From: Clostridia bacterium
GTDB taxonomy: Bacteria > Bacillota > DTU025
DNA: 39,863 nucleotides
NCBI GenBank assembly: GCA_034926675.1
Contig: JAYFQW010000089.1
Span: 1-39,863, forward strand
Direction of reading: 5' to 3'
Shown: piece by piece, positions 1-39,863 of the stretch
How the letters are laid out: the number at the start of each line of letters is the position of its first letter
How positions within the stretch are numbered: position 1 is the stretch's first letter
The notes under the pieces: generated by a model
The model's input: the letters and a program-made list of their open reading frames with translations, nothing else
What the model was told of the DNA's origin: nothing
Database searches by the model: none
Position numbers and translations under genes: made by a program

Positions 1-108
1 ACTCGGTCGCGTCTCGTCAGGCGGCGCAAATCACCATTCCGATTCTCCTTGGAATTCGCGCTCGTGTGTCTGCTACGTTCGGTGTTTGCTTCCAGTGTTC
101 GGTTAGGC
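1..108. other. Left edge, no gene recognised
   Basis: The first 108 bases precede the tandem repeat. I see no start codon with a ribosome binding site and no recognisable protein in any frame. It may be the end of a feature lying left of the window. Confidence 0.4.
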
Positions 109-347
109 GCGTTGTGCCCGCCTCGGGCATCGTCGCACCGAGAACCTGCCGCCGATCCACTGGCCGCATTCAGTCGTGCCTCGTCGGCGTGCCTCATGGG
201 TCCGGGCGGACTTTCCCATTTTTGAGCGCGAACCGCCGGAAAATCCTCACGGATGAGAATGTAAGCCGCCGTTTCACTCAAAATTGAGAATCGCGGCCCC
301 GCAACCCGCGATCGCTCACCCAGACAAGCACAAGAGCACATAAGGTA

Positions 348-367
348 GGCGGCGCACCCGCGCCGCC
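348..367 (+). terminator. Strong GC hairpin ending repeat unit 1
   Basis: A perfect 8-bp stem, GGCGGCGC and GCGCCGCC, encloses the loop ACCC and is followed by ATTCCTTTATG, a weak T-rich tail. It may terminate a transcript made from the repeat unit. The U tract is poor, so it could equally be a structural element of an RNA. Confidence 0.4.
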
Positions 368-640
368 ATTCCTTTATGTCCAGCTACGTGCGTTGTGCCC
401 GCCTCGGGCATCGTCGCACCGGGAACCTGCCGCCGATCCACTGGCCGCATTCAGTCGCGCCTCGGCGGCATGCCTCATAGGTCCGGGCGGACTTTCCCAT
501 TTTTGAGCGCAAACCGCCGGAAAATCTTCACGGATGAGAATGTACGCCGCCGTTTCACTCAAAATTGAGAATCGCGGCCCCGATCCCGGCCCCGCCGCCC
601 GCGACTGCTCACCCGGACAAGCACAAGAGCACATGAGGTA

Positions 641-660
641 GGCGGTGCACCCGCGCCGCC
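641..660 (+). terminator. Strong GC hairpin ending repeat unit 2
   Basis: This is the unit 2 copy of the hairpin at 348-367. One stem base changes from C to T, giving GGCGGTGC paired with GCGCCGCC through a T-G wobble. The stem, the ACCC loop and the ATTCCTTTATG tail are otherwise the same, so the structure is kept despite drift. Confidence 0.4.
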
Positions 661-682
661 ATTCCTTTATGTCCAGCTACGC

Positions 683-1249
683 GGTTATGCCAGGTCCGGG
701 AGTGGCCAGTGCGTGATCACTGGGGCTAGGCGACTGAAGGCTGCCGGGAGCGTTTCCGGAGCGTTTCAGGCTCCAAAACTCCCCGTGGGAATGCGATGTG
801 GGGGCCAGTCTGGGCAAAAAGCGTCCATCTTCAGCGGGAAGCTGAGCGCCCTGCGCCCAGCTTGGGCTCGCATACCCCGGCCGGTAAGCGGAAGCCAGAC
901 CCGAAATGCAAGCTGAAGGTGATCACCGTGTGCAACTCAAACTCGCATTGCCTGAGCGAACATGGCATTGTTCGACACGCGCGAAGCAGGGATGTGCATG
1001 GAATCGGAATCCTGGCTATGTCGCTGGATGCTATCGCCGCCTGCCGACCGTTGCGGTCTCCTGCCTAATCCACTTCAGAGCGGCTGACCCGAAGGCTGTG
1101 TTGTGGCTGGCGCGAACTCCGTGGCGCCCAGGAGCACTGAACTGCAGTGATCGCAATCCAGAATACGGGAGCACTAATCTGGGCATATTCCGCCACCCAG
1201 AATTCGTGTACATTTTAGGAATTATGGGGCTTTACGGAGGCGATGCCAA
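683..1249. other. About 570 bp without a convincing gene
   Basis: Open frames of up to 116 codons cross this stretch, but none has a good ribosome binding site and protein-like composition, and I recognise no family. Small inverted repeats occur, such as CCAGTG-N6-CACTGG near 709-726, GCCCA-GC-TTGGGC near 857-869 and the palindrome GGTGATCACC near 917. I could not fit the region to tRNA, tmRNA, SRP RNA, RNase P RNA or a known riboswitch. The nearby ClC gene is not preceded by anything resembling a fluoride riboswitch. Confidence 0.4.
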
Positions 1250-1282
1250 ATGGTAACATGGGATCAGCTAACGATTATGTAA
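1250..1282 (+). CDS. Possible 10-residue leader ORF
   Basis: ATG at 1250 lies 9 bases after GGAGG (1236-1240) and encodes MVTWDQLTIM before TAA at 1280-1282. Its stop sits on top of the ribosome binding site of the next gene (AAGGCGG, 1281-1287), a layout that would couple the two translations. It could be a leader peptide, or the original N-terminus of the downstream gene after a frameshift. No homologue is recognised. Confidence 0.3.
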   Translation: MVTWDQLTIM

Positions 1283-1295
1283 GGCGGTGGGAATT

Positions 1296-1595
1296 GTGAT
1301 CGTGGAGACGGACTCAGACAGGGCGGCACTTCGAGTGCTCCTCACGGAGGCATGCGCTGCAGAGCTGGCTGATGTAGGGGTCTTCCTGGTCAAGCTCATG
1401 ATCAGGGATCGGGCCTCGAACAAGTATGGCGTCGACCCTGCAAAGGAGGCTGAGGAGTATGCGATGGACGTACAGAGCATCATCGTGCGCGATGGCTGGA
1501 GGGGACTCGAGGCGGTGGAAGCCAGGATCGACGAGATCGTTGATGCGATTGCCAAACTCCACGGAAGAGCGTGCGTCCCGACCAGTGATGCGTAG
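1296..1595 (+). CDS. Small hypothetical protein, 99 residues
   Basis: I do not recognise this protein. It is soluble-looking and acidic, with no signal peptide or membrane segment. Its spacing of hydrophobic and charged residues suggests it is mainly alpha-helical, for example AALRVLLTEACAAELADVG near the start and a helix ending in DEIVDAIAKL near the end. I chose GTG 1296 because AAGGCGG (1281-1287) lies 8 bases upstream. GTG 1287 would add three residues but overlaps that site. The 10-codon ORF just upstream may couple to it. The next gene, a ClC transporter, starts 95 bp downstream on the same strand with its own ribosome binding site. No function is proposed. The reading frame and composition favour a real gene, without certainty. 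Confidence 0.5.
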   Translation: MIVETDSDRAALRVLLTEACAAELADVGVFLVKLMIRDRASNKYGVDPAKEAEEYAMDVQSIIVRDGWRGLEAVEARIDEIVDAIAKLHGRACVPTSDA

Positions 1596-1690
1596 CACAA
1601 TGAATGGATCAACGAGTGGATCAATTGACTTGTTGTACAGCCGCAGGCAGCATGGTAGCTTACTGTAGTTTCCCGGGAGGCTGAGGCCAG

Positions 1691-3082
1691 TTGAAGGAGA
1701 AACATTTTCGCACAACATCCGATGCCAGAATCGCGGAAACCGCCGTACTGATTGGCGCCCTCGCCAAGTGGGTTCTTCTTGGTGCGCTGACCGGTGTCGT
1801 GGCAGGCGCTGGCGTGGTTGCCTTCCTCAAACTTCTCCATGGTGGTATCGAAATCGGCGCCCACATTGGTCTCTGGTGGCTCACTCTCCCGGTAGGCGGG
1901 CTAATCAGCGCTGCCCTGATACACTACGTCTCTCCCGAGTCGTACGGCCATGGAACTGAGGCTGTCATCAGGGCTGTGAACCGCAAAGGCGGGAAAATCC
2001 CCATTCTCGTCGCCCCCGTCAAAGCGGCAGCCACCATAATCGCCATCTCATGCGGAGCGTCTGCGGGGAAGGAGGGACCGTCTGCTCAGATCGCAGGTTC
2101 CCTGGCATCGCAGGTGGCCAGGCTCTTGCGGCTAGGCGCCGATGACCACCGGCGGCTGACCATGTGCGGACTTGCTGCCGGGTTCGGCGTAGTTACGGGG
2201 GCGCCGATTTCGGGGGCCGTCTTCGCAGTCGAGGCCCTGGTTATGGGCTCCCCGTTCTACGGTGGGCTCCTGCCAGCGGCGGTTGCTTCATGCACATCTG
2301 TCATCACTGCGCGTGCACTTGGATGGGACCATCCCCTCGCGGTTAACATCGTCGCACCGGCATTGTCTCCTTCAGTGATCCTGCTCGTAGCGGCATGTGC
2401 CATGGCTATTGGGCTCGTATCCATGGTGTTCATTGAGGCGGAGGAGCACTCGGCTCACCTGTTTCATCAGATCCCAGTTTCCCCACCGGTGCGCACCTCC
2501 ATAGGAGGCGTGTGCCTCGTGCTTCTGGCACTGTTGTTCTCCAGGGGATACCTCGGGCTAGGCGTTGAGATGTATGAGGAAACGCTGCAGGGAGGCGCGG
2601 TCTCAACGTGGGCGTTTGCGCTGAAGATGCTGTTCGTAGTGATCACACTCGGCTCTGGCTTCAGCGGAGGTGCGATGACCCCGATTTTCGCAATCGGCGC
2701 GGCGGCTGGAAGTTCCATCGGGCGACTGGCTGGCTTTGATCCAGCGTTCTCGGCAGCGATGGGCATCGCCGCGTTTCTGGCGGCCTCAGTGAATGCGCCT
2801 CTAGCGGCGTCGGTGTTGAGCTTGGAGGCGTTTGGTTCGGCCTTCGGAGTGTACGGGTTTGTGGCCGCCATTGTAGCCTACACTGTGGTGGGCCATCGGA
2901 GCATTAACGCCACTCAGCTTTTGGGATCGCCAAAGTCCAGTGCATTTTCGGTTGATGCTGGGCACGAGTGCGAGGCGCCAGGGCATGTCCGCTTCACGCC
3001 ACAAGCAAAGCGCATGTTCGCATTCCTGATGAGATCAAGGCCTTCGGAAGACCACTCCTCCGAGGCGGGCCAGCGCCACTGA
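1691..3082 (+). CDS. ClC-family chloride channel / H+-Cl- antiporter
   Basis: An integral membrane protein of 463 residues, normal for a bacterial ClC core without CBS domains. The family moves chloride or related anions, either as channels or in exchange for protons. Family motifs are visible. GKEGP at residues 126-130 contains the gating glutamate (Glu128), and GSGFSGGAMTP at 321-331 corresponds to the third anion-site loop. The first anion-site loop, usually GSGIP, reads GHGTE at 86-90, a substitution seen in some prokaryotic branches. Retention of the gating Glu argues against the fluoride-selective branch, which normally has a fluoride riboswitch and altered motifs. The start is TTG 1691, with GGGAGG 10 bases upstream. 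The last 48 bp overlap the 3' end of the convergent glycosidase gene. Confidence 0.9.
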   Translation: MKEKHFRTTSDARIAETAVLIGALAKWVLLGALTGVVAGAGVVAFLKLLHGGIEIGAHIGLWWLTLPVGGLISAALIHYVSPESYGHGTEAVIRAVNRKGGKIPILVAPVKAAATIIAISCGASAGKEGPSAQIAGSLASQVARLLRLGADDHRRLTMCGLAAGFGVVTGAPISGAVFAVEALVMGSPFYGGLLPAAVASCTSVITARALGWDHPLAVNIVAPALSPSVILLVAACAMAIGLVSMVFIEAEEHSAHLFHQIPVSPPVRTSIGGVCLVLLALLFSRGYLGLGVEMYEETLQGGAVSTWAFALKMLFVVITLGSGFSGGAMTPIFAIGAAAGSSIGRLAGFDPAFSAAMGIAAFLAASVNAPLAASVLSLEAFGSAFGVYGFVAAIVAYTVVGHRSINATQLLGSPKSSAFSVDAGHECEAPGHVRFTPQAKRMFAFLMRSRPSEDHSSEAGQRH

Positions 3083-5008
3083 GAGGTAACCTGCAAAGCT
3101 GGCGAAGGCTGCGCCTGTTGCGGGTTTTCCGGTGTCGCAGTATATGGTCTCACATGCAAGCCCTCCATCCAGGGGGGCTTCTTTCAATAGCTTCAATGAT
3201 TCCTCATCATGAAGGCCAGATAGCACCAGATTGCAGGCATGCATCGGCCATGGGCGGCGGGAATGCGCGCACCCCGCGCCGTGGTACTGACCATCTGTGG
3301 ATCGGTACGTGTTGTGATCCGAGGTGATGAACGCCACGGTGTTGAGAAAAGTCGGGTCGTCCGCGCTCACAAACCCGTAGTATGGGAGCAAGAGCAGACT
3401 CCCCGGTGGATCGTCGTAGACCTCACTAGCTGCGCGAAGATCTGTGGACCACGCGAACATGCGTCCGCAGGGTCCATCGATGATGCAATGGTTGATAATG
3501 GCTTCTCGGGTGTCGCGGGCTGCGGCCTCCCAGTGATCTCCGCTGGAGGACCCCGCGCGGAGCCGCGCAAGGCGGCTGAGAATGGTCAATGACTTCCATA
3601 TTAGGACATTGTCATATGTGAGATACGGATAGCGCACAGGATCATCGCTAGGATCGAGGAATGTCCTGTAAAGGGCGACATCGGGATCGCGCTGCTGTTC
3701 CAGGCATTCCGCGAATTTCGCGATTCCCGCCCCAATGCACGGCTCGTCCAGCACTGATTCATCGCCCGTTGTGTCCACAAAACTCCCCAGCGCGATGATG
3801 TACGAAGCTAGCTGATCCAGTTCGAAACCGGGATAGAGAACAGCCCCACTTATGTAGTGAGCGTGGATTCCCATGTTCCTGGCGTGCCTTGCGAATCCGG
3901 TCAGGAGGATCTCCCTCGCGAATCGGGCATCAGATGCGAGCATGGCGGGGAAGGCCCAGAGGAAGGCATCGCGCGGCCAGAAGGCTGCGGATACGTAGTA
4001 CCTGTGGCTTCTAGACGTCAGCATCACGAGTTCCTCAGTATCGATGGCTCGGGCGTGGGCATAGAACCTGCAAAAGTGCAGATTGCGGTTGGCGCGGGAG
4101 AGAACCTTGCTTGACGACTCCTCGGGACGTGCTGCATATGACCTTTTCGAGAGCCACTTCGCAGTGTCATTCAGCGCTTCCCACGCCCCTACGCGCCTGA
4201 GGTGCACTGAGGTGGCGCCTGCACCATCGGGGTCGGCATTTGCTGCCAGAACGAACGCGACTCGGATGCGCTCGCCTGCCGAGAGCTCCACGCGTGTGCG
4301 CAGACCAAAGTCGATTTCCCCGCCTTCGCGCGGCTTGACCCACCAATCGAAACCCAGGTCCGATGAGAGCGCGAGCGCCGCGAGGCTTGTCTCTCCTCTG
4401 GCCTCAAGCACCAGCGAGTTAGTCCACGAGGAGTAGTCCACATGCTTCGCCACGTGCATCGTCCGGCTTCGGAATACGGTGCTGAGAGTCGAACCCCACA
4501 GCCCCTCCAGGCCCACTGCGAGACGACGTGATGCTGAGCCGTCAGCGGCCGCAAGATGGTGAAGCTCGAACATGAAGTAGCATCCCCGCTCCTCAATGGA
4601 GGGGCATATAGTCAGAGTGAGGGACAGCTCATCGCCATCGGGCGTGTGCATCAGAGCGGATCCCCTCGGTATCCAGCTCTCTACGTACGTCCATTTGAGA
4701 GCGGCGGAAAGCTCCCACCTGCGACCTGTCTCGTCTTCCACGAAAGGCAGGAGAAATGGTCGGGGTCTGCGGTTCGCTGCACCACTGCGGTCGACCGAGG
4801 CCTCGGCGGTGGCTTCCGGTGCACCGGTATTGCCAACCCATTCGATTAGCCCTCTAGAGCCCATGTGCACAAGGTTCACACGGGCGATTCCTGCGTCGAA
4901 TGGAGAGATGTCCGGAAGTGCAATCCAATCATTGCCCGTAACTACAGGCGAGATCGAATCGCCGATCTCAGATGGGACAGTGAGGATGCGCTCAGGCTCC
5001 GGCTGCAC
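3035..5008 (-). CDS. Cytoplasmic six-hairpin glycosidase, GH125-like
   Basis: Predicted to cleave a glycoside; the substrate is unknown. The 657-residue protein has a beta-rich N-terminal half (about 1-290) and an (alpha/alpha)6-barrel-like C-terminal half. Motifs are WPRDAF at 344-349, LDQLASYIIALGSFVD near 398-412, YDNVLIWKSL near 465-474, YDDPPGSLLLLPYYG at 531-545 and CETIYCDTG at 619-627. The last two resemble the substrate loop and the HES-type catalytic Glu region of GH125 exo-alpha-mannosidases. GH15 or GH63-like assignments remain possible. There is no signal peptide, so it should act on imported or intracellular material. The start is GTG 5008, 6 bp after the deacetylase stop, with AAAGGAG 11 bases upstream. 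It is last in a four-gene operon and overlaps the ClC gene convergently by 48 bp. Confidence 0.7.
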   Translation of the reverse strand: MQPEPERILTVPSEIGDSISPVVTGNDWIALPDISPFDAGIARVNLVHMGSRGLIEWVGNTGAPEATAEASVDRSGAANRRPRPFLLPFVEDETGRRWELSAALKWTYVESWIPRGSALMHTPDGDELSLTLTICPSIEERGCYFMFELHHLAAADGSASRRLAVGLEGLWGSTLSTVFRSRTMHVAKHVDYSSWTNSLVLEARGETSLAALALSSDLGFDWWVKPREGGEIDFGLRTRVELSAGERIRVAFVLAANADPDGAGATSVHLRRVGAWEALNDTAKWLSKRSYAARPEESSSKVLSRANRNLHFCRFYAHARAIDTEELVMLTSRSHRYYVSAAFWPRDAFLWAFPAMLASDARFAREILLTGFARHARNMGIHAHYISGAVLYPGFELDQLASYIIALGSFVDTTGDESVLDEPCIGAGIAKFAECLEQQRDPDVALYRTFLDPSDDPVRYPYLTYDNVLIWKSLTILSRLARLRAGSSSGDHWEAAARDTREAIINHCIIDGPCGRMFAWSTDLRAASEVYDDPPGSLLLLPYYGFVSADDPTFLNTVAFITSDHNTYRSTDGQYHGAGCAHSRRPWPMHACNLVLSGLHDEESLKLLKEAPLDGGLACETIYCDTGKPATGAAFASFAGYLSVALARLGGVVFRRP

Positions 5009-5014
5009 GCGGGA

Positions 5015-5737
5015 TCAGTCTCCTTTCTCCGCTCCAAACCTGCTGCTCACCGTTGCGCCAGGTATGAGGATACGCTTGAACCCCTCGGCGTATTTGAATC
5101 CCGCTCGGGCGCCCATCTTGGTGGCTTCTTCGACAAGCGCACGATAGGTTTCCTCCCAGATGGCCTCCCACTGGCTGCGATGCCGCCGGAGGGCCGCTGC
5201 CTTCGCATCGAACGTGGTCGTGATGTCCATGAAATCGTCTGGATCGTCTGTGTTGAAAAGGAGAAGCTGCGTGACTGCCCATGTCCGGAGTCCATCTCTG
5301 AGCTGTTCAGGGAAGTACAAAGGCAGCTTGGCAGCAAGCCGTGCATCTAGGGCGGCAAAACCGATTTCGCGGTGATCCGGGTGCAGCTCATACCTGCGCC
5401 AGGGGTCGAAGGTGAGAAGGAGGTCTGGGCATAGGCGGCGGTAGATGCCTGCGAGTTCACGCCTTAGGTCAGGAGTGCAGCGCAGTTCCCCATCTTCGTG
5501 TCCGAGGAACACCACGTTTGCGAGGCCGAGAAGCTCCGCAGCGTCCCGCGCCTCTGCCCGTCGCTGGGAGGCAAGAACCTCGCTTGAGATCGCTGGGTCC
5601 ACGGCGCCTTTCTGGCCATCCGTGGCGATTACGAGGGATACCTCCCAGCCGTCGACTATCATAGCCGTCACTGCGCCTCCGCAGAAGAACTCTAGGTCAT
5701 CGGGGTGGGCGCAGACGGCCACGGCCCGTCTGTTCAT
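5015..5737 (-). CDS. PIG-L / LmbE family zinc deacetylase
   Basis: The family removes N-acetyl or similar acyl groups from amino sugars and their conjugates (MshB in mycothiol, BshB in bacillithiol, PIG-L in GPI anchors). The 240-residue length is typical. The zinc-site motif AHPDDLE is at residues 10-16 (His11, Asp14) and the third ligand motif HPDH is at 119-122. No signal peptide is present, so it is cytoplasmic. The ATG at 5737 overlaps the stop of the upstream nitrilase as ATGA, so translation is coupled. The glycosidase gene follows after 6 bp. The company of two nitrilase-fold proteins and a glycosidase suggests a pathway acting on an acylated amino-sugar glycoside. That is inference from neighbourhood, and the exact substrate cannot be read from sequence. 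Confidence 0.88.
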   Translation of the reverse strand: MNRRAVAVCAHPDDLEFFCGGAVTAMIVDGWEVSLVIATDGQKGAVDPAISSEVLASQRRAEARDAAELLGLANVVFLGHEDGELRCTPDLRRELAGIYRRLCPDLLLTFDPWRRYELHPDHREIGFAALDARLAAKLPLYFPEQLRDGLRTWAVTQLLLFNTDDPDDFMDITTTFDAKAAALRRHRSQWEAIWEETYRALVEEATKMGARAGFKYAEGFKRILIPGATVSSRFGAEKGD

Positions 5738-6912
5738 GATGTCATCGACTCCTCTGTTCCGTCCGCGTCGCCCCGAATCTCCCGTCTGCGGCGGTTCTGA
5801 GCAGCACGGTACATTGATGGCAGGTATTTTCGGTACAGCTCAAGGTTGAACCTGAGCGGGTTCTCTGCACGGTAGCTGTAGAGCAGGGGGATGTCGATCT
5901 CTCCAACCACGATCTCCTCCTGATCGTAGGTGAGAGCTTGCGCCAGGATCCCATCGCCCCCTGGAGATAGCTCGATAGGCGCTAGAATCGCGCTTCGGCC
6001 GGTGAAGGTTTCGCCTGCGAATGAGCCAACCATCGACGCTCCGATCCCGTACACCTGCGATTCCTGTACCCTGGGCCAGATGCCTCGAAGAGCGTGCCAC
6101 ATGTTGTATGGCTCATTGTTGGCCGAGGGGATAACCACAACATCTGCGCCTGCGAATCTGGCCAGGCGGAACGTCTCGAAATATGAGGCATCCATGCAGA
6201 TGGGGACTGAGAAAGCCGCTCCAGCCAGGCTGAACACTGGGACCGACCTTGCAGGCGATACCCCCCAGGCGGCCTCCACTGGCATGAGATGGGATTTGGA
6301 GTAGGTTCCCACGAGTTCTCCCCCTGGCGCGAATATGTATCCTGTCGAGCGCATCACTGACTCGTGATCGGAATCGGCTGGCAGGATCATGCTCCCAGAG
6401 ATAATGTACAGCCCAAGCTCCTTTGCAACCGACGAAAACGCTTCGCGGTAAGCCTGGGCAGCATACGGGCCTATGAGGCGGAAAACATCGAGAATGCCTG
6501 AGCCAGCGCCTCCTGCAGAGGCCGCGGCGTCGGACAGGGATCTAGCCCCAGACAGGGTCTTTTCGATGCCTGGAATCATGCCCAGGAGTGGCAGCCCACT
6601 ATACTCGGGGAAGGCAACCACAGATGCGCCTGCCTCTGCGGCCTTCCCAGCGAGCCTGTACACTAGCTCTACGTATTCCGTGCCTGAATGCACGATGCAC
6701 GCCTTCATCTGGATTGCTCCGCATGCCATGCGTTCAGGCACGGATCCCCCAGGCCGAGCCAGCCTGGAGCTGCGGGCGGCGGGCATATCTGAAAACCTGC
6801 CGTCGGCACTGCGGAGCCAGGCGGCGTGTCGTGAGATACGGAGTGGTTCCGATCTCCGGGCAAGGACCCCGTTGAGCGCACGCATCTTCAGAGAATCGAT
6901 AATACTCGACAC
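5734..6912 (-). CDS. Carbon-nitrogen hydrolase (nitrilase superfamily), apparently active
   Basis: The family hydrolyses non-peptide C-N bonds in amides or nitriles using a Glu-Lys-Cys triad. All three residues are visible: Glu103 in AFPEYSG, Lys206 in TYSKSHL and Cys239 in VPICMDAS. The 392-residue protein carries about 60 extra N-terminal residues ahead of the usual first strand (around CGAIQM). The start is still well supported, because GTG 6912 has GGAAGGTGA 6 bases upstream, overlapping the stop of the preceding gene. The extension is Arg- and Ser-rich, with no signal peptide or clear domain. The upstream gene encodes a close paralogue sharing the RGxWxxVQxxQVxG pattern. The stop overlaps the deacetylase start (ATGA). 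Substrate unknown; an amidase acting on a small conjugate is the natural guess. Confidence 0.87.
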   Translation of the reverse strand: MSSIIDSLKMRALNGVLARRSEPLRISRHAAWLRSADGRFSDMPAARSSRLARPGGSVPERMACGAIQMKACIVHSGTEYVELVYRLAGKAAEAGASVVAFPEYSGLPLLGMIPGIEKTLSGARSLSDAAASAGGAGSGILDVFRLIGPYAAQAYREAFSSVAKELGLYIISGSMILPADSDHESVMRSTGYIFAPGGELVGTYSKSHLMPVEAAWGVSPARSVPVFSLAGAAFSVPICMDASYFETFRLARFAGADVVVIPSANNEPYNMWHALRGIWPRVQESQVYGIGASMVGSFAGETFTGRSAILAPIELSPGGDGILAQALTYDQEEIVVGEIDIPLLYSYRAENPLRFNLELYRKYLPSMYRAAQNRRRREIRGDADGTEESMTS

Positions 6913-6918
6913 TGGGCG

Positions 6919-7896
6919 TCACCTTCCTTCCATGCCGCGTTCGGGCACGGTTCGGACTACTCGTGCCGATTGATAGGAGTCGGGCAGGGCCTCCTCATAC
7001 ATTCCCACATTGAGCTGCTCAAATAACGGGAAAGCCTTGCGGGCCTCAGTAAGCCTAACCGGGTTCAGCGCCACAACGAGCTCGCCCCAGATGGATCCGA
7101 AAGTGACCTCTGCTAGTGTGCCGCGGCCGTCGCTGGTTGCCTCAACTGGGGCGAACACGCGGGAACGGCCCTGATGCGCTACGCCAAGCCAGGAACCTGC
7201 GAGCGAGGATTCCACTCCGAAAACCTGGTTCTGCTGCACCACCTGCCAGAGTCCTCTTGTTTGCCGCCAGACCGTGTACGGGGCCGGCACTGCCGTTGGG
7301 GCGAGAATGGTGTCGACTCCGGCCAGCGCGAGAATTCGCCCGACCTCTGGGTACCACACATCGGTCCCGATGGCGATTCCCATCCGGTGTCCGTGTACAT
7401 CGAAGGTTGTCAGATCAGTGGAGCAGGCGAATCCCATTCGATACTCATCCTCGGAGACGTGGGTCTGGCCCTGCTCCGCGACGATGTCTCCATCTGGCGA
7501 GAAGATCGGGGCGGTATTCACGTAACCCGCCTCACCTGGAAGCAAGAAGGTTCCAGGACACAGATAGACCCTGTTCGATAGAGCAGATGCGGCGAAGAAA
7601 TCCATCCACCTGTGGTACGCGGCTGTTCCGGCAGCACTGGCAAGCTCGGCAACGCTCATGTTTGTGACTGTGGAAGCCGCGCCATCCTCCACTGAGTCAG
7701 CCAATGACCTGCCATCGCCTTGCTCTTGCAGTTCGAGGAATGCGCCGATCATTGCTGCATACTCAGGCAGCAGAACCAGCTCTGCGCCTTTACGCGCCAG
7801 AGACGAAATGCGTGCAGCCAACGATACCTGAAAATCGTGGACGGCGAGGAATTGTGACGGATCCATCTGGAGCAGACCACATGAAAGCACTCGCAC
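6919..7896 (-). CDS. Nitrilase-fold protein lacking catalytic Cys and Lys (probable pseudoenzyme)
   Basis: This 325-residue protein aligns along its length with the neighbouring nitrilase (residues 61-392 there). The Glu of the triad is kept (Glu45 in LLPEYAA). The Lys position is Gln144 (QGQTHV against YSKSHL) and the Cys position is Gly177 (IAIGTDVWYPE against VPICMDASYFE). It should therefore be unable to do normal nitrilase chemistry. The frame is intact and tightly packed in the operon, so it is not a decaying pseudogene. Nitrilase folds assemble as dimers or larger, so a regulatory or structural partner for the active paralogue is plausible; this is inference. I set the start at GTG 7896 because GGGGAGGTGA lies 7 bases upstream. 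The open frame extends further upstream without a comparable site. First gene of the operon. Confidence 0.85.
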   Translation of the reverse strand: MRVLSCGLLQMDPSQFLAVHDFQVSLAARISSLARKGAELVLLPEYAAMIGAFLELQEQGDGRSLADSVEDGAASTVTNMSVAELASAAGTAAYHRWMDFFAASALSNRVYLCPGTFLLPGEAGYVNTAPIFSPDGDIVAEQGQTHVSEDEYRMGFACSTDLTTFDVHGHRMGIAIGTDVWYPEVGRILALAGVDTILAPTAVPAPYTVWRQTRGLWQVVQQNQVFGVESSLAGSWLGVAHQGRSRVFAPVEATSDGRGTLAEVTFGSIWGELVVALNPVRLTEARKAFPLFEQLNVGMYEEALPDSYQSARVVRTVPERGMEGR

Positions 7897-7938
7897 GGCG
7901 TCGTCACCTCCCCGAGAGTATTCCATAATGTCCACACT

Positions 7939-7962
7939 GTTCCTGCAGCGCGCAGCAGGAAC
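7939..7962. promoter_or_regulatory. 8-8-8 inverted repeat between divergent genes, possible operator
   Basis: GTTCCTGC (7939-7946) and GCAGGAAC (7955-7962) form a perfect 8-bp inverted repeat around an 8-base spacer. It lies 43 bp upstream of the nitrilase operon start, in the gap before the divergent glycosidase-like gene. This placement suits a dimeric repressor or activator. I found no convincing -35/-10 pair beside it on either strand, so the promoter itself is unplaced. Confidence 0.4.
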
Positions 7963-8123
7963 CGAGCATGCAGCGCAGAATGTAAAAAAAGTACGAGACG
8001 GAAGGATGAAAGAAACTGATCCACACTGCAGACGCCAGGCGAGATCCAGCTCCCATCCTAGTTGCACTCGCCTTCTTCATATTCTCAACCGCCTTCTCGG
8101 CTCTGGCTATCAGATGGACCCAG

Positions 8124-9422
8124 TTGACGATGGTCTCTTCGGCAGAACCTGCATGGGAACTGGTTGTGCATCTTGCTGGCCCGGTGCTTCCAGATGCGCT
8201 CTCCGCTCCCCTCAGTATCGCTGTGCCGGCGCCTCCCAGGGATCTTGGCGTGCTGCAGCCTGATAGACCTGCGCATGTAAAGGCGGTGTATGCGACGGGG
8301 TGGATTGCCGGCCACTCCTCGCGCCTTGCCGACCTCCTCGCGCTCGTGCACTCCACTGAGTTGAACTCCGTGGTTATCGAGATCAAGGACGATACTGGCG
8401 TCGTGAGCTATCGGTCAGGAGTCGCTACGGCAGAGTTGATTAGGGCTTCCGTCGCCAAGATCCAGGACATCAGCGGTGCATTGGACCTTCTCAAGAAGAA
8501 CGGAGTGTACCCCATAGCCAGGCTAGTGGTGTTCAAGGACCCTGTTTTCGCCGCCGCCAGGCCCGATCTTGCCGTGCATGATGCATCAGGCAGGGTATGG
8601 CATGACAAACAGGGATCCACATGGACCGATCCGAGGCAAAGGCAGGTATGGGAGTACAACTTGGAACTGGCCAAGGAGGCGGCAGCGCTCGGCTTCCGCG
8701 AGATCCAGTTCGATTATGTGCGTTTTCCCGATGATGCCAGGCTCTCAGCGGCAAACGACACCGATTCCATGGGCAGAAGCAGATCAGACGTGATAGAGCA
8801 GTTCCTGGAGTACGCCTGGAAGGAGCTCGAGCCCACCGGGGTCGTCGTTACTGCGGATGTCTTCGGGCTCGTCTGCTCGGCCTCAACTGATATGGGAATT
8901 GGGCAGACCCTCCAGAGCATCGCGAAGCATGTGGACTACATCGCCCCCATGGTGTACCCTTCTCATTACCGAAAGGGCGAGTACGGCATCGCAAACCCCA
9001 ATGCACAGCCCAGGGAGACGGTTGCTCGCAGCCTGAAAGACGGTGCATCACGGCTTAATGCCTCCAAATCCCGAGCCAGGCTAATACCGTGGTTGCAGGA
9101 TTTCTCACTCGGCTATCCATACGGACCAGCTGAGGTCAGGGCACAGATCGATGCAGCGCTTGCCCTCGGCATACAAGAGTTTATGCTGTGGAGTCCACAC
9201 AATGTGTATACCCGGGCGGCTCTGCGCGGCCACGCTGCTGCGGACGATCCCCCAGCTAAAGGCCTTCATCCACCCGCGACTGATCCAACCGCGCCTTCTC
9301 CTCCAGTGACGGAGGCCGCAACAGGAGTGGAGCTGGATCTTCGTCTTGATGATGGGCTCGAACCGGTTCCGCTGTTCGCCCCGGTGGCGACGCAGCAGAT
9401 AACGCTATCTACAGGGTTCTGA
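8124..9422 (+). CDS. Putative glycoside hydrolase, DUF4015 (PF13200), probably membrane-anchored
   Basis: A TIM-barrel-like protein of the DUF4015 family, putative glycoside hydrolases of unproven activity. Family-like stretches include VKAVYATGWIAG, VVIEIKDDTG, FREIQFDYVRFPDD and DYIAPMVYPSHY, followed by a Pro-rich tail after about residue 375. The first canonical start is TTG 8124, but it lacks a good ribosome binding site. The frame stays open upstream to a TGA at 8007-8009 and encodes a basic stretch followed by a hydrophobic segment (LVALAFFIFSTAFSALAI, 8058-8111), a likely signal anchor. No ATG, GTG or TTG precedes that segment in frame. CTG 8016, 9 bases after GAAGGA, is the best candidate start, or a frameshift joins ATG 8006. 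I therefore suspect the true protein has about 36 more residues and is exported. Confidence 0.82.
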   Translation: MTMVSSAEPAWELVVHLAGPVLPDALSAPLSIAVPAPPRDLGVLQPDRPAHVKAVYATGWIAGHSSRLADLLALVHSTELNSVVIEIKDDTGVVSYRSGVATAELIRASVAKIQDISGALDLLKKNGVYPIARLVVFKDPVFAAARPDLAVHDASGRVWHDKQGSTWTDPRQRQVWEYNLELAKEAAALGFREIQFDYVRFPDDARLSAANDTDSMGRSRSDVIEQFLEYAWKELEPTGVVVTADVFGLVCSASTDMGIGQTLQSIAKHVDYIAPMVYPSHYRKGEYGIANPNAQPRETVARSLKDGASRLNASKSRARLIPWLQDFSLGYPYGPAEVRAQIDAALALGIQEFMLWSPHNVYTRAALRGHAAADDPPAKGLHPPATDPTAPSPPVTEAATGVELDLRLDDGLEPVPLFAPVATQQITLSTGF

Positions 9423-9436
9423 TTGCAGTTCCTATG

Positions 9437-9465
9437 TTGCGCCCCTGTGTGCACAGGTCTATAAT
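9437..9465 (+). promoter_or_regulatory. Sigma-A promoter of aspS with inverted repeat in the spacer
   Basis: TTGCGC (9437-9442), a 17-base spacer and a perfect TATAAT (9460-9465) form a strong housekeeping promoter 42 bp ahead of the aspS start. The spacer contains CCTGTG-TG-CACAGG (9444-9457), an inverted repeat where a repressor would block RNA polymerase. The leader is too short for a T-box, the usual control of tRNA synthetase genes in this phylum. Confidence 0.75.
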
Positions 9466-9507
9466 TGGAGTAATATTTCACAGTTCGAAGCTACAGGGGT
9501 GAGCGTT

Positions 9508-12851
<3,344 letters not shown>

Positions 12852-12879
12852 TGACGTCTGAAGAAGGAGGGAAACACAG

Positions 12880-14091
12880 TTGTTTCGAGGAACGGTGCGC
12901 GTCTCAGCGTGGATTCTCCTGACTGCAGCTGTGATTGTCGTCTGCGGCGGGGCTGCTCTCGCCGAGCCTGATGCGAAGAGCATCATCATCAACCCCAATC
13001 AGCCCTACCAGACCGAAATCTGGACCGACAGGGCGAGATATGAGCTTGGGGACAAGGTCACGGTCTATTTCAGGTCGAACAAAGACGCGTACGTCTACAT
13101 CTTTGATATCGACACCACGGGAACCGTGAGCCTGATTTTCCCCAACATCTACTCCGATTCGAACTATCGTAGGGCAAACCAGACCTACTTGTTGCCCGAC
13201 AACAGCCGTTACAATCTCACGGTGGGTGGACCCGCCGGAACAGAGCAACTCGTGCTTATTGCGACGCCATCTAGGATCAGCGATGTGGATTGGCTCAGGC
13301 GATCACTCGAGCAGGGTTCTTTCGGCCCTCAGCTTAACGTGAACATCTCTGCCGAGAAGTTCATGCTCGAGGTGAAGTCGGTCACTGTGACGCCGAACTT
13401 CGGCCAGAACTACTCCTCCGCAGTCACCACATTCACAGTCGGGAGAGGTTCTGTGCTGCCTCCGCCTCCTCCGCCTCCACCGGCGCCAGTGACGAGAGGC
13501 GTGCTCAGCGTGACGTCGCAACCATCGGGAGCACAGGTGTTCCTCGATGGGGTGGAGCAGGGAAAGACGCCGATCACGATATCTGGGATCAGCTACGGTG
13601 CGCATGAGATCAACGTGGTGAAGAAGAACTACTACATGTTCTCGCGACAGGTGAGTGTGAATTCTCCAAATGCCTATCAGATTCACGCCTCGCTCGCTAA
13701 GCTCCCGAACAATGATGGAAGGGATAATGAGATACCGCTCACTAGCAGGACCATCAATGTGAAATGGCCGAATACCGGGCCATTCACTGAGGTGTTCAGC
13801 TACAGCGGGTCCTCAGGGAACCTGATGATTACCGGTGATCCGGTTCTTGGGATGATATCGAGGGTTACTGCTACCCTAACGGTCAATGCGGTGGGTCCAA
13901 TACAGTTCGCCGACCTTGCTCCAAAGGGCGCGGATGCGCCGTGGCCAGGAAGGGTGTTTGAGAAGGTTCAATACCCGTTCAAGGCGCGGATCACGGTGGA
14001 GGACTACAGCATAGTCACTGGTCCGGTTTTCGGAGTGGAGTACATCGACTATCTCAGGCTCCGAGTTGATACGTGGTACATCGGTGACTGA
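12880..14091 (+). CDS. Secreted DUF4384 and PEGA-domain protein
   Basis: Function unknown; likely an envelope-associated carbohydrate- or protein-binding module. The 403-residue protein has a signal peptide (1-28, predicted cut after GGAALA). A DUF4384-type domain follows at about 45-185, with the typical run TDRARYELGDKVTVYF, then VYIFDIDTTG and IFPN. An eight-proline linker (194-201) leads to a PEGA domain (about 206-272; LSVTSQPSGAQVFLDG and GKTPITISG). The C-terminal domain (about 285-403) is not recognised. The start is TTG 12880 with AAGGAGGG 8 bases upstream. It follows guaB by 28 bp and ends at a strong hairpin. The proline linker and export make it similar in style to the 1360-residue protein on the other side of asnS. 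Confidence 0.85.
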   Translation: MFRGTVRVSAWILLTAAVIVVCGGAALAEPDAKSIIINPNQPYQTEIWTDRARYELGDKVTVYFRSNKDAYVYIFDIDTTGTVSLIFPNIYSDSNYRRANQTYLLPDNSRYNLTVGGPAGTEQLVLIATPSRISDVDWLRRSLEQGSFGPQLNVNISAEKFMLEVKSVTVTPNFGQNYSSAVTTFTVGRGSVLPPPPPPPPAPVTRGVLSVTSQPSGAQVFLDGVEQGKTPITISGISYGAHEINVVKKNYYMFSRQVSVNSPNAYQIHASLAKLPNNDGRDNEIPLTSRTINVKWPNTGPFTEVFSYSGSSGNLMITGDPVLGMISRVTATLTVNAVGPIQFADLAPKGADAPWPGRVFEKVQYPFKARITVEDYSIVTGPVFGVEYIDYLRLRVDTWYIGD

Positions 14092-14109
14092 CGGGTAGAA
14101 GAAGTGTCT

Positions 14110-14136
14110 GGGCCGGGTGCTTGCGCCACCCGGCCC
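14110..14136 (+). terminator. Perfect 10-bp hairpin after the PEGA protein gene
   Basis: GGGCCGGGTG (14110-14119) pairs perfectly with CACCCGGCCC (14127-14136) around CTTGCGC. It lies 18 bp past the stop codon. The following bases, ACGCGCGTTT, hold no real U tract, so if it terminates transcription it is of the U-poor type, or it stabilises the mRNA end. Confidence 0.55.
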
Positions 14137-14225
14137 ACGCGCGTTTCGGAGGGCCTTGCTCTGACTCAGATGGCGCCGGACCAAAGTGACATGGTGAGCC
14201 GAGGCAGTTGTCAGCGGTCCTCCGA

Positions 14226-14255
14226 TTGAGAAATGCGGATCCATGTGGTTATAAT
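14226..14255 (+). promoter_or_regulatory. Sigma-A promoter of asnS
   Basis: TTGAGA (14226-14231), an 18-base spacer and a perfect TATAAT (14250-14255) lie 49 bp ahead of the asnS start. The placement rules out ATG 14233, inside the spacer, as the translation start. The leader of about 40 nt is too short for a T-box. Confidence 0.75.
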
Positions 14256-14304
14256 GGAATATACAGCAGCGGATCAGTCAGTATGTTGTCGGGGGTGTGG
14301 TTGG

Positions 14305-15597
14305 TTGGAGACGGTTCGAATCGCCGACATCGGCAAACACGACGGACAATCAGTCAGAATCCAGGGCTGGCTGTACAACAAGCGTTCGAGTGGGAAGATC
14401 CATTTCCTCATAGTGCGCGACGGGAGCGGATTCGTTCAGGCTGTGGCTGTGCGCGGTGAATTGCCTGACGATCAGTTCCATATGTGCAGTGAGCTCACCC
14501 AGGAATCGTCGGTAATCGTGTCGGGGCTTGTGCGGGGGGATTCCCGTGCCGCCGGAGGTTACGAGCTGACCCTTACCGGTATTGAGCTCGTGCAGATGGC
14601 AATGGAATACCCGATTACCCTGAAGGAGCACGGGGTGGACTTCCTCCTCGACAACAGGCATCTGTGGCTTCGCAGCCCCAAGCAGCATGCTGCCCTCATG
14701 GTGAGGCATGAGGTGATCGCGTCGGCACAGGAATGGCTGAACAGCCACGGGTTTATCAGGGTGGACTCTCCGATCCTGACGCCCGCAGCGTGCGAGGGCA
14801 CCACAACGCTCTTTGAGACGGACTACTTCGGCGAGAAAGCATATCTGAGCCAGAGTGGGCAGCTGTATAACGAGGCAGCTTGTATGGCCTTTGGCAAGGT
14901 GTATTGCTTCGGTCCAACATTTCGAGCGGAGAAATCCAAGACCAGGCGGCACCTCATCGAGTTCTGGATGCTTGAGCCTGAAATGGCGTATGCGACTCAG
15001 GAAGACAACATGGTGGTTCAGGAGCAAATGGTGTCCTTCATTGTCCAGAGTTGCCTCTCCCGACGACGAAACGAGCTGCTTACGCTCGAACGTGACCTCA
15101 CGAAACTCGAGAAGATCGTTCCCCCTTTCCCGCGAGTCACCTATGATGAAGCCGTGGAAATGCTCCACGCGGCGGGCAAGGAGTTTGAGTGGGGCGATGA
15201 CTTCGGAGCGCCAGATGAGACCGTTATTTCCGAGGATTTCGACCGACCGGTGTTTGTCACGAACTATCCCACCGTGGTGAAAGCCTTCTACATGCAGCCA
15301 GATCCGGACCGTCCAGAGGTGGTGAAGTGCGCCGACCTTCTCGCTTCGGAAGGGTACGGCGAGATCATCGGAGGGAGCGAGCGCATTCACGATCTGGACC
15401 TCATGGAGCAGAGGATGCGTGATCATGGCCTTCCGGATTCTGCCTACAAATGGTATGTTGACCTCCGGAGGTTCGGATCTGTTCCGCACTCCGGGTTCGG
15501 CATCGGCATCGAGCGGACGGTGGCGTGGATCACGGGCCTGGAGCATGTTCGCGAGATGATCCCGTTCCCGCGGCTTCTGAACCGTATCTATCCGTGA
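14305..15597 (+). CDS. asnS: Asparaginyl-tRNA synthetase
   Basis: Charges tRNA-Asn with asparagine. The 430-residue length matches the usual bacterial enzyme. The N-terminal OB fold contains [19 protein letters not shown]. Motif 2, [20 protein letters not shown], separates it from bacterial AspRS, and motif 3 is [19 protein letters not shown] with IPFPR following. I chose TTG 14305 because GGGGGTG lies about 8 bases upstream and because the promoter at 14226-14255 excludes the upstream ATG. The hairpin at 14110-14136 closes the preceding unit. The gene for a large secreted protein follows after 97 bp. An AsnRS makes the amidotransferase route to Asn-tRNA dispensable in principle, which is notable beside the AspRS signature upstream. 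Confidence 0.95.
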
Positions 15598-15694
15598 CAT
15601 GACACTCGCCGGGCAGGGCTCTGGAGGAACTACTTCCTGGCGATCTCGTCTAATCGTGGGAACGACACGCACACTACGGGGGAGGGAAAGCGCA

Positions 15695-18600
15695 ATGAAT
15701 CCTACACGGCGCGCGTCATTCCTTGTGGCTTTGTTGCTCTGCGCGTTGATGATTCTACCGGTTGGAGCGGGCGCGCAGTCATCGGCCTACGAATACATCG
15801 TCAGGGGCGAGCAGTATCTGAGCCAAGGGTATGCTGACGATGCGATACGCGAGTTCGGGCAGGCCATCGCTTTGGAACCCGCCAATACCAGGGCTCATTT
15901 TGGACTAGGACGTTCGTATGAACTCCGGTCCGGGGCGGGGCGGGTTCTCGCCTACCGGATGGAACTGATGACGGAGTCGGAATCAGTCAGGTCTCTCGAG
16001 TTTCCGCCGCTTGCGGATCGGGGATACCAGGACCTGGACCAGGCAATAGCTGAGTACGCCAAGGCAGTCAGCTATTCCCCTGCGTATAATGAGGCGTTCT
16101 ATCGCCAGGGGGCGCTGTACTTCGCTTCAGGCAGGAAAGCTGAGGCCCGCGCTGCGCTGGAGCGAGCGGTGGCCTTCGATCGCACATCGCCTGCATCAGC
16201 GGCCCTGTTGGCCCAGGCGTACCTTGAGGACAATCAGGTGCAGGCGGCATCCTCGGTGATCACTGCGGCAAGGTCAGCCGGGGCTGACCAGTGGAACCCG
16301 CTGCTGTTGGATGCATCCGGGGTTATTGAGCACAGGGCCGGCAGGTACGATTCGGCGGAGCAGCTTTTCGCGCAGGCTGCGAACGGCATAGAGGCTCCGG
16401 CATACGTAGTGAAGCATCTAGGTGATGCCCGAGCCATGCGAGGTTCGCACGCAGCTGCCCTCGATGCTTTCAGGCAGGCCGCATTCAGGGATTCCGATGC
16501 CATACTCGCGAAGGACGCGCTGGGAAACATATACAGACTGTCAGACCAGCCAGCGACTGCTGCTGACTACTTTGCCGCTGCAGCGACCGCGAACCCAGGA
16601 CTCATCCGGGCAAGGTTCGGCCTAGGCTCCGCTTACCTCGAATCGGGGCAGGCAACAAGGGCGGTGCAGGTCTTCACTGAGCTTGCTGACGCTATGCCCG
16701 TCTTCGGGTCCGACACTGCTCTCACACTCAAGGCCATCGCCCAGTGGAGATCGGGCAATGCCGGAGCTGGTCTCACTACGATCAACGATGCGCTCGGCAT
16801 TAACCCATCCAACCGCATTGCCCAGATCTACAAGCCGCGCATTGAGGCAGATGCACGCCCTGCTGGGGTCGGCGCGCTTTCGCTGTCTCCGAGATCGGTT
16901 GATGTTACCCCCACATCCGGCATCAAGCCGTTCTCAGGGGTGGTCATTAACAAAGGCGCGAAGGCAACCAACAACGTCAACGTGAAACTCGCTGTGTACA
17001 GCGAGTATAAGCAGGTATCATTCTCGAATGACAACTCCAATTGGAGCACCTGGTTTGCGAAGGATGCAGAATACGGGGAGTTTGCGTGGACACTGTCTTC
17101 CGGCGATGGCCAGAAGACAGTGTATGTGAGGTTCCGCGGGTTCCTATGGTCTGTGATACCCGGCGAAGCAGGTTCAATTACCCTCGACACCACGCCGCCT
17201 ACGGTTCAGGCAAGCATGTCCCAGTTGCAGCAGGTCGGATACACTCCTGACAACAGAGTCAGGATCACCCTCTCCGCTAGCGACGCAAGCGGGATAGCAG
17301 GCTTCTGGCTATCGAGCAACGGTGCGGACTGGCGCTGGTTCCCATGGTACCAAGGGGAATTCGCTGTGGCGATGCCAGCCTACGGCCAGTCTCAGTTCAA
17401 GGTGTTCCTGTCGGTGGTGGATGGGGCAGGCAACCACGGGTCAGCAGAGGCCTCGCAGGTCCCCGCTGATACCCGACCGCCCGTAATCTCAGGCATACAG
17501 GCTGCCAGAGGTGCGTATGACTTTGTCGTCGTCTCCTGGGTGACTGATGAGTCCTCCGATTCGTTCGTTGAGTACTGGCAGACGGGCCTGCTGCCCGGAA
17601 CGCCGAAGAGAGCCGGAAACTTCGACATGACCACAGCTCACTCGGTGCCCATTTCCGGGCTTCGCACTGGTGTTGCCTACGGGTACAGGGTCATTTCCCA
17701 GGATGCGGCGGGCAATCGTTCGCAATCCGCTGATATGACCCTCAGAATCGCCCAGCAGGATACCACTGCTCCTACAGTGAGGCTTACGATAAACTCCGGT
17801 GCGCGTTACACCAACAGCAGAAGCATACGGCTTGAGATCACTGCTCAGGACGATTCGGGTGGACCGCTGGAGATGACCGTAAGGGATGATAGGTCGTCCT
17901 TCGGACCATGGCAGCCGTATAGCGCCTACGCTTCCTGGCAGCTATCGGCTGTCGATGGGGTGCGCACCGTCTCAGTGCGCGTGCGTGATGCTGCTGGAAA
18001 TGAGGCACAGGCCGATTCGTCGATCACCATGGACACGATGCCCCCGTCCATCAGCCGTGTGGACGCGAAGGCGATCGGAACCAGCAGCGCGTCCGTAACA
18101 TGGACCACAAACGAGGCTTCCGATTCGTACGTCGAATACTGGACGTCCGGCACTCCGGCAAAGGTAGGCTTTGCCGAGATGGTCACCGCCCACTCCGTCA
18201 CATTGTCCGGGCTCAGAACAGGAGTGACGTACGGATTCCGTGTCATGTCCCAGGATGCGGCGGGCAACCTTGCTCAGTCGCAGGATTTCACATTCAGGCT
18301 GCAACCGCAGGACTTCACACCGCCAACTGTGAGGCTCCGGATCAACGGTGGAGCGCAATCTGCCAGTAATCGGCTGCTGCAGCTTGAGATAACTGCCCAG
18401 GATGACTCTGGCGGGCCGCTGGAGATGTCGATCAGAGATGACCGCACCTCGTTCGGTGCGTGGCAGCGCTACACTACGTATGTCTCCTGGCAACTCAGTG
18501 CGGGCGACGGCAGGCGCATGGTGTCGGTGAAGGTGCGGGACGCTGTCGGCAATGAGACGCAGACCGATGCGTACATCACCATTGACACAACACCCATCGC

Positions 18601-19777
18601 TAACCCGCCTACAGGAGGCATTTCCATCAATAATGGGGCAGTATGCACCAGATATACTGCGGTGCAGCTCAGTATCTCGGCACGGACCGATTCGGGAGGT
18701 CCGATTGAGATGCGCCTGAGGGAGGGTGCGGGGGGCTGGACTGGCTGGCAGCCCTACGCCTCGCAGATGACATACAGGTTCACCCCTGGAGATGGCGCAA
18801 AGACCGTGTATGTTGAGTTCCGCGACATGTATGCGAATGTGAGCCGCACGTACTCCAGTTCGATCACCCTCGACACGCGTGCGCCGAGGATTACGAACGT
18901 GCGATCCTCGAATGTGGCCACGAACTCGGCCACGATAACGTGGAACACCGACGAATCTGCGACCTCGACTGTGGAGTTCGGGCTGTCCGGGATAGGCATG
19001 AGCAGCTCCATGGGTGACAGGTCAGTCTCATCGTCTGAGGCATCACAGCCTGCGGGGGATGTGGGCTCAAAGGCAGTGATCGTCACCCCCGTGAATCCGG
19101 GATCGCTGCGCACGAGCCACAGCGTAGCGCTGACAGGGCTCAGGGATGCAACCACCTATTATTATCAGGTAGTATCTAGGGACGCGGCCGGGAATGTGGC
19201 GGTCTCCTCGGGCTACTCATTCACGACCCAGGGCAGCGCGCCGCCGCCGCCTCCTCCCCCGCCGCCTCCTCCGCCTCCACCGCCTCCACCGCCTACGCCA
19301 GGTGGAACGATGGTGAACTGGGCCGCGGCATCGAACGGAGGGAGGGCGAGCGCATCGTCCTTTGCTGCTGCGAATTCCGCTGGACCAGGCAAACCCAGTC
19401 TGCTTGCGAACGACGGCAACACGAGCACATTCTGGGAGGCCAGGAATCCTGGCGACGGATCTACTTCCGAATGGCTAATGATCGAGTTCTCACGTGCACA
19501 GAATATCAACGGCATCAAGCTCCAGTGCGATGCAGCGCACTTCCCAATGGACATGTCGGTGGAGGTGGAAACGAATGGACGCTGGATCCAAGTTGCGACT
19601 GTTGCCTCCAAGGGACAGTTGGAGAAATACCTGAAGGCCTCGGGCAGCTCTGCGACATTCGAGTTCTCGTTCAGTGTCGTGTCTGCCACAAAGGTTCGCT
19701 TCGTGATCAGAAGGGTATCGAACCCGACTGTCCCAGTCCAGGTGCGTGAGGTCGAGGCATACTACACCGGCAAGTAG
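15695..19777 (+). CDS. Secreted multidomain protein: TPR, Ig-like, fibronectin III, discoidin
   Basis: Unknown role; its build suggests a surface or extracellular adhesin or scaffold. The signal peptide is residues 1-28 (GAGAQS cut region). TPR-like repeats fill about 30-385 (for example GYADDAIREFGQAIALEP). Ig-like domains lie at about 392-500 and 500-594. Modules then alternate: fibronectin III near 593-689, 782-872 and 1062-1182 (WTTNEASDSYVEYW, HSVTLSGLRTGVTYGFRV, SQDAAGN), and Ig-like units near 690-781, 873-967 and 968-1061 (DDSGGPLEM, DGxxTVxVxxRD). A proline run of about 18 residues leads to a C-terminal F5/8 type C (discoidin) domain, about 1206-1360. I chose ATG 15695 because GGGGGAGGG lies 8 bases upstream and it begins exactly at the signal peptide. 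Internal modules are similar at DNA level, indicating duplication. It lies 97 bp after asnS. Confidence 0.88.
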   Translation: MNPTRRASFLVALLLCALMILPVGAGAQSSAYEYIVRGEQYLSQGYADDAIREFGQAIALEPANTRAHFGLGRSYELRSGAGRVLAYRMELMTESESVRSLEFPPLADRGYQDLDQAIAEYAKAVSYSPAYNEAFYRQGALYFASGRKAEARAALERAVAFDRTSPASAALLAQAYLEDNQVQAASSVITAARSAGADQWNPLLLDASGVIEHRAGRYDSAEQLFAQAANGIEAPAYVVKHLGDARAMRGSHAAALDAFRQAAFRDSDAILAKDALGNIYRLSDQPATAADYFAAAATANPGLIRARFGLGSAYLESGQATRAVQVFTELADAMPVFGSDTALTLKAIAQWRSGNAGAGLTTINDALGINPSNRIAQIYKPRIEADARPAGVGALSLSPRSVDVTPTSGIKPFSGVVINKGAKATNNVNVKLAVYSEYKQVSFSNDNSNWSTWFAKDAEYGEFAWTLSSGDGQKTVYVRFRGFLWSVIPGEAGSITLDTTPPTVQASMSQLQQVGYTPDNRVRITLSASDASGIAGFWLSSNGADWRWFPWYQGEFAVAMPAYGQSQFKVFLSVVDGAGNHGSAEASQVPADTRPPVISGIQAARGAYDFVVVSWVTDESSDSFVEYWQTGLLPGTPKRAGNFDMTTAHSVPISGLRTGVAYGYRVISQDAAGNRSQSADMTLRIAQQDTTAPTVRLTINSGARYTNSRSIRLEITAQDDSGGPLEMTVRDDRSSFGPWQPYSAYASWQLSAVDGVRTVSVRVRDAAGNEAQADSSITMDTMPPSISRVDAKAIGTSSASVTWTTNEASDSYVEYWTSGTPAKVGFAEMVTAHSVTLSGLRTGVTYGFRVMSQDAAGNLAQSQDFTFRLQPQDFTPPTVRLRINGGAQSASNRLLQLEITAQDDSGGPLEMSIRDDRTSFGAWQRYTTYVSWQLSAGDGRRMVSVKVRDAVGNETQTDAYITIDTTPIANPPTGGISINNGAVCTRYTAVQLSISARTDSGGPIEMRLREGAGGWTGWQPYASQMTYRFTPGDGAKTVYVEFRDMYANVSRTYSSSITLDTRAPRITNVRSSNVATNSATITWNTDESATSTVEFGLSGIGMSSSMGDRSVSSSEASQPAGDVGSKAVIVTPVNPGSLRTSHSVALTGLRDATTYYYQVVSRDAAGNVAVSSGYSFTTQGSAPPPPPPPPPPPPPPPPPPTPGGTMVNWAAASNGGRASASSFAAANSAGPGKPSLLANDGNTSTFWEARNPGDGSTSEWLMIEFSRAQNINGIKLQCDAAHFPMDMSVEVETNGRWIQVATVASKGQLEKYLKASGSSATFEFSFSVVSATKVRFVIRRVSNPTVPVQVREVEAYYTGK

Positions 19778-19805
19778 ACGGCGGCGCGCAGGCCGCTGAA
19801 CAGGC

Positions 19806-19839
19806 CCGACTGCCGCACCCGCAGGGGTGCGGCAGTCGG
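19806..19839 (+). terminator. Perfect 15-bp hairpin, loop GCAG
   Basis: CCGACTGCCGCACCC (19806-19820) pairs fully with GGGTGCGGCAGTCGG (19825-19839) around GCAG. It lies 28 bp past the large secreted protein gene and 23 bp before the next start. No U tract follows. It is probably a terminator or mRNA-end stabiliser, and it occupies the leader of the flavoprotein gene. Confidence 0.6.
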
Positions 19840-19862
19840 ATGTCACGGAGGGAGTACGGAAG

Positions 19863-21254
19863 TTGGGCGGAACGGCGTATGATGTGATAGTTGTTGGAGC
19901 AGGGCCCGCCGGCATCTTCGCAGCCCTTGAGCTTGCCCTTAAGAGCAGCCTCAGGATCCTGATAGTCGAGAAGGGCCGCGGTATTGAAGGAAGAGTCTGC
20001 CCGGCATTGCAGAAGAGCGGCGTGTGCCTCCGATGTGATCCATGCAGCGTGGTTTCGGGGTGGGGCGGCGCCGGCGCGTTCAGCGACGGGAAGCTGACTC
20101 TGTCCACCGACGTGGGCGGGATGCTTGACAACTACATCGGCAAGGAACGGCTGATTGACCTGATGAAACAGGTGGATGAAGTGTACCTGGAGTACGGCGC
20201 TCCAGACTCGGTGTGGGGCGAGGAGGACGAGAAGATCGCCGCGCTGAAGGATCGCGCCACATTGGCGGATCTTGCGCTTGTTCCGGCCAAGATAAGGCAC
20301 CTGGGCACCGGAAGGACCGCGCGCATACTGTCTGGAATGCGTGAGCGTCTTGAGGGGCGAGTGGATATCGATCTTTCCACGCAGGCGAGAACGATCGTCG
20401 CGATGAATGGGGTCGTGGATGGAATCGAGACATCCCGCGGCCAGTTTGTTCAGGGGAAGTACGTGATCGTAGCGCCTGGCCGGGAGGGAGCTGCCTGGCT
20501 TGCTGAGCAGGCGGCGTTGTTGAGGCTCCGAACGGCCATCAACCCGGTGGACATCGGAGTGAGGGTGGAACTGCCTGCGGCAGTGATGGAACACATAACC
20601 GAGGTCGTATACGAGTCCAAACTCGTGTACTACTCTCGCTCTTTCGATGATAAGGTCCGTACATTCTGCATGTGTCCCCATGGTGAAGTCGTGACTGAAA
20701 ACAATGCGGGCCTCGTCACTGTGAACGGGCACACGTATTCCGACTGCACGACTGAGAACACAAACTTCGCCCTGCTGGTGAGCAAGACGTTCACTGAGCC
20801 GTTTAAGGAGCCGATTCTGTATGGAAAATACGTTGCTGGGCTCGCGAACCTTCTGGCTGGCGGAGTGCTCGTTCAGAGGCTTGGGGATCTGATTACTGGG
20901 AGGCGCACGACCCAGGATAGGCTGAGGAAGGGCACGGTGACTCCTACTCTGAAGGATGCCACCCCGGGAGACCTCAGCCTGGTTTTCCCATATCGGCACC
21001 TGGTGGACATAATCGAGATGCTGCAGGCGCTTGACAAGATCGCACCCGGGGTCTATTCGCGGAACACCCTGCTATACGGTGTTGAGGTGAAGTTCTACTC
21101 CAACAGGCTCGAGCTTACTTCCGCTCTGGAGACTCAGGTGAAGAATCTCTTTGCTGCTGGAGATGGAGCGGGAGTGACTCGCGGTCTTATGCAGGCTTCG
21201 GCCTCGGGTGTGGTGGCGGCGAGAGAGATCCTGGCGCGCGCCGGAGGGGCATAG
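19863..21254 (+). CDS. FAD-dependent dehydrogenase, COG2509 family
   Basis: An uncharacterised cytoplasmic flavoprotein family related to NAD(P)/FAD-dependent dehydrogenases. The 463-residue protein starts with a dinucleotide-binding fold, YDVIVVGAGPAGIFAALELA. The family-typical cysteine cluster follows (CPALQKSGVCLRCDPC), then SGWGGAGAFSDGKL. The C-terminus carries a second FAD-contact segment, NLFAAGDGAGVTRGL. The conserved cysteines could bind a metal or take part in redox chemistry; this is inference. I chose TTG 19863 because GGAGGG (19848-19853) is 9 bases upstream. The earlier in-frame GTG at 19827 lies inside the hairpin. The rRNA methyltransferase gene begins on the base after its stop codon, so the two form a transcription unit. 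Confidence 0.88.
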   Translation: MGGTAYDVIVVGAGPAGIFAALELALKSSLRILIVEKGRGIEGRVCPALQKSGVCLRCDPCSVVSGWGGAGAFSDGKLTLSTDVGGMLDNYIGKERLIDLMKQVDEVYLEYGAPDSVWGEEDEKIAALKDRATLADLALVPAKIRHLGTGRTARILSGMRERLEGRVDIDLSTQARTIVAMNGVVDGIETSRGQFVQGKYVIVAPGREGAAWLAEQAALLRLRTAINPVDIGVRVELPAAVMEHITEVVYESKLVYYSRSFDDKVRTFCMCPHGEVVTENNAGLVTVNGHTYSDCTTENTNFALLVSKTFTEPFKEPILYGKYVAGLANLLAGGVLVQRLGDLITGRRTTQDRLRKGTVTPTLKDATPGDLSLVFPYRHLVDIIEMLQALDKIAPGVYSRNTLLYGVEVKFYSNRLELTSALETQVKNLFAAGDGAGVTRGLMQASASGVVAAREILARAGGA

Positions 21255-22442
21255 ATGGGCGCCGTGCGGCTGAGAAAGGGCCGCGACGGGCGGGCCAGGT
21301 CAGGGCACCCATGGGTTTACCAGGGCGAGGTCTCAGATGTCGTTGGCAATCCGCGGGACGGCGACATCGTGGACGTGGAGAGCGCGACAGGGGCGTTCAT
21401 CGGACGGGGCTACATGAACCGGATTTCTCAGATCATCGTCAGAATCCTGACCTGGAAGAACGAGCCTGTAGATGAGTTTTGGTTTCGCGCGAAGCTCGCG
21501 GAGGCCTTTCGTTACAGGCAGATTGTCGCACCGGGAGTAGGCTCAGTCAGATTGGTCCACTCTGAAGGAGACAGCCTGCCTGGGCTTGTAATCGACAGGT
21601 ACGGCGACTGCCTGGTGTTCCAGATCCTCACGCTCGGCATGGAGGAGCGTCGCGACCTTCTGCTTAGGGAGGCGCTTGAGATCTCAGGGCTCGAGCGGGC
21701 CTACGAGAGAAGCGATGTGAGGTCCAGGGAGCATGAAGGGCTGGCGCAACGTTGCGGTTTCATGACAGAACCCTTCGATACCGGCGTGGACGTGATCGAG
21801 AACGGCTTTGCCTTCAGAATCGACATTGCACATGGGCAGAAGACAGGCCACTTCCTCGATCAGCGGGAGAACAGGGCATCGATGGCCCCCTACTGCGACA
21901 ATGCCAGGGTGCTCGACTGTTTCTGCCATACAGGCGCATTTGCAGTGCATGCAGCGGGGTACGGAGCGATGGAAACGGTCGGAATCGACATATCCACTCG
22001 CGCGGTCGAGGACGCCAGGTCCAATGCGGAGCGAAACGGGCTCGGCGGCAGATCTTCATTTGTCGCCGGGAATGCCTTTGACCTGCTGAGGGAGACTTCA
22101 GTTGAGGTGACGAAGGGGCAGCGCGAACCGTACGATGTGGTGATACTGGATCCACCGGCCTTCGCCAAATCGCGAAGCGCTGCTGAGGCCGCGGCAAGAG
22201 GCTACAAGGAGATCAACCTCAGGGCCTGCAAGGCCCTGCGCGAAGGTGGATTCCTCATCACATCATCTTGCTCGCATCATGTGGATGAGGGCGCTTTCAT
22301 ATCGATTGTGGAGTCTGCTATCGCCGATGCGGGGCGCCGCGCGAGACTGGTTGAAGTTCGCACCCAGTCCCGCGATCACCCCATCATGGTGGGCGTGCCT
22401 GAAACGAAATACCTCAAGTTCCTGGTTCTACAGGTGATGTAG
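21255..22442 (+). CDS. Class I SAM-dependent rRNA methyltransferase, RlmI family
   Basis: Likely methylates a cytosine of 23S rRNA (the family founder RlmI makes m5C1962). The 395-residue length is typical. A PUA-like RNA-binding domain spans about 1-80 (RARSGHPWVYQGEV). An RlmI-type linker follows, then the Rossmann methyltransferase: SAM motif I LDCFCHTGAF at 220-229, the acidic ribose-binding segment VGIDIS at 242-247, motif IV LDPPAFAKS at 298-306, and TSSCSHHV near 341-348, which carries the cysteine of the family. ATG 21255 directly follows the flavoprotein TAG, with GGAGGGG a few bases upstream, so translation is coupled. The spore germination operon begins 97 bp downstream. Confidence 0.92.
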   Translation: MGAVRLRKGRDGRARSGHPWVYQGEVSDVVGNPRDGDIVDVESATGAFIGRGYMNRISQIIVRILTWKNEPVDEFWFRAKLAEAFRYRQIVAPGVGSVRLVHSEGDSLPGLVIDRYGDCLVFQILTLGMEERRDLLLREALEISGLERAYERSDVRSREHEGLAQRCGFMTEPFDTGVDVIENGFAFRIDIAHGQKTGHFLDQRENRASMAPYCDNARVLDCFCHTGAFAVHAAGYGAMETVGIDISTRAVEDARSNAERNGLGGRSSFVAGNAFDLLRETSVEVTKGQREPYDVVILDPPAFAKSRSAAEAAARGYKEINLRACKALREGGFLITSSCSHHVDEGAFISIVESAIADAGRRARLVEVRTQSRDHPIMVGVPETKYLKFLVLQVM

Positions 22443-22474
22443 CCTGATTGGGCCTTCACAGGTCCTCGTAGGCT

Positions 22475-22504
22475 GCGTGGAATCAGAGCGGGCGGGGGAT
22501 AATA
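22475..22504 (+). promoter_or_regulatory. Possible forespore (sigma-F/G type) promoter of the ger operon
   Basis: GGGGATAATA (22495-22504) fits the sigma-F -10 consensus GGNRANANTR at every position and lies 35 bp before the gerKA start. The matching -35 is poor (GCGTG at 22475-22479, spacer 15). Forespore expression is what is known for gerA-type operons in Bacillus, so the site is plausible but unproven. Confidence 0.35.
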
Positions 22505-22539
22505 CGGGGAACTGGATCTTGTTGCGTGAGGTGGTGCGC

Positions 22540-24132
22540 ATGCGCAAGCCGACTCCGATATCCGCCCGCCCATTGCATTTGCGCGGCAGCGTGCATGGGA
22601 ACTCTATGACGAACGCTTCCCCCGGCGCTTCGCCCGGCGATTCTGGCGTGTCTCACGCATCAGGCTCGCCCGGCGCATCGCGCGTGCCTCCACCCGCAGG
22701 GGCCGAGGCTCGGAGTCAGGCGGACTACATAGTGGCTGCCCTGGGCGCTCCGCCCGACCTCATCGTAAGGTCATTGCGCCATGGCGCGATACTGCTGTTC
22801 CTCGGGTCATTGGTTGACGATGTCTCAATCAGGCGCGACGTCCTCGAGCCCATGGAGTCCATTTCCGCGAACGATCTCAAGACTGAGGAAGCACTGGGAG
22901 CGGTCGTGCCAGTGGCCGGGCTGTCGTCGGCCGAGAACCTCGACTTCGCCATCGACGCGCTATTGTCAGGGCAGGCGGCGCTTGCGGTGGACGGTCGCAC
23001 TGCGCCCTATCTGCTGGATCTGGCGCGAGGAGTGTGCCGACAGGTGACTCCTCCGATTTCCGAGCCTTCTGTGAGAGGCCCGCGTGACGCTTTTACTGAG
23101 AAGCTCATCGACAATATCGCGCTCTTGCGCCAACGGATGAGGGATAGGCGCCTGCGCGTGCACTGCACGACCGTGGGCAGCGACACCCACACCGAAGTGG
23201 CCGTGTGCTACATGGAGGGCAAGGCGTCGAAGGATGTGGTGGACGAGGTCATCCGCAGGCTCGGGCAGGTGGACGCGCCCGACATAATCGACAGTGCTTT
23301 CCTCGTGCCCTATCTGACCATGAGAAGATGGAGCCTGTTCCCAACGGCCATATCAACTGAGAGGGCCGACCGGGCATGTGCCGGCATTGTGCAAGGCAGG
23401 GTGGTTGTGCTATGCGATAACTCCGCATTCGCCCTCGCCGTGCCAGTGCAGCTCGTGACTTTCTTCCAGGCCAGTGAGGACTATTACAACCTGAGCATTC
23501 ACTCCCTTCTTCTTCGATCGGTGCGGTTTGCCGGGTGGATCATGGCCACGATGGCGCCTGGGATCTACGTGGGTCTGGCTTCATTCAACCCCGGCATCCT
23601 TCCGCCGAGCGCCATCAGCACTCTGGCGTCATCTCGGATGGGAGTGCCTTACCCTCCAGTGGTGGAAGTGCTCATCATGGATATCGCTCTTGAGATGCTC
23701 TCGGAGGCCAGCACCAGGCTTCCCACGTACGTAGGAGGGGCTGCCACCGTTGTGGGGGGCCTGATACTCGGAACCGCTGCGGCACAGGCCAAACTGGTCA
23801 GTGCAGTGATGATCATCGTGGTGGCAATAACGGCCATCGGGTCCTTCCTCATACCGAACTACCAAAACGGGCTGTCGTGGAGGATGGCCAAGTACGTGTA
23901 TACAGCGTTCGCCGCATTCGCGGGGATATACGGCATTGCAACTGCTGGCCTGCTGCTCCTCACCTACCTGTGTTCCATCGATGTGCTTGGTGTGTCGTAT
24001 CTGTCGCCATTTGCCCCTTGGAGGTGGAACGCGATTGCAAAGGACACCATCATGATCATGCCTCCCGAGCTATCTGCCGAACTCCAGCGGAGGCAGCGGG
24101 CGGATGAGCGGGCCGCGACGGGAAATGAGTAG
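22540..24132 (+). CDS. gerKA: Spore germination receptor subunit A (GerA/GerKA family)
   Basis: The A subunit of a germinant receptor in the spore inner membrane, acting with the B permease-like and C lipoprotein subunits encoded next. The 530-residue protein begins with an unusual Ala/Ser/Gly/Pro-rich stretch (about residues 15-60). A cytosolic GerA N-terminal domain follows (DYIVAALGAPPDLIVRSL, GQAALAVDG), then membrane spans in the C-terminal half (RSVRFAGWIMATMAPGIYVG, SEASTRLPTYVGGAATVVGG). I chose ATG 22540 because GAGGTGG precedes it closely. The longer frame from 22477 would overlap the candidate promoter. The stop overlaps the next gene by 29 bp. The low-complexity N-terminus is coded by CCCGGCG-rich DNA and is probably lineage-specific. 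Confidence 0.93.
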   Translation: MRKPTPISARPLHLRGSVHGNSMTNASPGASPGDSGVSHASGSPGASRVPPPAGAEARSQADYIVAALGAPPDLIVRSLRHGAILLFLGSLVDDVSIRRDVLEPMESISANDLKTEEALGAVVPVAGLSSAENLDFAIDALLSGQAALAVDGRTAPYLLDLARGVCRQVTPPISEPSVRGPRDAFTEKLIDNIALLRQRMRDRRLRVHCTTVGSDTHTEVAVCYMEGKASKDVVDEVIRRLGQVDAPDIIDSAFLVPYLTMRRWSLFPTAISTERADRACAGIVQGRVVVLCDNSAFALAVPVQLVTFFQASEDYYNLSIHSLLLRSVRFAGWIMATMAPGIYVGLASFNPGILPPSAISTLASSRMGVPYPPVVEVLIMDIALEMLSEASTRLPTYVGGAATVVGGLILGTAAAQAKLVSAVMIIVVAITAIGSFLIPNYQNGLSWRMAKYVYTAFAAFAGIYGIATAGLLLLTYLCSIDVLGVSYLSPFAPWRWNAIAKDTIMIMPPELSAELQRRQRADERAATGNE

Positions 24133-25249
24133 TCAGTATGTGAGCTGGCCGGAGGCAGCCTGGCTCATCATGCAGTACACCATCTGCGCAAACCACCTGT
24201 TCATTCCGCAACTGCTGTACAGCATGTGTGGACGTTCAGCGTGGGTGGTGACTCTTGCTGCCGCGCTTCCAGCTTCAGCGGGAGCGTGGGCGGTGTACTC
24301 TCTGCACGCGAAGCACCCAGGGGATCGGGTCGGGCAATTCCTTCCCAAGGTTGTGGGCAAGGTGATTGCGGCGCCGCTTCTGCTCCTCTACACTGTGTTC
24401 TGGACGGGCGGCGCCGCGGCAAACGCAGTGGTGTTCGCTCACTACATGTCAAGCACTGTGCTGGTTGCGACTCCACTCAGTGTTCTGGTCGGGTCCACCG
24501 CAGTGATCATCGCCATGGTATCGCTGTGCGGGCTGAAGACTCTCGTGAGGCTGTCCGACTCTCTGCTCTTCCTCATACTGCCGATTAGCATCTTCATGTG
24601 GGTCGGGCCTGTATTCTCGCACAGGCTGGATCTGACGAACCTGATTCCGTTTCGGATAGAGGAGGTCGCTGCGAATCCGTTCATGCTGGCGATGATGACT
24701 ATAGGGATGTATCACGGCTATCTTATGGCCTTGATAACTGGCCCGGTGATGAACCCTCGTGGTCGGACGACACTCGTGGCCAGCATCGCAGGGACACTTG
24801 CGGCTGTTCCAGCGTTCTTCACATTCGTGTGCTATCCAGTGTTAGTGCTCGGCTGGCCAATGGCGGAGGATCTGACTTACCCGGCAGCGTCGTTCATGGA
24901 GGTCGTTGCGCCGAAAACGCTGAACATACCAGTCCGGCGAGTCGACTTCATTCTCGCAATGCTTCTCCGATTTGTGATGGTGATAGCCGCGTTTTCCTAC
25001 TTCTACAGCGCAGCTCAGACCATTACCGATCTCGTATCCCCCGCGCGGAGCAGCCCTCATCCATGGGCCGTGCTGGCCCTGACAGCGATCATCGTGGCAT
25101 CGCCCTTCGTTTTCAAGGACATGTACATGCTGATGCAGTCATTACAGGTATGGATGGTGTTGAGTGCAGCCATCGTGGGAATCACGATCATCCTGGCGAT
25201 CGTAGCCATGGCCAGAGGATCAGGAGGTAGAGGAAGATCGCCCAGATGA
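24104..25249 (+). CDS. gerKB: Spore germination receptor subunit B (GerAB/GerKB, APC-type permease)
   Basis: The B subunit of the germinant receptor, from the amino acid-polyamine-cation superfamily branch of spore permeases, and the presumed ligand-binding membrane subunit. The 381-residue protein is hydrophobic with about ten spans. The first carries EAAWLIMQYTICANHLFIPQ, and later ones include LLFLILPISIFMWVGP and FILAMLLRFVMVIAAFSYFY. I chose ATG 24104, which has GGAGG 10 bases upstream within gerKA; ATG 24125 would trim seven residues. It overlaps gerKA by 29 bp and its stop overlaps the gerKC start as ATGA, so the three subunits are translationally coupled. The length is normal for GerAB. 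Confidence 0.93.
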   Translation: MSGPRREMSSQYVSWPEAAWLIMQYTICANHLFIPQLLYSMCGRSAWVVTLAAALPASAGAWAVYSLHAKHPGDRVGQFLPKVVGKVIAAPLLLLYTVFWTGGAAANAVVFAHYMSSTVLVATPLSVLVGSTAVIIAMVSLCGLKTLVRLSDSLLFLILPISIFMWVGPVFSHRLDLTNLIPFRIEEVAANPFMLAMMTIGMYHGYLMALITGPVMNPRGRTTLVASIAGTLAAVPAFFTFVCYPVLVLGWPMAEDLTYPAASFMEVVAPKTLNIPVRRVDFILAMLLRFVMVIAAFSYFYSAAQTITDLVSPARSSPHPWAVLALTAIIVASPFVFKDMYMLMQSLQVWMVLSAAIVGITIILAIVAMARGSGGRGRSPR

Positions 25250-26424
25250 GACTAGCTGCGCAAAGAGGCGTGTTGGCCGGAGCCGCGCTTGTGCTCGCAG
25301 TCATGACCAGTGGATGCTGGGATGCAGTTGATGTTGACAAGCGAGGGTTTGTAGGAATGATCGGGATCGAATCTGTTGGCGATCCCAGTGAACCCATGGT
25401 GGCAGTCACCGTGAGGATTCCGACATTCCCCGGGCGGGAACAACCGTCGGGACAGTCAGGGGGCGCCGGGTCGGGCACTTCGCCCTCGGGAGCCCCCAGA
25501 CCCGAGGTTGCCACGGGAATCGGCATGTATGCGGAGGAAGCCATGGCGACGCTGCGAAGCCGAGGCGGGGGCATTCTCGACCTTTCGGCGCTTGAGTACC
25601 TGGTGATCGGCAGCACTGTTCTGCCCTGCGATCTGGCCCGAGCGTTGTCGGCGATCATGTTCTCCCCCTACGTGCCGCTGACTCCACTTGTGTTCACAAC
25701 TCACGAGAACCCCGCAAGCCTGTTCAGAGTCCAGCTCTCAGGAGGCCGAGACCTGGCTGATCACATATCCGGCATGCAGGCCCAAAGTGAGCTGGGGCTT
25801 GGATCGATCCAGTTCAGACAGATCTGGGAGATCGCAGCCATCCTGCGCAACAAGACCGGCGACATCACACTGCCGATCATTGACATGATCGGCAGTGGCG
25901 AGCGCAACGTGTATGAGCTCTACTTCGCCGGCGTAGCCGCATATGACGGAACAAAACGCGTGGGCATAGTGGACCCCGAGGATGCGATTCTGCTCGACTC
26001 AGTATCGTCCGGAGGCTCCAAAGGCGGAGTGATCAGAGTAAGGGATGGTGATAGGGACATCGTGGTGCGCCTATCCGGTGTCACCCCGCGGGTCAAGGCA
26101 GCGAGACGACATGGTCAGCCCGCGATCGCAATAGATGTCCGCGCCTCGGGTCGCCTGATGGATTCCGGGGCCTTGCGGCTTGGCCTGATGGACCGGGATG
26201 ATCTCAAGAGATTGGCCGGAGTTGTGGAGAAGCATATGGAAAAGCGCCTCCGCTCAATACTCTCGTACCTGCAGGGCCTGAACTCCGACGCCATGAGGTT
26301 ATACCACCATGTGAGGCCCAACATGCCAGAGATGTCGTTTGACGAGTTCAAACAGGTCTATCCTTCGCTGGATGTGGAGTTCAGGGTTTCCGTGGACCTG
26401 ACGCGGGCGGGTTTGATGAGATAG
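25246..26424 (+). CDS. gerKC: Spore germination lipoprotein subunit C (Ger(x)C / GerKC)
   Basis: The C subunit of the germinant receptor, a lipoprotein on the outer face of the spore inner membrane. The 392-residue protein has a lipoprotein signal with lipobox VMTSGC, so Cys24 is acylated. The segment CWDAVDVDKRGFVGMIGIE is a typical GerAC start (CWD, then an NxxAxVxAxGID-like region). An insertion rich in Gly, Ser and Pro follows (about residues 63-85). The C-terminal domain includes FAGVAAYDGTKRVG and the helix-rich FDEFKQVYPSLDVEFRVSVDL end. The ATG at 25246 overlaps the gerKB stop. It closes the operon. Confidence 0.93.
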   Translation: MRLAAQRGVLAGAALVLAVMTSGCWDAVDVDKRGFVGMIGIESVGDPSEPMVAVTVRIPTFPGREQPSGQSGGAGSGTSPSGAPRPEVATGIGMYAEEAMATLRSRGGGILDLSALEYLVIGSTVLPCDLARALSAIMFSPYVPLTPLVFTTHENPASLFRVQLSGGRDLADHISGMQAQSELGLGSIQFRQIWEIAAILRNKTGDITLPIIDMIGSGERNVYELYFAGVAAYDGTKRVGIVDPEDAILLDSVSSGGSKGGVIRVRDGDRDIVVRLSGVTPRVKAARRHGQPAIAIDVRASGRLMDSGALRLGLMDRDDLKRLAGVVEKHMEKRLRSILSYLQGLNSDAMRLYHHVRPNMPEMSFDEFKQVYPSLDVEFRVSVDLTRAGLMR

Positions 26425-26427
26425 ATC

Positions 26428-26451
26428 GCAAATCGTGGATATCGCGATTGC
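26428..26451 (+). terminator. Weak hairpin after gerKC
   Basis: GCAAATCG (26428-26435) pairs with CGATTGC (26445-26451) with one bulged A around a 9-base loop, starting 3 bp after the gerKC stop. No U tract follows. It is a possible operon end but weak. Confidence 0.25.
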
Positions 26452-26455
26452 CTAC

Positions 26456-26485
26456 TTGACTGGAGATTTGCTCCTGGTTTATACT
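26456..26485 (+). promoter_or_regulatory. Sigma-A promoter of the leader ORF / ABC exporter operon
   Basis: TTGACT (26456-26461), an 18-base spacer and TATACT (26480-26485). The spacer contains GGAG-N5-CTCC. The expected start near 26492 leaves about 40 nt before the leader ORF, whose ribosome binding site is AAGGAGG. Confidence 0.75.
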
Positions 26486-26534
26486 AACGTTGCTGTGTTG
26501 TTCCAGCGATGCGCAATGAAAGGAGGCCGAACCG

Positions 26535-26648
26535 ATGAACAGGGCAATCATCTTCTGCCGTATCGATATTAGTGGCGCGCGTGCTGTCGATGGGATAGCT
26601 GCGTACGGAAATGCCAACGTCGGCTCGGTACGTCTCAGGCTGGAATGA
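26535..26648 (+). CDS. Short leader ORF, 37 residues, upstream of ABC exporter
   Basis: ATG 26535 has a near-perfect ribosome binding site (AAGGAGG, 26520-26526, 8 bases upstream) and lies just after a strong promoter. It encodes 37 residues beginning MNRAIIFCRIDISG and ending SVRLRLE, with no membrane segment or recognised domain. A terminator-like hairpin begins 24 bases after its stop, and the exporter ATPase gene follows. The order promoter, short ORF, hairpin, transporter is that of ribosome-mediated attenuators controlling some antibiotic-resistance and exporter genes. It could alternatively be an independent small protein. Confidence 0.5.
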   Translation: MNRAIIFCRIDISGARAVDGIAAYGNANVGSVRLRLE

Positions 26649-26671
26649 TGCGCTGCTAGAACGCGCATACC

Positions 26672-26715
26672 AGGCCGCGGGCGCTGAGCTCGCGGCCTTC
26701 GTGTTTTCTTCTCCT
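26672..26715 (+). terminator. Terminator-like hairpin, possible attenuator of ABC exporter
   Basis: AGGCCGCGGGC (26672-26682) pairs with GCTCGCGGCCT (26688-26698), 11 bp with one G-T wobble, around GCTGA. A T-rich tail, TCGTGTTTTCTTCTCC, follows. It lies between the short leader ORF and the ATPase gene, and no good promoter is visible after it, so readthrough would control the exporter. Confidence 0.65.
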
Positions 26716-26781
26716 GCTGCAGATCTGGCCGTGGCTTGTGCGTTCGGAGATAGATCAGCTTATGAACCAGGAGGGGTTATA

Positions 26782-27654
26782 TTGTCGGTGGCTATTGAAT
26801 GCCTCCATGCTCACAAGGCCTTTACGGAGTGTCTCGAAGAGACGGAGCGCGGCCGCGCTTCCGCCCGGCGCCGCACGATAGGCGCGCGGCTCGTAGAGAT
26901 GGTTGCACCAAAGCGGGTGAAGGTGGAGGCAGTACGGGATATCACGTTTGAGGTAGAGAAAGGCGAGATCTTCGGCATTCTTGGGCCCAACGGCTCTGGC
27001 AAGTCCACGCTCGTGCGCCTGATCTCCACTCTGCTGCTGCCTGATTCCGGAACGATCACCGTGTTCGGCCGGGATGTGGTTGGCAACCGGCTGGAGGTGC
27101 GGAGGTGCATTAACCGCGTATCGGTGGAAGCAGCCTTCTTCAAGAAGCTGTCTGCGATGGAGAACCTGGAGTATGCGGCGAGGCTGTATGGGGTGAATGT
27201 GAGAGATGGAAAGAAGCGCGCCGCGGAGATCCTCTTGCGGCTCGGATTTCCCGAGCGAAAGATGAACGCATCTCTGGAGAATCTGTCCCGCGGGATGCAG
27301 CAGAAGGTCGCAGTGGCCAGGGCTCTCCTTACCTCTCCGGCGTTGCTGCTTCTGGATGAGCCCACCACTGGCCTTGACCCGGTGTCCAAACGGGAAGTGC
27401 AGGACTTCGTGCTTGAGGTGAGGGATACTCACGACACAACCGTGATCCTCACCACCCATGACATGCAGGAGGCGGATCGCCTCTGCGATCGGGTAGCCGT
27501 TATCGACAACGGCCAGTTCGTGGCCATGGACACTCCAGACAACCTGAAGGCGCGGTTCTCCGATGGCGGAGGGGGCCTCCCCACTCTAGAGGAGGTCTTC
27601 TTCAAGCTGACTGGGAAGGACCTCGCGCTCGAGGACCCTGAAGGGGATGACTGA
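26782..27654 (+). CDS. ABC transporter ATP-binding protein (ABC-2 exporter type)
   Basis: Powers an exporter with the permease encoded next. It is 290 residues, cytoplasmic. Walker A is GPNGSGKST at 68-76, the signature is LSRGMQQK near 168-175, Walker B is LLLLDEP near 188-194, and the switch His is in LTTHDM. The Q-loop region reads RVSVEAAFFKKL where a Gln is normally found (often VPQE), so the usual Q-loop Gln appears to be replaced. The start is TTG 26782, because AGGAGGGG lies 6 bases upstream; the frame remains open upstream through the terminator hairpin. Its stop is one base from the permease start. An export role in drug, lipid or polymer efflux is inferred from family only. Confidence 0.92.
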   Translation: MSVAIECLHAHKAFTECLEETERGRASARRRTIGARLVEMVAPKRVKVEAVRDITFEVEKGEIFGILGPNGSGKSTLVRLISTLLLPDSGTITVFGRDVVGNRLEVRRCINRVSVEAAFFKKLSAMENLEYAARLYGVNVRDGKKRAAEILLRLGFPERKMNASLENLSRGMQQKVAVARALLTSPALLLLDEPTTGLDPVSKREVQDFVLEVRDTHDTTVILTTHDMQEADRLCDRVAVIDNGQFVAMDTPDNLKARFSDGGGGLPTLEEVFFKLTGKDLALEDPEGDD

Positions 27655-27655
27655 C

Positions 27656-28465
27656 ATGTTATCATTTGCTGAAGAGGTGAAATCCAGCTACGCCTTGGTA
27701 CAGCGAAACGTCAACCTTCTCCGACGCTACTTCGGATGGGAATTCGTCTACGTGGTGTACGAGGTAGTCAACGTGCTGACCATAGGGTTCATCGGAGTGA
27801 GCGGACCTGCCGAGACCATGAACCAGAGGGTTCTATTCCTAGTGGCTGGGGCTCTGCTGTGGGGCTTTCTGTCGGTGCTGTTCCATGAGGTGGCGGAGTC
27901 GGTCGCCTGGGAGAGATGGGAGGGCACCATCGAATACTCATTCATGGCGCCGCAACCTAGAAGAACTTACATGATGGGAGTGTGTTTCTGGGGGATCCTG
28001 TACGGATTCGTCCGTACAATAGTGTGTCTTGTGGCCGTGACCCTGGTGTTCAGGATATCGCTTGCCGGGGCGAACCTCTCAGGCGCGTTGCTGACACTAG
28101 CGGCATCGAGTCTGGCATTCATAGGGATGGGGCTTGCGGCTGCAGTGCTGCCACTGATCTCGCCGGAGAAGGGATCGCAGGCCGCTCACATTTTCCAGGC
28201 TGTAGTTCTCCTCGCGTCCGGGGTGTACTACGACGTGTCGGTACTGCCTGCGTGGCTCAGGCCGCTCTCCGCAATATCGCCAGCAACGTATACGCTCCGT
28301 GCCGCCAGGGCTGCTCTGCTCGATGGCGCCGGAGTGAGGCAGCTAATGCCGGATATCCTCAGGCTTCTGGCCATGGGCATTATCCTGATTCCCCTCGGTT
28401 TCCGCCTGTTTGAGCTCGCCGAGGAGTACGCGATGCGCACCGGAAAGCTGAAGAGAAACGGATGA
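27656..28465 (+). CDS. ABC-2 type transporter permease
   Basis: The membrane partner of the preceding ATPase. It is 269 residues with about six spans (VYEVVNVLTIGFIGVSG, LFLVAGALLWGFLSVLF, LLTLAASSLAFIGMGLAAAV, LLAMGIILIPLGFRLFELAE) and the ABC-2 family pattern SGVYYDVSVLPAWLRPLSAI before the last spans. I chose ATG 27656 because GAAGGGG (27640-27646) is 9 bases upstream. ATG 27647, overlapping the ATPase stop, abuts that site directly. It probably forms a homodimer with two ATPase copies. It ends just before an 11-bp tandem repeat and a large bidirectional hairpin. Confidence 0.9.
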   Translation: MLSFAEEVKSSYALVQRNVNLLRRYFGWEFVYVVYEVVNVLTIGFIGVSGPAETMNQRVLFLVAGALLWGFLSVLFHEVAESVAWERWEGTIEYSFMAPQPRRTYMMGVCFWGILYGFVRTIVCLVAVTLVFRISLAGANLSGALLTLAASSLAFIGMGLAAAVLPLISPEKGSQAAHIFQAVVLLASGVYYDVSVLPAWLRPLSAISPATYTLRAARAALLDGAGVRQLMPDILRLLAMGIILIPLGFRLFELAEEYAMRTGKLKRNG

Positions 28466-28493
28466 TGGCAGCGAGATGGCAGCGAGATGGCAG
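28464..28493. repeat. 11-bp tandem repeat, 2.7 copies
   Basis: GATGGCAGCGA occurs twice in a row, followed by GATGGCAG, beginning at the permease stop codon. It is short and probably replication slippage. It sits outside coding sequence, so copy-number change would be neutral to the protein. Confidence 0.8.
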
Positions 28494-28509
28494 ATATGCA
28501 GTCGAGAAT

Positions 28510-28558
28510 GAGGTGGGCTCGAACCTCCGGACTTGATCCGGGGTTTCGAGCCCACCTC
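28510..28558. terminator. Large bidirectional hairpin between convergent genes
   Basis: GAGGTGGGCTCGAA (28510-28523) pairs perfectly with TTCGAGCCCACCTC (28545-28558). The enclosed bases form a further 7-bp stem closed by CTTGA. It lies between the permease gene (plus) and the GH31 gene (minus), so it can end both transcripts. Neither side has a strong U tract. Confidence 0.7.
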
Positions 28559-28573
28559 GGTTCTGCGGGCCAT

Positions 28574-31066
28574 TTACTGCTCAATGAGTATGCTGAGCGT
28601 GCTGGCTGGAGCGTGAACTCCAATCGACAGCCTGCGGCAGGAGCTGTCGTAGAAATAGCCGGGGGTTCCGGATGCCAACTCCTGCATGTTCGGGATCTCC
28701 GCAAGCCGCTTGCCGTTTACTGTGATTCGCGCGGGCGGTCCGGGCCTGTCCCATACCCTTATCACGCCGAGAGGTCGGGTGCAGGGGTAATTTTCATCTC
28801 TGGAGCGGATGTCTGCGGTTATGGTTCCACATTCGGAAAGCGCATAGGAGAGGTCGATGAATCCGAACTCGCCTTTCCGATAGTCCAAGGACGCGCCATC
28901 GTCAACATACATAGAGAACTGGCCGCGCGGGATCGAGGCTGATGGAAACAGATCGGCGATCTCGATTGCCTGAACTCTCTCTCTCACGTGGTTCATCTGG
29001 CGGCCCCATGGCAGCACGGCGCCTTCCCGGAGGAATACCGGAATCCTGTCGATAGGGCTATCTATGAGGAGATGCTCTCCGACACTCGTGAACACCTGCC
29101 CGGTGAGGAGTTCACCCCACCTGCCCTCAGGGAAATACACTATTCGGTGTTCCGCGCCAGGCTGATACACCGGGGCCACCATGATGTCACGGCCGAGCAT
29201 GTACTGGTCATACATGGTGTGAGCGCGTTCATCGGCGGGGAACTCGTACACCATGGGGCGCATCACTGGCGTTCCGTCTTCTGCGCATTGGCGCATCAAG
29301 GTGTAGAGGTATGGTATTAGCCTGTATCTGAGCTTGATGAACTTGCGGCATATGGATGTGTAGGGCTCGCCGAGCGCGTAGGGCTCCTGTGGCGCTGACC
29401 GGATCATGGAGTGATTTCTGAAGAGGGGAACAAAGGCGCCAAGCTGTGTCCAGCGCGTTACGAGCTCCGGATCGGAATCGCCCATGAATCCTCCCACGTC
29501 AGACCCTACTAACGATACTCCCGACATGCTCATGTTCAGGCACATCGGAACAGATGTGAGAAGGTGCTCCCACCAGCTGGAGTTGTCGCCAGTCCATACA
29601 CAGGCGTCTCGCTGTATCCCACCGCAGCCTGCCCTGGTGATGATGAACGGCCTCACAATCGGAAGGAGAGTTCGGAATGCCTCCTGGGTGGCCTTCGCCA
29701 TGAGATTTCCGTAAGCGTTATGCACATGGCAGTGGGCGACCTCCGAACCTGGCTCGCCATGGAGGGCGTCAAGGTCCATTGTCTTCGACTCAGTATCAAA
29801 GCAGGCCGGCTCGTTCATGTCGTTCCATATTCCGCGAACTCCTGCGCCAAACAGCGTGGCGTGATTACCGGCCCACCATTCTCTCACGTCTGCACGGGCG
29901 AAATCCGGGAAGGCCACAACGCCAGGCCACACGGCGCCGTGGAATTCGGTCCCATCAGGTCTCTTGACGTAGCACCCTCTTGATTTGCCCTCTCTGTACA
30001 CCTTGCTCTTCGGATCCACCTTCACCCCTGGGTCGACTATTGTGACCACATTGAACCCCTCGTAGGCCAGTTCATCCACAAGACTCTTGGGGTCAGGAAA
30101 CGTCTCGGGGTCGAACGTGAACACGCGGAATCCGTCCATGTAGTCGATGTCTAGGTATATCGCATCGCACGGGATATCCGACCTGCGAAACGCGCGGGCG
30201 ACATCAAGCACCTGGCTTGCGGGGTTATAGCTGAACCGGCACTGGTGGTAGCCCAAGGCCCATAACGGAGGGAGCTGCATTCGGCCGGTGAGGTCGGAAT
30301 ATCGGCGCACCACGTCCGGCATCGCGGGGCCAGAGAAGAAGTAGTAGTCCAGCTCATTCTCGAACGCGCCGAACCAGTACTCCCCAGGGTCGACATCAGG
30401 GATCACCTGCTCCGGCAGGTCAATCCTAGAGTGAAACGGCGCAGGCGACGGTTTGCCCATGTTGAATGTGGATCTGGCGGCTGTATCCAGGAAGATCCCG
30501 TAGAACGATCCTTTGGAGAATCCGATGAAGAACGGGATCGACATGTAGAGTGGATCTGTGTCGGGGTTGTGGGGGTTGACATCTGTGTTCCACATCATCA
30601 TGGCTGAACCGCGCTTGTCGAGGAACCCCATCTTCTCGCCGAAGCCGTAGAAGTGGGAGTCAGGGGCAAACGACTTGAAACAGCCTGCACCGCCCGCATG
30701 CCAGCCCATGCCGGAATCCTCGGAGTCGGCGCATATGAGGCTGCCGTCAGGACGGCGGAACACGATGCGAAGTGGGTTCTTTTCGATCTCCACCTCTACC
30801 TTTCCAGTAGAAAGGCGCGCAGACTCCGGGCCATCCTCGACGATCACGTTCACAGTGGGCCACGCAGCGTCCTCCACGGAGAACGATCCGGCTGCACTGC
30901 CATGACTGGGCAGCCCGTTCTGCAGGTAGGTCATGTGAACGCGTATGAGATCCTCTGTGATGGCCGTGACTTCGATGTGCGACTCAGGAGCCTCGAGGAC
31001 GATCCCGGCGGCGGTCGTCGAGGAGCGTGCAATAGGTCCAACGCGGGCGAATCCAATGTGCGGCAT
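28574..31066 (-). CDS. Glycoside hydrolase family 31 alpha-glucosidase
   Basis: Releases terminal alpha-linked glucose (or xylose) from oligosaccharides, retaining mechanism. It is 830 residues. An N-terminal beta-sandwich is followed by the (beta/alpha)8 barrel with nucleophile Asp416 in GIWNDMNEP and acid/base Asp494 in WTGDNSSWW. LDIDYMDGFRVFTFD, GSDVGGF and FRNHS are further GH31 signatures. C-terminal beta-domains complete the protein. No signal peptide is present, so it is intracellular. I chose ATG 31066 because TTGGAGGG lies 7 bases upstream; the longer frame adds 36 residues without a comparable site. It is a single-gene unit convergent with the exporter operon. No convincing promoter was found upstream. 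Confidence 0.93.
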   Translation of the reverse strand: MPHIGFARVGPIARSSTTAAGIVLEAPESHIEVTAITEDLIRVHMTYLQNGLPSHGSAAGSFSVEDAAWPTVNVIVEDGPESARLSTGKVEVEIEKNPLRIVFRRPDGSLICADSEDSGMGWHAGGAGCFKSFAPDSHFYGFGEKMGFLDKRGSAMMMWNTDVNPHNPDTDPLYMSIPFFIGFSKGSFYGIFLDTAARSTFNMGKPSPAPFHSRIDLPEQVIPDVDPGEYWFGAFENELDYYFFSGPAMPDVVRRYSDLTGRMQLPPLWALGYHQCRFSYNPASQVLDVARAFRRSDIPCDAIYLDIDYMDGFRVFTFDPETFPDPKSLVDELAYEGFNVVTIVDPGVKVDPKSKVYREGKSRGCYVKRPDGTEFHGAVWPGVVAFPDFARADVREWWAGNHATLFGAGVRGIWNDMNEPACFDTESKTMDLDALHGEPGSEVAHCHVHNAYGNLMAKATQEAFRTLLPIVRPFIITRAGCGGIQRDACVWTGDNSSWWEHLLTSVPMCLNMSMSGVSLVGSDVGGFMGDSDPELVTRWTQLGAFVPLFRNHSMIRSAPQEPYALGEPYTSICRKFIKLRYRLIPYLYTLMRQCAEDGTPVMRPMVYEFPADERAHTMYDQYMLGRDIMVAPVYQPGAEHRIVYFPEGRWGELLTGQVFTSVGEHLLIDSPIDRIPVFLREGAVLPWGRQMNHVRERVQAIEIADLFPSASIPRGQFSMYVDDGASLDYRKGEFGFIDLSYALSECGTITADIRSRDENYPCTRPLGVIRVWDRPGPPARITVNGKRLAEIPNMQELASGTPGYFYDSSCRRLSIGVHAPASTLSILIEQ

Positions 31067-31178
31067 GGCATACCCTCCAAGCATCACCTGAAAAACGATG
31101 AGAATGGCATATTCTTTGGTAATTCGAGAACGCTCAGCATAACCCTTCCGCAGGGCAAGCCGCAGGAGGTTCACTGAG

Positions 31179-31283
31179 ATGAAAGAATGGACCGTCTTGA
31201 TTCACCTCCTGGTCACTTTGTCTGCAGCCTTCACGCTTCGCTGGACTACAATTGGCCATCCACGGCATCAGGACGTGTTTTGA
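31179..31283 (+). CDS. Small single-span membrane peptide, 34 residues
   Basis: ATG 31179 has a strong ribosome binding site (AGGAGGT, 31164-31170, 8 bases upstream). The peptide begins MKEWTVLIHLLVTLSAA, ends in HQDVF, and contains one hydrophobic span closed by TLRW. Over 24 positions it resembles the start of the next small ORF: Trp, LL, TxRW and His fall at the same places, 7 identities. Its promoter is not obvious. No family is recognised. Confidence 0.45.
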   Translation: MKEWTVLIHLLVTLSAAFTLRWTTIGHPRHQDVF

Positions 31284-31361
31284 GGGCGTGCGGAGCTATC
31301 CTGAGCCCAGGTTTTCCATATTCTGGCCGCAGTTTCTGAGCGATACGGAGGTCACCGACGG

Positions 31362-31658
31362 GTGAGTGACGCTGGGTGGATACTTGCGGTTCAGCTTCTG
31401 CTCTTTGGTGGAGTGATATTGACCACCCGTTGGAGCAATCTGGACCATCTCTCCGGACGAGTCATCAAGCAAGGCTGGGCGCCTCAGTGTTTCCGGGCAC
31501 ATGGCGTGCGACTGAGAGCATCTGGAGCGCATTCAGTGAAAATGCAAGGCCTTTTCCGTCAGGATGACGTCCCCCTTGTTCATAGGGGACATTATCTCAG
31601 TCGCGCTCAAGGAGGACAATATCACAGACGCATAACAGGCCTGCGCGGTAGCAATTGA
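31362..31658 (+). CDS. Small ORF with N-terminal membrane span, paralogue of the preceding peptide
   Basis: GTG 31362 follows GGAGGT (31347-31352) by 9 bases. The first 30 residues, starting [17 protein letters not shown] and ending the span with TTRW, mirror the neighbouring 34-residue peptide, and GGAGGTCAC upstream resembles its GGAGGTTCAC. The frame runs to 98 codons, but the second half is Arg/His/Gln-rich and less protein-like, and it reaches the rpmE promoter. The true product may be a shorter peptide from which a stop has been lost, or a frameshifted gene. Confidence 0.3.
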
Positions 31659-31683
31659 ACGCACCTGTAAGGTATGCTATACT
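31655..31683 (+). promoter_or_regulatory. Sigma-A promoter of rpmE operon
   Basis: TTGAAC (31655-31660), a 17-base spacer and TATACT (31678-31683), 48 bp ahead of the rpmE start. It is the only strong promoter seen in the long housekeeping operon that follows. Confidence 0.75.
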
Positions 31684-31731
31684 AAATCGGTCGTATTTTC
31701 GAGGCGAGCATGTTCCTCGGAGGTGAAGAGG

Positions 31732-31929
31732 TTGAAGGATAACATCCATCCCAAGTTCTACATCACAAAGGTCACCTGCGCTTGCGGCGCGACATTCGAG
31801 ACGGGGGCCACCAGGGAGAACCTAAGAGTCGACATATGCTCCAAGTGCCATCCGTTCTCAACGGGCATCCAGAGGATCGTCGACACCGGCGGTCGTGTGG
31901 AGAAGTTCCGAAAGAAACACAACCTCTAG
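31732..31929 (+). CDS. rpmE: 50S ribosomal protein L31, zinc-binding type
   Basis: A component of the large ribosomal subunit. It is 65 residues beginning [10 protein letters not shown] as in the family. The four zinc ligands are present as CAC (Cys16, Cys18) and CSKC near residues 36-39, so this is the C+ form, not the zinc-free paralogue made under zinc starvation. I chose TTG 31732 because GGAGGTGA lies just upstream and it gives the family N-terminus; GTG 31723 would sit inside that site. It is first in the operon running to tagO. Confidence 0.97.
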
Positions 31930-31939
31930 TCGATTCTTG

Positions 31940-31981
31940 CTTGGGGGCGGTTCCACTACATGGCGTGGGGCCACCCCCAAG
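31940..31981 (+). terminator. Hairpin between rpmE and tdk
   Basis: CTTGGGGG (31940-31947) pairs with CCCCCAAG (31974-31981), enclosing 26 bases that include GTGG/CCAC. It lies 10 bp after rpmE. No U tract follows directly. It may end a separate rpmE transcript or only attenuate readthrough to tdk. Confidence 0.4.
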
Positions 31982-32051
31982 AGGCTTGCAGGGTCGGGGT
32001 CCTCATGGGCTCCGGCTTTTTCGGGCATCGCATGATGCAGGGGGGATAGCT

Positions 32052-32672
32052 GTGCAGGGTACGATTCAGGGAACTGGCTGGATCGAGGTCATCTGCGGGT
32101 CGATGTTCAGCGGGAAGAGTGAGGAACTCATCCGCAGGGTGAAGAGGGCGAAGATTGCACGGCAACGAGTCGCCGCACTGAAACCTGGCATAGACGTCCG
32201 GTTCTCAACCAACGATGTTGTGTCCCACGGCGGGGATAAGATAGAATGCATACCGGTGAGGGATTCCGCAGAGGCGGGGTCGGTCATCCCTAGCGATGTG
32301 CAGGTGGTTGCCATCGATGAGGTTCAGTTCTTCGATAGCGGCATAGTGGAACTGTGCGTGCGGCTTGCGGACCGCGGGGTCCGCGTGATAGTGGCCGGTT
32401 TGGACTGCGATTTCCGTGGCGAGCCTTTTGGCTGCATGCCTGAGCTGCTTGCTCGGGCGGAGTATGTGTCGAAATTGCAGGCCATATGCGTCAAATGCGG
32501 GAATCCCGCGACGAGGACCCAGAGGATAATCGATGGCAGGCCTGCCAACTACACTGATGCTCAGGTGCTGATCGGAGCGAGTGAGGCGTACGAGGCCAGA
32601 TGCAGAAGATGCCACGAGGTCCCGGGGCGCCCCTCTCGGACAGATACGGTGCAAACAGGAGGTAACAGATAG
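32052..32672 (+). CDS. tdk: Thymidine kinase
   Basis: Phosphorylates thymidine in pyrimidine salvage. It is 206 residues, type II. The P-loop GSMFSGKSE is at 16-24, IDEVQFF at 88-94 contains the catalytic Glu90, and the structural zinc site uses Cys145, Cys148, Cys183 and Cys186 (CVKC, CRRC). The lasso-loop region contains [13 protein letters not shown] chose GTG 32052 because AGGGGGGATA lies just upstream. Its stop overlaps the yqhQ start by one base. Confidence 0.96.
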
Positions 32673-33568
32673 TGAAACCTCGATTCCAGTACGGAGGCCA
32701 GGCTGTTATTGAGGGCGTAATGATGAGGGGGCGGGATTGCGCCGCCACCGCAGTCCGAAAGCAGGACGGCACGATCTCTCTGGATATGCGGGACCTCGAT
32801 AGCTCCCATCGGCCGGCGATTCTCAAGCTCGCATTCGTCAGAGGGACAGTGATGCTGATCGAGTCGCTGATACTTGGCATGCAGACCCTCATGTGGTCGG
32901 CGAACGAGTCATCAGGCGAGGATGAGCAGCTTTCAGGCGGCGAGATAGCACTTACACTTGTGGTTGCCCTTGGACTCTTCATCCTGCTGTTCATTGTCCT
33001 GCCCAACGTGCTTGTAACCATGATCCAGAAGCGACTGAATAGCGTGGTTCTGGTGAACCTCATAGAGGGAGTGCTACGGGTAGGGATCTTCCTTGTGTAC
33101 ATCACTGTGATATCGAGCATCAAGGACATCCAGCGCGTCTTCGCGTACCACGGCGCTGAGCACAAGACCATAGCCGCCTGGGAGGCCGGTGAAGCCCTCA
33201 CAGTGGAGAACGCGAGAAGGCATACCACCCTTCATCCGAGATGTGGAACCAGTTTTCTCCTCATCGTGATGGTGGTCAGCATTCTCGTTTACACCCTCCT
33301 TGGCAAACAGACGCTGCTGATGAGGATAGTCAGCAGAATTGCATTGCTTCCCGTTCTCGCCGGGATATCCTATGAGCTGCTGAAGTTCAGCGGAAGGCCA
33401 AATGCGCCGGCGGTGGTCCGATGGATGACGGCGCCAGGGCTCGCGCTTCAACGGCTTACAACGAGGGAGCCTGAGGACTCGATGCTTGAGGTGGCTATAG
33501 CATCGCTCACGGCAGTCATTGAGAAGGACGAGTCGCGCAATTCCATGGTGGAGGGCCAGTCATGCTAG
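32672..33568 (+). CDS. yqhQ: DUF1385 membrane protein, YqhQ family
   Basis: A conserved Bacillota membrane protein of uncertain function. It is 298 residues with the family start [15 protein letters not shown], several spans (for example [20 protein letters not shown] and VYITVISS), and the conserved [15 protein letters not shown] and [10 protein letters not shown] segments, whose His and Cys residues could bind metal. GTG 32672 overlaps the tdk stop, with AGGAGGT 8 bases upstream. Its stop overlaps prfA by 7 bp. In Clostridia this gene is commonly placed beside prfA, which supports the assignment. Confidence 0.92.
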
Positions 33569-34629
33569 AAAAGCTGCAGGCCATAGAACAAACTTACGAA
33601 GAGCTGGAGAGGAGACTGTCTGATCCAAGCATAGTCACCGATCAGCAGGAGTTCAGGAAGGTCAGCAAAGCTCATTCCGGGCTGAACGATATAGTCTCTG
33701 CGTACCGCGATCTGAAGGCAGTCATGGCAGGGATTGAGTCAACTGATGAGATGCTTCGTGAGGAGAAAGACCCAGAGCTCAAGGAGATGGCCGAGGTTGA
33801 ACTTGCCTCGCTCGAGGAGCGCCGTTCGGCACTGGAGGATAAGCTCCGGGTGCTCCTTCTGCCAGCTGACCCACTGGACGAGAAGAACGTCATAGTGGAG
33901 ATCAGGGGTGGGACCGGCGGCGACGAGGCCGCACTGTTCGCGGGGAGTTTGTACCGCATGTACACTCGATATGCGGAACGAAACGGGTGGCAACTGGAGA
34001 ACATGAACCTGAACCCGACTGAACTCGGCGGGTTCAAGGAAGCGATCTTCATGATCTCCGGTGATCGGGTGTACAGCCGCATGAAGTTCGAAAGCGGTGT
34101 GCACAGGGTTCAGCGCGTCCCTGAAACAGAGGCATCAGGCAGGATACACACGTCAACAGCCACGGTCGCAGTGCTCCCGGAGGCGGAAGAGGTCGACGTG
34201 CAGATCGATCCGAATGACCTTCGGATCGATGTGTATCGGTCGACGGGCCATGGAGGGCAGAGCGTGAATACTACCGACTCTGCGGTGCGCGTGACGCACA
34301 TCCCCACGGGCATGGTCGTTACCTGCCAGGATGAGAAATCGCAGCACAAGAACAAGGATAAGGCATTGAAGGTGCTGAGGGCCAGGCTCCTAGATAGATA
34401 TGAGAATGAGCAGCAGTCCGGGATCGCGGAGGCTCGCAAGAGCCAGGTGGGGACGGGTGAGCGCAGCGAACGGATCAGGACGTACAATTTCCCCCAGACT
34501 CGCGTCACCGATCACCGAATTGGGTTAACGACTCACCAGCTTGCCGCGGTGCTTGATGGCGATTTGGATGAACTGATCGAGGCTCTGGTCATCAACGATC
34601 AGAGTGAGAGATTGAAGAAGGCGGAGTAG
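33562..34629 (+). CDS. prfA: Peptide chain release factor 1
   Basis: Ends translation at UAA and UAG. It is 355 residues. The stop-codon recognition tripeptide is PET at 187-189 in [20 protein letters not shown], the RF1-type PxT (RF2 has SPF). The GGQ peptidyl-hydrolysis motif is at 231-233 in GHGGQSVN, where the Gln is methylated by the product of the next gene. ATG 33562 overlaps the yqhQ stop. The C-terminus RLKKAE is typical. Confidence 0.98.
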
Positions 34630-34633
34630 CCTG

Positions 34634-35536
34634 ATGGGTGTTTCGAAACCCAATCCTCAGCTGCTTGACGTGCTTAAACTTGCGGCGGACTTCCTGGGTG
34701 CACGAGGGGTTGAGTCTCCCAGGCTAGATGCGGAGGTTCTGCTAGCACGAATTCTCGGCATGGATAGGATTCGGCTGTATGTGGAGTATGATCGCCCGCT
34801 GGCCCTCTCGGAGCTGTCGCGTTACCGGGAGGAGATCGCCAAGCGCGCGTCTAGAGTCCCTGTGGCCTACATCACCGGCGTGAAGGAGTTCATGTCGGTC
34901 GAGTTCCAGGTCGATGGCAGGGTGCTGATCCCAGGGCCTGATACGGAGATTCTGGTGGAGGCCACGCGGGATGAGATCGCTGATGCGGGTATGAGCGCCC
35001 CGAGAATCGCGGATATCGGCACTGGCAGTGGCGCGATTGCGTGCGCCCTCGCGAAGATCTTGCCTGGGGCCAGGATATTGGCTACAGACATTTCCCGAGA
35101 CGCCCTGGAGGTTGCAGCCCAGAACGTGTCGAGGCTTGGGCTTGAACAGCAAGTCGTGCTGGGAAGCGGCGACCTTTTCCAGGCGCTCGCGGCGCCCGAG
35201 TGGGAGCGGGTCGATGTAATCGTGTCGAACCCTCCCTACATACCTTCGGGAGATATCCCTGGTCTTCAGCCTGAGATCTCCAAATACGAACCCCGCCTGG
35301 CGCTTGATGGCGGCCCGGACGGCCTTGAGTTGTACCGAAGGATCGCCGCGGGTGCAGCTGCACACCTTGAGCCGGGTGGAATAGTGGCGCTGGAAGCAGG
35401 AGACGGGCAGGCAGCGCGCATCGCCGAGCTACTGGCAGACTCGGGCCTCCGCGACATCTCGCTTCGGCAGGATTACTCGGGAGTAGATCGGGTTATCATC
35501 GGAAGGACGGCAAGGAACAGTAATGGGGACGAGTAA
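34634..35536 (+). CDS. prmC: Release factor glutamine methyltransferase
   Basis: Methylates the GGQ glutamine of release factors using SAM. It is 300 residues: an N-terminal helical domain (1-75) and a Rossmann methyltransferase with DIGTGSGAIA (motif I, 127-136) and the substrate-binding NPPY at 199-202. The usual VLIPRPDTE segment reads VLIPGPDTE (97-105), with Gly in place of Arg. The start ATG 34634 follows prfA by 4 bp, with GGAG 8 bases upstream. The pairing with prfA is classic. Confidence 0.96.
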   Translation: MGVSKPNPQLLDVLKLAADFLGARGVESPRLDAEVLLARILGMDRIRLYVEYDRPLALSELSRYREEIAKRASRVPVAYITGVKEFMSVEFQVDGRVLIPGPDTEILVEATRDEIADAGMSAPRIADIGTGSGAIACALAKILPGARILATDISRDALEVAAQNVSRLGLEQQVVLGSGDLFQALAAPEWERVDVIVSNPPYIPSGDIPGLQPEISKYEPRLALDGGPDGLELYRRIAAGAAAHLEPGGIVALEAGDGQAARIAELLADSGLRDISLRQDYSGVDRVIIGRTARNSNGDE

Positions 35537-35537
35537 T

Positions 35538-35563
35538 AGAGATGAGTGACAGAGATGAGTGAC
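35538..35563. repeat. Perfect 13-bp tandem duplication at the sua5 start
   Basis: AGAGATGAGTGAC occurs twice in tandem immediately after the prmC stop. Each copy holds an ATG, but because 13 is not a multiple of 3 only the second (35555) is in frame with the gene. The duplication may have reset the translation start. Confidence 0.85.
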
Positions 35564-36643
35564 ATCCAGGAGAGTCGCATCTCCACACAACGAATGAGCG
35601 TGGACCCTTGCATGCCTGCTCCGGTTCTAGAGGCCCGGCTTGCGGATGCAGCGGACATCATCAGACGGGGCGGGCTGGTTGCATTCCCAACAGAGACCGT
35701 ATACGGGCTTGGCGCGAATGCACTTGACGGGCGCGCCGTGGCCCGTATTTTCGTTGCCAAGGGCCGACCACAGGACAATCCGCTCATAGTGCACATTGCG
35801 GAGATTGAGGCGGTGCACTCTGTGGCCGAGTCAGTCCCGGCGTCAGCTTGGGCCCTCGCGCGCGAGTTCTGGCCCGGCCCTCTCACGATGGTCCTTCCCC
35901 GAGGGAAGCTAGTTCCCGAACAGGTGAGCGCGGGGCTTGCCACCGTGGCGGTGAGAATGCCGTCCCATCCGGCAGCGGCGGCACTGATCCGGGCGTCAGG
36001 CCTCCCGATAGCCGCTCCATCTGCGAACATATCCGGCAGGCCGAGCCCGACCTCTGCTGACCACGTATGGGCCGATCTCGCAGGGAGAGTTGAGATGCTG
36101 GTGGACGCTGGCCCCGCGGGAATCGGCGTGGAGTCTACTGTCATTGACATGACTGTGTGGCCCCCCCTGATTCTGCGTCCCGGGGGCGCGACCGTCGAGG
36201 CGATCAGAAGGGTGATCCCAGAGACTGATGTCCTTCCATCCACGGGCATTGAGGCCACTGGACCGGTCAAATCGCCCGGTCTGCGTTACAAGCACTATGC
36301 TCCCCGTGCAGACCTGTGGCTGTACCTAGGAGACTGGAAAACCCAGGTAGATGCGGTCGCTCGGCGGGCGGCCATTGAGAATTCGGCTGGCAGACGAGTA
36401 GGGCTTCTGATTACATCCGAGACGGCGCTCGCGCTAGGTGCGGTCGGCGTGAGGGCAGTGGTCGCAGAGGTAGGGTCAAGGGCCGATCTTAGCTCGGTGG
36501 CATCGGCCCTCTTCGATGGCATGCGCAGGCTGGATCAGGCGGATGTCGACATCATACTGGCTGAATCGTACAGCCGCGCTGGGTTGGGGCTCGCCATCAT
36601 GAACAGGCTGGAGCGGGCGGCTGGTGGGAAAATCGTGAGATAA
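35555..36643 (+). CDS. ywlC: L-threonylcarbamoyladenylate synthase, Sua5 type
   Basis: Makes threonylcarbamoyl-AMP from threonine, bicarbonate and ATP, the first step of t6A formation at tRNA position 37. It is 362 residues: a YrdC-like domain (VAFPTETVYGLGANA, KGRPQDNPL, FWPGPLTMVLPR, PSANISGRPSPTS) followed by the C-terminal Sua5 domain, linked through SPGLRYKHYAPRA. This is the long Sua5 form rather than the short TsaC form. The start is uncertain: GTG 35546 and ATG 35555 are both in frame, and neither has a strong ribosome binding site, so translation is probably coupled to prmC. Confidence 0.95.
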   Translation: MSDIQESRISTQRMSVDPCMPAPVLEARLADAADIIRRGGLVAFPTETVYGLGANALDGRAVARIFVAKGRPQDNPLIVHIAEIEAVHSVAESVPASAWALAREFWPGPLTMVLPRGKLVPEQVSAGLATVAVRMPSHPAAAALIRASGLPIAAPSANISGRPSPTSADHVWADLAGRVEMLVDAGPAGIGVESTVIDMTVWPPLILRPGGATVEAIRRVIPETDVLPSTGIEATGPVKSPGLRYKHYAPRADLWLYLGDWKTQVDAVARRAAIENSAGRRVGLLITSETALALGAVGVRAVVAEVGSRADLSSVASALFDGMRRLDQADVDIILAESYSRAGLGLAIMNRLERAAGGKIVR

Positions 36644-36689
36644 GACCGGCGCGGAAGGATATCGGCGCCTTCTTAGAGAAGTGCAGAAA

Positions 36690-37178
36690 ATGGTGGTGGA
36701 TTCGGTGAGCCGGAGGATACTGGTAATATGCGGCGGGAACACCTGCAGGAGCCCGATGGCAGAGGTGATGCTCAGGAGCATGCTGCTGCGCTCGGGCGCC
36801 GCGATGGGCAGTCCTTCGGGTGATGCCGCCGATACGGTGGTCGAATCGGCGGGGGCAGCGGCAGTTGACGGGATGTCTGCGTCGCAGAAGGCCATCGCGG
36901 CATTGGCCAGGATCGGGCTGGATCTGTCGGGCCACCGCTCCCGAGCGCTCACTCGCGAGATCATATCGAAGGCGGATGTGATCCTGGCGATGGAGGTCAA
37001 GCACGCGGCACGGGCCGTCGAGCTTGATCCGAATGCGGCCGACCGCACTCGAACACTGGCAGATCACAACATTCCCGACCCATACGGAGGGTCGCTAGAT
37101 GAGTATGAGCGCACGAGGGACCAGATAGAGGCTGCGCTGCGCAAGTACCTGAACGAGGATCGAGGCGATGTAAGTTGA
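36690..37178 (+). CDS. ywlE: Low-molecular-weight phosphatase, probable protein arginine phosphatase
   Basis: Removes phosphate from phosphoproteins. It is 162 residues. The active-site loop CGGNTCR is at 14-20 with nucleophile Cys14 and phosphate-binding Arg20; the general acid is Asp130 in DPYGG. The Thr in GNTCR is the feature of the YwlE arginine-phosphatase branch, whereas tyrosine phosphatases usually have Ile or a similar residue there. Position between sua5 and rpiB matches Bacillus ywlE. The start is uncertain (GTG 36681, ATG 36690 or GTG 36705). Its stop overlaps the rpiB TTG. Confidence 0.93.
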   Translation: MVVDSVSRRILVICGGNTCRSPMAEVMLRSMLLRSGAAMGSPSGDAADTVVESAGAAAVDGMSASQKAIAALARIGLDLSGHRSRALTREIISKADVILAMEVKHAARAVELDPNAADRTRTLADHNIPDPYGGSLDEYERTRDQIEAALRKYLNEDRGDVS

Positions 37179-37627
37179 GGATAGCGGTGGGTTCCGACCA
37201 CGCGGGCTACGAAGTCAAGTGTGAGGTTGTGAAGAGGCTAACCGAGGCTGGCCACGAGGTACGTGATTTCGGCGCGTACTCCACTGAGAGTGTGGATTAC
37301 CCGGATATTGCAGTTGCGGCGGCTAGGGTGGTCGCCAGTGGCGAGGCAGACCGCGGAATCCTCGTGTGTGGGACGGGCATCGGGATGTCGATCGCGGCGA
37401 ACAAGGTGCGAGGCGTGAGGGCGGCCCTGTGTCATGATGACTTCACTGCCAGGATGGCGCGTGAGCACAATGACGCAAACATACTTGCAGTGGGTTCCCG
37501 CACTACGGCGTCGTATGCTATACTTCGCATGGTCGACGCGTTCCTCGAGACCGAGTTCGCGGGGGGGCGGCACGCCGATAGGGTGAGGAAGATCACAGAG
37601 GCGGAACAAGGCCATTGGGGGTGCTAA
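37175..37627 (+). CDS. rpiB: Ribose-5-phosphate isomerase B
   Basis: Interconverts ribose 5-phosphate and ribulose 5-phosphate. The 150-residue length is typical. SDHAGYEVK (7-15), the active-site Cys65 in [14 protein letters not shown] and [19 protein letters not shown] are RpiB signatures. Some family members are allose 6-phosphate isomerases, but this context favours RpiB. TTG 37175 overlaps the ywlE stop. The upp gene starts 2 bp after its stop. Confidence 0.95.
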
Positions 37628-37629
37628 CG

Positions 37630-38259
37630 ATGGGACAAGTTCACGTAATAGATCATCCATTGATTCAGCACAAGATAACGCTTATCCGGGACAAGAGCAC
37701 TGGACCCAAGGACTTCAGGGATTTGGTTTCGGAGGTCGCCATGCTCATGGCGTACGAGGTGACTCGCGACATGCCTCTGCAGACCGTTGAGGTGGAGACT
37801 CCTATTGGGAGGGCCACGGGAACACAGCTAGCGGGCAAGAAAGTCGGCGTGGTGGCCATTTTACGGGCCGGACTTGGAATGGTGGATGGCATTCTCAGGC
37901 TGATTCCAACGGCGAAGGTAGGGCACATAGGCCTGTACCGTGACCCTGATACCCTTCGCCCTGTCGAATACTACTGTAAGCTTCCGCCGGATGTGGCCGA
38001 GCGGGAGCTCATCATGCTAGACCCGATGCTGGCCACTGGAGGCTCTGCATGTGCAGCCATTCAGTTTGCTAAAGACCGGGGTGCGACCAATATCAAGCTC
38101 GTGAACCTCATCGCGGCCCCAGAGGGAATTCAGATGGTTCAGAGTAAGCACCCTGATACCGAAGTATACGTTGCGGCGATAGATGAGAAGTTGAATTCCC
38201 ACGGCTATATCGTGCCTGGCCTAGGCGATGCCGGCGACAGGCTGTTCGGGACGAAATGA
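37630..38259 (+). CDS. upp: Uracil phosphoribosyltransferase
   Basis: Forms UMP from uracil and PRPP in pyrimidine salvage. The 209-residue length is standard. The PRPP-binding loop [11 protein letters not shown] is at 130-140, and the uracil-binding end contains [20 protein letters not shown] chose ATG 37630 because GGGGGTG lies 7 bases upstream; the frame opens five codons earlier inside rpiB. The stop overlaps comEB as ATGA. In Bacillus subtilis glyA lies between the ywlF/ywlG region and upp; here it is absent. Confidence 0.97.
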
Positions 38260-38747
38260 CCATGGAAGCAAAACCCGGCTCCACCGGCCGTCCCGCGTGG
38301 GACGACTACTTTATGGAGATCGCAGAGGTGGTGGCGAAACGCTCCACGTGCCTGCGAAGGCGAGTCGGCGCGGTGGCTGTTCGGGATAGGCAGATCCTGG
38401 CCACTGGATACAACGGCGCTCCTAGTGGGCTTGCCCACTGTGCAACGATTGGCTGTATGCGTGCGCAGCTGCACGTGGCGTCTGGTGAGCGGCATGAGCT
38501 GTGCCGCGGCCTTCATGCAGAGCAGAATGTGATAATCCAGGCCGCTGTGCACGGAGTGGCGGTGTCTGGCGCCACCGTATACTGTACGCATCAGCCGTGC
38601 GTGGTCTGTGCCAAGATGCTCATAAATGCGGGTATAGCCAGTATAGTGTATTCCGGAGAATACCCTGATACAATGTCATATGAGATGATGCGTGAAGCTG
38701 GCATCGAAGTGGTGTCGCTGAAAGGCGGCCATTCCGCCCAGGAATAG
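38256..38747 (+). CDS. comEB: Deoxycytidylate (dCMP) deaminase, ComEB family
   Basis: Deaminates dCMP to dUMP for thymidylate synthesis. It is 163 residues. The zinc and catalytic motif HAE is at 87-89 and the zinc ligands PCVVC at 114-118. The family start [12 protein letters not shown] is present, with GYNGAPSG at 51-58 shaping the nucleotide pocket. ATG 38256 overlaps the upp stop. Together with tdk and upp it makes this operon rich in pyrimidine salvage. Confidence 0.94.
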
Positions 38748-38790
38748 GCTGGACGGGGGCATCATATCTGGTTCACGGGAGTGCGTTGAC

Positions 38791-39822
38791 GTGATTAGGT
38801 ACTTGGGAGCAATACTGTTCTCTACTGCATGTGCATTGCTTCTGACCCCACAGGTTAGGGCTTACGCTATCCGCCGCGATATCGTTGATCGCCCAAGAGA
38901 GAGACGTGTGCATACCGCGCCTGTGGCTCTTCTTGGGGGTGTCGGCATGTACATTGCCTTCTCGGCCGCGGCCATGCTTTTCACGAAACTCGACAGAAAC
39001 ACGGTGGGCCTTATCATCGGCGGCGGAGTCATTGTTGCGGTAGGCGTGGCTGACGACATTCTGGAGCTTAGGCCGCTTCCAAAGCTTCTCGGGCAGATCG
39101 CGGCAGCCCTGGTCCTCACTATGTTCGGAGTGAAAATCGAGTTCGTGACGAGCCCGTTCGGGGGAATGTACTACCTCGGGGTTCTGTCGATCCCAGTCAC
39201 TGTGTTCTGGGTAGTCGCTTTCTCGAACGTAGTGAACTTCCTCGATGGTCTGGATGGGCTTGCTGCGGGGGTCTCTGCAATTGGAGCACTGGCCATGGCT
39301 TTCGCTGCGTTCGGAAAGGGGCAGGAAAGGCTGGTTGTGCTCTGCTTGAGCCTGGCAGGCAGCGCCCTGGGATTCCTGTATTTCAACTTCAACCCGGCGA
39401 AGATATTCATGGGCGATGCAGGAGCGATGTTCCTGGGCTTCACGGTTGCCGGAATATCCGCCATGGGCGCGCTCAAGAGGCCTGCCACCCTGGCTCTGCT
39501 CGTTCCCGTTCTGGTGATGGGGGTTCCAATTCTCGATACAGCCTTTGCGATTTTCCGGCGAGTGAAAGAGCACGTTTCTGTGGCAACTGGCGATCGTGAT
39601 CACGTCCACCATAGGCTTCTCGCGATGGGAATGACTCAGAGGCAGGCAGTTCTGACACTCTATATGGTCAGCGGGTTCCTGGCCGCTGCGGCGTGTGGTG
39701 TAGTTGTAGTCGACCCCCGCATCGGTGTTGGAGGCGCTCTCACCGCCCTCGGCGCTGTTGTGCTGGTTGGTGAGAGGTCTGGCGTGCTCAAGGTCGATTC
39801 CCGACACAAGTTGACCCGGTAG
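38791..39822 (+). CDS. tagO: Undecaprenyl-phosphate GlcNAc-1-phosphate transferase (TagO/WecA type)
   Basis: Transfers GlcNAc-1-phosphate from UDP-GlcNAc to undecaprenyl phosphate, starting teichoic acid or other wall glycopolymer synthesis. It is a 343-residue polytopic membrane protein. Motifs: ADD with Asp88-Asp89, NFLDGLDG at 149-156, MGDAG at 207-211 and HVHHRL at 271-276, the nucleotide-binding loop. It is related to MraY, but the HHRL loop fits the WecA/TagO branch. GTG 38791 has GGGAGTG 7 bases upstream. It is 43 bp after comEB. The C-terminus is complete inside the window. Confidence 0.94.
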   Translation: MIRYLGAILFSTACALLLTPQVRAYAIRRDIVDRPRERRVHTAPVALLGGVGMYIAFSAAAMLFTKLDRNTVGLIIGGGVIVAVGVADDILELRPLPKLLGQIAAALVLTMFGVKIEFVTSPFGGMYYLGVLSIPVTVFWVVAFSNVVNFLDGLDGLAAGVSAIGALAMAFAAFGKGQERLVVLCLSLAGSALGFLYFNFNPAKIFMGDAGAMFLGFTVAGISAMGALKRPATLALLVPVLVMGVPILDTAFAIFRRVKEHVSVATGDRDHVHHRLLAMGMTQRQAVLTLYMVSGFLAAAACGVVVVDPRIGVGGALTALGAVVLVGERSGVLKVDSRHKLTR

Positions 39823-39863
39823 AACTTGGCGTGCGCCTGGGTCCCGAGGCGCTGCAGCCCCGC

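Follow-up and report, generated by a model that had tools for sequence, protein, structure and literature searches.

A nitrilase-fold protein that has lost catalytic residues, and that is maintained as a pseudoenzyme, is encoded at the head of a four-gene operon in the window (the entire 39,863-nucleotide stretch of Clostridia bacterium DNA analysed here). This protein, called NITA, is probably a partner subunit of the intact nitrilase NITB that is encoded directly after it. The core of the four-gene arrangement that is conserved far beyond the window consists of the NITA-NITB pair, a GH125-like glycosidase and a sugar transporter, and on balance we favour an explanation in which the operon is a catabolic module for an imported glycoside bearing a carboxamide or carbamoyl group. 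No other feature of the operon is as informative as the dead nitrilase, a point that was missed by the first-pass annotation, which had otherwise correctly told the dead nitrilase from the live one.

The four genes lie in series on the minus strand, in the order NITA, NITB, LMBE and GH125-like. The features are as follows.

7904..7911, minus strand: ribosome-binding site of NITA (GGAGGTGA), read directly from the sequence
6919..7896, minus strand: NITA, nitrilase-fold pseudoenzyme, 325 aa, GTG start
5734..6912, minus strand: NITB, intact nitrilase-superfamily amidohydrolase, 392 aa
5734..5737, minus strand: ATGA in which the NITB stop codon overlaps the LMBE start codon, read from the sequence
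5015..5737, minus strand: LMBE, PIG-L/LmbE zinc hydrolase, 240 aa
3035..5008, minus strand: GH125-like glycosidase assigned to clan GH-L, 657 aa

Gaps of 6 bp separate NITA from NITB and LMBE from the GH125-like gene, and these junctions, together with the ATGA overlap, are consistent with the single operon proposed in the first-pass annotation. Pfam assigns CN_hydrolase domains to NITA (41 bits) and NITB (61 bits) and a PIG-L domain to LMBE (99 bits). No signal peptide was apparent by eye in the operon proteins. A consensus scan returned no promoter-like site on the minus strand, and its terminator-like matches were isolated and all located within coding sequence.

Catalytically competent members of the nitrilase superfamily carry a Glu-Lys-Cys triad, which NITA lacks. 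In the window protein the catalytic Lys is replaced by Gln144 and the Cys by Gly177, whereas both Glu residues (45 and 151) are kept. Among 70 NITA domains compared, none retains the Lys, six retain the Cys and five retain the first Glu, and the window protein reaches 49 bits against a cut-off of 410 for an NCBIfam nitrilase equivalog. NITA is nevertheless maintained, because the dN/dS values in the close pairs listed (0.09-0.28, near the NITB value) indicate purifying selection. Residues P183, Q222, N223 and E229 are fixed in NITA at positions where NITB differs, and conservation is high at the dead site, with Asn223 at 100%, Gln222 at 97%, Glu229 at 95% and Gln144 at 91%. The dN/dS values and these NITA-specific residues together rule out a decaying pseudogene.

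NITB, by contrast, carries the full tetrad (Glu103, Lys206, Glu213 and Cys239), and thus by sequence is predicted to be catalytically competent. The tetrad is complete in 78 of 80 orthologues, the first Glu falling in an alignment gap in the other two, and the Lys, second Glu and Cys are present in all 80; since the pattern used to scan loci contained the catalytic Cys, retention of that residue is biased by selection, whereas the Glu and Lys counts are free of this bias. NITA and NITB share their fold with the N-carbamoylputrescine amidase, Nit2 and archaeal nitrilase branches, and NITB also has the triad of these enzymes. It differs from them in having a conserved, basic N-terminal extension and a C-M-D-A-T-Y-F-E motif, and it falls below every NCBIfam equivalog cut-off (55 bits against 500 and 31 against 410 in comparisons with AguB, archaeal nitrilase and deaminated glutathione amidase).

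A profile search with NITB yielded 80 relatives and their loci. Many are in named Bacillota records, including Thermovorax, Acididesulfobacillus and metagenome-assembled genomes (MAGs) labelled Symbiobacterium, Thermaerobacter and Syntrophomonadaceae; further ones are in Hakubella, in one Atribacteria MAG and in a few others. In 74 of the 80 loci the gene immediately preceding NITB is a NITA gene (median gap -4 bp). In the remaining six, NITB begins less than 250 bases from a contig edge, so a NITA neighbour could not have been seen. A tree of both proteins recovers NITB as one clade (support 98) and NITA as nearly one clade, or as two groups, with long outgroup branches, a topology from which a single duplication is the likely origin of the pair.

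The two proteins are fused into a single reading frame in six pairs. The two-domain nitrilase subgroup of CDD (cd07578/cd07579) may be comparable, in that its proteins also contain two nitrilase domains. An AlphaFold2 model of one fused homologue, built from an alignment of 7 rows, has a pTM of 0.81 despite a low-confidence linker of ~120 residues, and its best structural matches are N-carbamoylputrescine amidase, Nit2 and archaeal nitrilase. By our own expectation, a model with no defined placement of one domain relative to the other would reach a pTM of roughly 0.4-0.5, and the higher value favours a confidently placed, defined NITA/NITB interface, at least in the predicted structure. From the pairing and the fusions we infer that NITA and NITB form a heteromer, which we regard as likely. 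The contribution of NITA to such a complex could take more than one form. Its dead pocket might serve as a ligand sensor that binds the amide or product and allosterically controls NITB or another partner, without taking part in the NITB site, and the conserved NITA-specific residues Gln144, Asn223, Gln222 and Glu229 suggest that a pocket function has been retained. However, fusion and constant pairing fit a purely structural subunit equally, and a structural role requires no ligand; we therefore consider the sensor role unlikely, if worth keeping in mind, beside that of a partner subunit.

Heteromeric nitrilases are described from plants in the form of sorghum NIT4A/NIT4B (Jenrich et al. 2007, cited in PMC5154151). 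NIT4A/NIT4B2 is reported to hydrolyse a nitrile derived from the glycoside dhurrin (PMC5154151), and this heteromer in dhurrin turnover is the nearest functional precedent. Both systems would bring two nitrilase paralogues together in one complex, which for NITA/NITB is a prediction. Compared with these plant branch-1 nitrilases, NITA differs in lacking the Lys, and mostly the Cys, in all sampled lineages, and the NITA/NITB genes differ in being part of a bacterial operon with a glycosidase.

Near the window, the identical four genes occur in identical order in other members of the window's family and in one genome of its sister family, and LMBE is present in all nine of these genomes, with the window included. 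The contig ends within the GH125-like gene in two of them (G002 and G006). In a third genome of low completeness (G007), one in-frame stop splits the NITB reading frame (L040:4342-5576). No match to the set was found in the third family of the order. The first-pass annotation had named as the decisive contrary result that the four genes would be together in no related genome, and the set is instead kept in relatives at the family and order levels. The genes aspS and guaB adjoin it wherever the contig reaches, and a CLC channel gene does so in several genomes. Shared housekeeping synteny could thus account for linkage near the window only, and we reject it as the general cause because distant loci keep NITA, NITB and the glycosidase gene with other neighbours and in other orientations.

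The glycosidase is predicted with high confidence (pLDDT 91.7) to consist of an N-terminal beta-sandwich and an (alpha/alpha)6 barrel. In the PDB it best matches GH15 glucoamylase and dextran dextrinase along its full length, and GH125 along the barrel. Pfam PF06824 (Glyco_hydro_125) is matched at 73.3 bits against a gathering score of 23.4, through profile positions 205-379 of 414, the C-terminal half only. The closest comparison is to the GH125 exo-alpha-1,6-mannosidases CpGH125 and SpGH125, in which the protein's barrel, aligned acid Asp and base Glu, and W-x-R-D motif all have counterparts. In CpGH125, Asp220 is the catalytic acid, Glu393 is the base and Arg405 holds the nucleophilic water, and the W-x-R-D motif belongs to the -1 subsite (PMC9883506, PMC9425025). 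D455 and E620 align with this acid and base and are invariant in 33 of 33 aligned GH125-like proteins, and W344-x-R346-D347 resembles Trp62, Arg64 and Asp65 by motif rather than by residue alignment. In contrast, the position of Arg405 is occupied by an invariant Gly632 (aligned through 3p2c), identity in the structural matches is 16-19%, and the protein, at 657 residues, is ~220 residues longer than the single-domain barrel of ~430 residues, with a beta-sandwich like that of GH15 glucoamylase. Because of the glycine and the extra N-terminal domain, we place the protein, as far as its model allows, in clan GH-L beside GH125 and outside the canonical family, as an enzyme that may prefer either glucose or mannose.

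The association between this glycosidase and NITB is evident at the level of whole genomes. Among 398 genomes of the phylum, strong matches to both were found in 52, to NITB only in 18, to the GH125-like protein only in 8 and to neither in 320. The glycosidase is thus present in 52 of 70 genomes with NITB versus 8 of 328 others (Fisher p about 7e-41, ignoring phylogeny), and by family code NITB occurs in 35, the GH125-like protein in 32 and both in 26. Of the 80 named loci, 37 have a GH125-like gene in the neighbourhood of NITB, where it may be upstream, downstream or on the opposite strand. Transporters recur in the same neighbourhoods, with an MFS_2/GPH symporter family gene in 22 NITB loci and another MFS gene in six; an Amidohydro_2 gene occurs in five. 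No transporter gene adjoins the operon in the window, and the protein in its genome that is most similar to the linked GPH symporter is only 29% identical.

GH125-like genes that are unlinked from the pair have comparable surroundings. One (L181) belongs to an operon with LacI and CUT1 ABC genes, another (L179) is beside SBP, Amidohydro_2 and ROK genes, and a third (L176) is beside Opp transporter genes. By gene content, the setting of GH125-like genes appears to be sugar uptake and catabolism. Directly after the glycosidase gene of L181 is a single, exported-looking CN hydrolase with Glu-Lys-Cys intact (L181:8905-10014), which seems to be another amide hydrolase paired with a GH125-like glycosidase. 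The Amidohydro_2 protein recurs beside the glycosidase (L124:2734-3726 and L179:11520-12554), with no LMBE seen next to it in those genomes, and may take the place of LMBE or have the aglycone as its substrate.

Instead of degrading an imported compound, the enzymes might make or turn over an internal amide-bearing glycoside, such as a compatible solute resembling mannosylglyceramide, with the MFS protein acting as an exporter or recycler. The cytoplasmic appearance of the proteins and the NITB loci that have no transporter nearby are compatible with this arrangement. However, the GPH symporters and the CUT1, LacI and ROK neighbours suggest that external sugars are imported, and no glycosyltransferase is among the recurrent neighbour families inspected, which leaves an internal role improbable. 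Catabolism of a glycoside taken up from outside is, in our assessment, fairly probable.

By sequence, LMBE has the metal motif of the LmbE-like superfamily, an HXDD sequence plus a distant His (PMC4101496), in the form H11-P-D13-D14 and H122, with the spacing of TkDAC. Its nearest solved relatives are archaeal diacetylchitobiose deacetylases (144 bits, full-length), from which it differs in genomic setting. Strong matches of this type are confined to the window's family, its sister family and one further genome (G149); there the LMBE-type gene adjoins the GH125-like gene, and a separate contig carries the NIT gene. The LmbE gene near another locus (L069) is instead a BshB1 equivalog. We therefore reject LmbE as a member of the core; by its distribution LMBE appears to be a lineage-specific addition that is most closely linked to the glycosidase.

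This distribution bears on the kind of compound proposed in the first-pass annotation. Its suggestion that a glycosylated, amide-bearing compound is dismantled in the cytoplasm gains support, as an interpretation, from the conserved association of NITA-NITB with the GH125-like protein and a transporter. The acylated amino sugar that it also invoked is unnecessary for the core, given how rarely LMBE is found. All four enzymes could still act on a single glycoside of an acylated amino sugar, for example a fragment of the chitobiose or N-glycan type or a compound resembling an aminoglycoside. GH125 enzymes remove alpha-1,6-mannose, and the similarity of LMBE to diacetylchitobiose deacetylase and its adjacency to the glycosidase gene in both families and G149 suit such a substrate. 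We nonetheless consider it rather unlikely, since most genomes with NITB and the GH125-like protein have no LMBE of this type and the core must act without it, and the LmbE of L069 points elsewhere. Thiol conjugates, named in that annotation among the substrates to assay, would in another reading be detoxified by LmbE and amidases acting on compounds of the bacillithiol or mycothiol type. LMBE does match BshB1 (TIGR04001) at 93.3 bits and Mca weakly, but both matches are below cut-off (182.5 bits for BshB1), and the 97% complete genome has no BshC and no BshA over its cut-off. A role in bacillithiol or mycothiol conjugate metabolism is thus disfavoured to the point of being very improbable.

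For the favoured catabolic module, the order of steps that we infer begins with import, by the sugar transporter, of a glycoside with a carboxamide (or carbamoyl) substituent. Its non-reducing sugar would then be cleaved off by the GH125-like enzyme, with inversion and with D455 and E620 as acid and base. Within a NITA:NITB complex, NITB alone would hydrolyse the C-N bond by means of its Glu-Lys-Cys residues and release ammonia, whereas NITA would take no part in catalysis and, as a subunit, would shape or regulate the NITB site. In the lineage of the window, LMBE would also strip an N-acyl group. That the amide is carried by the same glycoside is the more tentative part of this scheme, with a chance slightly short of even.

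Other enzyme classes include known cases of pseudoenzyme partners. For bacterial nitrilases, limited searches of the open-access literature returned no description of one, no earlier account of pseudo-nitrilases, tandem nitrilases or GH125 clusters and, as the first-pass annotation had stated, no pathway with this gene set. It is possible, though we would stop just short of calling it probable, that the operon represents an ancient bacterial amidase of the enzyme:pseudoenzyme type, with a dead nitrilase paralogue as a required subunit of a live one, together with an undescribed amide-glycoside pathway and a new family of clan GH-L. The NITA-NITB pair, kept across the divergence of many Bacillota families and naturally fused in some, offers a clean system for studying the role of a dead subunit. 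Judging by the linked glycosidase and transporters, thermophilic anaerobes and anaerobes of sediments appear to use a natural product or glycan fragment that has yet to be characterised, and the linked enzymes provide a short list toward finding that compound.

Several other features of the window were recorded. Upstream of the operon is a divergent gene for a DUF4015 putative glycosidase (8124-9422), followed by aspS and guaB. Its canonical start is a TTG at 8124, the frame is open back to 8010 and includes a hydrophobic segment (ILVALAFFIFSTAFSALA), and relatives are ~30 residues longer; a non-canonical true start or a sequence error might explain this. Downstream, the CLC channel gene converges with the GH125-like gene, and the two overlap on opposite strands by 48 bp (3035-3082). 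An inverted repeat of 16 nt (94% complementary, 36-nt spacer) is located at 6677-6744, in the early NITB coding region. Farther away, positions 15599-19777 encode a 1392-residue protein with TPR repeats, Ig-like, fn3 and purple acid phosphatase N-terminal domains and F5/8 type C domains, which is conserved in the window's family.
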